A DNA stretch of 41,904 nt from IMG/VR virus record IMGVR_UViG_3300034072_000546, positions 1-41,904 of that record, one strand, 5' to 3'. A program made the translations under genes and the position numbers. The stretch is from a virus. The notes beneath the pieces were generated by a model. The model was given only the letters and a program-made list of their open reading frames with translations. It had not been told where the DNA came from and did no database searches. Of the stretch, positions 1 through 41,904 are shown piece after piece (positions within the stretch are counted from its first letter, which is position 1; the number at the start of each line of letters is the position of its first letter).

Positions 1-127
1 CTGCCTCGATCTCGGAAAGCACTCGCTGCGCATCGCCGGCTTCATTGTCGTGGGTACGGCCTTCACGACCTTCGGCAACGCCGAGTTCGAAATACCGGTG
101 GAGCAGTTCGGCAATATTACTCTGCAT
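1..127 (-). CDS. Small early phage protein, N-terminal part only
   Basis: Reading leftward from ATG at 127 gives an open frame of 42 codons that runs off the window edge, beginning MQSNIAELLHRYFELGVAEG. The start lies inside the last codons of the next gene upstream (stop at 117-119), the coupling seen through this whole leftward operon. It is rich in Glu, Arg and Ala and looks helical. I do not recognise it; the C-terminus is outside the window. Confidence 0.6.
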   Translation of the reverse strand, partial: MQSNIAELLHRYFELGVAEGREGRTHDNEAGDAQRVLSEIEA

Positions 128-572
128 TGTGTTCGCCTCCTGTGCTGGCGAGGGCGGACTCGCCCAACTCTGGCGCAATGGCGAGGATGACTTCGACCGA
201 CGCGTCGTTCAGTTTGCAAACGTCGTCGTGGTCGTAGTTCGACGGGTTGATTTCCCAGAGGGTGTCGTGTGAAAAGCGCAGCAGATCGCGCAGCCGCTTC
301 ACCTCGGCCTCTGCTGCCTCGGCGCGGGTTTCAAGCTTCCGGTTCAACCCCTGATTTTTGAGATGGAGTTTGCGTTCGCGTTCAAAAGCAGCATTGGCTC
401 CTCGGAGTCTTTTTTCTGCGGTGGCTGCACGTTTCAAAAGGCCCTCGTTTTTGGCCTGCAAGCTTTCGAGGGTGGAGAGGAGCCGTGAAATCTCGGTGAC
501 AAGCTCGACGTTCGTAAGCGTGGCAACGTCTCTGCCCTCAAGTGGCTTCTTGATCTCTTCCAATGCGGTCAT
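117..572 (-). CDS. Coiled-coil early phage protein of unknown function
   Basis: 151 aa starting MTALEEIKKPLEG. The frame is open further upstream, but the ATG at 572 overlaps the HNH gene's stop (ATGA) and has a GAGGAAA ribosome site, so I place the start there. Residues about 25-105 are a continuous heptad-like helix (LESLQAKNEGLLKR, then many Ala/Glu/Arg/Leu), predicting a coiled coil. The C-terminal part has an acidic stretch (NYDHDDVCKLNDAS) and an Ala-rich tail. Probably cytoplasmic. The function is unknown; similar coiled-coil proteins are common fillers in rhizobial phage early operons. Confidence 0.75.
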   Translation of the reverse strand: MTALEEIKKPLEGRDVATLTNVELVTEISRLLSTLESLQAKNEGLLKRAATAEKRLRGANAAFERERKLHLKNQGLNRKLETRAEAAEAEVKRLRDLLRFSHDTLWEINPSNYDHDDVCKLNDASVEVILAIAPELGESALASTGGEHNAE

Positions 573-967
573 GGCGTTTCCTCGCGATAGAACGTGACGG
601 GCCGGTAGACGACGGCCTTTTTGGGCTTTTCGATCTTTGGAAAGCCGGGTGACTTGATCGTCTGCTTCGGGCGGGTGATGCCAAGATGCTTTTTGCGGAT
701 AGCCGCGACCTTGGCCTTCTCGGCCACGTCCTGCGCCGTCTTGGCGACGTGACATTTTCGGTGGGCGGGCTTGAGATTGCTTTCTCTGTTCTCGCCGCCG
801 TTGATCAGCGCCTTGACGTGATCCAAATCCCATTTCTGGCCAACCTGGATTTCACACTGGCAGAGATGGCAAATACGCTTGTCGCGGGACATGATCCTGT
901 CGCGGACACTTCCGGGCGCGCGGTGATCGTCAGATTTACCAATCCATTCCTCAACTGTCCGGGCCAT
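569..967 (-). CDS. HNH endonuclease
   Basis: 132 aa from ATG at 967, which overlaps the preceding stop by one base (TAATG). An HNH fold is readable at about residues 33-80: CxxC (CHLCQC), the DLDHVKAL catalytic His motif, then NLKPAHRKCH supplying the Asn, His and last Cys of a zinc-ribbon HNH. The C-terminus is basic with a Lys/Pro-rich tail. HNH proteins cut DNA with a single metal ion. Because it sits with ERF, YqaJ and NinB-like genes, a recombination or DNA-processing role is more likely than homing, though a free-standing homing nuclease cannot be excluded. Confidence 0.88.
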   Translation of the reverse strand: MARTVEEWIGKSDDHRAPGSVRDRIMSRDKRICHLCQCEIQVGQKWDLDHVKALINGGENRESNLKPAHRKCHVAKTAQDVAEKAKVAAIRKKHLGITRPKQTIKSPGFPKIEKPKKAVVYRPVTFYREETP

Positions 968-1215
968 TAGTTGCCCTCCTGTGCGAACAGGTCGCCGGAT
1001 GCCTTGTCCTCGACAAAGAGACGGCACGGCATATTGCGAACGCCGTCGCGCGGGATCAGCATGTGAAGAATGCTGTCCGGCTTGTTGCACTCCTGATAGT
1101 TCAGCATGAGATGAGCGGTCCAGATCGGGCAGTCTTGGTTCTTGTCGTGGACGCAGCGAGAGCAATAACGCTCCTGATAGTCGGCGCCCTCAGTACCGTT
1201 TGAGAAATATCCCAT
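967..1215 (-). CDS. Cysteine-rich small phage protein
   Basis: 82 aa starting MGYFSNGTEGADYQERYCSR. The start ATG at 1215 overlaps the previous stop (TGATG). Cysteines occur as CSRCVHDKNQDC, then C at about 47 and C at about 68, a spacing that could bind a metal. The longer upstream reading is out of character with its neighbours and is rejected. Small proteins with the YCSRC...CPIW pattern recur in rhizobial phages, but I know of no assigned function. Confidence 0.75.
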   Translation of the reverse strand: MGYFSNGTEGADYQERYCSRCVHDKNQDCPIWTAHLMLNYQECNKPDSILHMLIPRDGVRNMPCRLFVEDKASGDLFAQEGN

Positions 1216-1418
1216 CACCTCTTCCCTCCCAGCGCGCGCGTCATCATGTCCCGCTTGCGGCGCTCCAGATCGCGGACACGTCCTGTCTTGCTGCGGGATT
1301 GCTTTGCCTGTCGGATCTCGGCGTCGATCTCGGTTTGCCAGTTGTATTCCCGGGCAAGGTTCCGTCTCGACTTCCAAGCGAGCCAGTGGTGGATGGCGCG
1401 GCGAATGAGGCGGTTCAT
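1215..1418 (-). CDS. Small basic early protein
   Basis: 67 aa, MNRLIRRAIHHWLAWKSRRN onward. It is strongly basic (many Arg/Lys) and predicted fully helical, with coupled overlaps at both ends (ATGA at 1415-1418, TGATG at 1215-1217). The amphipathic N-terminus with Trp residues could bind nucleic acid or membrane. Function unknown. The coupling makes it very likely translated. Confidence 0.65.
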   Translation of the reverse strand: MNRLIRRAIHHWLAWKSRRNLAREYNWQTEIDAEIRQAKQSRSKTGRVRDLERRKRDMMTRALGGKR

Positions 1419-1543
1419 GACTTCACCCCGACGACCAAGAGAGCCACGATGGCGACAATGCCTCGCGTGATGATGCTCAGCAGGATAGCTGTGCCGGTGA
1501 ACGTCCAGAACGAATAGAAGATGATGTTGAACAGCTCAGCCAT
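1415..1543 (-). CDS. Tiny single-pass membrane protein
   Basis: 42 aa, MAELFNIIFYSFWTFTGTAI onward, with one long hydrophobic helix over most of its length. The ATG at 1543 lies within the end of the NinB-like gene, and the stop overlaps the next start (ATGA). The frame is open further upstream, but that part has no matching start context. Likely an inner-membrane peptide; its job is unknown. Confidence 0.6.
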   Translation of the reverse strand: MAELFNIIFYSFWTFTGTAILLSIITRGIVAIVALLVVGVKS

Positions 1544-2309
1544 CGACGCCTCCCAGATCAGAAATCTTGCAGTCCAGAACCTCGGCGTAATACTCGACAG
1601 CCGATTCCAGACTGGTGTTGCCCTTCGCAATCGCACGCAGCGACATGCTGATAGCCTTCGCCTTGTCGAGACCGGTGGCAGACAGCTTTTTCATCTCGCC
1701 TTCGGACCATCCCTTTTCGACTTCCTTCCAAGCCTCGGCAGGTGCCGTCGCAGCCATCGGCAGCATTTCAGCGGCAAACCGGATCAGGATATCGCGCTCT
1801 GGATCGGTCGAGGCCGGAGCATCGGAGGCGGGGACATCACCCGCTCCGGCCTCATCTACTGGCGTCATGCCAGCGTTATCCGACGACGGGGCATGGAGTT
1901 CATCGTCGGAATTGGTGTTGTCGGGCTTCGGTTCTTTGAACGTCACGTTGTTCTCGGCGCCGAAAGCGTAAATCAGCTCGATCATGTCGCTCATCTCATC
2001 AATGGTCATGGTTGACGTGTGGATGCCGAGCGGCACGACGGTTCCGGGGTCGATGCCGGGCACGACCGATGCTTTCCGCAGAGACGCGGTGAACATATTT
2101 TTCCAATCCTCGACCTTCAGTTTCTGGCCGTACCAGACGACCTGATCGGAGACTTCGCCCAGCATCGCATGCATCTTGGCGTTCTGCTCATGGCTACGGG
2201 TGCTCTTGCGAAACTCGACAATGGTGCCGTCAGAGACGCCACGGGCCCAGCGCACGACCTTTTCCCGGTCGGCAGGGGTGTTGATTATTACAGCCTCGCG
2301 CGTGCTCAT
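1536..2309 (-). CDS. NinB-like phage recombination protein
   Basis: 257 aa. The N-terminal 140 residues carry the NinB/YbcN signature: a strand with RGVSDGTIVEF, then RSHEQNAKMHAML and WKNMFTASLRKA. Lambda NinB (Orf) binds single-stranded DNA and SSB and can replace RecFOR in recombination. Residues about 140-180 form a low-complexity Asp/Ala/Pro linker, followed by a helical domain of about 80 residues ending in DCKISDLGGVDG that I do not recognise. Lambda NinB is much shorter, so the C-terminal extension is unusual. Coupled to the YqaJ gene upstream (ATGA at 2306-2309), it belongs to the recombination module with ERF and YqaJ. Confidence 0.85.
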   Translation of the reverse strand: MSTREAVIINTPADREKVVRWARGVSDGTIVEFRKSTRSHEQNAKMHAMLGEVSDQVVWYGQKLKVEDWKNMFTASLRKASVVPGIDPGTVVPLGIHTSTMTIDEMSDMIELIYAFGAENNVTFKEPKPDNTNSDDELHAPSSDNAGMTPVDEAGAGDVPASDAPASTDPERDILIRFAAEMLPMAATAPAEAWKEVEKGWSEGEMKKLSATGLDKAKAISMSLRAIAKGNTSLESAVEYYAEVLDCKISDLGGVDG

Positions 2310-2941
2310 GCGGCCTCCTGCTCATACAGCTGGCGCAGCGCGCCAACCTTCGTGCTCACTTCAGTATCGAGGAAGATGGAAACCTCGTTCTCCAGCTCGA
2401 CAATAAGCTTGTCGTCTCGCTCAATGCGCTTCACGAACAGCTGCATGCTCTCTGGCAAGCGAGGATCGTATGAGACGAAATCGCACCACTTCCTGCCGGT
2501 GCACGCCATCTGCCACATCATCTGCGTGATGTACTTCGCCGGGATTTCCTGCTTGATCAGCGTGTCGATATGGGTGGCCGTGTTCGGGCATTTGATCTCG
2601 ACAAGCCCGCTTTCGCCCACAAGGCCATCAGGAGAGGCGCCAGCGTCCGCGATAGACGGATGGGCCACGAATGCGATCTGCTCAACAGTGACGTCCTGCA
2701 TGAACTCGTAAGCCATGCGTGCGCTCGGTTCCTGATCGGTTCCCCACTGCATCGCGGCATTGGTGAAGCCTTCAGCCGCAACGCCTGTCAGCCGTTCCGC
2801 TATCAGTTCCGCGGCATAGTTGAAGCGCGATGCGCCCCAACCCGTTTTCGTTTTGGCGATCACATCAGCAACGCGAGATGCCGTCACCTTGCCGCATCGC
2901 AGAGCCTTCCATTCGTCTGAACCTTGAATGATCTCATCCAT
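2306..2941 (-). CDS. YqaJ-type viral recombinase / exonuclease
   Basis: 211 aa from ATG at 2941 (MDEIIQGSDEWKALRCGKVT), overlapping the ERF stop. The family signature is clear: GSDEW..R.GK.TAS at the N-terminus, the WGTDQEPSARMAYE helix, and the nuclease core GASPDGLVG...GLVEIKCP with the D...ExK metal-binding residues, then a QMMWQMACTG helix. YqaJ/lambda-exo enzymes resect one strand from DNA ends to make 3' overhangs for an annealing protein. The adjacent ERF gene supplies that partner, making a Red-like pair in the cytoplasm. Confidence 0.93.
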   Translation of the reverse strand: MDEIIQGSDEWKALRCGKVTASRVADVIAKTKTGWGASRFNYAAELIAERLTGVAAEGFTNAAMQWGTDQEPSARMAYEFMQDVTVEQIAFVAHPSIADAGASPDGLVGESGLVEIKCPNTATHIDTLIKQEIPAKYITQMMWQMACTGRKWCDFVSYDPRLPESMQLFVKRIERDDKLIVELENEVSIFLDTEVSTKVGALRQLYEQEAA

Positions 2942-3695
2942 TGGCGGCGACCTTCCGCTTCTTGGTTTCGAGCATGCTGATCGCCCGACGGAATTTGATT
3001 GCCGGCATTTCCGCAATGCTGTCGATCTGGAGCACTTCACAGAACTTGGCGGTGTCCGAGCCTGTTTCTTCCAGCATTGTCAGGATTATTTCGCGCTCGG
3101 CCTCGGTAATCGCGCCGGTGTCGTTTGCCTTCGCGCCGTCGTCGTCAGCAGCGGCAGCCAAGCCGAGTGCAGCCTTGAGGGTGTACCGCTGGAGATATGT
3201 CACGGTCGAGCCAATAGCCTGGATGCTGTTCTTGTTGCCGCTGTCATCCTTGGGCGCCATCAGCGTATTTTCCTCGCTGTGACCCATCCTGTGGGAAATG
3301 ATGCAGGTGACGGTAATCGGCTGGTTTGGCTCGGACTCTGTACGGAACCGCACAGAAAGACCGTTGGAAGAAAGGACCGGCCCAATCTGGGACATGATAG
3401 TCGCCAGATCCTCGTACTGGTAATTGGTGCGACCCTTTGCCGACGTGAAGTCAACCTTCTTCGTCTTGACGATGGCAGGCATATTCGCCTTTGCGGCCGC
3501 CATGGCTTCATCAAAGGCCTTGCGGGCCTGATTGGCTTCCCAGCGCTCCTGCAGGTTCATCAGCTGCGTGAGCGTCTCGACGCTGGCATTCTGCGATACA
3601 GCGCGATCGAGCATCTCCATCGGCGTCATCACGGCGCGTGACTGGCTTGCCGACTGGATATCGGATGGGGTTTGAACCTCGATAGCATTTCCCAT
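2934..3695 (-). CDS. erf: ERF-family single-strand annealing protein
   Basis: 253 aa from ATG at 3695, chosen because GGAGG lies eight bases upstream; the frame stays open above it. The ERF core is readable at about residues 45-165: FDEAMAAAKANMPAIVKTKK, TNYQYEDLATIMSQIGPVLS, GLSVRF, ITVTCIISHRMGH and the STVTYLQRYTLKAALGLA signature, followed by DDDG. ERF proteins form rings that anneal complementary single strands. The C-terminal 70 residues are helical and variable in the family. It overlaps the YqaJ exonuclease by eight bases. Confidence 0.93.
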   Translation of the reverse strand: MGNAIEVQTPSDIQSASQSRAVMTPMEMLDRAVSQNASVETLTQLMNLQERWEANQARKAFDEAMAAAKANMPAIVKTKKVDFTSAKGRTNYQYEDLATIMSQIGPVLSSNGLSVRFRTESEPNQPITVTCIISHRMGHSEENTLMAPKDDSGNKNSIQAIGSTVTYLQRYTLKAALGLAAAADDDGAKANDTGAITEAEREIILTMLEETGSDTAKFCEVLQIDSIAEMPAIKFRRAISMLETKKRKVAANG

Positions 3696-3781
3696 TTTTC
3701 TTGCCTCCATGGCCTTGCGTGCATTTTCAACGATGTTGACGGACTCGTCGCCGATCCACCTCTCCGGTCCCGGCCGATCGA

Positions 3782-4027
3782 TTATTTCGCCCACGCCACA
3801 TTCTCCTGCTGGATAAGCGCCATGCGCTGATATTTCGGCAAGCCGACGAAGGCCCAGGACGCGGAGACGCTGCAAATTGTGAGCATCACGGCGATGACGG
3901 CGAAGAACTGGCGGTTGAAAGACTTTGAAGACGCTTCCGACCTCCGAAAAAGATTGCGGAGTTCGATGTAAATCTCGGTCGGGTCATCCGCTTCTTGTGT
4001 GTTGGTGGTGGAGAAAGCGGAGGGCAT
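3782..4027 (-). CDS. Small membrane-anchored protein
   Basis: 81 aa from ATG at 4027, overlapping the upstream stop (TGATG). Residues about 1-40 are hydrophilic (TQEADDPTEIYIELRNLFRR), followed by one transmembrane segment around FFAVIAVMLTICSVSASWAF and a short tail. It is likely an inner-membrane protein with a cytoplasmic N-terminus. An 86-nt gap to the ERF start contains the ERF ribosome site. Function unknown. Confidence 0.6.
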   Translation of the reverse strand: MPSAFSTTNTQEADDPTEIYIELRNLFRRSEASSKSFNRQFFAVIAVMLTICSVSASWAFVGLPKYQRMALIQQENVAWAK

Positions 4028-4353
4028 CACGATCTCCCCTCGGCGCGGGCGATGGCGTTCTCGACGCCAACTAGCCTATCCATCAGAACAGACCAGTTGG
4101 TGTTTCCGATAACCGCCCTGATATCTTGCTCGAACGCCTTCAATCCTGCGACTTCGGAGGCCAATTTTCCACCGTGTTCCAGCAGATCAGGGGCGGCGGC
4201 GATCAGGAGGGCGTTGGCCTCACATACTTCGAACGTATTATCAGCCGTTTCGAGATAGGCTATCCGCTGGTCCTGATCCGCCGTTCGGATGCATGCCGCA
4301 GATCGACCGCTTATCGCCCAAGGCCCGGCCGTATGCTTCACTGTATCTGCCAT
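4027..4353 (-). CDS. Conserved phage hypothetical protein (HTAGPW type)
   Basis: 108 aa beginning MADTVKHTAGPWAISGRSAA. The N-terminal HTAGPW and the later EANALLIAAAPDLLEH are hallmarks of a very common small phage protein family in proteobacterial phages, usually found in early operons. No activity is established that I know of. The start overlaps the upstream stop (TGATG) and the stop overlaps the next start the same way. Confidence 0.8.
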   Translation of the reverse strand: MADTVKHTAGPWAISGRSAACIRTADQDQRIAYLETADNTFEVCEANALLIAAAPDLLEHGGKLASEVAGLKAFEQDIRAVIGNTNWSVLMDRLVGVENAIARAEGRS

Positions 4354-4613
4354 CACGCACCAGCCTTTCGGGCGGCTGTCATCGCACGCGTTTCGAACAT
4401 CGGGTGATTTAGACGTGGGTAGAAATTTCGCTGCCAGTCAGCACTATTGATCGGGTCGAACTCGATCTGCGCGCGGCAGTCATCGCAGTACCAAGAGAGG
4501 GAGCCGTGATTGTACCAATTCGCCGGTGCGCATTGGCAACGCGTACGGTTGCAGCTTCCACCCTCTTGGCCCTTGTCGGCCTTATCTGGGCCGTCGTAAT
4601 CGCCGTATGCCAT
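4353..4613 (-). CDS. Cysteine-rich small phage protein
   Basis: 86 aa starting MAYGDYDGPDKADKGQEGGS. Cysteines at CNRTRCQC and CDDC form two paired clusters separated by about 20 residues, resembling a zinc ribbon. The rest is polar, with NHPMFETRAMTAARK near the end. Function unknown; a nucleic-acid-binding role is only a guess from the Cys pattern. Confidence 0.7.
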   Translation of the reverse strand: MAYGDYDGPDKADKGQEGGSCNRTRCQCAPANWYNHGSLSWYCDDCRAQIEFDPINSADWQRNFYPRLNHPMFETRAMTAARKAGA

Positions 4614-4659
4614 TTCCTGCCCCTTATCTGTTACTCTGACAAAGCCGGTGGGTTGGTGG

Positions 4660-5001
4660 TCAAAACTCGTAAGACGCGACTTCGTAAACCGTGCGTTTCA
4701 TGCGCGAGTAGTCGACACCGCCTGTTTCGAGGATGTGTTTCAGGTGACGGATTTTGGACTTGAGCCAAGCTTCCTTGCCATCGTCGCTTGAATAGTGTTC
4801 GCTGGAAGCGACAGTCTCGGTGTAGCGATCCTTGCTTCGACAGATTTCGAGCCTGATGAGATCAACGTGGCCGCTGTATTCGAAGAATACGCAATACTCG
4901 GTCTCGGCGTTGACGACGTAGGCCAGATATCCAATCTCAGCCATCAACTTTGCCCGGCGATTCTTTTCAGCGGGCGATGCTTTTTCGGTGTAGTAGCTCA
5001 T
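4660..5001 (-). CDS. Hypothetical early protein
   Basis: 113 aa starting MSYYTEKASPAEKNRRAKLM. It has a predicted alpha/beta mix with strands around YLAYVVNAETEYCVFFEYSG and LIRLEICRSKD, then a Ser/Asp-rich stretch and a helix. No recognisable motif. Its coding reality rests on length, orientation and position within the operon. Confidence 0.65.
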   Translation of the reverse strand: MSYYTEKASPAEKNRRAKLMAEIGYLAYVVNAETEYCVFFEYSGHVDLIRLEICRSKDRYTETVASSEHYSSDDGKEAWLKSKIRHLKHILETGGVDYSRMKRTVYEVASYEF

Positions 5002-5024
5002 TATCTTATCCCGCTGTGCTGTGG

Positions 5025-5261
5025 TTATTTGGTGGGGGACGGGGAGAACCAGACACCAACAATCTGGTGCTGGCAGAACTCGGCAAGGCAGACATCACCC
5101 GCCCAGACGCGGACGTATGGAATGTCGGCGTGCATGCCGGATTTCGTGCAGGCTTCAATCCTTGTCACCCCAGAGCGACAAACGGCATACGAGGCCTGCG
5201 AATCCGGTATCGTATCGATGAGGATTTCTTTGATTTCCTGATTTACGGGGTGTTCGCCCAT
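5025..5261 (-). CDS. Hypothetical early protein
   Basis: 78 aa, MGEHPVNQEIKEILIDTIPD onward, in the same orientation and close spacing as its neighbours (23 nt to the next start). It contains four Cys without a clear metal pattern and a hydrophobic C-terminal strand (QHQIVGVWFSP). I do not recognise it. Confidence 0.6.
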   Translation of the reverse strand: MGEHPVNQEIKEILIDTIPDSQASYAVCRSGVTRIEACTKSGMHADIPYVRVWAGDVCLAEFCQHQIVGVWFSPSPTK

Positions 5262-5298
5262 GTTCCCTATCCCTTGTCTGAAGCCCTATGCGGGGCGG

Positions 5299-5712
5299 CT
5301 ATTCGGCGGCTGCGAGGAGCTTTTCGCGGTAGGCGTCTGGAAGCGAACCGTTCTTGTCGTCGCGCTCGATGCACCAGTTGATTGCTGCCTCGAGGCGGCC
5401 GATCTGCTCGTCCTTCGTGGCGATCTGCGAATGAAGTTTTCCGACTTCATGCCGCCAGTGATCCAGCGAACCCGCTTCCTTGAATGCCTTGGTGATTGGA
5501 CCGTCTTCGGCAGGAGGCGAAATCTCACCGACAGGCTCGTCGCAGTTTTCCCAACGGTGCCAGTCGCCGTTGATGACCATCTTCTGCCAGCGACCGGGCC
5601 TGCCCATCTGCTTCTCGCCCTGAGGCTTGTATTTGGCCCAGCGGTAGGCTGTGCGGTCGATGCACTCGACAACGAAGGTTGAGCCGTCTTTCGGAAACAC
5701 GCTCATGGTCAT
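5299..5712 (-). CDS. Hypothetical early protein with C-terminal coiled coil
   Basis: 137 aa; the ATG at 5712 overlaps the upstream stop (TGATG), with an alternative ATG two codons later. The N-terminal half is a small beta-rich segment with several aromatic residues (TAYRWAKYKPQGEKQMGRPG, WHRWENCDEP). The C-terminal half is a helical stretch, WRHEVGKLHSQIATKDEQIG. Function unknown. Confidence 0.65.
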   Translation of the reverse strand: MTMSVFPKDGSTFVVECIDRTAYRWAKYKPQGEKQMGRPGRWQKMVINGDWHRWENCDEPVGEISPPAEDGPITKAFKEAGSLDHWRHEVGKLHSQIATKDEQIGRLEAAINWCIERDDKNGSLPDAYREKLLAAAE

Positions 5713-5990
5713 CACTCAGCCGCTTCCAGACGACCGATGACGGCGCCGTGGACGATGGGGTTGCGATCAAACCGGGGAAGAACAATCTCGCCGCGACGGG
5801 CATGGCGCTGAAACTCAAACACCTCGCCGCCGTAGCGCTGGGCATCTGCATCCGCTTCCTCGACGTCGTCGTACTCAAAGGCGTCTTCGCCGTTCGACGT
5901 CCATTCCATGCCGCTGCCAAACTGGGTCAGGTAACGGGCCGAACCGCTGCGGGTATGCATTTCAACGTGGAAGCGCGTTACCATTGCCAT
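5712..5990 (-). CDS. Hypothetical early protein
   Basis: 92 aa starting MAMVTRFHVEMHTRSGSARY. It has an acidic central patch (GEDAFEYDDVEEADADAQRY) and a basic C-terminus with RHARRGEIVLPRFDRN. It is coupled to the following gene by a TGATG overlap. No known family recognised. Confidence 0.65.
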   Translation of the reverse strand: MAMVTRFHVEMHTRSGSARYLTQFGSGMEWTSNGEDAFEYDDVEEADADAQRYGGEVFEFQRHARRGEIVLPRFDRNPIVHGAVIGRLEAAE

Positions 5991-6025
5991 TTGCTCATCC
6001 TCAGTGGTTGAGATCGAATTGGAGA

Positions 6026-6211
6026 TCAGGCGGCGGAAAGTTCTGCGAACTCTGCGAGGTCTTCTTCATCGAGACCAATGTCGCGGCATGCGCCTTCCCA
6101 ATCTCCGAGAGGCCAGATGCGGTCGAGTTCTTCGTGGACCAGGCACGGCTCGCCATTTTCGTGAGCCTCAATCCATCCATGGGCCAATGCCATTTTCTGC
6201 CAGTTGCTCAT
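6026..6211 (-). CDS. Small acidic protein, first gene of the leftward operon
   Basis: 61 aa, MSNWQKMALAHGWIEAHENG onward; acidic and helical. GGAGATGAGACG precedes the ATG. It is the first gene downstream of the leftward promoter, so it is made earliest and most strongly. That position is typical for small host- or restriction-targeting proteins, but nothing in the sequence proves such a role. Confidence 0.65.
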   Translation of the reverse strand: MSNWQKMALAHGWIEAHENGEPCLVHEELDRIWPLGDWEGACRDIGLDEEDLAEFAELSAA

Positions 6212-6284
6212 CGTCTCATCTCCGGTTCTTGTGGTGGCAGCGAGATCGGCGGGTGAGGCTTCTTCGTCGCTGCTGATGGAGATG

Positions 6285-6314
6285 TTTGTAACGTATGGCG
6301 TGACGCGTTGTCAA
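6285..6314 (-). promoter_or_regulatory. Leftward early promoter
   Basis: On the minus strand a perfect -35 TTGACA (6309-6314) is followed after 18 bases by TACAAA (6285-6290). It faces the leftward operon starting at 6211. One operator palindrome covers the -10 and spacer and another lies just upstream of the -35, as expected for a repressor-controlled pL-type promoter. Confidence 0.65.
6287..6305. promoter_or_regulatory. Repressor operator A
   Basis: TGTAACG-N5-CGTGACG, a 19-bp imperfect palindrome overlapping the -10 of the leftward promoter. It matches the half-site consensus TGTNACG / CGTNACA shared with three other sites at 6321, 7290 and 7325. Confidence 0.7.
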
Positions 6315-6320
6315 CGGGAA

Positions 6321-6339
6321 TGTTACGTGAGGCGTGACA
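6321..6339. promoter_or_regulatory. Repressor operator B
   Basis: TGTTACG-N5-CGTGACA, a full match to the 19-bp operator consensus, 34 bp from operator A centre to centre and just upstream of the leftward -35. Confidence 0.72.
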
Positions 6340-6362
6340 TTTTTTTCGAACAGCCAGAATCG

Positions 6363-6376
6363 CTGTCACATGACAG
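6363..6376. repeat. 14-bp perfect palindrome
   Basis: CTGTCA-CA-TGACAG lies 24 bp to the right of operator B. The half-site TGTCA resembles the start of the main operator half-site, but the spacing differs, so it may be a second regulator's site or chance. Confidence 0.4.
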
Positions 6377-6399
6377 TTGACGGAAACAGTGATTTGCGG

Positions 6400-6443
6400 G
6401 TACGAAAAGGAAAGCCCCGCACTCTTTCGCGAGAGCCGGGGCT
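6400..6443 (-). terminator. Rho-independent terminator (leftward)
   Basis: On the minus strand AGCCCCG pairs with CGGGGCT (6413-6419 with 6437-6443), extended by CTCT/AGAG inside, and is followed by TTTCCTTTT. It would end a leftward transcript coming from the repressor gene, giving that mRNA a 3' tail of several hundred bases. Confidence 0.6.
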
Positions 6444-6813
6444 GTGACTGGTAGATATAGGTTTGGCGACCGAAACCAGTGATACGATATTTAGCGCATC
6501 ACAACCGATTTGCCAACCATATCTACCCCAGATCGTGATCCGGGGCTGTTGGTAGTCGTCGCGATTCTGGAAATTAGGTAGACGAGGCACAGCAAGCGGT
6601 TCGCCGGCAATCAGGCGAAAGGGCTCGACCAAACCTAGAAGGGAACTCAGTCCCTGGTCGTGATGGCTACAGAGGCCAATAGAAGCTGGGTTATGAAGCG
6701 GTTCTGATCTGCGCCGTCATATGGCGTCACCGTGGATGCATACGGAAACCTCAAGGTTCCTCCCTATGCAATAATCCCTAGGGCTGGTTAACTCCGGTCC
6801 CTAGGGCTTTTTG
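6411..6813 (+). ncRNA. Candidate structured non-coding RNA
   Basis: There is no credible gene in this roughly 400-nt stretch, but it is full of inverted repeats. These are: 6413-6443 hairpin; a long nested stem GGTAGATAT/ATATCTACC (6450-6458 with 6519-6527) continued by a GTTTGGC/GCCAAC pairing and an inner GTGAT/ATCAC; CCCC..GGGG at 6526-6545; TCGCC/GGCGA at 6601-6618; AGGGA/TCCCT at 6640-6655; GGAAACC/GGTTCC at 6744-6760. It ends in a plus-strand terminator that no coding gene uses. An unpaired TCCCTATGCAATAAT follows the last hairpin, resembling an anti-Shine-Dalgarno seed. Strand and 5' end are uncertain; part could instead be the 3' UTR of the leftward repressor mRNA. Confidence 0.45.
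6776..6813 (+). terminator. Orphan plus-strand rho-independent terminator
   Basis: Two copies of CCCTAGGG (6776-6783 and 6799-6806) can pair as an 8-bp stem around a 15-nt loop, followed by CTTTTTG. No plus-strand protein gene lies upstream as far as the start of the window, so the terminated transcript is presumably non-coding. Confidence 0.7.
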
Positions 6814-6920
6814 CGACGTTTCCTAAGCTCCCTCCCTTCCATCTCACACCTAACGGTGTTCGCTGAAAGCGATGGTAATATATCTCAACCGTTGAGTATG
6901 ACGTTGCGAGCGCGAATTGC

Positions 6921-7256
6921 TTATGAGGCTTGTGAATTCGGAAGAGCATTGAGAAAAGCTCTAACCGTATCGGGATCCTTCGATTTCAAAAGCCGAAGAA
7001 GGTCAACAACCTCACCCTCCTTGGTTGGATCAACCGTAAGAATATCCGAGACAGAGCATTCAAGGGCAACAGCCGCAGCTTCTAGAATGTCCTGACTGTA
7101 CGGTTGTTGAAACAACTCAATTCGCCCAAGATTGGCGTGTGAAGTGATTGGCACGCCCGGCTCTGCCTCCATACGGTCGGCCAGCTTCCGAAGCGACAAG
7201 CCTCGATGCTTTCTCCATTCGCGCAGATAGTGTTTTCCGAGAGGTCTCTTTTCCAT
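6921..7256 (-). CDS. XRE-family repressor (CI-like)
   Basis: 111 aa. The HTH spans about residues 10-65: LREWRKHRGLSLRKLADRME, then NLGRIELFQQPYSQDILEAA as recognition and following helices, ending with ALECSVSDIL. The C-terminal 40 residues (KEGEVVDLLRLLKSKDPDTV) are a helical dimerisation-type tail, with no LexA-like peptidase domain. It is transcribed leftward, divergent from the Cro-like gene, and sits between two operator pairs, the usual place of a lysogeny repressor. A -10-like TAGAAT lies seven bases before the ATG with no ribosome site, so the mRNA may be leaderless. Confidence 0.82.
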   Translation of the reverse strand: MEKRPLGKHYLREWRKHRGLSLRKLADRMEAEPGVPITSHANLGRIELFQQPYSQDILEAAAVALECSVSDILTVDPTKEGEVVDLLRLLKSKDPDTVRAFLNALPNSQAS

Positions 7257-7289
7257 ACACAGAATTCTATCTCAACGCTGTAACGTCGT

Positions 7290-7308
7290 GGTCACGCCAG
7301 GCGTTACA
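7290..7308. promoter_or_regulatory. Repressor operator C
   Basis: GGTCACG-N5-CGTTACA, one base off the TGTNACG-N5-CGTNACA consensus. A spare TGTAACG half-site lies at 7279-7285, making an outer inverted repeat TGTAACG...CGTTACA. It lies between the divergent repressor and Cro-like genes. Confidence 0.65.
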
Positions 7309-7316
7309 TTTTTCTC

Positions 7317-7345
7317 TTGCAAAGTGTCACGGCTGACGTTACAAC
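7317..7345 (+). promoter_or_regulatory. Rightward early promoter
   Basis: TTGCAA (7317-7322), 17 bases, TACAAC (7340-7345). The predicted start point is at or within a base or two of the ATG at 7353, and no Shine-Dalgarno sequence precedes that ATG, suggesting a leaderless transcript. Operator D fills the spacer. Confidence 0.5.
7325..7343. promoter_or_regulatory. Repressor operator D
   Basis: TGTCACG-N5-CGTTACA, a full match to the shared operator consensus. It lies between the -35 and -10 of the rightward promoter and ten bases before the Cro-like start codon. Confidence 0.72.
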
Positions 7346-7352
7346 TTTGGTC

Positions 7353-7568
7353 ATGGCAAACGAAACTCACCCACTCACCGAATATCTAGAGCGAACCGGT
7401 CGGTCTCTTACCGAGGTTGCTGACGCTGCAAAGTGCAGCCGTATGACTCTGTATCGCCTGATGAAGGGCGAGCAGAACGCCACGATCGATCTGCTCAAGC
7501 GCATCAGCGCTGCAACGGGTGGTGAAGTCTCTGTTTCGTCCTTCCTCGGAGAAGGGGAAGCAGCATGA
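7353..7568 (+). CDS. Cro-like XRE regulator
   Basis: 71 aa from ATG at 7353 (MANETHPLTEYLERTGRSLT). One HTH: SLTEVADAAKCSRMTLYRLM as helices 2-3, then ISAATGGEVSVSSFL. The frame extends upstream, but that part overlaps operator D and the promoter. There is no ribosome site, so a leaderless start is likely. As the first gene of the rightward transcript, opposite a repressor, it fits the role of a Cro-type switch protein. Its stop overlaps the next start (ATGA). Confidence 0.82.
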   Translation: MANETHPLTEYLERTGRSLTEVADAAKCSRMTLYRLMKGEQNATIDLLKRISAATGGEVSVSSFLGEGEAA

Positions 7569-8107
7569 GCACTCTGGCGGAACGTATCCAGTTGCGTCTT
7601 GACGCGCTTGGCACCAATCCTGGCGCCGTCTCGGATGCTGTTGGTACAAATCGCTCTCTTGTCCGCGACATCCTGAACGGCAAGTCGAGGTCGCCTAGCC
7701 TCGATACAATCAAAGCTTTGTGTGGCCCACTCGAATGCAGTTTGTCTTTCCTTGCTGGAGATGATGCCAAAGTTCAAGCTGATCAGTGGGACGAAGCGCT
7801 GCGCGGCAAGAAGATGTCCGACGCGACTGGCCGGGTGATCTTCAAATACCAGATGCCGGTTCTTGAGCGCTTCACGATGCGCCTCCCGGTCGGCGCTGAA
7901 ATCATCCGCATGCAGGATCAGGGTGGAATGTTCTGGATGTGGGCAATCGTCCGCACCGACGTTCCCGACGAATACCGCCATTTCTGGGCGTTCAAGTGCG
8001 GCGGCAAAATCCCTGACGACATCAATATCAAATACGTCGGCTTCTGCGCCGTCTTCGTGCAGCAGGAGCTTGGCCTCTACATTTTCGAGGACATGGGCAA
8101 TGAGTGA
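7565..8107 (+). CDS. XRE HTH protein fused to a DUF7352-like domain
   Basis: 180 aa. Residues about 5-65 are an XRE HTH (ALGTNPGAVSDAVGTNRSLV as helices 1-3, LDTIKALCGPLECSLSFLAG as the following helices). Residues about 90-178 form a beta-rich domain: IFKYQMPVLERFTMRLPVGA, EIIRMQDQGGMFWMWAIV, and a final LGLYIFED. That layout matches the small phage domain DUF7352 (a K[YW]x[LM]P start, an 'i.v..Q.g...lWa.v' strand, a hydrophobic end), which normally stands alone. The fusion suggests the second domain senses something or mediates oligomerisation for a DNA-binding regulator. The DUF name is from memory. Confidence 0.7.
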   Translation: MSTLAERIQLRLDALGTNPGAVSDAVGTNRSLVRDILNGKSRSPSLDTIKALCGPLECSLSFLAGDDAKVQADQWDEALRGKKMSDATGRVIFKYQMPVLERFTMRLPVGAEIIRMQDQGGMFWMWAIVRTDVPDEYRHFWAFKCGGKIPDDINIKYVGFCAVFVQQELGLYIFEDMGNE

Positions 8108-8747
8108 AATATATGGCGCACCGCCTGTCGACTTAGGCCTCATTGATATCTCCCCGAAGGAGATGATGTTCTGGCTGTATTGCCCCGTGAAGCTGCCGGG
8201 AATGATGTCCATGTCTATTCCTGACAATCTCCGGCAATTCAGCCCTCTCCTGCGTGCGGCCAGTAGAGACGCTGTGCAGATGTGGCTCGACAGCTACGTC
8301 TACATCACCGCCAAGACGCTTTTCGTGTCTGCAGACAATCCCGGCAATCGCCCCGGCTGGCACTCTGACGGTTTCATGACCGACGACCTGAATTACATTT
8401 GGTCGGACTGCAACGGCACCCTGTTCTGGGAGCCAGAGCGCCGCGTCAGCTTCGTTCAAGATCACATGGACTCGCTGGCTGAAATGCAGGCAGCGGCGCA
8501 CGTCGGACCGCATACAGTCTATCCAGACAAGCACCTGCTTCGCCTTGACCAGTCCGTAATTCATCGCGTTGCCGATGTGAAGACGCCTCGCGTTCGGTCG
8601 TTCGTGAAGGTTTCCGTTTCCAGAGATAAATACGATTTGGTCGGAAACTCCGTAAATCATGAGCTTGCTCCCGACTGGAAGTATTTCGAGCGCAACGCCG
8701 AGCGCAATGCACCGGCCAAGGCCGAGACGAAGGCGGTGGCGGCATGA
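8100..8747 (+). CDS. Putative Fe(II)/2-oxoglutarate-dependent oxygenase
   Basis: 215 aa from ATG at 8100, overlapping the previous stop. It shows the metal triad order of this superfamily: His88-x-Asp90 in GWHSDGF, a distal His155 in SVIHRVADV, and Arg166 eleven residues later in PRVRSFVKVS, the usual place for the 2-oxoglutarate-binding Arg. Strands before and between (YITAKTLFV, NYIWSD, TLFWEP) fit a double-stranded beta helix. Phage enzymes of this class modify nucleotides, demethylate DNA or hydroxylate proteins; the substrate here is unknown. It lies early in the rightward operon. Confidence 0.6.
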   Translation: MSEIYGAPPVDLGLIDISPKEMMFWLYCPVKLPGMMSMSIPDNLRQFSPLLRAASRDAVQMWLDSYVYITAKTLFVSADNPGNRPGWHSDGFMTDDLNYIWSDCNGTLFWEPERRVSFVQDHMDSLAEMQAAAHVGPHTVYPDKHLLRLDQSVIHRVADVKTPRVRSFVKVSVSRDKYDLVGNSVNHELAPDWKYFERNAERNAPAKAETKAVAA

Positions 8748-9148
8748 ACTGGAACCACGACATATCCGCCGCACCGCGCGGCAAGATGGTGCCTTACACC
8801 CGCAAGGGGAAAGATGGACCGGTACAGTCCGAGCAGTACCGCAAGAAATACATCCTCGCTGTCGATGTACACGGCGATGTCTACCAGTCCTACTGGATAC
8901 CGCCGCGCTACACGCAGTCGGGCGGCCTTCTGGAAGGCAACCGCTGGTCTGGCTTCAATCCCGGCGTCGATCCGATCGCTTGGGCCCCTTGGCCGGTATA
9001 CAAGTTTCAAGAACCCCAGCGCCAGCAGGGTACGGACGGCGGCGAAATCGCTGCAGTGAAGGTCAAAGACCGACTGGCGAACGCCGCTGGCGTTGAACTG
9101 TCGCCGTCCGAACATTTCATTCTCGAAGACGTTGGGGGTGGCGAATGA
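8744..9148 (+). CDS. Small phage protein (DISAAPRG type)
   Basis: 134 aa starting MNWNHDISAAPRGKMVPYTR. The opening I(S/A)xAPRxG, later WxPPRY and IAWAPWPVY resemble a widespread group of small phage proteins that start 'W.DI..APRDG' and end 'AW.P.P'. A shorter relative lies at 18551. The role is unknown. It overlaps its neighbours by ATGA on both sides. Confidence 0.7.
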   Translation: MNWNHDISAAPRGKMVPYTRKGKDGPVQSEQYRKKYILAVDVHGDVYQSYWIPPRYTQSGGLLEGNRWSGFNPGVDPIAWAPWPVYKFQEPQRQQGTDGGEIAAVKVKDRLANAAGVELSPSEHFILEDVGGGE

Positions 9149-9462
9149 TGAACACATCACTCCAAGCCCCCAACCGTCACATCCACGACCGCAGCGCGAT
9201 CAACGCAATGACGCAAGAGTGGATTGCCAAGAACGGCGAACCGCGGAAGTTCGAGAACGGCTTCTGCACCGATCTGGATTATCTCAAGCATCTGATGTCC
9301 GGATATGGATACAACGTGCTTTACCACGGCCACCGGTTCTTCTCGATGGAGAAGGCTGACTTCCGTGGTTCTCCCCGGCGCATCAGCCATGAGCAGCTTT
9401 TCAAGCGCATCGACGCGGTTCTGATCGAGAATGGCAAGCAGCCTTTCGGATGGAGGAAGTGA
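9145..9462 (+). CDS. Hypothetical early protein
   Basis: 105 aa, MMNTSLQAPNRHIHDRSAIN onward. It has a compact alpha/beta sequence with conserved-looking aromatics (LDYLKHLMSGYGYNVLYHGH, FFSMEKADFRGSPRRI) and a final GKQPFGWRK. It is translationally coupled at both ends. No family recognised. Confidence 0.68.
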   Translation: MMNTSLQAPNRHIHDRSAINAMTQEWIAKNGEPRKFENGFCTDLDYLKHLMSGYGYNVLYHGHRFFSMEKADFRGSPRRISHEQLFKRIDAVLIENGKQPFGWRK

Positions 9463-9581
9463 TGTTGTCATCGTTCTCTGCCGACGAACGGCAACTCCTC
9501 ATCTACGCATCGGTATTCTTCTCGGCATTCATCGTGTCCGCGGTACTGGCGCACTTGGCATTCTCGGGGCCGCGCAAATGA
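9462..9581 (+). CDS. 39-aa single-pass membrane peptide
   Basis: ATG at 9462 to TGA at 9579-9581 gives MLSSFSADERQLLIYASVFF and then a hydrophobic helix ending AFSGPRK. GGAGGAAG lies just upstream, the start overlaps the previous stop (TGATG) and the stop overlaps the next start (ATGA), so translation is likely. The role is unknown; small membrane proteins of early phage operons sometimes affect superinfection or host membranes. Confidence 0.6.
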   Translation: MLSSFSADERQLLIYASVFFSAFIVSAVLAHLAFSGPRK

Positions 9582-9820
9582 CCTATCGATCCTCGATCGC
9601 CGCTTACGATCTATTCCGCGCCGGCCGAGATACGGCCGACATCGCATATCTTCTAAACATCACCGAAGCTGAGGCGCTTGAGCAAGTCTCCAAACAGCGC
9701 AGCGCCAAGCTTGGTCTCAGTGATCCATACGAAAGACAATCGGTTCCAGTCGGTGAAAGGGCCTCTGCAAAGGTTCCGTTCGCCGGACGGGTGCCTGCTG
9801 TCTCTAGGGCGGGTCTGTAG
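9578..9820 (+). CDS. Small HTH-like protein
   Basis: 80 aa from ATG at 9578 (MTYRSSIAAYDLFRAGRDTA). Residues 5-45 read as a short HTH: AYDLFRAGRDTADIAYLLNI then TEAEALEQV, similar to small rhizobial phage proteins of the 'A..LY..G.dT..IA..L.I.E.eA' type. The C-terminal 35 residues are Pro/Val-rich and probably disordered. It could be a small DNA-binding protein. Coupled to the membrane peptide upstream. Confidence 0.6.
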   Translation: MTYRSSIAAYDLFRAGRDTADIAYLLNITEAEALEQVSKQRSAKLGLSDPYERQSVPVGERASAKVPFAGRVPAVSRAGL

Positions 9821-9875
9821 CTCCTTTCGTGTGCCTCCTTCCTTCGATGGGTTCAACCTATAGAGGAAGCCGACC

Positions 9876-10301
9876 ATGCACAGACAAACTTCGAACCACC
9901 ACGAGACAATTAGGAAAATCGAAAACAGGGAAATGTCGATGAGTACCCTTGAAATGTTTTCTCCAGATATCGCGCGCGACTACGGGCGCAAGATGCTTGA
10001 GATTGAGACCCGCGGTAACGGCGATCAGATGAATGCGCTCGAGCGTGTGGCTCGCGAAGTGGGCATGAAGCCCCGCGCACTCCGTCGCCTCATCAACGGC
10101 GAAACCATGCCGACATTGACTATCTTCGGGCGCCTTCGGGCTGGCTACCTCAATCTCTGCGAACGACGAATTAAACGCCTTCAGTACGATCTGGAGGTCG
10201 AAAAAGGGAGGTTCGGCAGTGATCCTTTTGCGGACATTGATGGAAGAATTTCGGCTCTGGCTGAGGAAGTGCGCAGAGCGAAGGAAGCAACGAAACGATG
10301 A
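9876..10301 (+). CDS. Putative DNA-binding early protein
   Basis: 141 aa with a good GAGGAAG ribosome site before ATG 9876; internal ATGs at 9933 and 9939 are alternatives. Residues about 45-85 (MNALERVAREVGMKPRALRR, LINGETMPTL) read as an HTH, and the C-terminal part is a long charged helix (CERRIKRLQYDLEVEKGRFG and ALAEEVRRAKEATKR). I infer DNA binding and dimerisation; the target is unknown. Confidence 0.65.
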   Translation: MHRQTSNHHETIRKIENREMSMSTLEMFSPDIARDYGRKMLEIETRGNGDQMNALERVAREVGMKPRALRRLINGETMPTLTIFGRLRAGYLNLCERRIKRLQYDLEVEKGRFGSDPFADIDGRISALAEEVRRAKEATKR

Positions 10302-10319
10302 TAGGAAAGGGAAGGGCGA

Positions 10320-10880
10320 ATGACAGCGACGGCAACCATAGGCGATAACACCAAGGCGGAGCGCGAGCGGCGCGTAACGCTTGCGATCTATCACCGCAAG
10401 GATCGAGACCTTGCTGCCAAGGCTGCAGCTATTGCGGCTGAAAAGAAGGCCAACAGGCTCAATGCCAAGGCCGCAGGCGTCCCGTCTTCCCAGCTCGACC
10501 ACTTGCTGAAATCCTTCTTTGCAGAAGACCAGCAAAAGCCCGTCGACAAGCTGAAGCGGGACATGGAGAACCTGGCTTATCTCGGCCTGATCCCCGATCC
10601 CAGCATCAAGGGTGACCTGTTTACCCGCGTCGATCGTGTCGACAATGAAGGCATGATCCGGGCCAAAGGTTTCTTTGCCGGCCTAAACGGACTCGACAGA
10701 GTATCTGGATACGACGCCGGCAGCGTCGATGACAAAATGTGGCTTGATAGCTTCGATGCTGGCGACCGCGAATACAAGTCTGACAGTCCCGACATCATGG
10801 CGCGCATTACTGCGGCGCAGTCGAAGGAGGAGCCGCCGGCGACTGGCGATGACCCCTTCGATCTCGATCAGACGAACTGA
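10320..10880 (+). CDS. Phage protein with ribosome-modulation-factor-like motif
   Basis: 186 aa. The N-terminus is charged and helical (KAERERRVTLAIYHRKDRDL, Ala/Lys-rich), then LDHLLKSFF. Residues about 115-160 read AKGFFAGLNGLDRVSGYDAG then MWLDSFDAGDREY. This follows the RMF/CrpP pattern: G[YF]xAG[IL]xG, a polar stretch with Tyr, then W[LV]..[GS][WF]..A. RMF binds 100S ribosomes in stationary phase. Proteins with this motif are frequent in alphaproteobacterial phages, but whether they bind ribosomes is not shown. A terminator follows. Confidence 0.6.
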   Translation: MTATATIGDNTKAERERRVTLAIYHRKDRDLAAKAAAIAAEKKANRLNAKAAGVPSSQLDHLLKSFFAEDQQKPVDKLKRDMENLAYLGLIPDPSIKGDLFTRVDRVDNEGMIRAKGFFAGLNGLDRVSGYDAGSVDDKMWLDSFDAGDREYKSDSPDIMARITAAQSKEEPPATGDDPFDLDQTN

Positions 10881-10921
10881 GTTCCTCCCGGCCAGCAGAC
10901 CTCCCAAGCGCTGGCCCAACT

Positions 10922-10968
10922 AACCCGGTGCGAGACATGCAAAGCGGACCCCGCACCGGGTTCTTTCT
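10922..10968 (+). terminator. Rho-independent terminator
   Basis: AACCCGGTGCG (10922-10932) pairs perfectly with CGCACCGGGTT (10952-10962), followed by CTTTCTTC. It sits between the RMF-like gene and the next gene. It probably attenuates rather than fully stops the early transcript, since no obvious new promoter follows. Confidence 0.72.
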
Positions 10969-10982
10969 TCCACGAGGTGAAC

Positions 10983-11333
10983 ATGAGCCTTGAAGTCAAA
11001 ATCCAAGCCAAAGCAGAGAGCGTGCTGGTCAGCGAGGCGCAGTTCTACGGCGTCACCCCGACCGCTCTCGTCAAAGCGATAATCGACAAGGTGGCAGTAG
11101 GCGGCCTGACGCGGGATGTCCTGCAGGGTGTCGACGTCGTCTCCTACCAGGATCGCAAGCGCGGAACACCACACCCGTCTCCCAAGCACACGTATCAGGG
11201 CCAGAGGATGTCACTGGCAGCGATATCGAAGAAGACCGGTATTCCATTGGTCACGCTGCGGACACGCATCTATCGCGACAAGTGGACGGAAGAGCGCGCT
11301 TTTTCTGAGCCAGTCAGGGAGTATCGCAAATGA
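10983..11333 (+). CDS. Hypothetical protein with C-terminal HTH-like segment
   Basis: 116 aa from ATG at 10983, with GAGGTG upstream. The N-terminal half (VSEAQFYGVTPTALVKAIID) and the C-terminal half (RMSLAAISKKTGIPLVTLRT, RIYRDKW) both look helical. The second fits an HTH of the 'lsl..IA..tGi...tl..Ri' kind used in phage DNA-binding proteins. It overlaps the RuvC-like gene by ATGA and may act with it on DNA. Confidence 0.6.
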   Translation: MSLEVKIQAKAESVLVSEAQFYGVTPTALVKAIIDKVAVGGLTRDVLQGVDVVSYQDRKRGTPHPSPKHTYQGQRMSLAAISKKTGIPLVTLRTRIYRDKWTEERAFSEPVREYRK

Positions 11334-11932
11334 GAGTTCTCGGGCTCGACGTTTCAAAACACGCTGGCTGGGCACTCTGGGAAACCAAGAACGCTCTCGC
11401 GTCGATCCGCTGTGATGTGATGGAGTTCCCGGCAACGGCATCCATCGAATACTGCGCCGACCAGATGGGCCTCAAGGTGACAAAGCTCATCAAGGATGAG
11501 AAGCCGGATTTCATCGTTCTGGAAACCGCTCTCAAGATGAGCCCGAAGGGTTCGGCCGCGACGGTCTCCTCCTGCATGCTGCACGGCGCCGTCTATGCCA
11601 CGCTCGGCAATTGGGGCAAACCCTGGGGAACGATCAGCGCCGCTACCTGGCGCAAGATGTTCTTCGGCGCTGGCTATAAGCCGCCACTCGACAATCACGG
11701 CAAGAACGACTGGAAGCGCGCCGCCATTGAGCAGTGCGAGCTTGAAGGCATCATCCTGCCGGCGAAGAAGTCCACCCGAGACAATGCGGCCGAAGCTGCT
11801 GCACTCGCGGTGTGTTGGCGTGGTGTCGAGATCCACGCGGGCCGGTATCGCCCAGCGTTCCAAGACTTTCTTCAACAGCGCAACGAGCGCGCGCCGTCGG
11901 GCGATCTGTTTGCGGGAGTGGCGCATGAATAA
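11330..11932 (+). CDS. RuvC-like Holliday junction resolvase
   Basis: 200 aa. The RNase H-like nuclease core is visible: Asp7 in VLGLDVSKHAGWAL, Glu65 in FIVLETALK, and Asp151/Glu155 in RDNAAEAAALAVCW, with WRKMFFG and KRAAIEQC in the usual places. RuvC-type enzymes cut four-way junctions symmetrically; in phages they resolve recombination intermediates and branched replication products before packaging. The C-terminal tail is variable. The stop overlaps the helicase-methyltransferase start. Confidence 0.88.
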   Translation: MRVLGLDVSKHAGWALWETKNALASIRCDVMEFPATASIEYCADQMGLKVTKLIKDEKPDFIVLETALKMSPKGSAATVSSCMLHGAVYATLGNWGKPWGTISAATWRKMFFGAGYKPPLDNHGKNDWKRAAIEQCELEGIILPAKKSTRDNAAEAAALAVCWRGVEIHAGRYRPAFQDFLQQRNERAPSGDLFAGVAHE

Positions 11933-14426
11933 CTATCAGGATTTCCTCAAGAACAAGATACGCCTTGCGCCCGTGTCAGGCCTGGAAGTTGAACCCAAAG
12001 AGGTAAACCCGATCCTGAAGCCTCATCAACGCGATATCGTTGTGTGGTCTGTGCGCGGTGGCAAGAGAGCGATATTTGCGGCCTTTGGTCTCGGCAAGTC
12101 GGTAATTCAGATCGAAGTTCTCCGGCTGGTGACAGAGAAGACGGCCGGCCGGGGCCTGATAGTCCTCCCACTCGGCGTTCGTCAGGAATTCCGGCGCGAT
12201 GGTCAGATGCTTGGTGTCGAGATCAAGTTCATTCGCCGTATCGAGGAAGCGGGCGACACTGGTCTCTACATGACCAACTATGAGACGGTCAGGGACGGCA
12301 AGATCGATCCAAACGAATTCACGGCCGTTACGCTGGATGAGGCTTCGGTTCTCAGATCCTACGGCTCCAAGACATATCAAACGTTCCTCTCGCTGTTCGA
12401 TGGCGTGCGGTACCGGTTTGTGGCTACTGCCACACCAAGCCCGAACCGCTACAAGGAGCTTATCCACTACGCCGGTTTCCTCGGCATCATGGACACGGGG
12501 CAGGCTCTTACCCGGTTTTTCCAGCGTGATAGCACCCAGGCCAATAACCTGACGCTTTACCCGCACAAGGAGCGTGAATTCTGGCTGTGGCTCAATTCCT
12601 GGGCAATATTCCTCCAATCGCCCGCCGACCTTGGTCACTCGGCTGAAGGCTACGACCTGCCGCCGTTCAAAGTCATCTATCACGAGGTCCAGTCGAACAT
12701 TGCCGATGGTGGCGTGGATAGAGACGGCCAGTCGGCGCTCTTCCGCGATACGGCCGTTGGCGTCGTTTCAGCTTCCCGCGAGAAACGCGACACCTTAGAT
12801 GCACGCATCGGAAAGATGAGCCAGATACTCGCCGCGGCTCCTGGCGATAATTTCCTTATCTGGCACGACTTGGAAGACGAACGCAGAGCGATCGAGAAAG
12901 CGGTACCAGGCGTAGTGTCGGTATACGGCACTCAGGACCTGGAGAAGCGCGAGCAGGCGATTGTCGATTTCAGCGACGGCAAGTTTCAGCATCTGGCAGC
13001 AAAGCCGGTAATCGCAGGATCCGGCTGCAACTTCCAGCGCCACTGTCACAAGGCAATCTTCTTGGGCATCGGCTTCAAGTTCAATGACTTCATCCAGGCG
13101 CTGCACCGTATCTACCGGTTTCTGCAGGCGCATGAGGTCGAAATCCACATCATCTACGCCGAAAGCGAGCGCGAAGTTTTGCGCACGCTGCAGGCCAAAT
13201 GGGAGGCGCATAAGCACATGGTGCAGAACATGAGCGAGATCATCCGTGAGCATGGCTTGGATAAACTCTCCGCGGCCGATGTTCTTACGAGGTCGATCGG
13301 CGTCGAGCGCATCGAAGCTCGAGGCGAAGGCTGGCAGGTCGCCAACAATGATTGCGTGGAAGAGGCAAAACTGATCGCGGACAACTCCGTCGATATGATC
13401 GTGACCTCCATCCCATTTTCTAACCACTACGAATACACGCCGAGCTACAATGACTTCGGCCACACCGACAGCGACGATCATTTCTTCCAGCAGATGGACT
13501 TTCTAACGCCTGAGCTGTTGCGCATCCTAAAACCCGGCCGTGTCTATGCCTGCCATACGAAAGACCGGATCCTCTTCGGCAATGTCACAGGCATGGGGAT
13601 GCCCACGGTCAACCCCTTTCATGCCCGGACGCTGTTTCACACCATGTCCCACGGGTTTGCCTACATGGGCATGATCACGGTTAACACCGACGTGGTGCGC
13701 GAGAACAACCAGACGTACCGCCTTGGATGGACTGAGAATTGCAAAGACGGCACGAAAATGGGCGTAGGCTCTCCCGAATATATCCTGCTGTTCCGCAAGC
13801 TCCCGTCTGACACTTCCAAGGCCTATGCTGACGACCGGGTAACGAAGGACAAAGAAGACTATACGCGCGCGCGCTGGCAGGTTGACGCGCATGCCTTCTG
13901 GCGATCTTCCGGCGATCGTCTGCCTACACCTGACGAGTTGGCGTCACTCGGGCCGGATATGCTGGCAAAGGCATTCACGGAATGGTCGCTGCAGAACGTC
14001 TACGACTATGAGACGCACATCAAGATCGGTGAAGCGCTGGAAGTCCGCGGCGCGCTGCCATCAACCTTCATGAGCCTGGCGCCAGGAGCGCACGACGCTT
14101 TTACCTGGCACGATGTGAACCGTATGCGCACGCTGAATGGCGATCAGACAAAGAAGGGTCTGGAAAACCACATCTGCCCCCTTCAATTCGATATCGTTGA
14201 TCGGCTTATCAAGCGCTTCTCCAATGAAGGGGAGCTTATTTTCGATCCGTTCGGAGGCCTGTTCACGGTACCGTACCGAGCGCTGAAGCTTCGCCGGCGT
14301 GGCCGGGCGTCAGAATTGAACCCCGGGTATTTCCTCGATGGAATCAAGTACCTGCAGGCGATGGAGCGCGAAGTGTCCACGCCAACCATGTTTGACATCT
14401 TCGATTGCGACGAGGTGGCAGCATGA
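11925..14426 (+). CDS. Superfamily 2 helicase fused to an N4/N6 DNA methyltransferase
   Basis: 833 aa from ATG at 11925 (MNNYQDFLKNKIRLAPVSGL). The N-terminal half is an SF2 helicase: Walker A FGLGKS near residue 53, DEAS near 136, TATPSP near 168, and QALHRIYR (motif VI) near 391. The C-terminal half is an amino-methyltransferase in beta order: catalytic motif IV VTSIPFSNHYEYTPS near 495 and SAM motif FDPFGG near 772, with ELNPGYF after it. Motif IV normally reads [DNS]PP[YFW]; here it is SIPF, one Pro replaced. Such fusions recur in rhizobial phages and may unwind and methylate phage DNA to evade restriction. Overlaps RuvC by eight bases. Confidence 0.88.
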   Translation: MNNYQDFLKNKIRLAPVSGLEVEPKEVNPILKPHQRDIVVWSVRGGKRAIFAAFGLGKSVIQIEVLRLVTEKTAGRGLIVLPLGVRQEFRRDGQMLGVEIKFIRRIEEAGDTGLYMTNYETVRDGKIDPNEFTAVTLDEASVLRSYGSKTYQTFLSLFDGVRYRFVATATPSPNRYKELIHYAGFLGIMDTGQALTRFFQRDSTQANNLTLYPHKEREFWLWLNSWAIFLQSPADLGHSAEGYDLPPFKVIYHEVQSNIADGGVDRDGQSALFRDTAVGVVSASREKRDTLDARIGKMSQILAAAPGDNFLIWHDLEDERRAIEKAVPGVVSVYGTQDLEKREQAIVDFSDGKFQHLAAKPVIAGSGCNFQRHCHKAIFLGIGFKFNDFIQALHRIYRFLQAHEVEIHIIYAESEREVLRTLQAKWEAHKHMVQNMSEIIREHGLDKLSAADVLTRSIGVERIEARGEGWQVANNDCVEEAKLIADNSVDMIVTSIPFSNHYEYTPSYNDFGHTDSDDHFFQQMDFLTPELLRILKPGRVYACHTKDRILFGNVTGMGMPTVNPFHARTLFHTMSHGFAYMGMITVNTDVVRENNQTYRLGWTENCKDGTKMGVGSPEYILLFRKLPSDTSKAYADDRVTKDKEDYTRARWQVDAHAFWRSSGDRLPTPDELASLGPDMLAKAFTEWSLQNVYDYETHIKIGEALEVRGALPSTFMSLAPGAHDAFTWHDVNRMRTLNGDQTKKGLENHICPLQFDIVDRLIKRFSNEGELIFDPFGGLFTVPYRALKLRRRGRASELNPGYFLDGIKYLQAMEREVSTPTMFDIFDCDEVAA

Positions 14427-15871
14427 ACGCCATGCCGCAAGACTTTGTCGCCATTCCCGCGAACATCGACGCGGAACAACAGTTGCTTGGGGCCCTGCTG
14501 ATCAACAACGAAGCGCTGGAAGCGTTGCCGAGCTCGTTTGACGATCGGCATTTCTTCGAGCCTTTCCACCAGTCTGTTTTCCGCGAGATCAAACGCCTTG
14601 TTGAACTAGGAAAGAATGCGAACCCTGTAACGGTTAAAGCCGGCGTCGATACCGGCGCCATGATCGGGGATCTAACGACGTCTCAATATCTGGCGCGCAT
14701 GGCCTCAGAGGCGGTGTCGATCATCAACGTTCCTGGCTTTGCCCAGGCGATAACTTTTGACGCCATGCGCCGCGGCCTCATTTCGGTTGGAGAGCAAGCT
14801 GGGGAACTTGGCTTCCAGTGTGGCGATGAGCTGACATTCATCGAGCAAGCGGACGCGCTTAGAGAGCAGTTTGAGCGGATAATGCGGGGGCTTGAGGCCG
14901 ACGACGAACGGACGCTTGCAGACGCGGCAGAACGAGCGCTGAGCGCCACAAACAGCGCCTTTAAAGGAATTGGCGCGATCGGCGTTGATTATGGCTTCTC
15001 GCCACTCATGGACCTGATAGGGCCCGCCATGCCGGGGCAGTTGATTGTCATTGGCGGCGGCACAAAACAAGGTAAGTCCACCCTGATCGAGCAGATCGTT
15101 ATGGGTGCGGCCATGAATGCACACCCGGTTTGGGTATATTCCGGCGAAATGCAGGGAGAAGAACTGGCACATCGCGCACTATCCCGCATCACGTCAATTC
15201 AGGCCTGGCGCCAGATCCGCGGCAAAGTGTCGGAATCTGAAGTCGAGAAACTCATGGTCGCCAAAACAAACGCTATGCGTTGGCAGGAGAAGGTAATCAT
15301 TCGCGATAAGCCGATGACGCTTTCGCAGATCGAGCGGTCCGTTTCAAGCTTCACAGCCCGTCACCCTGGCGGCATGGCTATAATCGACCATATCGGCCTC
15401 GTGGAGCGCGATAAAAGCAATGTTCGCATGACAGACCAGGAATTCGGCCCGCTCGTCACGCGCACGCTCAAGATGCTTGCAAACAAGGCATCGCTTCCAG
15501 TCTTCGCAGCCGCGCAGTTGAAGAAGAACACGTTCGCGATTGAGGATAGGTCCGTTAGCAAGAAAACATACGAGCACGCCATCAATCGACGGCCGAAGTA
15601 TGCGGACATCCTCGGCGCCGTCGAAAAAGACGCAAACCACGTCGTGATCCCATTTCGCGCGGAACCAATCCTGCAAGAGCTCGAACCGGTGGAAGGATCT
15701 TCACTGTACGGCGATTGGGAAAGCGTCATGAGCCAGGTGAAAGACAAGGCCGAGATCATCCTTGCCCTGTCTCGCCACACCCGGTGGCCCCAGCGCAAAG
15801 AAGTCGGATGGAACGGCGGCAAGACCATGTTCACCGATCTCGCCCAGCCAGCGCAGGGGAGGATGTTCTGA
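14423..15871 (+). CDS. DnaB-type replicative DNA helicase
   Basis: 482 aa from ATG at 14423, overlapping the previous stop by ATGA. The N-terminal primase-binding domain (NIDAEQQLLGALLINNEALE, FFEPFHQSVFREI) precedes a RecA-like ATPase. Motifs: Walker A GGGTKQGKST at about 209-218, YSGEM, Walker B MAIIDHIGLVERD (DHIGL instead of the common DYLQL), then a Gln in FAAAQLKK. DnaB unwinds the fork as a hexamer. No primase or loader gene is recognised nearby; the DnaA-like protein at 17476 may provide origin recognition. Confidence 0.93.
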   Translation: MNAMPQDFVAIPANIDAEQQLLGALLINNEALEALPSSFDDRHFFEPFHQSVFREIKRLVELGKNANPVTVKAGVDTGAMIGDLTTSQYLARMASEAVSIINVPGFAQAITFDAMRRGLISVGEQAGELGFQCGDELTFIEQADALREQFERIMRGLEADDERTLADAAERALSATNSAFKGIGAIGVDYGFSPLMDLIGPAMPGQLIVIGGGTKQGKSTLIEQIVMGAAMNAHPVWVYSGEMQGEELAHRALSRITSIQAWRQIRGKVSESEVEKLMVAKTNAMRWQEKVIIRDKPMTLSQIERSVSSFTARHPGGMAIIDHIGLVERDKSNVRMTDQEFGPLVTRTLKMLANKASLPVFAAAQLKKNTFAIEDRSVSKKTYEHAINRRPKYADILGAVEKDANHVVIPFRAEPILQELEPVEGSSLYGDWESVMSQVKDKAEIILALSRHTRWPQRKEVGWNGGKTMFTDLAQPAQGRMF

Positions 15872-15957
15872 TGGCCCACCCCATCCAATGGAACGGCTCA
15901 AGCACCAGCTTTGGACCGGCGTTTGACGACTGCCGCATGGCGAGGAGGTTGGTGTGA
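15871..15957 (+). CDS. Possible 28-aa peptide
   Basis: ATG at 15871 overlaps the helicase stop (TGATG) and the frame ends with TGA at 15955-15957, which overlaps the methyltransferase ATG. It begins MAHPIQWNGSSTSFGPAFDD. The double coupling suggests it is translated. It may matter mainly as a bridge that delivers ribosomes to the methyltransferase, although that gene has its own GAGGAGG site. Confidence 0.42.
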   Translation: MAHPIQWNGSSTSFGPAFDDCRMARRLV

Positions 15958-17138
15958 TGGAAGTCCTAGACCTTTTCAGTGCCGCGGCCGGTGGCTGGTC
16001 GCTCGGAATGCACAGGGCAGGGTTCAAGACTATTGCCGCTTGCGAAAACGTAGCGTGGCGCCGCGCAATCTATCAGGAGAACAACCCGGATGTCCTTATC
16101 TATGACGATGTCTGCACGCTCACAGCAGATCGAATTATTCGAGATACCGGACGATTCCCATCCGTCGTCGTCGGAAGCCCCCCGTGCCAGGACATCTCCA
16201 GCGCCAACACAAAAGGCAAAGGTGTCGAAGGCGAGCGCAGCGGCCTCTACTTCGAAGCCATCCGCATCATCGGAGAGGGCAGACCTCGTTGGTTCGCTCT
16301 TGAAAACAGCTCTAATCTCCGAACTCGGGGAGCTGACGCCGTCCTCGCTGCGCTGGAGGCACTCGGCTACACCTGCTGGACGTTCGTGGTACGTGCTGGG
16401 GACATCGGAGCCAATCATGAGCGGCCCCGAAGCTGGATCATTGGCTGCGACCTCTCCCAAGTTTCACACGCCGACGGCCATGGGCAATATGCACCATGCT
16501 TCAATGAGCAAATGGGAAAGCTGCATACCTTGGCGCATAGCGCTCGCTACACCCAGGAAGACAGATGCGGATCGGGGCTTTCGGGGAGACGTGCTCGCGC
16601 AACTGCAAGGTCAGAACAATCGCCACGCGGGCATGCTCTCAACGCCGCGAGCATCGGACATGAAGGCGGGCGGCCATGGGGACACGGGCCGGATGGGCAC
16701 GGTGCGGCATCAGTTGCAGGTAGCATCACAGGAAACGCTTCCGACGCCGACCAAGCGGGACAAGCGGATGGATGCATGGTCTCCGGCTTACGACAAGCGG
16801 AAATCGCCAACGATGGATGCGGTTCTGGATGGAGCGATGACCGACAGGGCTTCGGACAAATGGCAGTACGCGAGGGAGATCGCTTCGACCCTGCAACATG
16901 GCGGGCTGACTGGTCCCTCGATGACCTTGCCGCTCACCTACAACTGGATGATGGGCTTTCCACCTGGGTGGCTGGCACGCGCATTGCAGTCGGCGGTCCG
17001 CGCGGGACATCTGCAGCAAGTCTCATCGTTGAAGCGTTCGGAGACGCCGTCGTCCCGCAAATCCCGGAAGCAATAGGCAAAGCCATCTTGCGCACTGAAA
17101 GAGCCTTGGCTGCAATTTATGAAAGGGCGTCGGCATGA
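15957..17138 (+). CDS. DNA (cytosine-5) methyltransferase
   Basis: 393 aa from ATG at 15957, with GAGGAGG upstream. C5 motifs in order: I DLFSAAAGGWSLG, IV GSPPCQDIS (catalytic Cys about 77), VI FALENS, VIII GANHERPRSWIIG, then a long Gly/Ala/Asp-rich variable region (about 165-345) where the target-recognition domain should be, and motif X GDAVVPQIPEAIGKAIL. The enzyme transfers a methyl group from SAM to C5 of cytosine, probably to protect phage DNA from host nucleases. The variable region is read in a second frame by another long gene (16090-17076), which constrains both proteins. Confidence 0.9.
   Translation: MEVLDLFSAAAGGWSLGMHRAGFKTIAACENVAWRRAIYQENNPDVLIYDDVCTLTADRIIRDTGRFPSVVVGSPPCQDISSANTKGKGVEGERSGLYFEAIRIIGEGRPRWFALENSSNLRTRGADAVLAALEALGYTCWTFVVRAGDIGANHERPRSWIIGCDLSQVSHADGHGQYAPCFNEQMGKLHTLAHSARYTQEDRCGSGLSGRRARATARSEQSPRGHALNAASIGHEGGRPWGHGPDGHGAASVAGSITGNASDADQAGQADGCMVSGLRQAEIANDGCGSGWSDDRQGFGQMAVREGDRFDPATWRADWSLDDLAAHLQLDDGLSTWVAGTRIAVGGPRGTSAASLIVEAFGDAVVPQIPEAIGKAILRTERALAAIYERASA
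16090..17076 (+). CDS. Overlapping gene inside the C5 methyltransferase
   Basis: 328 aa in another frame, entirely within the methyltransferase gene. It has its own AGGAGA site nine bases before ATG 16090. The protein is not random: an Ala/Ser/Pro-rich start, then SLLKTALISELGELTPSSLR, ATPAGRSWYVLG, STPRASDMKAGG, LPTPTKRDKRMD and a closing LPLTYNWMMGFPPGWL. The order 'LKT.L..ELGELT...W...ATPAGR.WWVLG ... (W)PTP.A.D ... LNP..VEWLMGFP.GW' is one I recognise from many phage proteins found with C5 methyltransferases. I take it as real and co-evolved. The function is unknown; it may assist or extend the methyltransferase. Confidence 0.65.
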   Translation: MSLSMTMSARSQQIELFEIPDDSHPSSSEAPRARTSPAPTQKAKVSKASAAASTSKPSASSERADLVGSLLKTALISELGELTPSSLRWRHSATPAGRSWYVLGTSEPIMSGPEAGSLAATSPKFHTPTAMGNMHHASMSKWESCIPWRIALATPRKTDADRGFRGDVLAQLQGQNNRHAGMLSTPRASDMKAGGHGDTGRMGTVRHQLQVASQETLPTPTKRDKRMDAWSPAYDKRKSPTMDAVLDGAMTDRASDKWQYAREIASTLQHGGLTGPSMTLPLTYNWMMGFPPGWLARALQSAVRAGHLQQVSSLKRSETPSSRKSRKQ

Positions 17139-17479
17139 ACGAATCCGCAGCAAAAGCCGTCCCGACGGGCAATGAATACGAGGCGCATTACCGGCCCGTG
17201 TGGGCGGCGTCATTCCGCATCGTGAGAAATCGAGGACAGATAGCCAAGTTCTCGACGGAGCTTGCCGCCGAGGTAGCTGCATGGCGTGTCCTTTACTCGG
17301 TCGAGCAGCGGGTGATGAGGCGCGACGGGGCTCTGGTGTTTGCCGCCAAGTCGGCAGCAGACGCTCATTTCAATCTCGCGCCGACGGTCAAAGCCAAGGG
17401 CAGCAACAAGCGAACCATTGTCGAGAAGGTGGGCCGCAAGGGCAAAGAGATCAGCGTGGAAAGGAGAGAAATGGCATGA
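17135..17479 (+). CDS. Hypothetical early protein
   Basis: 114 aa, MNESAAKAVPTGNEYEAHYR onward, overlapping the methyltransferase stop by ATGA. The N-terminal half is helical with an Ala-rich AELAAEVAAWRVLYS-like run, and the C-terminus is basic (KAKGSNKRTIVEKVGRKGKE), suggesting nucleic-acid contact. No family recognised. Confidence 0.65.
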   Translation: MNESAAKAVPTGNEYEAHYRPVWAASFRIVRNRGQIAKFSTELAAEVAAWRVLYSVEQRVMRRDGALVFAAKSAADAHFNLAPTVKAKGSNKRTIVEKVGRKGKEISVERREMA

Positions 17480-18021
17480 ACCACCACGTCACCCTAACCC
17501 CATCGCAAAGAGCATGGCACGAGGCTGCAAAGGCGAGAGAGGCTGACCGCGCGATGAAAGCACGCCGACTGGCATTGCGGACATCGTCTGACTTCGTGTC
17601 TTCCGCGCCGATCGTCACCCGGCCAAAGCCGTCACCAACGTGGCTCAAGCATCCTTCACACTTCGACGCTCATGTGTGGTGCTGGAGGGCTTGGATACGC
17701 GAACAGGTAGATATCGCAGCTAGCCCGACCCGGACATACATCAGGAAGCGGGCGGTCGATTTCGGTCTGAGCTACGCGCAGATGGCCGACCGCCGACGGT
17801 TTCAACACATCGTGCCGGTGAAGCACCTCATCATGTGGGAGATCAAGACGCAGATCGACCCAGAGATGAGCTATCCAGAGCTTGGCCGGTACTTCGGTGG
17901 GCTCGACCATACGTCGGTCCTTTACGCCGTCCGCAAGATACAGGCCATGGTCGACAAAGGCACGCTCGATGCTCACTTGGCAAAGTGGCACCGCGCCCAC
18001 GGGAAGGCGAGGGCGGAATGA
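17476..18021 (+). CDS. DnaA domain IV-like replication initiator
   Basis: 181 aa from ATG at 17476. The C-terminal 80 residues match the DnaA box-binding domain: PVKHLIMWEIKTQIDPEMSY, then PELGRYFGGLDHTSVLYAVR followed by KIQ. GGLDHTSV corresponds to the DnaA signature GGRDHTTV, whose residues contact the DNA box. There is no AAA+ ATPase domain, so it can recognise DnaA-type sites but not melt DNA by itself. The N-terminal 100 residues are basic and contain two Trp-rich helices (HVWCWRAWIREQVDIA). It probably marks the phage origin or competes with host DnaA. Confidence 0.82.
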   Translation: MNHHVTLTPSQRAWHEAAKAREADRAMKARRLALRTSSDFVSSAPIVTRPKPSPTWLKHPSHFDAHVWCWRAWIREQVDIAASPTRTYIRKRAVDFGLSYAQMADRRRFQHIVPVKHLIMWEIKTQIDPEMSYPELGRYFGGLDHTSVLYAVRKIQAMVDKGTLDAHLAKWHRAHGKARAE

Positions 18022-18554
18022 CCAACCACCCGAGGGCCGAAGCAATATTTGCAGAGCATGGCATTGCAGTTGTGCCGGCGCATGTAATGCCGGCCGTCGG
18101 GCAGACACGGGCAATCGTCACGCTGGAGCGCATCATTCGCCACCGCTGGAAAAAGCTCTGCGACAAGCACAAGCGCGATTTCGGAGGTGTTCCGTACTCA
18201 TCAGCGAAAGGATATCTCACCGAAGCGAAGCAGCACGCCAGCTTTGTCGTGATGACACTTGCTGAAACTGCCAACTCGAAGGCGTTCATTGATGAAACGT
18301 CGCTGTGGTTGGTGAGTGATATGGTCCATGCAGCGGAAAAAAACTTCCCAGAACTGGTCACGACGAATGTCACTGCCTGGTTCTCATTCTTCGACGCACT
18401 CCCGCTCGGATGGTTACAATATTGGGCGATTGACCTCGACGGCATCATCTCAAAACGACAGGCGATAGGCGGCATGGTATACGAGAGAATGAAGCGGACG
18501 TTCGGCGCTATGGCAAAGCAACCGGACCTTTTGGATGACAGGAGATCGGCATGA
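18018..18554 (+). CDS. Hypothetical protein
   Basis: 178 aa from ATG at 18018 (MTNHPRAEAIFAEHGIAVVP), ATGA-coupled to the DnaA-like gene. It is mostly helical, with LERIIRHRWKKLCDKHKRDF, an FVVMTLAETANSKAF segment and a WFSFFDALPLGWLQYWAIDL region near the middle. It may work with the DnaA-like protein because of the coupling, but I do not recognise it. Confidence 0.65.
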   Translation: MTNHPRAEAIFAEHGIAVVPAHVMPAVGQTRAIVTLERIIRHRWKKLCDKHKRDFGGVPYSSAKGYLTEAKQHASFVVMTLAETANSKAFIDETSLWLVSDMVHAAEKNFPELVTTNVTAWFSFFDALPLGWLQYWAIDLDGIISKRQAIGGMVYERMKRTFGAMAKQPDLLDDRRSA

Positions 18555-18754
18555 ACGAGTGGAACGATATCGCCTCAGCGCCACGGGATGGTTCTCAGGT
18601 CCGCATAAAGGATGATAAGGGCGCTGTACGCAGGATGTCATTCGCAGAGCCGCACTGGTGGGATGTAGGTGAAGGACGCCTGCGCATCGTTGACGGCCAC
18701 CTTGTGCCGCAGTCTGATCTTTCAAAAGCAAAGCAGTGGCAGGTGATCGAATGA
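18551..18754 (+). CDS. Small phage protein (W-DI-APRDG type)
   Basis: 67 aa starting MNEWNDIASAPRDGSQVRIK. It belongs by its opening motif (W..IasAPRDG) and the following aromatic strand (FAEPHWWDVGEG) to the same widespread small family as the gene at 8744. Function unknown. Coupled at both ends by ATGA. Confidence 0.72.
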   Translation: MNEWNDIASAPRDGSQVRIKDDKGAVRRMSFAEPHWWDVGEGRLRIVDGHLVPQSDLSKAKQWQVIE

Positions 18755-19374
18755 ACGAAGGACAGATCATAGAGCTTTTCATCCGCGCCGCCGAGGTCGA
18801 TCGCAAGCTTCCGGATACCGCGCGACCGGCGCAGGACAAGGCCATCAACTATGGCTACATCCACGACACCGCCGATATCAACGGATGGTCAGCGGAAGAC
18901 AAGCACGCCAACAACTGGGCATGGCTCGATCCGAAGAAGCTCCGCAACTCGACCAATGACATGGGTCTCTGGGAAGCCGCCATGGAGGTCATTAAGCTTG
19001 TGCCGTGCGAGAAGAAGCGCCGCGCACTGTGGGCTTGGGCCAAGTCGGAAGCGGGTGGGCAAGCCTTCGCTAAGTGGTGCCGGAACGTCGAAGGCATATC
19101 GAGGCAGGCGGGAGATTACCGGAAAAATTCGGCCATCACACAAATTGCATTAGCTTTCGACCGCAAGCCATTGCAGCATAACGATTTTGACGAAGAAGCG
19201 CACTTGCCAAATCACCCCGAAATCGAGGATAAAAGGTCCAACATCGGAGTTTGGCGCGCAGATGACGCAAGGCCTTCTCTGGACTTCGACGCCGACCTTC
19301 GGGATTTCTCGTGGGCAGACGCGCAGAACGCCAGACGTCGCCAGCGTGAAGCTCGAAAGCGCGAGGCGGCATAA
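18751..19374 (+). CDS. DUF6362-like phage protein
   Basis: 207 aa from ATG at 18751. The central part has the pattern I associate with DUF6362: AAEVDRKLPDTARPAQ, WAWLDPKKLRN, LWEAAMEVIKLVPCEKKRRA, LWAWAKSEAGGQAFAKWCR and an HTH-like ISRQAGDYRKNSAITQIALA. It may bind DNA through this last segment. The domain is common in alphaproteobacterial phages and transfer agents' relatives; its role is not established. The C-terminus is Arg-rich. Confidence 0.68.
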   Translation: MNEGQIIELFIRAAEVDRKLPDTARPAQDKAINYGYIHDTADINGWSAEDKHANNWAWLDPKKLRNSTNDMGLWEAAMEVIKLVPCEKKRRALWAWAKSEAGGQAFAKWCRNVEGISRQAGDYRKNSAITQIALAFDRKPLQHNDFDEEAHLPNHPEIEDKRSNIGVWRADDARPSLDFDADLRDFSWADAQNARRRQREARKREAA

Positions 19375-19553
19375 TGCAGCAGCCCCAAACGAAACGAACT
19401 GGCGAAGGCTACATCAAGAAGATTGTGCACGAAGGCATAGACTGCTTCGCACTCTTCGATGAAGACGGCAACGCCATTGTCATCACTGACAACCGGTCGG
19501 TGACATTCTTTACAGCAGCGGATCGGGATATCACCGTCCGCATGCTGAACTGA
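19374..19553 (+). CDS. 59-aa DUF1150-like protein
   Basis: ATG at 19374, TGA at 19551-19553, overlapping the previous stop. It starts MQQPQTKRTGEGYIKKIVHE and contains CFALFDEDGNAIVITDNRSV. The 'yal.dedG..la.tddR..A' strand-turn-strand is like DUF1150, a small alphaproteobacterial family of unknown function. It is the last gene of the rightward early block. Confidence 0.62.
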   Translation: MQQPQTKRTGEGYIKKIVHEGIDCFALFDEDGNAIVITDNRSVTFFTAADRDITVRMLN

Positions 19554-19556
19554 GAT

Positions 19557-19638
19557 CAGGCGATGACATACCGCGCCGCACTGGGACTAGCGGCCTTTAG
19601 GTAGCGAGTATGTCATTAAGCGGCCCAGCGGTCGCCTG
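19557..19638 (+). ncRNA. Candidate pseudoknotted RNA element
   Basis: An 82-nt block with nested perfect pairings. P1 is CAGGCGA/TCGCCTG (19557-19563 with 19632-19638); P2 is TGACATAC/GTATGTCA (19564-19571 with 19608-19615), stacked directly on P1; P3 is GCCGC/GCGGC (19575-19579 with 19590-19594). The P3 loop contains CTGGG (19581-19585), which can pair with CCCAG (19624-19628) in the strand between P2 and P1, closing a pseudoknot. It lies in the 3' UTR just before a terminator. The topology resembles small ribozymes or riboswitches, but I cannot match a known class. Confidence 0.45.
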
Positions 19639-19646
19639 CTTTCACC

Positions 19647-19680
19647 AGCCCCGCCCGTAATAAGGTGGGGCTGCATTCGT
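19647..19680 (+). terminator. Terminator of the rightward early block
   Basis: AGCCCCGCC (19647-19655) pairs with GGTGGGGCT (19664-19672), followed by GCATTCGTTT. It separates the rightward early genes from the converging leftward operon at 19682-20430. The T-tract is poor, so termination strength is uncertain. Confidence 0.5.
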
Positions 19681-19681
19681 T

Positions 19682-19873
19682 TCAGGAGTAAGGCTCAAGC
19701 CGATGCAGCAGGGCGCGGCAAGCAAGCGCAGTGCGGGTGTCGGTGCCATTCTTCTTGATAGTCACAACAGCATTGGCCGAGATATCAAGCAACCTGGCGC
19801 ATTCGGCATCTGATCGAGCGAGGCCAGCCGACTTCATATCAGCAAGCCATCGAGTGAATTCTTCTGCTGTCAT
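19682..19873 (-). CDS. Small HTH regulator
   Basis: 63 aa from ATG at 19873, with GAGGGA upstream. HTH segment: MKSAGLARSDAECARLLDIS then ANAVVTIKKNGTDTRTALAC, a Cro-like fold with the recognition helix around NAVVTIKK. It is the last gene of a three-gene leftward operon whose promoter carries a perfect 17-bp palindrome, so it may be the autoregulator of that operon and of the divergent rightward promoter. The open frame upstream of the ATG is part of the neighbouring gene's region. Confidence 0.7.
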   Translation of the reverse strand: MTAEEFTRWLADMKSAGLARSDAECARLLDISANAVVTIKKNGTDTRTALACRALLHRLEPYS

Positions 19874-20145
19874 ATGTCCCTCACGTCTGGAGCGGGTTTG
19901 TAATGCTGCGCCCATATTCGGCGCGGGTCATAGCCTGAGTATATCCAGTCGTCTATTGACGTTTGGTCTCGGCCTTCAAAAGACCACTCATGCCTCTGAA
20001 ACCAATGATGCGTGCACTTGCACATCCAGATGCGATAGCCGTTGCACCCGCCATGGCCCTCAAATGGCCACCAATCGGTTACGCGGCAATCAGCATCGGC
20101 AAAGTCTGTAGGCTGGAGATTGTCTCGGAGGAGAGGCATAGGCAT
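19870..20145 (-). CDS. Small Trp/Cys-rich protein
   Basis: 91 aa starting MPMPLLRDNLQPTDFADADC, ATGA-coupled to the HTH gene. Motifs WWPFEGHGGCNGYRIWMCKC and HHWFQRHEW suggest a small metal-binding or beta-rich fold. Similar small Trp-rich proteins occur in phage early operons. Function unknown. Confidence 0.62.
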   Translation of the reverse strand: MPMPLLRDNLQPTDFADADCRVTDWWPFEGHGGCNGYRIWMCKCTHHWFQRHEWSFEGRDQTSIDDWIYSGYDPRRIWAQHYKPAPDVRDI

Positions 20146-20169
20146 TGAGGCGGGTTGCCCCGCCCTCCC

Positions 20170-20430
20170 TTAATCGATGTTCGCTGCGACAAGTTCGGCA
20201 AAGGCGTAATCTGCGCCCGTCCAGTTCCGCTGCGACCATCTGCGCTCAATGTCGAAACGCTCACACTCCAGATCGTATTGACGGTCGTTCAGGTCGTTCC
20301 AAGCGCCGACAACATCTTCGCCAGCCTCAAAGCGAGTGTTGAGGATTTCAATCTCGGCCTTGACGGCTTCGATAGCTGCTTCGTTGGTGGCGATGTCTGC
20401 GAGGTACTGGCGCTTTGTGTACTTGGTCAT
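20170..20430 (-). CDS. Coiled-coil small protein
   Basis: 86 aa, MTKYTKRQYLADIATNEAAI onward, with an AAAGGAGAT ribosome site. It is almost entirely helical, with a hinge (FEAGEDVVGAWNDLNDRQYD) between two charged helices, predicting a helical hairpin. It is the first gene behind the leftward promoter at 20453-20480. No family recognised. Confidence 0.65.
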   Translation of the reverse strand: MTKYTKRQYLADIATNEAAIEAVKAEIEILNTRFEAGEDVVGAWNDLNDRQYDLECERFDIERRWSQRNWTGADYAFAELVAANID

Positions 20431-20452
20431 GATGATCTCCTTTGTTGCCTCA

Positions 20453-20480
20453 AGTATACAAGCTACTTGTATGAAGTCAA
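20453..20480 (-). promoter_or_regulatory. Leftward promoter with built-in operator
   Basis: Minus strand TTGACT (20475-20480), 16 bases, TATACT (20453-20458): close to consensus. The predicted start is about 16 nt before ATG 20430. The perfect palindrome ATACAAG-CTA-CTTGTAT (20456-20472) fills the spacer and touches the -10, so a bound repressor would block it. Confidence 0.68.
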
Positions 20481-20496
20481 CAGGAAATCAAAGTAA

Positions 20497-20526
20497 ATTG
20501 TATTAAAACGCCGTCTGGCATACAAT
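20497..20526 (+). promoter_or_regulatory. Rightward promoter and half-site pair
   Basis: ATTGTAT (20497-20503) and ATACAAT (20520-20526) are exact inverted copies. They can also be read as -35 TTGTAT and -10 TACAAT with 17-bp spacing facing the structural genes. They share the TACAA/TTGTA half-site with the palindrome at 20456, implying one regulator for both divergent promoters. Confidence 0.5.
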
Positions 20527-20581
20527 CTACAGGTATTCGGCGGCCGCCTAACCCCATTCCCCCGCCCACATGGAGAGAGCG

Positions 20582-20773
20582 ATGACACGCGAACAGCGCA
20601 AGAAATTGCCAAAGGCTGGCCTGATCCGTTTTGAGTGGGGCGGCTACAGCTATGTTGCCAAATTCCGTTTTGCTAACGCGATGAAGGTCCAGATCGGACG
20701 CCTGTCCATCGTGTGGCGTATGCCGTGGCTTGAGCATTCTGCGCGGCGCCTGCATCCCGAAGTGTTCGGTTAG
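20582..20773 (+). CDS. Small basic protein
   Basis: 63 aa from ATG at 20582, preceded by GGAGAG; an ATG four codons upstream overlaps that site and is less likely. MTREQRKKLPKAGLIRFEWG onward: a basic start then a strand-rich section (YVAKFRFANAMKVQIGRLSI). First gene after the rightward promoter. Function unknown. Confidence 0.58.
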   Translation: MTREQRKKLPKAGLIRFEWGGYSYVAKFRFANAMKVQIGRLSIVWRMPWLEHSARRLHPEVFG

Positions 20774-20839
20774 CCACCCCATGACCACCACCGAGCAAGA
20801 GCGGGAGAGGGTGAAAGAACTCGCAGTCTGAGCCTGAAA

Positions 20840-21325
20840 ATGGTACAGTCTGGTATGGAAAATCGCTACTACGTCTACGAGCTTTTTGATCCCAGGACTG
20901 ACGTCGCATTCTATGTCGGCAAAGGCTGCGGTAACCGAGATCGGGCCCATTTCACCGAAGCTAGGCGAGGCGAGTTCAAGAACGCCGCCAAGGTCTCTAT
21001 GATCCGATCGATGGAAGCTGAAGGTGTCAGCATCGGCATACGACGAGTTGCAGAGAACCTGACCGAGAGGGAGGCGTATCGCCAGGAGAGGCAACGCATT
21101 GCTCACTACGGGTTTGCCAACCTGACGAACGCTGTTCGCGGGCAGCAGACGGATGATGATAGGGCCGAAGCAATGGCCATGGATGGTATGCGCATCATGG
21201 CATCTCACTTATCCGCCGCTCTGAGTGGTGACACGGCCTATAGTGCCAAAGATGTGTCGGTAATCCTCCAGTTGGTTGGAGAGTTGAAACAGGCGCTCGA
21301 CCTGACGAGGATCGGCGCCAATTAA
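20840..21325 (+). CDS. GIY-YIG endonuclease
   Basis: 161 aa (ATG 20840; ATG 20855 is equally possible). The GIY-YIG core is at the N-terminus: YYVYELFDP, then VAFYVGKGCGNRDRAHF (the YIG strand and first catalytic helix), MIRSMEAEGVSIGIRRVAEN and an acidic TEREAYRQERQRIAHYG helix with the expected Glu, close to the LEM-3-like variant. The C-terminal 60 residues are helical. Placed directly before the small terminase gene, it may be a homing-type nuclease or help packaging cleavage, as HNH enzymes do at this position in other phages. Confidence 0.82.
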   Translation: MVQSGMENRYYVYELFDPRTDVAFYVGKGCGNRDRAHFTEARRGEFKNAAKVSMIRSMEAEGVSIGIRRVAENLTEREAYRQERQRIAHYGFANLTNAVRGQQTDDDRAEAMAMDGMRIMASHLSAALSGDTAYSAKDVSVILQLVGELKQALDLTRIGAN

Positions 21326-21337
21326 GGTGCCCCTCAT

Positions 21338-21835
21338 ATGGCCTCTCTCAGCGAGAAGCAGAAACGTTTCATCTCAGAGTACCTGAAAGACAACAACGCC
21401 ACCCAGGCGGCTATCAGGGCTGGCTATAGCGCCAAGACAGCGCGCAGTGTTGGGTCGGAGAACCTAACAAAACCTGACATAGCTGCCGCGATAGCTCGGA
21501 AGCAGGAAAGTATCGCCAAAAAGGCGGAATGGACGGCCACAGATAGGCTTTCTGCCCTCAAAGGTATATTCGACAAGGAAGCGGACAAGGACGCTCGCAT
21601 AGGCATCGCAGCGATCGCTGAAGCCAACAAGATGCAGGGCAGTTACGCGCCTTCCAAGCACGAGCATAAGGGTCACTTCACGGTCCTGAACCTCACACCG
21701 GAAATCATTGGGAAGCTATCGGTCGATGAACGCAATGTCCTCGCTGCGGCTATCCCGGTGCTCGACAAGCTCGGCTTCTTTGCTGGACATGATCGAGGCG
21801 GTGGAACAGAGGGAGGAAGCGAACAAGAGGATTGA
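21338..21835 (+). CDS. Terminase small subunit
   Basis: 165 aa. The Terminase_2-type N-terminal HTH is plain: LSEKQKRFISEYLKDNNATQ, AAIRAGYSAKTARSVGSENL, then TKPDIAAAIARKQ and an oligomerisation helix. The small subunit recognises the packaging site and regulates the large subunit. Its end overlaps the large-subunit gene by 47 bases. Confidence 0.92.
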   Translation: MASLSEKQKRFISEYLKDNNATQAAIRAGYSAKTARSVGSENLTKPDIAAAIARKQESIAKKAEWTATDRLSALKGIFDKEADKDARIGIAAIAEANKMQGSYAPSKHEHKGHFTVLNLTPEIIGKLSVDERNVLAAAIPVLDKLGFFAGHDRGGGTEGGSEQED

Positions 21836-23381
21836 GGAAGAGGCGGCGCTGGCTGGCGTCTCGCTTGCGTCCTTCATCCGCGGTGGCTGGCATGTGCTGG
21901 AGCCGGGTAGGGCATTTGTCCACGGCTGGCACATCGATGCTATATCCGACCACCTCAAGGCGATCACTGACGGTGGTTTGAGCCGTTTGATTATCAACGT
22001 TCCGCCTGGCACGATGAAATCGCTCACGGTCGGTGTGTTCTGGCCGGCGTGGGAATGGGGCCCGCTGAACAAGCCTTGGCTTCGCACGATCGCCACGGCC
22101 TACAAGGAAGGTCTGGCAAAGAGAGACAACATCAAGGCCCGCCGTCTGGTTCAGTCGCAGTGGTTCAAGGACAGGTGGGGCAGCCAATTCAATCTGATGC
22201 CCGATCAGAACTCGACGCTCAAGTTTGAGAACGATTTGGCGGGGTTCAGAGCGGCCATGTCCTTTCAGTCTCTGACTGGTGAGCGCGGTGACCGGGTGAT
22301 CATTGATGACCCTCTATCTGTCGACATGGCGAAATCTGACGCTGACAGGATCACAGCAAAGGAAACCTTCCTTGAGGCCGTGCCGTCCCGACTGAGCGAT
22401 CCTGAAACATCGGCCATCGTCATCGTTATGCAGCGCCTGCACGAGGAAGACACGACAGGCGTGGCGATATCAAAGAACCTTGGGTACGAGCATCTTATGC
22501 TCCCCATGGAGTTCGAGCCGGAGCGCCGATGCTACACGGTCGTAAAGCCTTCGTTTCATGACGAGAAGCCGCGCTTGGGCCGCTATGACGCGGGAAAGCA
22601 GGTCTGGTACTTCGAAGGCGATGCGATCCCCGACAATCGGAGAGAGTATGTCGAAAAGTCGGAACGGAAAGCGGTTTACTCTCAGGATATTCGGACGGAA
22701 GAGGGCGAGCTTCTATTCACCAAGCGCTTCTCTCGTGAAGTGGTGGAGCGCGATAAGATATCGCTCGGTTCGGTAGGGCATGCAGGGCAGAATCAGCAGC
22801 GACCGGCACCACGCGGCGGCGGTATGTTCAAGCGGTCATTCTTTAGTATCGTGAAGGCCATTCCGGCTGGTACTCGCTTCATTCGGGGCTGGGATTTGGC
22901 GGCGACAGAAGACGGCGACGGGGCAAGAACCGCAGGCGTCAAAATCGGAAGAATGCCAGACGGCAAGTTCATCATTGCTCATTGCGTTGCGGACAGGCTT
23001 TCGCCGGCTGGGGTTCGAACGCTGATAAAGAACACGGCTGAGCAAGACGGACGCGAATGTTCCGTCTCGATGCCAAAAGACCCCGGCCAGGCAGGCAAGG
23101 ATCAGGCGCAGCAACTGGTTTCCATGCTGGCTGGATACAAGGCTAGGGCCACGCCTGAAAGCGGCGACAAGGTAACGCGTGCTGAGCCTCTCGCAGCGCA
23201 ATGCGAAGCCGGGAACGTGGTTCTGCTGTCTGGCGCATGGAATGACGATTTTCTGGATGAGGTTGAAGTGTTCCCGAATGGGAAGCTGAAAGACATCGTG
23301 GATGCTTCCAGTCGGGCATTCAACGAACTCGCGCTGCCGCAGCCAACATCCACCACAACAAGGGTATCGGGTCTGATTTGA
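21789..23381 (+). CDS. Terminase large subunit
   Basis: 530 aa from ATG at 21789 (MIEAVEQREEANKRIEEEAA), inside the small-subunit gene. ATPase: atypical Walker A NVPPGTMKSLTVGVFWPAWE near residue 68, Walker B RVIIDDPL near 168, then IVIVMQRLHEEDTTG as coupling motif. Nuclease: GWDLAATEDGDGARTAG near 367 and a late DASSRAFNEL Asp. This is the PPGxxKS type common in alphaproteobacterial siphoviruses. It pumps DNA into the prohead at the portal and cuts concatemers. TGATG overlap with the portal gene. Confidence 0.95.
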   Translation: MIEAVEQREEANKRIEEEAALAGVSLASFIRGGWHVLEPGRAFVHGWHIDAISDHLKAITDGGLSRLIINVPPGTMKSLTVGVFWPAWEWGPLNKPWLRTIATAYKEGLAKRDNIKARRLVQSQWFKDRWGSQFNLMPDQNSTLKFENDLAGFRAAMSFQSLTGERGDRVIIDDPLSVDMAKSDADRITAKETFLEAVPSRLSDPETSAIVIVMQRLHEEDTTGVAISKNLGYEHLMLPMEFEPERRCYTVVKPSFHDEKPRLGRYDAGKQVWYFEGDAIPDNRREYVEKSERKAVYSQDIRTEEGELLFTKRFSREVVERDKISLGSVGHAGQNQQRPAPRGGGMFKRSFFSIVKAIPAGTRFIRGWDLAATEDGDGARTAGVKIGRMPDGKFIIAHCVADRLSPAGVRTLIKNTAEQDGRECSVSMPKDPGQAGKDQAQQLVSMLAGYKARATPESGDKVTRAEPLAAQCEAGNVVLLSGAWNDDFLDEVEVFPNGKLKDIVDASSRAFNELALPQPTSTTTRVSGLI

Positions 23382-24733
23382 TGGAAGACGTTAAAACAAC
23401 GCACCCGGATATCACGCCGGATCGGGTAGCCGATTGGCGATTGATGCGCGACACTATGCAGGGCGCGCGAGCAGTGAAACGGTGTGGCGAGACTTATCTG
23501 CCAATGCCATCCGGGTTCAAGTCGATGGAAGACGGTGGCAGGGAGGCCTATGAAAAGGCCTACAAGCGCCGCGCTATCGTGCCTGACATTCTGGCGCCGT
23601 CTGTCGCGGCGATGATCGGCATCATTCATGCCAAGGAAACGCAGATCGCCATTCCCGATGGCCTCTCTTCGATCTGGGAGAATGCGGACGGCGAAGGAAT
23701 GAGCCTTGAGGCATTCCACCGTCGGATTACCCGCTATCTGCTCTGGTTGGGCCGATATGGGGTTCTGACGACCGCGCCGGCGGAAGGCGGGGAGCCTTTC
23801 CTCGCTGGATATGCCGGGGACAGCATCATCAACTGGGATCGCGATTTCTTCGTGATGGATGAGAGCGGCAAGAAGCGGTTCGGTTTCGAGTGGAAGGATA
23901 ATCCGAAGTTCCGCGTTCTGGACCTCGTTGACGGATACTATGTGTCGACGGTCTATGAGGGAGAGAGTCTCGATACGGTGGCAGTCTCCGAGCCTGTGGC
24001 GCTCGGTGGTGGCCGTCTCGACTTCGTTCCGTTCTATGTCGGTAACGCCCGTGACGTCGTTCCCGCAGTAGAGACCCCGCCACTGGTCGGCATCGCGAAT
24101 GCCATCATCAACGCTTATCAGCTTTCCGCTGACTGGCGCTGGCAGCTTTACATGTCGGGCCAGGAGACGCTTGTGGCCATCAATGGTGAGGCTCCCAAGA
24201 CCGTCGGCGCTGGAGTCGTGCATCAGATGATGGGCAACGACACAATGACACCTGACCTGAAATACGTGTCTCCGACGTGTGCCGGTATCCAGAAGCACGA
24301 GGATGCAATCGAGAAGCAGAAGGAAGCCGCGGTTATGGCCGGCGCCCGGATGTTTGAGCAGCAGCAGTCAACGCAAGAGAGCGGCGAGGCGCGCAAGCTT
24401 CGTTTCGCCAGCGAGACAGCGAACCTCATGAGCGTTGCGCAGGTGTCTGCTGCCTTGCTTGAGCGAGGTTTGAAGGCCGCAGCGCGCATGAAGGGACTTG
24501 ACGACAAGGATATCGTGGTTGTTCCCCCTAAAGACCTTCTCGACAGCACCATGTCGCCGGCGGATTTCGCACAGCTGTTCAGCGTCTATACCCAGAACGG
24601 CATTTCTTGGGAAACATTCTACGAACGCGGCCAGGCAGGCGGGATATTCTCGTCGGAGCGGGACGCAGATGAGGAATACGCGCTTATCGACCCTGAAGGC
24701 GCGGAAGAGGAGCGGCTCGCAGCAGTCGCCTGA
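23381..24733 (+). CDS. Portal protein (DUF4055 type)
   Basis: 450 aa from ATG at 23381. Sequence features of DUF4055 portal-like proteins: WRLMRDTMQGARAVKRCGET, YLPMP, YEKAYKRRAIVPDILAPSVA, a mid region with YGVLTTAPAEGG, and a C-terminal LSADWRWQLYMSGQETLVAI followed by ATMAG-type helices and TQESGEARKLRFASETANLM. The position after the large terminase supports a dodecameric portal, the DNA entry point of the head. The C-terminus is acidic. Confidence 0.88.
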   Translation: MEDVKTTHPDITPDRVADWRLMRDTMQGARAVKRCGETYLPMPSGFKSMEDGGREAYEKAYKRRAIVPDILAPSVAAMIGIIHAKETQIAIPDGLSSIWENADGEGMSLEAFHRRITRYLLWLGRYGVLTTAPAEGGEPFLAGYAGDSIINWDRDFFVMDESGKKRFGFEWKDNPKFRVLDLVDGYYVSTVYEGESLDTVAVSEPVALGGGRLDFVPFYVGNARDVVPAVETPPLVGIANAIINAYQLSADWRWQLYMSGQETLVAINGEAPKTVGAGVVHQMMGNDTMTPDLKYVSPTCAGIQKHEDAIEKQKEAAVMAGARMFEQQQSTQESGEARKLRFASETANLMSVAQVSAALLERGLKAAARMKGLDDKDIVVVPPKDLLDSTMSPADFAQLFSVYTQNGISWETFYERGQAGGIFSSERDADEEYALIDPEGAEEERLAAVA

Positions 24734-24781
24734 AATCGGCCGTAACGCGGCCATATCAACCACCAGCAGGAGAAAAGGCCA

Positions 24782-25504
24782 ATGGCCCTGAAACTCGTTC
24801 TGGACTCGCTCGACAACGTCGAGGAGGCCATCAAGTCCCTTTATGTCGAACATTCGGATGGCAAGTTTCATCTGGATACCGACGCCGACAGCGTCCGCGG
24901 TCACCGCGACGTTCTCCCCCTTGCCAACGCCTATGAGCGCACCAAGGCCGATCTGGCTACCGCCAAGACTGATCTTGCCGCCGCGAAACAGAAAGCGGCG
25001 CCAGAAGACTTCGACCCGGAGACGTGGAAGAAGTTGAAGGACGGCAAGACCGATGACGCCGCGCACCAGCGCCAGCTTGTCGAGCTTCGCAAGACCCTCG
25101 AAGCCGAGCGCGATGAGTGGAAAGGCAAGTTCGAAGGCGAAGTCACCAAGGGCAAAAAGGCCGCCGTCAATGCGGCACTGACTGACGCCCTCTCAGCCTC
25201 CGGCATCACCAACCCGACATTCGTAAAGGCCGCCCGTGCGCTTCTGGAGCCGCGTGTGGCTATGGATACGGATGAAGCCTCCATGGATATCGGCCTTGGC
25301 CCCATGGGCATTGCCGAAGCCGTCAAGCGCTGGTCCGCAGGTGATGAAGGGAAGGCCTTCGTGGCTCCTGCCAAAGGCGACAATGCCAGGGGCAACGAGA
25401 ACGGCCACCAACATCAGCAGGTGAAGGGTGACTTCGGCGGGGATGCCAAGGCTCGCGCTGCCGCAATCTCAGCAAAGTTCCCTGAACTGAGCGAAGGTGC
25501 CTGA
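24782..25504 (+). CDS. Capsid scaffolding protein
   Basis: 240 aa. Begins MALKLVLDSLDNVEEAIKSL, then a charged helical core (AYERTKADLATAKTDLAAAK, RKTLEAERDEWKGKFEGEVT), and a polar Gly/His/Gln-rich C-terminus. This is the GP20-like scaffolding pattern: an N-terminal short folded part, a long coiled coil and a capsid-binding tail. Its place between portal and major capsid genes agrees. It shapes the prohead and leaves before DNA entry. Confidence 0.82.
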   Translation: MALKLVLDSLDNVEEAIKSLYVEHSDGKFHLDTDADSVRGHRDVLPLANAYERTKADLATAKTDLAAAKQKAAPEDFDPETWKKLKDGKTDDAAHQRQLVELRKTLEAERDEWKGKFEGEVTKGKKAAVNAALTDALSASGITNPTFVKAARALLEPRVAMDTDEASMDIGLGPMGIAEAVKRWSAGDEGKAFVAPAKGDNARGNENGHQHQQVKGDFGGDAKARAAAISAKFPELSEGA

Positions 25505-25533
25505 CACCTGACAATTCGCCCTTATGGGCGCCT

Positions 25534-25572
25534 CCCGTGATCTCAATGAGGTGACGGGCATCTGGGCAATGC
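25534..25572 (+). promoter_or_regulatory. Hairpins upstream of the major capsid gene
   Basis: CCCGT...ACGGG (25534-25538 with 25554-25558), with CTC/GAG inside, then GCAT/ATGC at 25558-25572. There is no T-tract, so this is not a clear terminator. It may stabilise or process the strongly expressed capsid mRNA. Confidence 0.35.
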
Positions 25573-25617
25573 CCGCAATCACACCCAACCATCACGGAAA
25601 TCAGAAAGGAAACGACC

Positions 25618-26586
25618 ATGTCTCTTTCGCAGATGCAGGTCTTCAACAAATACTTCATGCCAGCGACCATCGAAACACTTGCCCAGATGGTCGAGAAGTT
25701 CAACGCGGCTTCCGGCGGCGCTATCCGTCTGACCACGGAAGGCTTCGAAGGTGATTTCCTTCAGGAATCGTTCTACGCTGCCATTCACTCGGCCCAGCGC
25801 CGCGTTGATCGCTATGCTGCTCAGGCCAGCGCTTCGGCCACCGACCTGACGCAGCTCAAGCACTCATCCGTCAAGGTTGCCGGCGGCTTCGGCCCGGTTC
25901 GCTATGAGCCGTCGCAGATGACTTGGTTGGACAAGCCGACCGCAGAAGGAATCGAGGTTGCTTCCCGCAACTTCGCAGAGGCGCTTCTCCGCGACCAGCT
26001 GAACACCGCTGTGGCTGCGCTCGTCGCGGCTATCAGCAATCAGGCGGCCGCCACCAACGACGTGTCCGCAACTGCGGGCATCAGCTACATCACCATGAAC
26101 GACGCCCACGCCAAGTTCGGTGATCATTCCGGCAATCTCATCTCCCAGGTGATGAACGGTACGGCCTATCACAAGCTGATCGGCCTCAACCTCGCCAACA
26201 CGCAGCAGCTTTTCCAGGCTGCAAACGTTCGCGTTGTGGATATCCTCGGCAAGATGGTTATCGTCACCGATGCTCCGGCTCTCTACGAGGCTGGCACGCC
26301 GAACAAGCTCAAGGTGCTCTCTCTGGTGGCAAATGCCGCCACGGTATCTGACAGCCGCGACATCATCTCGAACATCGAGACGAAGAACGGCCAGACCCGC
26401 ATCGAGACGACGCTGCAGGTGGATTACACCTTCGGCCTCGGCCTCAAGGGCTACACTTGGGATGAAGGCAACGGTGGCAAGTCCCCGACCGACGCGGAAC
26501 TCGCGACCGGCACCAATTGGGACAAGGTTGCAACCGATATCAAGCACACGGCCGGCGTCATCACCATCGGTGATCCGACCAAGTAA
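25618..26586 (+). CDS. Major capsid protein
   Basis: 322 aa, a usual size for a HK97-fold coat protein. Begins MSLSQMQVFNKYFMPATIET. It has an N-terminal helical arm, a long beta-rich core (VRVVDILGKMVIVTDAPALY) and a C-terminal domain with TRIETTLQVDYTFGLGLKGY then WDEGNGGKSP, like coat proteins of the 'phage coat / gp6' group. GC-rich, highly regular codon use and a strong ribosome site (AAAGGAAACGACC) agree with very high expression. A terminator follows at once. Confidence 0.88.
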   Translation: MSLSQMQVFNKYFMPATIETLAQMVEKFNAASGGAIRLTTEGFEGDFLQESFYAAIHSAQRRVDRYAAQASASATDLTQLKHSSVKVAGGFGPVRYEPSQMTWLDKPTAEGIEVASRNFAEALLRDQLNTAVAALVAAISNQAAATNDVSATAGISYITMNDAHAKFGDHSGNLISQVMNGTAYHKLIGLNLANTQQLFQAANVRVVDILGKMVIVTDAPALYEAGTPNKLKVLSLVANAATVSDSRDIISNIETKNGQTRIETTLQVDYTFGLGLKGYTWDEGNGGKSPTDAELATGTNWDKVATDIKHTAGVITIGDPTK

Positions 26587-26594
26587 TCGGCGAG

Positions 26595-26622
26595 GGGCGG
26601 GCTACGGCTCGCCCTTTCCTTT
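26595..26622 (+). terminator. Terminator after the capsid gene
   Basis: GGGCG-g-GC-tacg-GC-t-CGCCC (26595-26614) followed by TTTCCTTT. It would partly end transcripts after the capsid gene, raising coat over downstream connector proteins. Confidence 0.6.
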
Positions 26623-26640
26623 CCAATCGGAGACAGTGAA

Positions 26641-27075
26641 ATGACGAAAGAACGCGAGATCGCTTATGAGCCGCATCCGGTCTCCCAGGAACGGAAGGCT
26701 GAACTGCGGAAAGCCGGTTACAAGATCATCGATGCCCGCTTCGACCCCGATGCAAAGCCAGCGCCAGCATCTGGCGAGGTTCCCGCTGGTATCGGCACTG
26801 ATAGCGGCGATCAGTTCTCCGACGAGCAGCTTCGCGCAGCCATCAAGGAAGCCACCGGAAAGGCGCCTCACCACAAGCTCGGACGTGACAAGCTGATTGA
26901 GCAGTTCAACGCGCTCAATGCCGCCGCACAGCAGGAAGAAACCGCATCGAATGGTCTTACGCGTCGAGAAATCGAAGCCGATCTTGCCGCAATGGAAGTC
27001 GAGTTCGACCCGAAGGACAACCTCGAAGACCTTGCTGCTTTGCGCGACCTGACCCGCGAAGAACGCGACAAATAA
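26641..27075 (+). CDS. Structural-region protein with SAP/HeH-like segment
   Basis: 144 aa starting MTKEREIAYEPHPVSQERKA. Middle segment FSDEQLRAAIKEATGKAPHH then KLGRDKLIEQFNAL has the helix-extended loop-helix look of HeH/SAP motifs; flanks are acidic and helical (REIEADLAAMEVEFDPKDNL). Proteins of this type occur after the coat gene in rhizobial phages. The role is unknown; possibly capsid completion or DNA contact. Confidence 0.7.
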   Translation: MTKEREIAYEPHPVSQERKAELRKAGYKIIDARFDPDAKPAPASGEVPAGIGTDSGDQFSDEQLRAAIKEATGKAPHHKLGRDKLIEQFNALNAAAQQEETASNGLTRREIEADLAAMEVEFDPKDNLEDLAALRDLTREERDK

Positions 27076-27102
27076 TCCTCACAAAGCACAGGAGAGCCAT
27101 CA

Positions 27103-27417
27103 ATGAGCGTGGTTGTTTCATTCTTCAAGCCGGGTGGCATTGGTGGCGTTGGTGCGGCTCCAGGAATTGGTTACTGCCGCGCTACGGAAGTGTTGTCAGT
27201 ACCAGGAACCACAACAACTGCTTCACAGGCGGGAGAGATGATCCTGATTGTCAGCAGCGAGGGCGACGTGGTTCGTGTGGCCCACGGCAATACACCGGAT
27301 GCTGCCGCTGCGGCTTCAACATCCGATACCACGGCGGGCTATCCAGTCGCACCCGGCATCATGGTTCCTGTGGCGCCCGGTATAGGCCACAAGATCAACG
27401 TCAAGGCTCTGGCCTGA
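27103..27417 (+). CDS. Small putative head decoration protein
   Basis: 104 aa, MSVVVSFFKPGGIGGVGAAP onward. Rich in Gly, Ala, Val and Thr with repeated short strands (EMILIVSSEGDVVRVAHGNT, MVPVAPGIGHKINVKALA), which suggests a beta-sandwich. Its place between coat and connector genes suggests a decoration or stabilising protein, but I have no direct homology. It shares one base with the next gene (TGATGG). Confidence 0.55.
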   Translation: MSVVVSFFKPGGIGGVGAAPGIGYCRATEVLSVPGTTTTASQAGEMILIVSSEGDVVRVAHGNTPDAAAAASTSDTTAGYPVAPGIMVPVAPGIGHKINVKALA

Positions 27418-27647
27418 TGGCTGATATCGTCAAATTCTATCCAGCAGACGCGGCCAAGAAAGCGGATAACGTCATTGAACAGGCTATTGGCGTCTACGAT
27501 CAGGTTATCATCATAGGCTGGGACAAAGATGGGAACCTTGATGCCCGCGCAACGCTCGGCCTGAAGGATGGCGGCGACGTGCTTTGGCTTCTCGAAACGT
27601 TCAAGCATAAGCTGTTGAACGGCGATTATTCAGGGGACGTAGACTGA
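27417..27647 (+). CDS. Small hypothetical protein
   Basis: 76 aa, MADIVKFYPADAAKKADNVI onward, with VYDQVIIIGWDKDGNLDARA, TLGLKDGGDVLWLLETFKHK. This 'f.p...........(v)iI.G.d.dG.......g..dg.dvlWlLe..k' pattern recurs in many alphaproteobacterial phages next to head genes. Function unknown. Confidence 0.68.
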   Translation: MADIVKFYPADAAKKADNVIEQAIGVYDQVIIIGWDKDGNLDARATLGLKDGGDVLWLLETFKHKLLNGDYSGDVD

Positions 27648-28165
27648 TGGCTGACTATTACGGCACCCTGGCCGGTGCTCTTGCCTATCATGACAGCCGT
27701 GGGAACGCTGCGTGGACTGCAGCAGGCGTTGATGACACAAAGCGCGAGGCCGCTCTCCTGCGGGCTTCTGAGGCGATTGACGGCATCTATGGTCCTCGCT
27801 TCCACGGCAAGAAGGTAAGTCGCTCTCAGGTGCGGGCATGGCCGCGCACAGGCGCTGTCGATCTCTGCTCGAATGAGCCGATACCCGATGACGAAACGCC
27901 GGTTGAAGTCGAGAACGCAACATATGCTCTGGCATTGACGGAACTGACGGCGCCGGGATCATCAACCCCCACACTGACGCTCGGCAAATCCGTCAAGCGG
28001 CAGAAGGTCGGCAGCATCGAACGCGAGTTCTTCAGCCCGCAAGAAGGCGTGCCGATCACCATCGAAAGCCTGCGGCCTGTTCTCACGGCGGTAGAGGACG
28101 CTCTGCGCTGCATCATCAACCCGGACCCAAGCAAGGGCGGTACGTTCAAGCTGGAGCGCTTCTGA
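27647..28165 (+). CDS. Head-tail connector, DnaT-like family
   Basis: 172 aa. N-terminal YGTLAGALAYHDSRGNAAWT, then REAALLRASEAIDGIYGPRF and RAWPRTGAVD match a phage family often labelled 'putative DnaT-like ssDNA-binding' (DnaT_2). In this genomic place, and with this fold, such proteins are head-tail adaptors (gp6/gp15-like). I consider the connector role more likely than ssDNA binding. Coupled to its neighbours. Confidence 0.78.
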   Translation: MADYYGTLAGALAYHDSRGNAAWTAAGVDDTKREAALLRASEAIDGIYGPRFHGKKVSRSQVRAWPRTGAVDLCSNEPIPDDETPVEVENATYALALTELTAPGSSTPTLTLGKSVKRQKVGSIEREFFSPQEGVPITIESLRPVLTAVEDALRCIINPDPSKGGTFKLERF

Positions 28166-28518
28166 TGGCTAGCTTCTACGAGGAAATGCGAGAAGTCTCG
28201 GAAGAGATGATTTCCGAGTTTGGAATGCCTGGCGCAATCCGCCGCACGGTTAAGACTGGCCCTGACTACGACCCAGAGATAACCGAGACGGATTATGCGT
28301 GTACGCTGGTCATACTTGAGATCGATATATCGAAGATCGACGGCACCCTTATCCAACAGGGAGACCGCATGGTGTATGTCTCCACCAAGGGCTTGACTAT
28401 CGAAGTCACCGTCAGTGACAAGCTGGTAATCGACGGGAAAGAGCATGTGATAAAGCAGTGCCGGCCGTTGTCACCGGCTGGATTGACCGTCTACTATGAA
28501 TTGATCATCGCGAGTTAG
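28165..28518 (+). CDS. Head closure / head-tail joining protein
   Basis: 117 aa starting MASFYEEMREVSEEMISEFG. After a helical start it is beta-rich (GDRMVYVSTKGLTIEVTVSD, KLVIDGKEHVIKQCRPLSPA), resembling the stopper protein family (SPP1 gp16-like), which plugs the portal after DNA filling. The position after the adaptor gene supports this. Confidence 0.7.
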   Translation: MASFYEEMREVSEEMISEFGMPGAIRRTVKTGPDYDPEITETDYACTLVILEIDISKIDGTLIQQGDRMVYVSTKGLTIEVTVSDKLVIDGKEHVIKQCRPLSPAGLTVYYELIIAS

Positions 28519-28526
28519 AGGGCCGA

Positions 28527-28901
28527 ATGGCGTTTCCATCAGAAGTTCAGGCCATCCTCGATGCGTTGGAGCCTGAGGTCCGCAAGGCGTTTCTTGACGC
28601 CATCGGCCGGATCACCTCCCAAGCGCAATTGCAGACGGTGGTTGGCCATATCCAGAACGGCAACATAGAGGCGGCTATCGCGGCGCTGCGCGTCGATCCG
28701 GTATTCTTCCAGCCGTTGGACCGGGCGCTCTCTGACGCCTATTACAGAGGAGGAGTGGCGGCGCTGGCTGCACTTCCGAAGATACCAGACCCTTTTCGGG
28801 CGGTTCAGCGGTTTTTGGCTTCAATGGAAGACATGACCGCGCCGACCTGTGGGCAAGATCACACGTCGCAAACCTCATCGCCTCTATTACCGAAGGAGTG
28901 A
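28527..28901 (+). CDS. Head morphogenesis protein, N-terminal part (upstream frame)
   Basis: 124 aa in this frame: MAFPSEVQAILDALEPEVRK, then FFQPLDRALSDAYYRGGVAA and LPKIPDPF. After that the sequence stops looking protein-like (AVQRFLASMEDMTAPTCGQD). The missing continuation is in the -1 frame, which reads GFNGRHDRADLWARSHVANL and joins the next feature. A heptamer C CCT TTT at 28790-28796 lies exactly at the change point. So this is the first half of one Mu F/SPP1 gp7-like minor head protein of about 356 aa, split by either programmed -1 frameshifting or a one-base mutation. Confidence 0.72.
   Translation: MAFPSEVQAILDALEPEVRKAFLDAIGRITSQAQLQTVVGHIQNGNIEAAIAALRVDPVFFQPLDRALSDAYYRGGVAALAALPKIPDPFRAVQRFLASMEDMTAPTCGQDHTSQTSSPLLPKE
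28790..28796 (+). promoter_or_regulatory. Possible -1 frameshift heptamer C CCT TTT
   Basis: In the upstream reading frame the bases fall as C CCT TTT, the X XXY YYZ form that allows both tRNAs to slip back one base. It marks where the recognisable protein passes from one frame to the other. GGGCGGT just downstream can partly pair with ACCGCGCC about 35 nt later, a weak candidate stimulator. Confidence 0.4.
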
Positions 28902-29596
28902 GGCAAGCAGTCCGCGAGACAATCGTGGAAGGCATATCGCAGAACCGGACACCGCAGGCCATCGCGCTCGATCTGGTGGGGCGGAAAAGCAAGGTCACGG
29001 GCCTCCGCGAGAATGGCTTGATTGGCCTTACGCCTGCCCAGGCACAAACAACGCTAAAAATACGCAATGCGCTTCTCACAGGAGACCGTGAGGGGCTTTC
29101 TGACTATCTTGGCATGAAGCTGCGCGACAAGCGCTATACGGCTGTTGTCGAGGCTGTGCGGCGGAATGGATGGGACGCTGCACTTGAGGCTTACAACAAG
29201 CGCCGGACAGTCAAGGTCACGAAGGCTGAATTGATCGCCACGCTGATGGCCGATCACAAGTCCCGCGCCTTGCGCTTCCGTGCTGACCTGATTGCGGAGA
29301 ACGAGACGCTTACGGCGCTTCGTGCCGGACGGCATGAGGGATACCTGCAGCTTCTCGAAAGCGGCACGGTATCGGAAGACCAGATCGAACGGTCATGGGA
29401 TGCGACCGGCGATAAACGGACGCGTCCGGATCACATGGCGATGGAAGGACAGAAGGTAACGGGCCTGTCGGCGCCATTCGTGGCCCCTGACGGTTCTCGG
29501 CTTATGTTCCCCGGCGACACCTCGCTTGGTGCCTCTGCCAAACAGACCATCAGATGCCGCTGCTTCGAGCGGATCAGGATAAGGTACATCAGGTAA
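28898..29596 (+). CDS. Head morphogenesis protein, C-terminal part (downstream frame)
   Basis: 232 aa if counted from the GTG at 28898, but the frame is open back past 28790 and the homologous sequence starts near there. Features: VRETIVEGISQNRTPQAIAL, GLTPAQAQTTLKIRNALL, a long charged middle, and the closing RSWDATGDKRTRPDHMAMEG, FPGDTSLGASAKQTIRCRC. That ending (W.t.gD.rTRp.H..m.G ... RC.C) is the SPP1 gp7/Mu F minor-head signature. A few copies of such proteins sit inside the head near the portal. Best read as the continuation of the 28527 gene. Confidence 0.8.
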   Translation: MRQAVRETIVEGISQNRTPQAIALDLVGRKSKVTGLRENGLIGLTPAQAQTTLKIRNALLTGDREGLSDYLGMKLRDKRYTAVVEAVRRNGWDAALEAYNKRRTVKVTKAELIATLMADHKSRALRFRADLIAENETLTALRAGRHEGYLQLLESGTVSEDQIERSWDATGDKRTRPDHMAMEGQKVTGLSAPFVAPDGSRLMFPGDTSLGASAKQTIRCRCFERIRIRYIR

Positions 29597-30018
29597 TGGT
29601 GAAGCAAACCCTCTCTGCATCGGTCCGGCAGTTCGCCAACATGACCAAGATGCAGATGCGGGACGTGTTTGCCGAGTCCGTGCAGGATGTTGTCGACGCG
29701 GCGCAGTTGCCAAGAGCGAAGGGCGGGCGCATCCCGGTTGATACAGGATACCTGCGCAGCAGTCTCGCCAGCGGGTTGAATGGCACCATTGGCGCGCCAG
29801 ATGCCACGTCCTACGTCGTCACGCTCAGTCAGATGGAACTAGGCGATATCGCGCAGTTCGCGTGGACGGCTCCGTATGCCCGTAGGATCGAGCTTGGGTT
29901 CTCGGGAACCGATAGCCTAGGCAGAACCTACGAACAGGCTGGCTCGCACTTCCTGGGCTCAGCAGTCGCACAGTGGCCGCAGTTCGTGACGGCCAACGCA
30001 GCAAGGCTGAAAAGATGA
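29596..30018 (+). CDS. HK97 gp10-like tail completion protein
   Basis: 140 aa from ATG at 29596, sharing a base with the previous TAA (TAATG). Pattern: an N-terminal helix (VRQFANMTKMQMRDVFAESV), then RIPVDTGYLRSSLASGL with the family's DTGxLRxS core, a strand YVVTLSQMELG and YARRIELGF. HK97 gp10-type proteins attach the finished tail to the head. Position between head and tail-terminator genes agrees. Confidence 0.85.
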   Translation: MVKQTLSASVRQFANMTKMQMRDVFAESVQDVVDAAQLPRAKGGRIPVDTGYLRSSLASGLNGTIGAPDATSYVVTLSQMELGDIAQFAWTAPYARRIELGFSGTDSLGRTYEQAGSHFLGSAVAQWPQFVTANAARLKR

Positions 30019-30407
30019 ACCAGACGAATATCGAGTTGACCCTTGCAACTGATTTTGTTTCAGCCGCGGGGGCTTGGAAGGTTGCTATTCCGAACGTCTC
30101 TTTCGATGGGACGAAGCCTTATCTCAGGTTCGAAATAGTGCGCGTTTCCAGTCGAGACGACACCCTCGAAGGACAAGCGACAATCAACAAAGGCAGGATC
30201 GTCGCGACCGTTGTCACCGAGCAGGGAAAGAAAAGCAAAGACGGAAACATGAAGGCCGATGAGATAGCGGCTCACTACCCTATGGGGCGGCGCATCCCGA
30301 TCATCAACGGCGAGATCGTCATCATCGCGCCACCAAACATTCAAGAGGGCTTTCCTCAAGACGCGGATTGGCGAACGCCAGTCATCATCGACTACGAAGC
30401 TTCCTAA
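30015..30407 (+). CDS. Tail terminator-like protein (DUF4128 type)
   Basis: 130 aa from ATG at 30015, ATGA-coupled. Pattern AWKVAIPNVSFDGTKPYLRF followed by EIVRVSSRDDTLEGQ, GRIVATVVTE, then AAHYPMGRRIP matches the DUF4128/gpU-like tail terminators that cap the tail tube. Small alpha/beta protein; expected to form a hexamer ring. Confidence 0.8.
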   Translation: MNQTNIELTLATDFVSAAGAWKVAIPNVSFDGTKPYLRFEIVRVSSRDDTLEGQATINKGRIVATVVTEQGKKSKDGNMKADEIAAHYPMGRRIPIINGEIVIIAPPNIQEGFPQDADWRTPVIIDYEAS

Positions 30408-30425
30408 CTCTGAAAGGATCAGGGC

Positions 30426-30890
30426 ATGTCCACTTCTGACATCGGCCACACGCTTTACTTCAAGGCGGGCGCACCGGCGACTTTTGATGAAGCCGGCTAT
30501 GAGGCGCTGTTCACCACGGGCGCCATCAAGGTAAACGGCATCCAGTCTATCGGTCCCGTTGGCGGCACCAATGCCATTATCGATGTGCCGGATCTGGAAA
30601 GCGGCTGGATCATGGGTGCAAAGGGCGCCAAGACCGGATCGGCAACCGCCATCTCCATGCGCGAGATCAAGGCCGATGCTGGGCAGGCGGCCGTTAAGGC
30701 AGCGGCCAAGGAAGGCCCGCATAACCTCTACTCGTTCAAGATCGTGGAGCCTGGCGCCAGCGGCGAAGTCGAATACATCACCGGCATTTGCCACGACTGG
30801 CAGCGTAACGAGCGCTCTACGACCAGTTATGCCGGCTTTACCTTCAGCATCCGTGCAAACTATGACAGTGTCGTAGCAGAGGCTCCCTGA
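30426..30890 (+). CDS. Major tail tube protein
   Basis: 154 aa. Starts MSTSDIGHTLYFKAGAPATF; beta-rich with ESGWIMGAKGAKTGSATAIS, YSFKIVEPGASGEVEYITGI and a final RSTTSYAGFTFSIRANY. The size and position between tail terminator and tail chaperones fit a hexameric tube protein. The middle (KTGSATAISMREIKAD) resembles tube proteins of rhizobial siphoviruses. Confidence 0.82.
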   Translation: MSTSDIGHTLYFKAGAPATFDEAGYEALFTTGAIKVNGIQSIGPVGGTNAIIDVPDLESGWIMGAKGAKTGSATAISMREIKADAGQAAVKAAAKEGPHNLYSFKIVEPGASGEVEYITGICHDWQRNERSTTSYAGFTFSIRANYDSVVAEAP

Positions 30891-31336
30891 TGGATTTCAA
30901 CCAGTTCGATAGCCGCAAGGCATCCGAGAAGCCGCGTGCGCTTCACCTGAAGCACCCCGGCACGGGCAAGCTGCTCTATGACGAGGACGACAAGGCGAAG
31001 CCCTGCCGGGTTCTCGTTCTCGGCATCGAGGGTGCTACAGGCCAGACGTCCATCCTCGAAAGCCAGCGCGCGCGCATGAAGGAAGATCGATCGGCCGGCG
31101 AGCCTGTCACGGTCGAATCCATCCACGCCAATCTCGTGAAGGACTTCGCGCCTCTGGTCGTCGGCTTCGAAAACATCAGCCGCGGCAATAAGGCAGCGAA
31201 GGCACCTGATGACGTCGAATGGTTTCTGAACCTGCAGGTGGTCAACGGGAACCGGGCTCAGAAGTCCTTTGTCGAGCAGGTAAGGGATTTCGCCACCGAT
31301 CGCGCGGCAATCCTGGGAAACGAGAGCGCCAGCTAG
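30890..31336 (+). CDS. Tail assembly chaperone (G-like)
   Basis: 148 aa, MDFNQFDSRKASEKPRALHL onward; contains HPGTGKLLYDEDDKAKPCRV and VKDFAPLVVGFENI. As in lambda gpG, it lies between tube and tape-measure genes and ends in a frameshift window: GGGAAAC at 31315-31321, read as G GGA AAC, five codons before the stop. Most ribosomes make this protein; some slip to make the longer form. It coats the tape measure during tail assembly. Confidence 0.85.
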   Translation: MDFNQFDSRKASEKPRALHLKHPGTGKLLYDEDDKAKPCRVLVLGIEGATGQTSILESQRARMKEDRSAGEPVTVESIHANLVKDFAPLVVGFENISRGNKAAKAPDDVEWFLNLQVVNGNRAQKSFVEQVRDFATDRAAILGNESAS

Positions 31337-31677
31337 TCTTGGCGGCCCAGCAACTCGGCTGGCTGGCGTCCACGATCACCAACGAGAAGATGAGCCGGGG
31401 GCAAAAGTACCTCGTCTCTGGCCTTACCCCGCCGATGCCTGAATTGGAGGCTGGGGAATATCTGCTTGATGCCCTGAAGGAACTCGGCCCGATCCGCTCG
31501 AACGGTATGGGCCTTGGTACGCCGGACTGGCAGGAGCTGGTGGCCTTCGCAGCAGCAAATGACCTCGCGCTTCAGCCTTGGGAGTTCCGTCTGATCCGAA
31601 AGATGGCTTCGGCTTACTTGTCTGGGTTCAATTCAGGCAAAGAGCCGTTGAGTATTCCGCCGATGGAGCGGGAATAG
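31318..31677 (+). CDS. Tail chaperone T extension made by -1 frameshift
   Basis: Slipping back one base at G GGA AAC (31315-31321) continues as GKRERQLVLAAQQLGWLAST, then KMSRGQKYLVSGLTPPMPEL up to 31677, giving a GT-type fusion of about 262 aa. The extension has no convincing start codon and ribosome site of its own near its beginning, and it overlaps the G-like gene, exactly as in lambda gpG-T. The T part recruits tube protein to the tape-measure complex. The heptamer is of the same G GGA AAx type as in lambda. Confidence 0.82.
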   Translation, partial: KRERQLVLAAQQLGWLASTITNEKMSRGQKYLVSGLTPPMPELEAGEYLLDALKELGPIRSNGMGLGTPDWQELVAFAAANDLALQPWEFRLIRKMASAYLSGFNSGKEPLSIPPMERE

Positions 31678-31695
31678 CGCGGGAAAAAATGAAAA

Positions 31696-31719
31696 CCCGA
31701 GGGGTTACCTCGGGCTTTC
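31696..31719 (+). terminator. Terminator after the tail chaperones
   Basis: CCCGAGG (31696-31702), loop GGTTA, CCTCGGG (31708-31714), then CTTTCA. It separates the conserved tail genes from the accessory island. Confidence 0.6.
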
Positions 31720-31791
31720 ATGGGAGGAATGGTCCGGCGGTAAGATTGCTGTGCCCTCCCAAGCTAGGCGGGTTGCCGGTCCTCATCCCTC

Positions 31792-31807
31792 AAAACCCCT
31801 TTCGGGG
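31792..31807 (-). terminator. Leftward terminator of the toxin operon
   Basis: On the minus strand CCCC-GAAA-GGGG (31796-31807) followed by TTTTG, a short GNRA-looped terminator 50 bases beyond the end of the MazF-like gene. Confidence 0.5.
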
Positions 31808-31857
31808 ACAGGCTTAATATATAGATGTCAATGGCTAACTTCAAGGACTCGCAGAAA

Positions 31858-32253
31858 TCATAGGCCCAGTGCAAACGCGAGACCTTCAGCGAGTTCTTTC
31901 AAATGCTTTTCGCTCAAGAACTCAGAGGGATGGCGTCTGTTATTCCTCAATATAAGGTCGAGACGCGAATGCGAAACAGTTGTCACCATTTTGCATCTCG
32001 CCCATGAATCTTTGGTGAGGCTCCAATATGTACCCTTAGGGATGAATATATCATCCACTCCGGGAGACGCGGGAGGGACAGTCGAAAAGGGGATCACCGT
32101 TGCGGTGCCCGGCGCGAGTGCATGGCGCTGGTTATTGGAAAGGACAGAGACTACCGCAACCTGACGCGTTTTGCGCATCTCAGGGGTAATGTAGGCCAAT
32201 TCAAAGTCGCACATCAGGATGGCACCGCGCTTGGGTGCAAAGGTGATTGCCAT
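31858..32253 (-). CDS. PemK/MazF-like toxin
   Basis: 131 aa. N-terminal KRGAILMCDF is the usual MazF opening strand (RGdI....). Later VAVVSVLSNN, TATVIPFSTVPPASPG, FIPKGTYWSLTKDSWARCKM (TKDSWA like the family's 'l...SyV') and a final helix SEFLSEKHLKELAEGLAFAL. MazF proteins are ribonucleases that cut mRNA at short sequences. It follows a small XRE gene by six bases on the same strand, so the pair may form a toxin-antitoxin unit with an unusual antitoxin. Confidence 0.78.
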   Translation of the reverse strand: MAITFAPKRGAILMCDFELAYITPEMRKTRQVAVVSVLSNNQRHALAPGTATVIPFSTVPPASPGVDDIFIPKGTYWSLTKDSWARCKMVTTVSHSRLDLILRNNRRHPSEFLSEKHLKELAEGLAFALGL

Positions 32254-32259
32254 GCGGGA

Positions 32260-32544
32260 TTAGCCGTTTCCGATGAAGGTGCCGCCCTCGGGCGTAGTGG
32301 ATGGGCTGAGACGGACGCCGGGGCCGCCTGTTGTCGTTTCGCCTTCGGCAAGGAAGATAATGCCTCGTTCCTCAAGAACGCGGATTATGGATGAGATGTT
32401 TTGATAGTTTCCACTAAGCGGGCCAGTTGAACCTTCATACCTCTTGAGGGTCTGAACAGGGACATCTGCGGCCTCGGCCAACGCCCGCTGTTCGATCTTT
32501 AGGAGTGCCCGAGCTGCCCTGAGTTGGTCTGCTGTTATGGTCAT
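32260..32544 (-). CDS. XRE-family regulator, possible antitoxin
   Basis: 94 aa. HTH at the N-terminus: ITADQLRAARALLKIEQRAL, then AEAADVPVQTLKRYEG and a short linker to VLEERGIIFLAEGE and a flexible C-terminus. 'AAR.ll...Q..LA..a.v...tl.r.E...G......i..il...GI.F' is the common single-domain regulator of alphaproteobacterial mobile elements. It lies just upstream of the MazF-like gene and faces ATACCT/AGGTAT operators. Confidence 0.8.
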   Translation of the reverse strand: MTITADQLRAARALLKIEQRALAEAADVPVQTLKRYEGSTGPLSGNYQNISSIIRVLEERGIIFLAEGETTTGGPGVRLSPSTTPEGGTFIGNG

Positions 32545-32548
32545 AAAT

Positions 32549-32615
32549 GATACCTGCGTACTTTTTTCGGGTTTTAGGTATTGACTGTGAGGATTGATAT
32601 TGCTACCTAGGTATC
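32549..32615. promoter_or_regulatory. Operator cluster between divergent genes
   Basis: GATACCT (32549-32555), AGGTATT (32576-32582) and TACCTAGGTATC (32604-32615, containing the 10-bp palindrome TACCTAGGTA) share one half-site. TTGACT at 32581-32586 is a possible rightward -35. Probably the autoregulatory site of the XRE protein. Confidence 0.55.
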
Positions 32616-32641
32616 ACAGCAGATACGAAGGAGCAACCGAA

Positions 32642-32872
32642 ATGTACAGCAACACTTCTTCTCAGGTTAATACGCTCTTGGGTGAGGCGAACGCTGCCGC
32701 AACCGTCAACAAGAAGCGCGTCGAACGTCTGGCAAAACTCTTGGCTGACGCAATGAAAGACATTCACGGTGGCGATTGGCGTCTCGACATCAACCACGAT
32801 GCCGAAGCCTTCTATGCCATGGTGGCACCGAAGCGCGGCTTTTCAGCAAAGCCAACACCGGAGGCTGCGTGA
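32642..32872 (+). CDS. Small accessory protein
   Basis: 76 aa from ATG at 32642, with GAAGGAG upstream (MYSNTSSQVNTLLGEANAAA). Helical N-terminus (KKRVERLAKLLADAMKDIHG) then a strand WRLDINHDAEAFYAMVAPK. Divergent from the XRE/MazF pair and overlapping the lipoprotein gene start (GTGATGG). Function unknown. Confidence 0.6.
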   Translation: MYSNTSSQVNTLLGEANAAATVNKKRVERLAKLLADAMKDIHGGDWRLDINHDAEAFYAMVAPKRGFSAKPTPEAA

Positions 32873-33126
32873 TGGATCGTCGCACAGTTCTTAAGGGTGG
32901 CCTCGTTGTCGCCGCGTGTTCACCGGCACTTGCCATCGCCCCTGAAAACCCTCTGCCAGACGTGTCGGAGTTGCCGGTCGATAAGGTTCACCGCCTGGCA
33001 GAAGAACTCGCCCACGCGCTGGACGAATTGAATGCGGCAACGAACGTCAAGTTCTCGGCGCAGGTCGCGCCAGCATCCTCTGGGATGGGAATCTACTTCC
33101 GCAATGAGCGGTTAGGCTTCGCCTGA
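32872..33126 (+). CDS. Putative Tat-exported lipoprotein
   Basis: 84 aa from ATG at 32872. The start MDRRTVLKGGLVVAACSPAL has a twin-arginine motif (RRTVLKG), a hydrophobic stretch and a VAAC lipobox-like site, so the mature protein would start at Cys16 and be anchored in the membrane on the outer face. The mature part is short (LPVDKVHRLAEELAHALDEL, NAATNVKFSA). Phage lipoproteins of this size often block superinfection; that role is inference. Alternatively it is an ordinary Tat-secreted protein. Confidence 0.62.
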   Translation: MDRRTVLKGGLVVAACSPALAIAPENPLPDVSELPVDKVHRLAEELAHALDELNAATNVKFSAQVAPASSGMGIYFRNERLGFA

Positions 33127-33136
33127 AATCTGAAAT

Positions 33137-33246
33137 TCCCCGCTGCCATGGGGATGTAACGCGAACACAGAGCTTCATAGGCTCCGGTGTTCGTGAAAGC
33201 GAACCCCTGTGCGTTACCGGGCTTGGCAGGCCGGACGCCTATGGAG
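33137..33246 (+). promoter_or_regulatory. Structured leader upstream of the pentamer-array cassette
   Basis: Nested pairings: TCCCC/GGGGA (33137-33154); GTAACGC/GCGTTAC (33156-33162 with 33211-33217); CGAACAC/GTGTTCG (33162-33168 with 33187-33193, sharing C33162 with the previous stem); GAGC/GCTC inside. An exclusive alternative pairs CATAGGCTCC (33176-33185) with GGACGCCTATG (33233-33243, one bulge), next to the GGAG ribosome site of the 33253 gene. Two competing folds next to a ribosome site are what a translational switch looks like. No known riboswitch class recognised. Confidence 0.45.
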
Positions 33247-33252
33247 ACTGAA

Positions 33253-33918
33253 ATGGCCGTTACGAAAAAAGAGAACGTTGGTATTGAACTGCCGAAGCTG
33301 GATATCCGGCTGATGGAAGTGGCCGTGGTGGGTGACAGCCCGCTTATTGTCCACGCTTGGTCTGAGAAGGCCAAAAAGGAAATGCTCGACAAGCAGATGA
33401 AGAAGGCCAAGCCGGCCAAGGAGGCAAAAGACCCGAAGGCGGATTTTGAGGCTTCGATGTACCGGCTTGCCGATGGCGGTTATGGTTTCCCGAGCGTTGC
33501 ATTCAAGAATGCCGCGGTCACGGCCGGAACCTCCGTCGCCGGTCTGACGAAAATCCAAGCCCGTCAGGCGTTCCACATCTTGGGTGAAGACGCCGACATT
33601 CAGGGAGCGTTCGAAGGCTCCAAGTCTCGCGTCAATCTCGTTCGTATCGAGGGCGGCAAGCCATCCATGCGCGAAGACATGGTTCGGGTTGGCATGGGAA
33701 CGGCAGACCTCCGGTATCGGCCCGAGTTCTCGGAATGGCACGCAAAGCTGCTTGTCCGCTACAACGCCAATGTCCTGAGCGAAAGCCAGATATTGAACCT
33801 GCTCAACGTCGCGGGCTTTGCGGTCGGTGTCGGGGAGTGGCGGCCGGAGAAGGATGGCCAGTACGGCATGTTCCACGTCGCCACCGAAGCCGACATGTCG
33901 AAGCTGGAGGCTGCATAA
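33253..33918 (+). CDS. Conserved phage protein with RAMP/Cas7-like sequence layout
   Basis: 221 aa from ATG at 33253, six bases after GGAG (an in-frame ATG at 33241 contains that site). Order of features: an opening strand LDIRLMEVAVVGDSPLIVHA, a Lys-rich linker with KKAKPAKEAKDP, then GYGFPSVAFKNAAVTAG (compare the RAMP 'iPgsslKgalR'), VNLVRIEGG, REDMVRVG, a strand AKLLVRYNANVLSESQILNL, and a closing VGVGEWRPEKDGQYG, like the Gly-rich loop of RAMP/Cas7 folds. This family, with the same partner gene, recurs in many phages with no assigned function. The Cas7 likeness is my reading of motifs and is unproven. Confidence 0.6.
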   Translation: MAVTKKENVGIELPKLDIRLMEVAVVGDSPLIVHAWSEKAKKEMLDKQMKKAKPAKEAKDPKADFEASMYRLADGGYGFPSVAFKNAAVTAGTSVAGLTKIQARQAFHILGEDADIQGAFEGSKSRVNLVRIEGGKPSMREDMVRVGMGTADLRYRPEFSEWHAKLLVRYNANVLSESQILNLLNVAGFAVGVGEWRPEKDGQYGMFHVATEADMSKLEAA

Positions 33919-34436
33919 TGCGCATCGCTGGCTTTGAATTTGCAGAGGGTGCCCGGTTCCAGCCGGGTGCCGAGAAGAACGCCAAGCTTGTTGGCGAACA
34001 CATCGAAATGTTGCGGGCGAAGTTCAAAGGCGAACTGACTCCGCAGGATGTTCTTGACGACGCGCGCAACAACAACTCGCCGCTCCACTCCTTCTTTGAG
34101 TGGAACGACGGGGAGGCGGCGGAAGCCTATCGCCTCCAGCAGGCGAGGGGACTCATTCGCGCCGTGGTGGCCGTGTATGTCTCTGATGACCGCCCAGCGG
34201 TTCGTCAGAAGGCTTACGTCCACATCGCGGAAAAGGGCGCTCCCCACTACAGGGAAACCAGCCACGCGATGTCGCAGACCAAAACGCGAGAACTTGTTCT
34301 CAAGCGAGCATGGTCGGAGTTGCAGGCGTGGAAGACGCGGTACAAGGATCTGAAGGAGTTCGCGTCCTTCATCGATATCATCGACACGATCGACAAAGAC
34401 TTCCCGAAGTCGCTGGAGAAGGTCGGCAAGCACTAA
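33918..34436 (+). CDS. Helical partner protein of the array cassette
   Basis: 172 aa from ATG at 33918, sharing the TAATG junction with the gene above. Middle part LTPQDVLDDARNNNSPLHSF, FEWNDGEAAEAYRLQQARGL, then a strand AVVAVYVSDDRP and two long helices (TRELVLKRAWSELQAWKTRY, FASFIDIIDTIDKDF). The 'SPLH..FEW(D/N)D..AA..YR..QAR.LIR' signature belongs to a widespread phage family of unknown role. Mostly helical and of the size of Cas11-type small subunits, which is suggestive only. The pentamer array begins about 25 bases after its stop. Confidence 0.7.
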   Translation: MRIAGFEFAEGARFQPGAEKNAKLVGEHIEMLRAKFKGELTPQDVLDDARNNNSPLHSFFEWNDGEAAEAYRLQQARGLIRAVVAVYVSDDRPAVRQKAYVHIAEKGAPHYRETSHAMSQTKTRELVLKRAWSELQAWKTRYKDLKEFASFIDIIDTIDKDFPKSLEKVGKH

Positions 34437-34461
34437 GGCGGAACCGGATGCCCGTTCGGTT

Positions 34462-34695
34462 GGCAAGGATCATGGTAGGGCAGGCTAGGCGCGGCGAGGT
34501 GCGTTGTGGTGCGGTAAGGCTCGGTTTGGCAGGCTAGGTACGGCTAGGTAAGTCGGGGTCTGGTGTGGCTAGGCTGGCAAGGCGAGGTTAGGCCGGGAGA
34601 GGTTAGGCTCGGCTTGGCGGGATTGGGCAGGCTAGGCATGGCGCGGCACGGCGGGGTACGCCGAGGCGCGGCACGGCATGGTCTGGCAACGCAGG
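34462..34695 (+). repeat. Degenerate pentamer array, consensus GGYNN
   Basis: About 234 nt with five-base periodicity. By hand I count about 48 register positions: about 43 have GG, and in all but about two of those the next base is C or T; the last two bases vary freely (CTA, CGC, TGC, TAA, CAC, CAT and others). Steps of four occur about five times and one of seven. Deviant units read GT, GA, GC or CG. The G-rich strand is the coding strand of the upstream gene pair. A terminator follows ten bases later, so it is probably transcribed as an RNA tail or released RNA. It is not a CRISPR and not protein-coding; frames are open only because the repeat lacks stops. Confidence 0.85.
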
Positions 34696-34704
34696 TCAAC
34701 AAAA

Positions 34705-34734
34705 GAGGCGGCTCCGGCCGCCTCAACTGTTTTA
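34705..34734 (+). terminator. Terminator closing the pentamer array
   Basis: GAGGCGGC (34705-34712), loop TCCG, GCCGCCTC (34717-34724), then AACTGTTTTA. A strong 8-bp GC stem with a moderate T-tract. Confidence 0.72.
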
Positions 34735-34744
34735 GGAGATGGAT

Positions 34745-34840
34745 ATGAACGCCGAGACACGAAAAGATGTCCCGATTTTTGACCCGAAGAAGGAAAGCTA
34801 CGAATCCTTCGTGGCTAGGGTCGTCAAACCTTCGAAATAG
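34745..34840 (+). CDS. Possible 31-aa peptide
   Basis: ATG at 34745 has AGGAGA six bases upstream and the frame ends with TAG at 34838-34840: MNAETRKDVPIFDPKKESYE then SFVARVVKPSK. The good ribosome site and protein-like composition support translation. Its end overlaps the minus-strand gene 34824-35132 by 17 bases, so it may be what is left of a longer gene cut off by an insertion. Confidence 0.45.
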   Translation: MNAETRKDVPIFDPKKESYESFVARVVKPSK

Positions 34841-35132
34841 CTTCAGCCAGCTTTTTCATTTCTCCCTTCGGTAAAGACATCACTAGAAGTGCTTTACCGA
34901 ACCCCAAGCGTAAACGTGGGTCTCCTGTTTCTTGGTCGATCTCGATAGTTATGGCGTCAGGGTAGATCACGGCTCCTCCGAGCGGGGTGAAATCACCTGT
35001 TTGCTTTGAGTGATTCTGCATCTTCGCAAGAAGATTGGAAATAAACGCGCTCGCTACTTCCGACCTTATCGCCTCGCGCTCTGATCCAACTTGAAACTCA
35101 ACGCTGCCATCCGGCAGAACTTTGGTATCCAT
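34824..35132 (-). CDS. Small accessory protein on the opposite strand
   Basis: 102 aa starting MDTKVLPDGSVEFQVGSERE with AAGGAG before the ATG. Segments SAFISNLLAKMQNHSKQTGD and ITIEIDQETGDPRLRLGFGK, ending MKKLAEAISKV. It resembles in length, layout and strand the gene at 38086, also a lone minus-strand gene within tail genes: a moron-like pattern. Function unknown. Confidence 0.66.
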   Translation of the reverse strand: MDTKVLPDGSVEFQVGSEREAIRSEVASAFISNLLAKMQNHSKQTGDFTPLGGAVIYPDAITIEIDQETGDPRLRLGFGKALLVMSLPKGEMKKLAEAISKV

Positions 35133-35192
35133 GCATTACTCCTTTGGCTTGGCAAGCGAAAAGGAGCACGGATGCAATCGGGAGTCGAGTCT

Positions 35193-35483
35193 TTAGATGT
35201 ACCCGAGGGCCCTGCAATTACGGAGAACCGCTGGGGCCATGTCATTGTCTTTGAGGTCTGTTTTGATTCGGGAATCTAGGCCAGAGCAGAAACGCCGCAC
35301 CGCTGCGTCGTCATCCTTCTCTGCGCCAGCTAGTCGGAAGAGTTCGTTTCGTGCGGAATTGATGTTCTCTGCGCGGGCGTTCGCTGCGGTCCTGTACTGA
35401 TACTGCCCCCAAAGATAATACCCGCCGGCCGCAATCACGACCACGCATGCGGCTGCAATCAAGCCCTTTAGCCAACCGTCCAT
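35193..35483 (-). CDS. Membrane-anchored periplasmic protein
   Basis: 96 aa, MDGWLKGLIAAACVVVIAAG onward: a short cytoplasmic start, one transmembrane helix, then about 70 residues outside the membrane with two Cys (FCSGLD, RNCRALGYI) that could form a disulphide. Minus strand inside the tail module, so expressed independently, probably in the lysogen. A superinfection-exclusion role is plausible from topology but not shown. Confidence 0.66.
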   Translation of the reverse strand: MDGWLKGLIAAACVVVIAAGGYYLWGQYQYRTAANARAENINSARNELFRLAGAEKDDDAAVRRFCSGLDSRIKTDLKDNDMAPAVLRNCRALGYI

Positions 35484-35543
35484 ATTGATTCCTCGCTGTC
35501 CATGGCGCGGGACGATATCTCTTCGTCATAGGAGCCGTAAAGA

Positions 35544-37373
35544 GTGGCCGACTTCGCAACCCTAGTTTTGAACGCGGATAGCCGTGGCCTTGTCACTGGA
35601 GAGCAGGCTCTTGACCGTCTCGCTGCGACTGCGGAACGAACGGAAGACAGGACCGGCAAGGCGCTGGAAGGCGTAGGGAAAGCCTCGAAGGAAGTTGCAA
35701 AGCAAAGCACCTACGCAAGCCAAGCGTTGCGAATGCAGACAATGCAGTTATCTCAAATCGCACAGCAAGCTAGTGCGACTGGAAACATTATGCAGGCTGT
35801 CGCGATCCAAATTCCCGACCTTGCTCTAGCATTCGGCCCTATTGGGATTGCCGCTGGTGCCGCCGCTGGTGCGGTTCTCTCTTACTTTTCGACTATTACG
35901 GATAATTCGGATGACTCCGCCGTTCTTTTGAAAGAGCAGGAAGCGCTTATCCGCAGTGTTGCTGAACGTTGGGGAGAGGCATTCCCGCCGCTTCAACAGT
36001 ATGTAGACACGCTTGAGAAAGCGAATGACCTAGCCGGGCTTAGGGCCGGGGCGACTGCGACGATAGGCGATGAATTCGATAAGATCAGCGAGAAGGTCGA
36101 AAGCTTCAATGGTGAATACGGACGGACGCTAGACCTCCTCGATTCTACTGACGGAACGAACGAGAGCGTAATGGCGCTCACAACTGCGTTCCAAGACCTA
36201 GAAGAGAAGATCAAGACTAACAGCGCTACGATTGAGGATTTTCAGCGTGTCCAGAACGCCGCGTCAAAGGTTGCCGCAAACGAAGGGTTTGAGGATATCA
36301 AAACCTTCGCATCAGCTTTTTCATGGCTCACTTTTCAGGTGCAGGGGTCTCTGGACAAGATAGCGGAACTAAGGCCAGCACTCACAGGCCTTGGCCTTCA
36401 ATTGCAGCCGCATACGTGGCGCAGTGCTGGTATGAGCGGCCAAAGCGCCGATGGCGGAATCCAAGGCAACGGCTTCATACTGCCTGAGGATGGACCGTTG
36501 CCCGGGTCTAGGCCGTCAATCGAACTCTCTGGCCTGCCGGGCGCGAATAAGCGCGACCGTGCGGCAGCCAGCGCCGCCAAGAAATACGAGCGCGAACGCC
36601 AATCTGTCGCAGACCTCATCAAAGAGCTTGAAGAAGAACTTAGCCTCGTAGGCCAGACCGAAACGGCGAAGCGCTCTGCCGCAGCGATCCGGCAAGCTGG
36701 CGCAACTGCGACCGATCAGGAAAAGGAAGCCATTGCCAGCCTCATCGCGCAGATCGACGCCGAGCAAGAGGCCCGTGATCGACAGATCGACACGATGGAC
36801 CAGTATAAGGATTCCGTCGGAAGCGTTCTCGATGACGTCCGGTCCGCAATGGACGACGGAAAAATCACTTGGGACGAATGGGCCGATATCGCTCTGAACG
36901 CACTGGATAAGGTCATAAATCGTATCCAAGACGATTTGCTCAATGCTTTGTTTTCCGTCGAAAATATGGGTTCTGGTGGAGGCGGTGGAGGGTTCCTAAG
37001 CTCTTTGTTCGGCGGATTGTTCGGTGGTAGCACTGGCGGATTTGCGAAGCTCCCATCGGTCGGTCCTGTTCCTATCGCTCGACCCAGCTTCGATGGCGGC
37101 GGTTATACGGGCTCAGGCGCGCGGGCAGGTGGCTTGGATGGCAAGGGCGGCTTCTGGGCGATGATGCACCCAGACGAAACGGTGATCGACCACACCAAAG
37201 GCCAGTCAGCATCGTCTCAAGCCGGCGGGGAGTCGAGAGTTGTCATCGAACTGTCGCCAGACCTTGAAGGCCGCGTAATGCGGAACACCGCTAACCAGAC
37301 CGTCCAAATCATGAAGCAAGACAAGAGAAACAGTTCTGACCGCTACCAGAACGGAGGAAGTCAGAATGCCTGA
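35544..37373 (+). CDS. Tape measure protein
   Basis: 609 aa from GTG at 35544, with AGGAG upstream. Features: an N-terminal helical domain (ADSRGLVTGEQALDRLAATA), QLSQIAQQASATGNIMQAVA and a hydrophobic AFGPIGIAAGAAAGAVLSYF segment typical of tape measures, a long helical body with Lys/Glu-rich coils (KKYERERQSVADLIKELEEE), then Gly-rich GGGGGGFLSSLFGGLFGGST and a C-terminal GFWAMMHPDETVIDHTKG. The length sets tail length; by the usual ratio this is a fairly short tail. It follows the accessory island rather than the chaperones, which is unusual. Confidence 0.92.
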   Translation: MADFATLVLNADSRGLVTGEQALDRLAATAERTEDRTGKALEGVGKASKEVAKQSTYASQALRMQTMQLSQIAQQASATGNIMQAVAIQIPDLALAFGPIGIAAGAAAGAVLSYFSTITDNSDDSAVLLKEQEALIRSVAERWGEAFPPLQQYVDTLEKANDLAGLRAGATATIGDEFDKISEKVESFNGEYGRTLDLLDSTDGTNESVMALTTAFQDLEEKIKTNSATIEDFQRVQNAASKVAANEGFEDIKTFASAFSWLTFQVQGSLDKIAELRPALTGLGLQLQPHTWRSAGMSGQSADGGIQGNGFILPEDGPLPGSRPSIELSGLPGANKRDRAAASAAKKYERERQSVADLIKELEEELSLVGQTETAKRSAAAIRQAGATATDQEKEAIASLIAQIDAEQEARDRQIDTMDQYKDSVGSVLDDVRSAMDDGKITWDEWADIALNALDKVINRIQDDLLNALFSVENMGSGGGGGGFLSSLFGGLFGGSTGGFAKLPSVGPVPIARPSFDGGGYTGSGARAGGLDGKGGFWAMMHPDETVIDHTKGQSASSQAGGESRVVIELSPDLEGRVMRNTANQTVQIMKQDKRNSSDRYQNGGSQNA

Positions 37374-38016
37374 TCCGATAGCACTTCCCGCGATCCCGTG
37401 GAACCAAGTTGATTTTGTCCCCGTCAGCCCTGTTTCCGCCAACCGCATGGAAGGCCGGCGCACGGAAGTTCAGGCTTTCGGAACGCCGTACTGGACTGCC
37501 AAATATTCCACCGGAACTCTGCTCCCTGTCCAGTCCGGTCTATTTGATGCGTTCATGATGAAGGCAGATGCCCGAGGCACAACGTTTCTTGGTTATGACG
37601 TTTGGCGGCCCCGTCCTATCGCGATGGACACTGGAGCGCCGCTCTCTGGCACGAAGGCGGCGGGCGGCGCTTTCAACGGTGACGTGTTCTTTCAGGCCGT
37701 GAGCGCAAACACGCTGTATCTCGGCGGCCTGCCTGCCGGCTTCACTTTCACCCCCGGCGATTATGTCGAGGTGAGATCCAGCGTTTTGAAACGATCCCTT
37801 CACCGGATAACCGAGCCCGCAGTATCGGACGCTAATGGCTTTGCGACCGTTCAGATCATGTACCCGCTCGATACCCAGAACTTCAACGCCACATGCACGG
37901 GGCATCTCGAAAAGCCAGCGTGTGTCATGTTGATCGATCCCGGCAGTGCCCAAGCTACAAAATCTCTTGGTAGTAGGGAGACGTCGTTCAGCGCGACCGA
38001 GGTATTCTTCTCATGA
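37366..38016 (+). CDS. Distal tail / minor tail protein
   Basis: 216 aa starting MPDPIALPAIPWNQVDFVPV. Beta-rich: EVQAFGTPYWTAKYSTGTLL, DAFMMKADARGTTFLGYDVW, FTPGDYVEVRSSVLKRSLHR, ending TSFSATEVFFS. Position right after the tape measure and the overall pattern fit a distal tail protein that joins tube and tip in rhizobial siphoviruses. Confidence 0.75.
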   Translation: MPDPIALPAIPWNQVDFVPVSPVSANRMEGRRTEVQAFGTPYWTAKYSTGTLLPVQSGLFDAFMMKADARGTTFLGYDVWRPRPIAMDTGAPLSGTKAAGGAFNGDVFFQAVSANTLYLGGLPAGFTFTPGDYVEVRSSVLKRSLHRITEPAVSDANGFATVQIMYPLDTQNFNATCTGHLEKPACVMLIDPGSAQATKSLGSRETSFSATEVFFS

Positions 38017-38240
38017 GCCTTGCTTACCCCATGGACCTGATCCGATTTGAATTTGGAGAGGCAGTCACAACCCGAAGTGTTGTATTCAATTCGCCAGACT
38101 CTTCCCCGGCGAGAGAAGGGTCTGGAAAGCTTTCTCCAGATGACTGGATTGTTCGTCTGCCGCCTGCCGAGTGGGAAACTCATGTGGGATTAGAAAATCA
38201 AGACGCATGCTCAGCGAATAAAGAACGAGGCGGACGATAA
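38013..38240 (+). pseudogene. Possible truncated tail gene
   Basis: ATG at 38013 is ATGA-coupled to the distal tail gene and starts MSLAYPMDLIRFEFGEAVTT, but from 38086 the frame lies over the oppositely read gene 38086-38466 and then becomes polar and shapeless before stopping. Only the first 25 codons are free of that overlap. Either a short real protein or the stump of a gene cut by insertion of the minus-strand gene. Confidence 0.35.
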
Positions 38241-38466
38241 ACCTGTCTCCCATCTGCGTTGTGACGACGTCAATTCTGTCTGCGTAGAGACCGCTTTGGA
38301 CCTCTGGGTGCGTCATCATTGCGGACGCAAGGTAAGACAAGAGCTTGGCGGGGCTTTCTACCGGTATCTCAACCGTTGACTTCTTGCCTAACGAGTTTTG
38401 CCCCTTGAGTGAAAGCGACCCCGAAGACGGGTCGTAATTCAGATGATCGATTGATTTGAGTTTCAT
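38086..38466 (-). CDS. Small accessory protein on the opposite strand
   Basis: 126 aa starting MKLKSIDHLNYDPSSGSLSL. Segments STVEIPVESPAKLLSYLASA and DRIDVVTTQMGDRFIVRLVL, then a charged helical end (EQSSHLEKAFQTLLSPGKSL). Strand, length and layout (beta start, 'll..l..a(m)', then strands) are like the gene at 34824, so the two may be distant relatives. A lone opposite-strand gene within the tail module suggests an independently expressed moron. Confidence 0.66.
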   Translation of the reverse strand: MKLKSIDHLNYDPSSGSLSLKGQNSLGKKSTVEIPVESPAKLLSYLASAMMTHPEVQSGLYADRIDVVTTQMGDRFIVRLVLYSLSMRLDFLIPHEFPTRQAADEQSSHLEKAFQTLLSPGKSLAN

Positions 38467-38518
38467 GGTCTAGCCCCCTGTTGAGGCGCTAGCGAACCAT
38501 ATCGAAGAGGATTCAGCA

Positions 38519-38758
38519 ATGCAGCACGCTCGGTACGAAATTGGATGCCACTTTGACGACAAGGGCAACCCTTTGGTCGTTGTCGATGGAAAGATTTTCG
38601 GCACGGTGGATGAAGTGAAAAAGCTCATCCACATGTTCGAAGTTGACGCTGTCCCCAAGGCTTCGATGTCCTTCGTGAACCGTGATGAGGTGGCGCAAAT
38701 GATACGTGCGCACTGCAAGTCCCAGATCAACGTCGCTATTAATGGCGGCCAGGCATGA
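38519..38758 (+). CDS. Small tail-region protein
   Basis: 79 aa, MQHARYEIGCHFDDKGNPLV onward, with GAGGA upstream. DGKIFGTVDEVKKLIHMFEV suggests a small alpha/beta domain. Stop overlaps the next start (ATGA). Function unknown. Confidence 0.6.
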   Translation: MQHARYEIGCHFDDKGNPLVVVDGKIFGTVDEVKKLIHMFEVDAVPKASMSFVNRDEVAQMIRAHCKSQINVAINGGQA

Positions 38759-39342
38759 GCATTGATCCAGTCGTCGCAGCGCAGATCGAGAAGGGCCGCA
38801 TCGCTCGCCTCGACCTGATCCGCTTCGATCTCCCCGGCAAGACGGTGGGTTATCATCGCGGTGGCCGCCCTTACGTTTACAATGGGCTTACCTATCTGCC
38901 GAACCGGTTTCTGGATATCGGCAGCATGACTTCTGCGGTGGGAACGGCGGTCACGACGCGCACCATTACGTTCTCGGATATTCCGGTTACCGATCCCGAC
39001 GATGCAGTCGCGAAGATCGAGGAGTTTGACTACCAGAACTCCCCGGTCATTATCGCCCACCTTTGCGGCGTGCCGAACACGAATGAGGTTTTGGGCATCC
39101 TCGCATCTTCCATCTATGAGATCGACCAGGTGCGTTACAACAAGGGCGCTGTATCGGGCTCTGAGCGCACGCTGACGATGGAGATCGACCTACAGCCGCC
39201 GGGACGCTCGGCGCGCGGCTCTACCGGCGTCAAGCGCTCGATCGCTGAACAGCAGTTCGACAATAGCCCTACAGACACTGGCCTCGAGTATGTGGCCACC
39301 AACGCCAGCATTCCTGAGGAATGGGGCCAGAGGCAAGGCTGA
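38755..39342 (+). CDS. Minor tail protein (DUF2163-like)
   Basis: 195 aa starting MSIDPVVAAQIEKGRIARLD. Strands LIRFDLPGKTVGYHRGGRPY, then VYNGLTYLPNRFLDIGSMTS, TRTITFSDIPVTDP and a C-terminal TLTMEIDLQPPGRSARG match the 'l.r.dl..g....yh.G...y..ngl.Y.......' layout of baseplate-hub-like proteins around DUF2163 in alphaproteobacterial phages and gene transfer agents. It precedes the peptidase gene, as usual. Confidence 0.78.
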   Translation: MSIDPVVAAQIEKGRIARLDLIRFDLPGKTVGYHRGGRPYVYNGLTYLPNRFLDIGSMTSAVGTAVTTRTITFSDIPVTDPDDAVAKIEEFDYQNSPVIIAHLCGVPNTNEVLGILASSIYEIDQVRYNKGAVSGSERTLTMEIDLQPPGRSARGSTGVKRSIAEQQFDNSPTDTGLEYVATNASIPEEWGQRQG

Positions 39343-39346
39343 CCAC

Positions 39347-39751
39347 ATGAACCGTTTCCGAATTGTTGAGGCTACGCTAACTGCGGAGCTGGCGAAGCCG
39401 TATGCCTATGGCACAGCCGATTGCTTCTTCATGGGCTGCGCGATGATTGACGCACTCACAGGGGCAGAGACGGCCAAGAAGTACCTCGGCAGCTACAAGA
39501 CCCTCGCAGGCGCCCAGAGAGCGCTCAGGAAGCGCAAGCACAAGTCTCTGGTGACATTCTTCGAGAAAGAGCTGGATCAGCCCTCTAAGGGCGCTGCGGA
39601 AGCGCGGCTAGGTGATCTCGTCATTCTCCGCCTCGCTGATGGTGCCGAGCATGTGGGCGTCTGTCTCGGAACGCGCTTCGTCACGAAAACACCTGACGGC
39701 CGGCAGGATTACGGCCTCGGGGAAGTTATCGCCGCCTTTCACATCGGATAA
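39347..39751 (+). CDS. Tail NlpC/P60-like peptidase (DUF6950-like)
   Basis: 134 aa from ATG at 39347. Catalytic Cys in PYAYGTADCFFMGCAMIDAL, His in GAEHVGVCLGTRFVTKT, with LGDLVILRLADGAEH before it, the order of NlpC/P60 papain-like peptidases. Tail-tip peptidases cut cell-wall peptides to open a path for DNA. The 'G..DC......a.dAltG' opening is like DUF6950. Confidence 0.82.
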   Translation: MNRFRIVEATLTAELAKPYAYGTADCFFMGCAMIDALTGAETAKKYLGSYKTLAGAQRALRKRKHKSLVTFFEKELDQPSKGAAEARLGDLVILRLADGAEHVGVCLGTRFVTKTPDGRQDYGLGEVIAAFHIG

Positions 39752-39757
39752 TCATCA

Positions 39758-41904
39758 ATGATCTTTACCGCTATCGGGACGGCGATTGCCGGAGCGCTAT
39801 TTGCTGGCTCTACGCTTGCCGCCACACTGATCGGCGGCGCGCTGGCGTTCGGCACCAGCCTAGCTTTCAGCTATCTCAAGCGCCCGAAGAAACGCACCTA
39901 CACCGCAGTTCAGGGCGAAACTCAGTACGGCGGCGATATCGACGTGCAGACGTTATATGGCCACGGCAAGACGAAAGGCCAGCGCACCTATTATGCGAAG
40001 TGGGGGCAGGGGAACAAATACAACGCTGAGGTTTTCGTGCTGGCTAACGGCTGGTGCGATGGTCTGTTCGATTACTGCTTCGTCTACGGCGAACGGCGCG
40101 CGCTAATCCAGGTTGGCAATGTCGGGGGCGAAGCTGCGCATTATCGCGTTGATGGATTCAGCGACAAGATTTCGATCCGCTTCTACGACGGCCGCCCGGG
40201 TCAGTCGGTTGACGGCAAATTGGTCGGCGACACCGCCGCTCTTGGTAACACATGGAAGAGCACGAGCGTCAATGCTGGCCAGTGCTATGTGATTGTCGAG
40301 CGCCTTTATGACAGTGCGCTGTTCGAGAAGGGCAAGCCCGAGTTCGAGTTCGTCATGCGTGGTCTCCGCGAGTATGACCCCCGTAAGGATTCGACGGTCG
40401 CCGGCGGCTCGGGCCCGCAGCGCATTAACGATCCTGCAACGTGGGTATTCACGCGCAACCCCGCTGTGCACCGGCTGAATTATCAGCTTGGCCTCAGGGC
40501 GCTGAACTCCGGTCGCACGCTGATTGGCGAAGGCAAGTCGCTCGGGCAACTCGACCTGGCAACCTACTTCGTCGCGATGAACGTTTGCGACACCATCAAA
40601 GCCGGGAAGCCGACGTATGAATGCGGCCTTTGGGTAACCGGTGCTGACGATCATACGGAAATCCTCAAGGAGTTTGAGGATGCTATGGCGGGCTATGGCC
40701 TGAACCGTCGTGGCCTGTCTGGCGTCATCGCTGGTGCGCCTCAGATTCCAGTTCTTGGAATCACAAAGGATGATCTCGATACCGGCCGGTCGAGCGAGTA
40801 CCAGTTCAGGAAATCGGCTTTCGAGCGGTATAACCACATCTCCGGTCAATTCCTGTCGATTGATGACAACTGGAACCCACAGAGCCTCAAGCCGGTCTAT
40901 TCGAATGCCGACGTGGCCGCCGATGGCCGCAACCGGCAGACGAGCAATGATTTCCTTCAGGTTACCGACCCGGATATCGCGCAATACCTTTTGACGATCC
41001 GGTATCGTCAGAATCGTATGGGCGGCACAGCTACCCTGCCTGTCAGCCTCCGGGTGGGTCTGAAGGTGCAGGAAGGCGAGTGGATCGCCTGGAACGGCCG
41101 CACGTGGATGATCTCCGAGTGGCTATGCGACGAAAGCTTCAACATTACGCTGAAGCTTTCGGAGACCAGCGCTGATATCTACGACGATGGCGGTATTGAT
41201 CCTGGGCCGGTGGTTATTCCGCCGACACCTCCGGTCAATCCATCCGTCCTGACGACCGTGCAGGACTTCGCGGTTGAAACCGGAATGATCGAGGGCGCGG
41301 AAGGGTTTCAGACGCCAGTTCTCCGGTTCTCGTGGGATTTCCCAGATGATCCCACCATCATCGAAGTCATCTTCGAATATAGGATCAGCGGTCAGACAAC
41401 GATCTATACCGATGTCTACACATGCAAAGATCCGGAAGTCGTAAACGAGTTTGGACGGGTTGAGTACCAGACCTCCAAGGATGTGATATCGGGTGTTTTC
41501 TACAATGCCCGCGCAACTATTCGGACCAGACCTGACCGGTTCAAGACCTACACGCCGTGGGTCACATCGGCCAACGTAACCGGCAATCAGACGGTGTTCG
41601 CAGAGGTCGACCTGTCGAATATTGAAGATGCCCTTGGTTGGCTTCGTAATAGCACCAGAACCGCACAGGATGCCATCGACGGCCTCATCGCCGCGCAGAT
41701 GGAACTGGCAACGGTCGCGTATAAAGACACGCGGAAGCTTGCCAGAGAGCTGTCTGTCGAGCTTGGCGCGGCACGCGCTGAATATCGTGAGGATATCCAG
41801 CTTGCCGTAAACGAAACCATGGCCGTGGCCGGTAAGGTGGAGACACTGACGGCGGCGCTGGGTGGGAATAGTGCTTCTGTAAATATCGCTTGGGCAGCTC
41901 TCGC
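39758..41904 (+). CDS. Tail tip / host specificity protein, N-terminal part
   Basis: ATG at 39758 opens a frame of 715 codons with no stop up to the window end. It starts with a hydrophobic segment (MIFTAIGTAIAGALFAGSTL), then VQGETQYGGDIDVQTLYGHG, ANGWCDGLFDYCFVYGERRA, WVTGADDHTEILKEFEDAMA, and later fibronectin-like strands (VEYQTSKDVISGVFYNARAT). It is like lambda J-type and rhizobial tail-tip proteins: an N-terminal hub then receptor-binding parts. The C-terminal, host-determining end is outside the window. Confidence 0.85.
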   Translation, partial: MIFTAIGTAIAGALFAGSTLAATLIGGALAFGTSLAFSYLKRPKKRTYTAVQGETQYGGDIDVQTLYGHGKTKGQRTYYAKWGQGNKYNAEVFVLANGWCDGLFDYCFVYGERRALIQVGNVGGEAAHYRVDGFSDKISIRFYDGRPGQSVDGKLVGDTAALGNTWKSTSVNAGQCYVIVERLYDSALFEKGKPEFEFVMRGLREYDPRKDSTVAGGSGPQRINDPATWVFTRNPAVHRLNYQLGLRALNSGRTLIGEGKSLGQLDLATYFVAMNVCDTIKAGKPTYECGLWVTGADDHTEILKEFEDAMAGYGLNRRGLSGVIAGAPQIPVLGITKDDLDTGRSSEYQFRKSAFERYNHISGQFLSIDDNWNPQSLKPVYSNADVAADGRNRQTSNDFLQVTDPDIAQYLLTIRYRQNRMGGTATLPVSLRVGLKVQEGEWIAWNGRTWMISEWLCDESFNITLKLSETSADIYDDGGIDPGPVVIPPTPPVNPSVLTTVQDFAVETGMIEGAEGFQTPVLRFSWDFPDDPTIIEVIFEYRISGQTTIYTDVYTCKDPEVVNEFGRVEYQTSKDVISGVFYNARATIRTRPDRFKTYTPWVTSANVTGNQTVFAEVDLSNIEDALGWLRNSTRTAQDAIDGLIAAQMELATVAYKDTRKLARELSVELGAARAEYREDIQLAVNETMAVAGKVETLTAALGGNSASVNIAWAAL

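What the first reader, a model, noticed from the sequence alone, without database searches (positions are those of the whole stretch)
33253..34734. Candidate new system: RAMP-like protein, helical partner and pentamer array as one cassette
Seen: structured leader, 221-aa and 172-aa genes joined by TAATG, array about 25 nt downstream, terminator, all on one strand inside an accessory island. Known: Cas7-type RAMP proteins form filaments on guide RNA with regular spacing, helped by small helical subunits. Inference: the first protein could polymerise along the array RNA one unit per subunit, GG being the protein contact and the variable bases facing outward, giving a nuclease-less guide complex (phage-phage competition, host gene silencing or anti-defence). 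No nuclease, integrase or Cas1/2 is nearby, so the effect may be by binding alone.
Basis: inference. Interest (0 to 1): 0.92.

Follow-up and report, generated by a model that had tools for sequence, protein, structure and literature searches.

The report
Phage RNA-guided weapon against sibling phages
This phage of rhizobia-like bacteria carries a small RNA-guided system (VIPR, a recently described relative of CRISPR) whose short repeats spell out addresses in the tail genes of its closest rival phages, while its own copies of those genes differ at the sites.

Summary
33253-33918 encodes a Csm3/Cas7-like RAMP protein, 33918-34436 a partner, followed by a GGYNN array (34479-34688). The cassette is a VIPR system (preprint PMC13142463, April-June 2026). 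The protein family matches solved SUSP1 Vipr (PDB 36pp, E=1.3e-12), and 58 of 62 viral homologues carry a same-strand GGYNN array.

New here: the array reads as four guides of 9, 8, 10 and 11 units, each bounded by a 4-nt unit GGCA (once GGCT). Under the published one-base-skip rule, guides B and D match exactly, and only with skip 1, a tail protein gene and the tail terminator start codon in the same sibling phages. Guide A matches the tape measure gene of a different sibling set. All hits are in codon phase, the skipped base at the wobble position. The window's own tail gene has 4 of 16 read bases changed at site B. A near-identical Vipr phage (L002) has a guide matching the window phage with one mismatch. 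One sibling has the site empty; another keeps an orphan guide. Guide C has no target. RNA binding, processing and silencing here are inferred.

The parts
33174..33248 (+). Structured 5' leader of vipr; outer stem pairs TTCATAGGC with GCCTATGGA and covers the Shine-Dalgarno GGAG
   Evidence: alignment of 8 relatives, 4 pairs changed on both sides and kept; no Rfam match
33253..33918 (+). vipr: RAMP (Cas7/Csm3-fold) protein, 221 aa, phrog_4652, G-loop GVGEWRPEKDG
   Evidence: profile hit to PDB 36pp SUSP1 Vipr E=1.3e-12; AF2 model pLDDT 88, Csm-subunit matches Z up to 10.7
33918..34436 (+). vap (Vipr-accessory protein) candidate, 172 aa, phrog_15946; winged-helix-like core plus long helical hairpin (predicted)
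   Evidence: adjacent homologue in most vipr loci; AF2 pLDDT 92; weak winged-helix matches only
34437..34478 (+). Array leader with hairpin AACCGGATGCCCGTTCGGTT
   Evidence: conserved with a compensating change in L008
34479..34482 (+). 4-nt punctuation GGCA before guide A
34483..34527 (+). Guide A, 9 GGYNN units, NN = TA GC GA GC GT GC AA TC TT; matches tape measure gene of sibling phages
34528..34531 (+). 4-nt punctuation GGCA
34532..34571 (+). Guide B, 8 units, NN = TA AC TA AA GG CT GT TA; matches tail protein gene (YTYNGLVY) of sibling phages
34572..34575 (+). 4-nt punctuation GGCT
34576..34625 (+). Guide C, 10 units, NN = AA GA TA CG GA TA TC TT GG TG; no target found
34626..34629 (+). 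4-nt punctuation GGCA
34630..34684 (+). Guide D, 11 units, NN = TA AT GC AC GG AC GA GC AC AT CT; 22/22 match over the start codon of the tail terminator gene of sibling phages
34685..34688 (+). closing 4-nt punctuation GGCA
34706..34734 (+). hairpin and T-run (terminator-like), part of the phage backbone
   Evidence: also in sibling G012 that lacks the cassette
38872..38894 (+). the phage's own, non-matching allele of the guide-B site (YVYNGLT): 4 of 16 read bases differ
39286..39314 (+). site in the window phage matched 19/20 by a guide of the near-identical VIPR phage L002

Best explanation
It is a VIPR system. A structured leader controls translation of Vipr and Vap (inferred). One transcript yields four guides: runs of GGYNN units bounded by the register-shifting unit GGCA. 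Vipr subunits assemble along each guide, one per 5-nt unit, holding GGY and presenting NN (by homology to the SUSP1 system; not shown here). The complex reads dsDNA as NN-x-NN-x-NN, with x on the codon wobble base, and represses late tail genes (tape measure, tail protein, tail terminator start) of sibling phages competing for the same host, without cutting. The phage itself is spared because its own copies differ at the read positions or are non-homologous. Shown here: homology, fold, array grammar, target matches, codon phase and the own-allele differences. Inferred: RNP formation, silencing and biological benefit.
For: Vipr homology and fold. Array linked to vipr in 58 of 62 viral loci, always on the same strand, and in cultured phages ODay, Quico and Pipp. 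Guide D: exact over 20 scanned bases (22 on inspection) in 6 contigs, all in the tail terminator gene across its start codon. Guide B: 34 contigs, 10 in one tail gene family, all phase 0, with synonymous variation at all 7 skip positions; 5 of these contigs are also guide-D contigs. Guide A: 3 of 4 contigs in the tape measure gene, phase 0. In five sibling genomes, exact matches of A, B and D occur only at skip 1; skips 0, 2 and 3 never have fewer than 4 mismatches. Among 14 homologues found by protein similarity alone, guide B matches 4 exactly, at skip 1 only. Targeted phages are colinear relatives without vipr. The independent L002 guide falls in the same tail gene.
Against: No expression, binding or silencing data for this locus. 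Guide C has no target. Guide B has 8 units, below the 9-16 reported for vrRNAs. No tail element lies between guides, unlike SUSP1. The spared allele YVYNGLT is not private to the window: sibling G012 carries it too, so it may be a standing polymorphism rather than an adaptation to self-targeting. Sibling contigs hit by B and D were chosen by the match and share ancestry, so contig counts are not independent events.
Confidence: 0.92

Rival explanations
1. VIPR acts mainly as self-regulation or host gene silencing, and the sibling-phage matches are incidental conservation of tail motifs.
For: Guide B's motif YTYNGLVY is widespread in Rhizobiaceae prophages.
Against: The window's own copies of the targeted genes do not match (best own sites 4-7 mismatches); B and D independently converge on the same phages; no host target was seen in the searches made.
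Confidence: 0.04
2. The array is one long RNA with a structural or decoy role, not a set of guides.
For: It is contiguous and has no internal tails.
Against: Three of four blocks match rival genes exactly under the one-base-skip code, and the matched stretch coincides with the punctuated block.
Confidence: 0.03
3. A bona fide class 1 CRISPR derivative with contiguous guides.
For: Csm3-like fold.
Against: No repeat-spacer array; contiguous (skip 0) reading gives no match with fewer than 4 mismatches in the five siblings; the closest solved sequence is SUSP1 Vipr.
Confidence: 0.01

Closest known systems
VIPR system, type II, Escherichia phage SUSP1 (PMC13142463; PDB 36pp)
   Same: Homologous Vipr protein, adjacent small accessory gene, GGY/NN guide repeats, one-base-skip target rule, phage-on-phage targets
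   Different: SUSP1 vrRNAs are separate units of 11-16 repeats, each with its own 3' sequence; here four shorter guides are fused head to tail and separated only by GGCA/GGCT. Targets here are sibling tail genes rather than a satellite phage
VIPR types with 'staggered arrays with overlapping vrRNAs' (PMC13142463, fig. S18)
   Same: Possibly the same architecture
   Different: Cannot be decided: the supplement could not be read. Target matches here end at the punctuation and show no overlap between neighbouring guides
Csm3/Cas7 backbone subunits of type III and type VII CRISPR
   Same: RAMP fold, guide-bound backbone role (inferred)
   Different: Single small RAMP protein, no Cas10, Cas5 or Cas6 seen, non-contiguous 5-nt code, no CRISPR array

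Membership tests
VIPR | Vipr protein homologous to known Vipr | tested here: met
   A1 profile vs PDB 36pp_D E=1.3e-12, profile positions 16-189 of 192; single sequence E=1.7e-5
VIPR | RAMP/RRM core with glycine-rich loop | tested here: met
   AF2 model matches Csm subunits, VIA Z up to 10.7; GVGEWRP aligned with SUSP1 GVGDWRP
VIPR | vap gene next to vipr | tested here: met
   TAATG-coupled 172-aa gene, homologue adjacent in most loci; relation to the SUSP1 vap was not established (the genes compared proved not to be the VIPR locus)
VIPR | vrRNA of alternating GGY/NN repeats (9-16 units in the characterised clades) | tested here: met
   GGYNN blocks of 9, 8, 10 and 11 units; block B is one below the stated range
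VIPR | Targets read with a one-nucleotide skip | tested here: met
   exact matches of A, B and D at skip 1 only in siblings; unselected homologues
VIPR type II (SUSP1-like) | each vrRNA followed by its own conserved 3' tail | tested here: not met
   guides abut through 4-nt GGCA/GGCT with no tail between; SUSP1 has non-repeat stretches after each repeat tract
VIPR | Vipr-vrRNA complex binds dsDNA and represses | not testable with these tools
   needs biochemistry
CRISPR-Cas class 1 | repeat-spacer array with contiguous guides | tested here: not met
   5-nt units; contiguous reading gives no target in siblings
CRISPR-Cas class 1 | cas1/cas2 and cas10/cas5/cas6 genes | tested here: inconclusive
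   five proteins of the island scanned against PADLOC, only sub-threshold noise; the whole window was not scanned

The most novel reading that the evidence does not exclude
The 4-nt unit GGCA is a punctuation mark: it breaks the 5-nt register and so defines where one guide ends and the next begins, letting one tail-less transcript carry many guides. Phages of one group use such arrays reciprocally against each other's tail genes, with target alleles that discriminate self from sibling.
Probability: 0.6. Interest if true: 0.75.

Novelty: new member of a known kind. Interest (0 to 1): 0.62.

Why it matters
VIPR was reported only in 2026, with targets worked out mainly for two clades. This locus gives an independent test of the skip code in another phage group, with three of four guides decoded, and a natural system in which close relatives target each other's tail genes. 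Because the wobble base is skipped, one 8-unit guide matches tail genes that are only about half identical in DNA, so synonymous escape is closed off. The GGCA punctuation makes guide boundaries readable from sequence, so targets of many uncharacterised phages, including cultured Mycobacterium and Gordonia phages, can be predicted and tested.

Tried and rejected
Rfam on the window and the locus: no match. Pfam, NCBIfam and PADLOC give no usable family for either protein. Guide C: no exact 20-base hit in viral contigs, none within 3 mismatches in 26 records, none within 1 in 394 genomes of the family of Rhizobium leucaenae; its two 16-base sub-patterns gave 15 and 10 contigs with no common relevant gene, mostly out of phase. 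The orphan guide of G010 had no exact hit. 24 of the 34 guide-B contigs and L070 for guide A are regarded as chance (B: out of phase or AT-rich; L070 is in phase but in an unrelated gene). A guide-D search of 297 family genomes gave only one 2-mismatch site. I first took SUSP1 genes at 74.6-75.7 kb for its VIPR locus; tblastn showed that was wrong. Whether the unit AG before the first GGCA extends guide A was considered and dropped (fits L069 only). The type number could not be assigned: supplements of the preprint were not readable.

Full report
1. What is there. The cassette lies on the + strand: a structured leader, a 221-aa gene (33253-33918), a 172-aa gene (33918-34436) joined by TAATG, and a pentamer array. 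A chain search for GGYNN finds a single strong array in the 41.9-kb window (score 50.4) and nothing above the cut-off in 20 shuffled windows. Read in register, the array is four blocks of 9, 8, 10 and 11 units, bounded by 4-nt units at 34479 (GGCA), 34528 (GGCA), 34572 (GGCT), 34626 (GGCA) and 34685 (GGCA). The same grammar is general: among parsed arrays of the loci in hand, 388 register breaks are 4 nt long and 17 are 6 nt; 321 of the 4-nt breaks read GGCA; inner blocks peak at 9-12 units.

2. What the proteins are. A text search for pentanucleotide repeats in phages led to a preprint on VIPR systems (PMC13142463, read). It describes a phage-encoded RAMP protein (Vipr), an accessory protein (Vap) and vrRNAs of alternating GGY/NN that read dsDNA with one skipped base between dinucleotides. 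The window's 221-aa protein matches the solved SUSP1 Vipr (PDB 36pp): E=1.7e-5 as a single sequence and 1.3e-12 over nearly the full profile with 41 relatives. Its predicted structure (pLDDT 88, pTM 0.83) matches CRISPR Csm subunits and other RAMPs first (Foldseek E 2.5e-5; VIA Z up to 10.7, with isolated Csm3 crystal structures at 9.7-10.1). The 172-aa partner is predicted with confidence (pLDDT 92) but has only weak matches, many of them winged-helix DNA-binding proteins over residues 1-115, with a helical hairpin behind. [quoted passage not shown]

3. Co-occurrence. Of 62 viral loci with a relative of the protein, 58 have a GGYNN array beside it, always on the same strand; three of the four others end just after the gene. 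A homologue of the partner is detected in most. The cultured phages ODay (Gordonia), Pipp (Gordonia) and Quico (Mycobacterium) also have GGCA-punctuated arrays.

4. Targets. I tested the published rule on the window's own guides in 2.9 million viral contigs. Guide D (20 bases specified) hits six contigs, all in one gene identified as the tail terminator (phrog_179, PF13554), across its start codon; the match continues to 22 of 22 bases, ending exactly at the closing GGCA. Guide B (16 bases) hits 34 contigs. Ten are homologues of one tail gene (YTYNGLVY), all in codon phase, with different synonymous bases at the skipped positions; the other 24 look like chance and give an empirical background. 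By that background about 0.1 hit would be expected for a 20-base pattern and about 1.5 for an 18-base one (my estimate, ignoring base composition). Five of the guide-B contigs are the same phages as guide D's. Guide A (18 bases) hits four contigs, three in the tape measure gene, again in phase, with two versions that differ at five skip positions. In five fully read sibling genomes the best match of A, B or D is 0 mismatches at skip 1 where targeted, and never under 4 at skips 0, 2 or 3. As a check free of selection by guide, 14 homologues of the tail gene were fetched by protein similarity only: guide B matches 4 exactly and 3 with one mismatch; no other skip gives a match with fewer than two mismatches for any guide.

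5. Who is targeted. The targeted phages are colinear relatives of the window phage, sharing stretches of up to 5.9 kb at roughly 82-92% identity, and the five read in full lack vipr and vap. Targeting is complementary: B and D hit G008-G011; A hits G012, which carries the other allele at the B site. G012 has the cassette's site empty: window 31673 continues at 34702, with the terminator hairpin and following sequence shared. G010, itself targeted by B and D, has at that site one orphan GGYNN guide of about nine units and the same downstream sequence but no vipr.

6. Self-sparing. The window's own copy of the B-target gene is 95-98% identical in protein to the closest targeted ones, but the site reads YVYNGLT instead of YTYNGLV, changing 4 of 16 read bases. 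Against its near relative L083, 2 of only 6 amino-acid differences fall in the 8-codon site (P about 0.02; one comparison chosen afterwards, so weak). The allele is shared with G012, so it may be standing variation. The own tape measure differs at the A site, and the own tail terminator (29973-30407, PF13554) shows no detectable similarity to the D-target protein in a tblastn.

7. The other direction. L002, a phage whose Vipr is 99% identical but whose guides differ, has a 10-unit guide that matches the 3' end of the same tail gene in the window phage (39286-39314) and many siblings, 18-19 of 20 bases, in codon phase. This guide played no part in choosing the sequences, so it independently supports both the code and reciprocal targeting within the group.

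8. Mechanism. By homology and published biochemistry (preprint), Vipr should assemble along each guide and silence transcription without cutting. Aiming at late tail genes would stop a sibling from making infectious particles while sparing the resident phage. What GGCA does is inferred: since matches end at it and the register shifts by one base there, it most likely separates guides, either by capping the filament or as a processing site. The leader's conserved stem over the ribosome-binding site suggests control of translation; its ligand is unknown.

9. Limits. Nothing here shows transcription, binding or silencing for this phage. Guide C is undecoded. The preprint is not peer-reviewed, and its supplement, which shows array types, could not be read, so whether the GGCA architecture is already described there is open. 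Host: the only phage record with a related tail gene is a Sinorhizobium phage, the nearest named genome is Rhizobium leucaenae, and 13 of 297 genomes of that family carry the tail gene, so a Rhizobiaceae host is likely but inferred.

Noticed in passing
window 33174-33248: Conserved structured leader sequestering the vipr ribosome-binding site, with compensatory changes among relatives and no Rfam family; possibly an autoregulatory element.
   Followed up: partly
L133 (record G010 positions 37622-37666): Sibling phage without vipr keeps a single orphan GGYNN guide at the cassette's site; no exact target found for it.
   Followed up: partly
L002:3660-4545: In the near-identical VIPR locus an extra small gene lies between vipr and vap, and vap matches in two reading frames, so it may be frameshifted.
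   Followed up: no
L172:2611-2880 (Gordonia phage Pipp gene 43): An annotated protein-coding gene lies on top of the GGYNN array; probably not a real gene.
   Followed up: no
L170 (Gordonia phage ODay): Its VIPR cassette also lies between tail assembly chaperone and tape measure genes, as in the window, suggesting a recurrent insertion place in tail modules.
   Followed up: no
window 31675-33250: The accessory island upstream of vipr holds small genes without clear family matches that are absent from sibling G012.
   Followed up: no
L061: A vipr-vap locus in which no GGYNN array was detected; it may use a diverged repeat consensus.
   Followed up: no

Follow-up and report, generated by a model that had tools for sequence, protein, structure and literature searches.

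VIPR systems were described in 2026 (bioRxiv 2026.04.26.720920, PMC13142463), and a literature search on the VIPR names returned no other on-topic paper. In this description, Vipr is an ancestral phage RAMP protein with vrRNAs of alternating GGY and NN, each tract comprising 9-16 GGY/NN units, and the NN pairs read double-stranded DNA with one target base being skipped (PMC13142463). The array architecture differs among VIPR types, and an invariable 3' tail after each repeat tract has been reported for the SUSP1 and P. fulva clades (PMC13142463). The SUSP1 system belongs to type II, and its repression of a double-stranded DNA reporter has been shown on either strand. The known roles of VIPR include defence and forced prophage induction, and VIPR has been put forward as an ancestor of CRISPR (PMC13142463), an idea that can be tested by independent cases with readable targets.

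The locus reported here is a further instance of this already known kind of system. It lies in a window of 41,904 nucleotides, which is the whole stretch of DNA that was analysed (IMG/VR virus record IMGVR_UViG_3300034072_000546), where it is embedded in the tail module of the phage itself, with the gene for a tail assembly chaperone on one side and that for the tape measure protein on the other. In common with SUSP1 VIPR, it has a Vipr RAMP homologue, an adjoining accessory gene and GGY/NN repeats, and its guides match with a skip of one nucleotide, the skipped base lying at the codon wobble position and the targets in competing phages. However, SUSP1 has separate vrRNAs with their own 3' tails, whereas the guides found here are continuous, tail-less and split by GGCA or GGCT, and a profile of the accessory protein found no match in the SUSP1 stretches searched. 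The DNA of the window is only weakly similar to Sinorhizobium phage phi2LM21 and to a stretch of a Sinorhizobium meliloti plasmid, and a search for close DNA similarity among phages found none. Vipr relatives are present in Rhizobium and other Hyphomicrobiales. These sequence comparisons suggest a host of the order Rhizobiales, and this case, apparently a Rhizobiales phage, is remote from those of E. coli and Pseudomonas that are worked up in the main text of PMC13142463.

TIGR-Tas was considered as another point of comparison. The TIGR-Tas protein belongs to a different fold family and has its own guide-binding domain of the Nop type, and its guides are contiguous spacers. The structural matches listed for the Vipr model, which was not set directly against a Tas structure, were all RAMPs. 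The likeness consists in being phage-borne and RNA-guided with a tandem guide array (PMC12045711), and in needing no PAM (review PMC12385481).

The Vipr protein and its neighbouring genes

The following features make up the locus outside the guide array itself:

33138..33245, + strand: non-coding stretch 5' of vipr, conserved in several close relatives
33253..33918, + strand: vipr gene, encoding a single-domain RAMP, Csm3/Cas7-like, homologue of SUSP1 Vipr (from sequence profile, AlphaFold model and Foldseek)
33918..34436, + strand: accessory gene (vap-like) for a protein of 172 aa, phrog_15946, with a weakly winged-helix-like N-terminal part
34437..34478, + strand: leader directly 5' of the array, nearly identical in the related locus L001 and similar in L064 and L009
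34705..34724, + strand: terminator-like hairpin 3' of the array (fold z -2.77)

The vipr ORF of 221 aa starts with an ATG at 33253 and ends with a TAA stop codon at 33918 on the + strand. The first-pass annotation of this DNA had seen in its product a RAMP/Cas7-like motif layout. This view is supported by an AlphaFold2 model (pLDDT 88.9, pTM 0.83), for which a family alignment of 41 sequences served as input. The best Foldseek match in the PDB was 6xn3_F, from the Lactococcus lactis Csm complex (E 7.0e-6), and all 50 of the 50 chains with E values of 0.001 or less were CRISPR RAMPs (Csm, Cmr, type III-D and type VII). The top chains found with VIA-align 2 were also Csm (9g9g_I, Z 10.9, 151 residues, 3.9 A); the Csm3 crystal structure 5yjd_A gave a Z of 10.8 over 137 residues at 2.8 A, and whole-fold alignments to Csm3 chains span 137-156 residues. 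The RAMP fold of Vipr comprises an RRM core, a G-loop and a thumb, and the comparison with Csm3 chains is one of the fold as a whole. Judged by this model, the protein is a RAMP with a Cas7-type fold, and the structural searches give the confident match to Cas7, Csm3 or Cmr4 that the first-pass annotation had set as its test. The fold is what it shares with the Csm3/Cas7 backbone subunits of type III systems. Unlike these, in the parts examined, it is accompanied by no recognised repeat-spacer array or other cas gene and has no sequence-profile match to Cas7. A sequence-profile search of solved structures gave no Cas7 match, Tandem Repeats Finder detected no CRISPR repeat-spacer array in the window, and Pfam and PHROGs searches with the scanned ORFs, which did not include every ORF, revealed no cas family.

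The segments quoted in the first-pass annotation (PLIVHA, GYGFPSVAFKNAAVTAG, REDMVRVG, DLRYRPEF and VGVGEWRPEKDGQYG) are all present in the ORF and correspond to the most conserved parts of the Vipr family in an alignment of 41 members. The residues that are invariant in this alignment include H34, F79, P80, K85, D152, R154 and R156, as well as G188, G192, G194, R197, G202 and G205, and the Gly-rich GVGEWR segment is conserved across the family. The earlier guess that conserved residues contact RNA fits with the adjacent guide array, but there are no residue-level data on this point.

The protein had also been regarded as not belonging to an annotated family. This is true for Pfam, where the 221-aa protein found no match, and for PHROGs, where it corresponds to phrog_4652 of 'unknown function' (E 4.2e-35), but it no longer applies in the light of the 2026 preprint, as the protein is homologous to SUSP1 Vipr. 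A single-sequence search matched 36pp_D ('SUSP1 Vipr protein') with an E value of 1.7e-5, and a family-profile search of solved structures matched the same chain with an E value of 7.6e-13 over profile positions 16-191 of 195, the remaining 55 rows of that search all having E values of 0.15 or worse. When run on KT454805, the family profile also recovered the vipr gene proven in SUSP1 (E 3.2e-16); a scan for GGYNN repeats beside that gene found three tracts, where the preprint reports four vrRNAs (PMC13142463). Since the protein is a SUSP1 Vipr homologue by sequence, we assign the locus to VIPR. The analysis supplies an annotation for phrog_4652, which is also found in well-studied Mycobacterium and Gordonia phages. 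The first-pass annotation covered the protein alone, and the adjoining repeat array and accessory gene were absent from it.

The accessory gene is co-directional with vipr, its start overlapping the vipr stop codon by one base, and a homologue is present in 56 of the 66 loci with a relative of the Vipr protein that we collected (62 viral contigs and 4 genome contigs). No confident fold match was obtained for the model of the accessory protein (pLDDT 91.3), the best Foldseek E value being 0.12 and the best VIA-align Z being 5.9. Approximately residues 1-115 show many weak matches to winged-helix DNA-binding proteins. These matches are a lead only; they would fit the DNA-binding vap class of PMC13142463. 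In L001, an extra stretch with a small ORF lies between vipr and the accessory gene, and the accessory gene appears to be frame-broken (two tblastn pieces in different frames).

The non-coding stretch 5' of vipr is conserved between the window and L001 to about the same degree as the vipr gene or higher; it was also found in L005, L007 and L064, and more loosely in L004 and L011. Rfam searches were negative, both across the window at gathering scores and around the locus at E values of 1 or less. We examined this stretch as a candidate structured RNA, but its single-sequence fold is unexceptional (z -1.43) and the covariation term of a seven-sequence consensus is only 0.09. Therefore, we do not claim a structured RNA at this position.

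The guide array and its predicted targets

When both strands of the window were scanned for GGYNN repeats, the only tract with a score of at least 10 was a stretch of 207 nt at 34483-34689, which scored 58.5. The maximum scores in simulated sequences were 8.0 (20 Markov copies of the window) and 10.0 (300 copies of the local 280 bases). The array consists of 42 units, 37 of which have an exact GGY, begins 46 bases 3' of the accessory gene and terminates before the hairpin at 34705-34724. Three units of 4 nt (GGCA, GGCT and GGCA) split it into segments of 9, 8, 10 and 12 units:

34479..34482, + strand: GGCA word preceding the first guide
34483..34527, + strand: guide segment 1, nine units, NN = TA GC GA GC GT GC AA TC TT; predicted target, tape measure gene
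34528..34531, + strand: GGCA separator (4-nt unit) between segments 1 and 2
34532..34571, + strand: guide segment 2, eight units, NN = TA AC TA AA GG CT GT TA; predicted target, tail protein gene
34572..34575, + strand: GGCT separator (4-nt unit) between segments 2 and 3
34576..34625, + strand: guide segment 3, ten units, NN = AA GA TA CG GA TA TC TT GG TG; no target found
34626..34629, + strand: GGCA separator (4-nt unit) between segments 3 and 4
34630..34689, + strand: guide segment 4, twelve units, NN = TA AT GC AC GG AC GA GC AC AT CT AA; predicted target, start of the tail terminator gene

With its eight units, segment 2 is one below the reported range of 9-16 units, and segments 1, 3 and 4 are within it. 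A SUSP1-like 3' tail after each segment was not found, the only candidate being the terminal terminator-like hairpin. This is evidence against type II, but not against VIPR overall, because the array architecture varies by type. The form of array seen here may be what is meant by the 'staggered arrays with overlapping vrRNAs' of other types (PMC13142463, fig. S18). Mechanically called ORFs cross the guide array on both strands (34310-34748), which carries a risk of mistaken protein annotation.

To read the targets, NN pairs were joined with one target base skipped per unit (NN-skip-NN), and IMG/VR contigs were searched with the resulting patterns. Three of the four guides match tail genes of related phages, namely genes for a tape measure protein (18/18 bases), a tail protein (16/16) and a tail terminator (22/24). 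The first ten units of segment 4 (20 bases) match exactly in 6 contigs, in all of which the match extends to 22/22 over the first 22 bases and 22/24 over the full length, and the site spans the start codon of one same gene. In L072, this gene encodes a phage tail terminator (PF13554, E 2.4e-28). Segment 1 (18 bases) matches exactly in 4 contigs, three of these matches falling in tape measure genes of related phages and representing two distinct sequences; the fourth, in L070, is in an unrelated gene and probably due to chance. Segment 2 (16 bases) matches exactly in 34 stretches, of which 10 represent one tail-protein gene (YTYNGLVYLPN), and the window homologue of this gene matches phrog_11779 and phrog_2048 'tail protein'. 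The 24 other matches look like background: control patterns of 16 bases matched 21 stretches (dinucleotides in reverse order) and 12 stretches (two-base skip). Five of the six segment-4 contigs are also among the segment-2 matches, and the sixth is matched with one mismatch, while none of them is among the matches of the reverse-order or two-base-skip controls. We judge background to be an insufficient explanation for this convergence.

In the matched tail genes, the skipped bases lie at codon position 3 (wobble), and the segment-1 sites of L068 and L069 differ from each other at skipped bases only. Taken together, the distinct guides of at least 8 units gave 5 exact and 6 one-mismatch matches at a skip of one base in the DNA set examined, 4 of the exact ones by construction. 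The corresponding numbers were 0 and 0 without a skip and 0 and 1 at a skip of two bases; at a skip of three bases there was 1 one-mismatch match, apart from 292 exact matches to own arrays. Three shuffles of the guides gave 1, 0 and 0 matches at 0-1 mismatch. The one-base-skip code is supported here by guides with nameable targets, and these targets lie in tail genes of rivals that have the tail module in common with this phage. For segment 3, target searches under the one-base skip found none, and 2 matches in 394 genomes stood against 2 control matches.

Proposed mechanism and competing readings

We are highly confident that the locus is a VIPR system, although its mode of action is inferred and there are no data from cells. 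Following the model of PMC13142463, the array would be transcribed and Vipr subunits would line up along the RNA, one per 5-nt unit, gripping GGY. Each NN pair would then base-pair with target DNA on its template strand, skipping one target base each time. In mixed infection, or in co-resident prophages, the bound complex would block transcription of the rival's genes for the tape measure protein, the tail protein and the tail terminator. No nuclease domain was recognised in vipr or the accessory gene with Pfam and PHROGs, and repression rather than cutting is therefore expected. The guides have the same sense as the coding strand, which rules out plain antisense pairing with mRNA.

Other readings have to be weighed against this one. 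One is that a G-rich low-complexity or coding repeat without any guide function lies beside vipr, its targets reflecting chance or shared ancestry. In its favour, short G-rich tandem runs do arise by chance, mechanical ORFs cross the tract and searches of the viral collection with 16-base patterns give 12 to 21 background matches. Nevertheless, we can hardly credit it given the score of 58.5 as compared to 10.0 or less in simulations, the recurrence of this architecture, filled with unrelated NN content, in 60 of 66 relatives, and the five contigs shared by two guides but by no control. It is also improbable, though a little less so, that the RAMP protein binds the repeat RNA for some other purpose, such as packaging, regulation of the phage's own tail genes or RNA targeting. 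The position of the locus in the phage's own tail module would agree with such a purpose, as would the fact that three guides match the same kinds of tail genes. However, the guides are exact on the genes of relatives and poor on the phage's own, the best own-genome matches having 5/18, 4/16, 6/20 and 8/24 mismatches for segments 1-4, and the guides have the mRNA sense, with which pairing with mRNA is impossible.

A reading that leaves the mechanism unchanged deserves more weight, namely that a real VIPR system serves mainly to protect the lysogen (superinfection exclusion) or to disturb resident prophages. We regard this as a serious possibility that falls somewhat short of an even chance. 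Both defence and forced prophage induction are known (PMC13142463), and segment-4 sites with 2 mismatches were found in 3 of 394 genomes of the family of a Rhizobium leucaenae genome, the backwards control giving 0. Against this, the guides match late tail genes and not lysogeny switches, so that the blocking of a productive rival fits better than the induction of a prophage.

The copies of the targeted sites that the phage itself carries have diverged. In the tape measure protein, the segment-1 region is replaced in the window version, while both flanks are alike. The homologous own site for segment 2, at 38872, has two codons changed and is one of the two best own matches. Relative to the L073 target it has 4 mismatches, and only 6 of 193 eight-codon windows of that gene differ that much, but relative to L069 there are 2 mismatches, which is not unusual (28 of 193 windows have at least as many). 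The divergence of the segment-2 own site is therefore suggestive only. The vipr gene was found in none of 15 target-hit records (including L070, the probable chance match), whereas 3 of 3 positive controls were detected; many of these records are fragments. With 1-2 mismatches, the third guide of L001 has a site in 13 of 16 records, among them the window phage at 39286 (1 mismatch of 20), though not in the L001 record. Phages whose Vipr proteins are almost identical thus seem to target one another's relatives. Self-avoidance by L001 was also considered as a case of divergence under selection, but no match to the targeted gene exists in the 33-kb L001 record, which therefore provides no evidence of this.

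Relatives, array turnover and the GGCA word

A GGYNN tract with a score of 12 or more is present in 60 of the 66 loci, always on the vipr strand. The six others include L002 and L005, which are too short, and L003 and L007, which have weaker tracts (9.0 and 10.1). L059 (3640-3991) and L060 (3640-4080) carry, as judged by eye, GTT/GGT-NN-like repeats in which GGCA words are retained. These two tracts possibly reflect a drift of the code. L001 and the window have Vipr proteins that are 99% identical and nearly the same 42-base leader, and yet their arrays are unrelated. Near-identical Vipr proteins with unrelated arrays raise the question of how new guides arise without any recognised adaptation gene.

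In 61 distinct arrays, 271 register slips were counted, of which 267 are 4-nt units; 220 are GGCA and 13 are GGCT. For segments 1, 2 and 4 of the window, the target match starts with the unit directly behind a separator, and its end lies in the last one or two units ahead of the following separator or of the array end. We propose that GGCA is the punctuation word of a self-delimiting guide array, in which one transcript carries several guides and the 4-nt unit shifts the register by one, marks the border between one Vipr filament or processed guide and the next, and replaces the 3' tails of SUSP1; we consider this proposal just as apt to fail as to hold. The word is absent from the main text of PMC13142463, a statement that does not extend to the supplement with fig. 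S18. If the proposal is true, some 210 bases of punctuated array would be enough for a phage to carry more than one weapon against the tail module of a single rival.

Among the named relatives, such arrays occur for instance in the Gordonia phages ODay and UmaThurman, Mycobacterium phage Quico and Cyanophage Cy-LDV1. ODay and the window share one gene order, which runs from the tail terminator and tail protein through the tail chaperones and two reverse genes to vipr, the accessory gene and the tape measure gene. In Quico (L177, 2608-2848) and in the Gordonia phages L175 and L176, intact-looking vipr genes and GGCA-split arrays are present, and the genes are annotated as hypothetical proteins. 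Being well-studied laboratory phages, Quico and these Gordonia phages (L175-L177) would be good models for bench work. Pseudomonas phage LESphi2 (L178, 2231-2525) has three separate GGYNN tracts 5' of its Vipr homologue in a SUSP1-like layout, each followed by a non-repeat stretch starting with GGGCTG or similar.

Several other genes of the window were noted in passing. A PemK/MazF-like toxin gene (PF02452, E 9.9e-11) and a neighbouring helix-turn-helix gene (31858-32253 and 32260-32544, - strand) are reversed inside the tail module; of the two reversed genes at the same place in ODay, one is annotated as helix-turn-helix. The ORF at 11595-14426 encodes a protein of 943 aa with matches to DNA helicases and DNA methyltransferases (phrog_16, E 6.5e-132; phrog_67, E 7.6e-25), and a second methyltransferase gene is located at 15954-17138.

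Follow-up and report, generated by a model that had tools for sequence, protein, structure and literature searches.

A GGYNN array beside a vipr gene in a tailed phage of rhizobia, very probably a further VIPR system

The vipr gene, the accessory gene and the array

The window, by which the whole analysed stretch of 41,904 nt is meant, carries two overlapping genes, vipr and an accessory gene (vap), followed on the same strand by an array of five-base units and a hairpin (Table 1). Comparison of the Vipr family profile with the PDB gave one convincing match to a solved structure, the SUSP1 Vipr protein (36pp_D, E=1.2e-37), and a Pfam search returned no family for Vipr. The AlphaFold model of the protein (pLDDT 90.7) was matched best by Foldseek to the Cas7-type RAMPs Csm3, Csm5 and Cmr6 (E 3.4e-6). 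The predicted fold is thus Cas7-like; this fold and the conserved residues G188, G192, R197 and G205 would fit the RRM core, glycine-rich loop and thumb by which Vipr is described to bind guide RNA. The model of the accessory protein is of high confidence (pLDDT 95.2) and shows a weak resemblance to winged-helix proteins (best match a DNA-binding protein, E 0.14), nothing convincing was found in the PDB by sequence or fold, and the Pfam match was below threshold. Of 80 loci in the window's own Vipr subfamily, 77 have the gene, compared to 0 of 80 in another subfamily.

An earlier note, made from the sequence alone, had proposed that 34462-34695 is an array with a five-base rhythm in which GG and a pyrimidine are fixed and the last two bases vary. 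The rhythm was confirmed, as 35 GG pairs at lag 5 were counted within this interval compared to 10.9 ± 2.7 in 2000 dinucleotide shuffles (shuffle maximum 20), and the signal was restricted to the array, the rest of the window being far below. The composition was found to be as proposed: among 39 clean pentamers at 34483-34689, the first position was G in all 39, the second G in 35 and the third C or T in 38, and the entropies of the fourth and fifth positions were 1.84 and 1.89 bits (maximum 2), so that the NN positions are close to random. The register is loose across 34451-34482; the clean array therefore begins at about 34478 and not at 34462. The strong terminator that had been claimed behind the array held up in part: a hairpin is present, but the T-run that accompanies it on the + strand is modest. 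Since the hairpin also occurs in array-free sister phages, it belongs to the backbone in common. An Rfam search gave zero matches.

Table 1. Positions of the features discussed (numbering of the window)
Feature	Position	Strand	Details
VIPR cassette	31678..34702	.	not in sister phages, whose empty site lies between a tail-chaperone-like gene and the hairpin
vipr gene	33253..33918	+	221 aa, phrog_4652; predicted RAMP (Cas7-like) guide-RNA-binding protein, from profile match to 36pp_D, model and Foldseek
accessory gene (vap)	33918..34436	+	phrog_15946, E=1.4e-21; overlaps vipr stop codon
four-base unit GGCA	34479-34482	+	ahead of guide 1
guide 1	34483..34527	+	9 pentamers, NN = TA GC GA GC GT GC AA TC TT; tape-measure gene of sister phages
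four-base unit GGCA	34528..34531	+	between guides 1 and 2
guide 2	34532..34571	+	8 pentamers, NN = TA AC TA AA GG CT GT TA; phrog_11779 tail gene of sister phages
four-base unit GGCT	34572..34575	+	between guides 2 and 3
guide 3	34576..34625	+	10 pentamers, NN = AA GA TA CG GA TA TC TT GG TG; target not found
four-base unit GGCA	34626..34629	+	between guides 3 and 4
guide 4	34630..34689	+	12 pentamers, first 11 NN = TA AT GC AC GG AC GA GC AC AT CT; tail-terminator start
terminator-like hairpin	34705..34724	+	GAGGCGGC TCCG GCCGCCTC; common to sister phages without VIPR
own allele of guide 2 target	38872..38895	+	4/16 read bases differ
site matched by guide (a) of L126 phage	39286..39314	+	19/20; L126 Vipr 99% identical to the window's

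Such a combination of genes and array was recently described as VIPR (Viral Interference Programmable Repeat) in a 2026 preprint, which is the sole support for the mechanism (PMC13142463). According to its main text, VIPR consists of Vipr and of vrRNAs made of alternating GGY and NN units, and its binding to double-stranded DNA follows a noncontiguous code, with pairing at every NN and one base of the target passed over; silencing and phage defence were demonstrated there at the bench for type II VIPR. The homology of the Vipr proteins, the array beside the gene and this published description together identify the array of the window as a vrRNA array.

Linkage of GGYNN arrays to vipr and the four-base units

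The linkage between array and gene was examined from both sides. A gene-free search of viral contigs with the pattern (GGYNN)8GGY gave at least 120 stretches. Of 121 sequences examined (the matches listed and the window), 96 had a well-scored array, with lengths of up to 325 units among the matches listed. When the neighbouring genes of these listed matches were clustered, the commonest neighbour was a homologue of vipr (at least 51 loci), located directly upstream of the array and on the same strand in 40 of 51 loci at a median distance of 17 bp; homologues of the accessory gene formed the second commonest family. Starting from the Vipr protein alone, arrays were found at 126 of 160 viral loci, with GG always on the vipr coding strand. 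This search of related loci was run with two subfamily alignments, the 49-member Vipr alignment being too diverse. Arrays beside homologues of the upstream gene pair had been named in the earlier note as a check. The note had also seen that the G-rich strand of the array coincides with the coding strand of the two preceding genes; it does so in the window and in 126/126 related loci. The controls were negative: arrays were seen neither in simulated loci (0 of 80) nor in phage loci retrieved with other, non-array patterns (0 of 32). Among annotated phages, arrays lie beside vipr in Mycobacterium phage Quico, Gordonia phages ODay and Pipp, and Pseudomonas phage LESphi2.

A short tandem period and repeated short words would also be seen in a decaying microsatellite or a recombination hot spot without function. 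However, the units are unlike each other, the register persists in hundreds of phage loci over stretches that reach hundreds of units, and the arrays stand on the vipr strand beside one gene family. This explanation, against which the earlier note had also spoken, is already refuted by the linkage and by the target matches described below, and its likelihood is close to nil.

Some arrays of the family differ in length or composition. At about 1.6 kb, those of L109 (1956-3547; 325 units) and L062 (7605-9152; 310 units) are far longer than the 9-16 repeats given for single vrRNAs. In the L107 array (4600-5047), 92% of the units have T at the third position, giving GGT and not GGC, which indicates that the choice of pyrimidine is phage-specific.

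The occasional four-base units that had been noted as shifts of register were genuine. In the window's subfamily 670 such units were counted, 428 of them GGCA; they recur throughout the family, with a usual spacing of 8-13 pentamers, and so are not noise. They were found in 126 of 127 arrays beside an accessory protein of the window's type versus 41 of 165 arrays beside Vipr without the accessory. On the basis of this association the accessory protein may process or read the four-base unit, or the association may reflect ancestry rather than function. The preprint mentions a supplement item on "staggered arrays with overlapping vrRNAs" (PMC13142463), and by this title it may refer to the punctuated arrays seen here.

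Guides, targets and the sister phages

For the reading rule, 7023 distinct nine-unit guides were compared with 2.26 Mb of DNA in which the arrays were masked. With one base skipped per unit, 35 exact and 298 one-mismatch matches were obtained, as against 2 and 47 for unit-shuffled guides. Many of the skip-1 matches were redundant; after removal of redundancy (distinct complex guides, at most one mismatch) 78 were left for skip 1 compared to 19 for skip 0 and 24 for skip 2, and neither skip 0 nor skip 2 gave an excess over shuffled guides. Skips 3 and 4 produced matches for shuffled guides too, and these probably come from leftover array-like DNA. In a family-wide test of all segments between four-base units, the short segments gave mostly noise. 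A guide of the L285 array exactly matches, under the one-base skip, the vipr genes of L237, L247, L258 and L282, which is consistent with the report of some VIPRs attacking other VIPRs.

Three of the guides in the window could be decoded. A search of all viral contigs with nine exact units of guide 4 gave six contigs (L330-L335), all from homologous phages, in which the match extends to 11 units (22/22 bases), the twelfth and last unit being mismatched. In all six, the site covers the start codon of a gene beginning MATGTDATILAAL, which encodes the tail terminator (PF13554, E=2.4e-28). Guide 1 matched 18/18, in frame, within the tape-measure gene in L336, L337 and L339 (three contigs), the site being identical in sequence in L336 and L339; a further match in L338, in an unrelated protein, is probably due to chance. 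Guide 2 matched 16/16 in five of the six guide 4 phages and 15/16 in the sixth, and its sites vary among these phages mainly at the skipped bases. Guides 1 and 4 had served to find the target contigs and guide 2 had not, so its match in phages found via guide 4 makes the agreement of the two guides independent. The skipped base falls on the codon wobble position at the targets of guides 1, 2 and 4, and 0 of 200 unit-shuffled guides equalled these three. A target for guide 3 was not found: nine exact units gave 0 matches in 2.9 million viral contigs, eight exact units gave 15 scattered matches (about chance level), and up to three mismatches in the sister phages or at most one mismatch in 395 host-family genomes gave none. 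Guide 4 was likewise without a match in the 395 host-family genomes. The proposal of the earlier note that the array is a modular guide RNA, with GG as a contact and positions 4-5 as the address, is thus borne out, and complementarity with the GG positions ignored, which it had named as a check, leads to tail genes of sister phages.

These matches also weigh on two other readings of the array. One is that the RNA is a mere loading or regulatory track for the RAMP-like protein, a decoy or autoregulator in which NN drifts without an address. The protein is indeed a RAMP, the conserved part is the GG scaffold and the entropy of NN is near maximal, and the proposal that the array loads a filament fits in part, as RAMP proteins oligomerise on guide RNA. 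Nevertheless, three of the four segments match rival phages at every read base except the last unit of guide 4, unit shuffles never match as well, and the sole working spacing is the one-base skip, so that the modular guide is favoured and a track without address is quite improbable. The other is that the array works, at the level of DNA or RNA, through consecutive two-tetrad G-quadruplexes, (GG-N3)n. GG does recur each five bases on one strand, but the quadruplex reading leaves the pyrimidine at position 3, the linkage to vipr, the four-base punctuation and the target matches unexplained, and 34478-34740 is predicted to fold as a stable duplex (z -4.6, in a folding model that does not include quadruplexes). 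The quadruplex is superfluous as an explanation, and its probability is very slight.

The targeted phages are sisters of the window phage, the longest aligned stretches having 73-92% identity, and Vipr was absent from the nine targeted sister-phage records, several of which are fragments. In L337, the sequences corresponding to window 30540-31673 (89.8% identity) and 34703-35191 (99.2%) align directly adjacent to each other, and L336 is laid out likewise. Since these phages are continuous from 31673 to 34703, the interval 31678-34702 is a cassette that they lack. The cassette begins with a PemK/MazF-like gene (31858-32253, - strand; PF02452, E 1e-10) and a helix-turn-helix gene (32260-32544, - strand), which are oriented away from the vipr operon and may form a toxin-antitoxin pair with a role in stabilising or regulating the cassette. 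In the targeted sister phage L334, a 52.7-kb record without Vipr, a short degenerate GGYNN array (about 2041-2095) lies at the genomic site that corresponds to that of the window's array, and would be either an orphan array or a remnant of a lost VIPR cassette. Elsewhere in the window, 11595-14426 (+ strand) encodes a 943-aa fusion of an SNF2-like helicase and an N6/N4 DNA methylase. Close relatives of Vipr were found in genomes of Phyllobacterium, Mesorhizobium and Martelella, and the tape-measure matches were mostly to Rhizobium and Sinorhizobium phages. This points to a probable host within the Hyphomicrobiales.

The window phage itself carries other alleles of the targeted genes. At the guide 2 site it reads TAC GTT TAC AAT GGG CTT ACC TAT compared to TAC ACC TAT AAT GGC CTC GTC TAT in L331. 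Guides 1 and 4 had zero matches in the window at up to three mismatches; the tape measure is divergent in the guide 1 target region, and the tail terminator belongs to the sister-phage terminator family but has diverged. The guides thus read alleles of rivals that are absent in the owner. A reciprocal case was seen for the L126 phage, whose guide a matches the window phage and, at 18-19/20, all nine sisters, and is unmatched in its own 33-kb record. The window guides 1, 2 and 4 gave zero matches in the 33-kb L126 record, and for segment b of the L126 array a target was not found in the sister phages. All four decoded guides (1, 2 and 4 of the window and L126 a) are bounded by four-base units or by the array end, and from this coincidence we infer that the units divide the array into separate guides.

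Interpretation and comparison with known systems

Taken together, the window very probably (about 0.95) carries a VIPR system of Vipr, accessory protein and vrRNA array, as a cassette of a rhizobial tailed phage. VIPR itself is already known, and the locus is another member. The RAMP-homologous Vipr, the GGY/NN units and vap beside vipr are found in the window, and recognition with a one-nucleotide skip and competing mobile elements as targets are seen at the level of sequence matches. In the proposed mechanism, the array would probably be transcribed by readthrough from the vipr operon. Each guide would be covered by Vipr, GGY serving as the fixed contact, and the NN pairs would base-pair with DNA, passing over one target base in every unit. 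Once bound, the complex would prevent transcription of the tape measure, distal tail protein and tail terminator genes of rival sister phages, the four-base units would separate the single guides inside one array, and self-targeting would be avoided because the phage's own alleles of the targeted genes are divergent. Relative to the main text of PMC13142463, what is new is the punctuation mark and the allele-specific targeting of sister phages, not the system. That the four-base unit, mostly GGCA, is a guide separator in one transcript and that the guides are allele-specific weapons against rival tail alleles has, in our estimate, an even chance of being correct. If so, with guides reading the tail alleles of rivals, VIPR may drive the exchange of tail-module genes, a possible new reason for the frequent swaps of phage tail genes, and this arms-race model is directly testable. 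VIPR is a newly described noncontiguous RNA-to-DNA addressing, a distant cousin of CRISPR and its proposed forerunner, and its code could be read here straight from the sequence in a type other than that studied at the bench, so that guides, targets, rivals and self-avoidance can be named.

The locus resembles type II VIPR (SUSP1, P. fulva prophage), as far as this is described in the main text of PMC13142463 and in PDB 36pp, in the homologous Vipr, the GGY/NN RNA, the phage-borne location, the accessory gene adjoining vipr, the targeting of competing phages and the one-nucleotide skip with the skipped base at the codon wobble position. It differs in having one continuous array with four-base cuts and one terminal hairpin, whereas the type II vrRNAs described there are separate, about 100 nt long, with 9-16 repeats and their own structured 3' tails. 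The targets are tail genes of sister phages, in contrast to the satellites or lysogeny regulators reported for type II. Homology of the accessory protein to the Vap1-position proteins of SUSP1-like and P. fulva-like loci was not detected. The continuous punctuated array and an accessory protein not detectably related to Vap1 place the locus within VIPR but outside type II, and the details of RNA processing may differ as well. With the RAMPs of Class 1 CRISPR-Cas (Csm3/Csm5, Cmr6) Vipr shares the Cas7-like fold, and in both the protein interrupts guide-target pairing at regular intervals; the sequence identity is 7-15%. Unlike Class 1 systems, the guide information is noncontiguous and there is no repeat-spacer array; in agreement with the earlier note, no CRISPR-type direct-repeat array was found in the window, and no cas family among the scanned genes around the array. 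The nearest likeness among annotated phages is to Gordonia phages ODay and Pipp and Mycobacterium phage Quico, which have a homologous Vipr and accessory protein and GGYNN arrays beside vipr. These phages have other hosts and a Vipr only 40-46% identical, and in Quico the array lies upstream of vipr, unlike in the window. In ODay (L123), an unrelated phage, the VIPR locus is likewise situated between the tail assembly chaperone and the tape measure gene.
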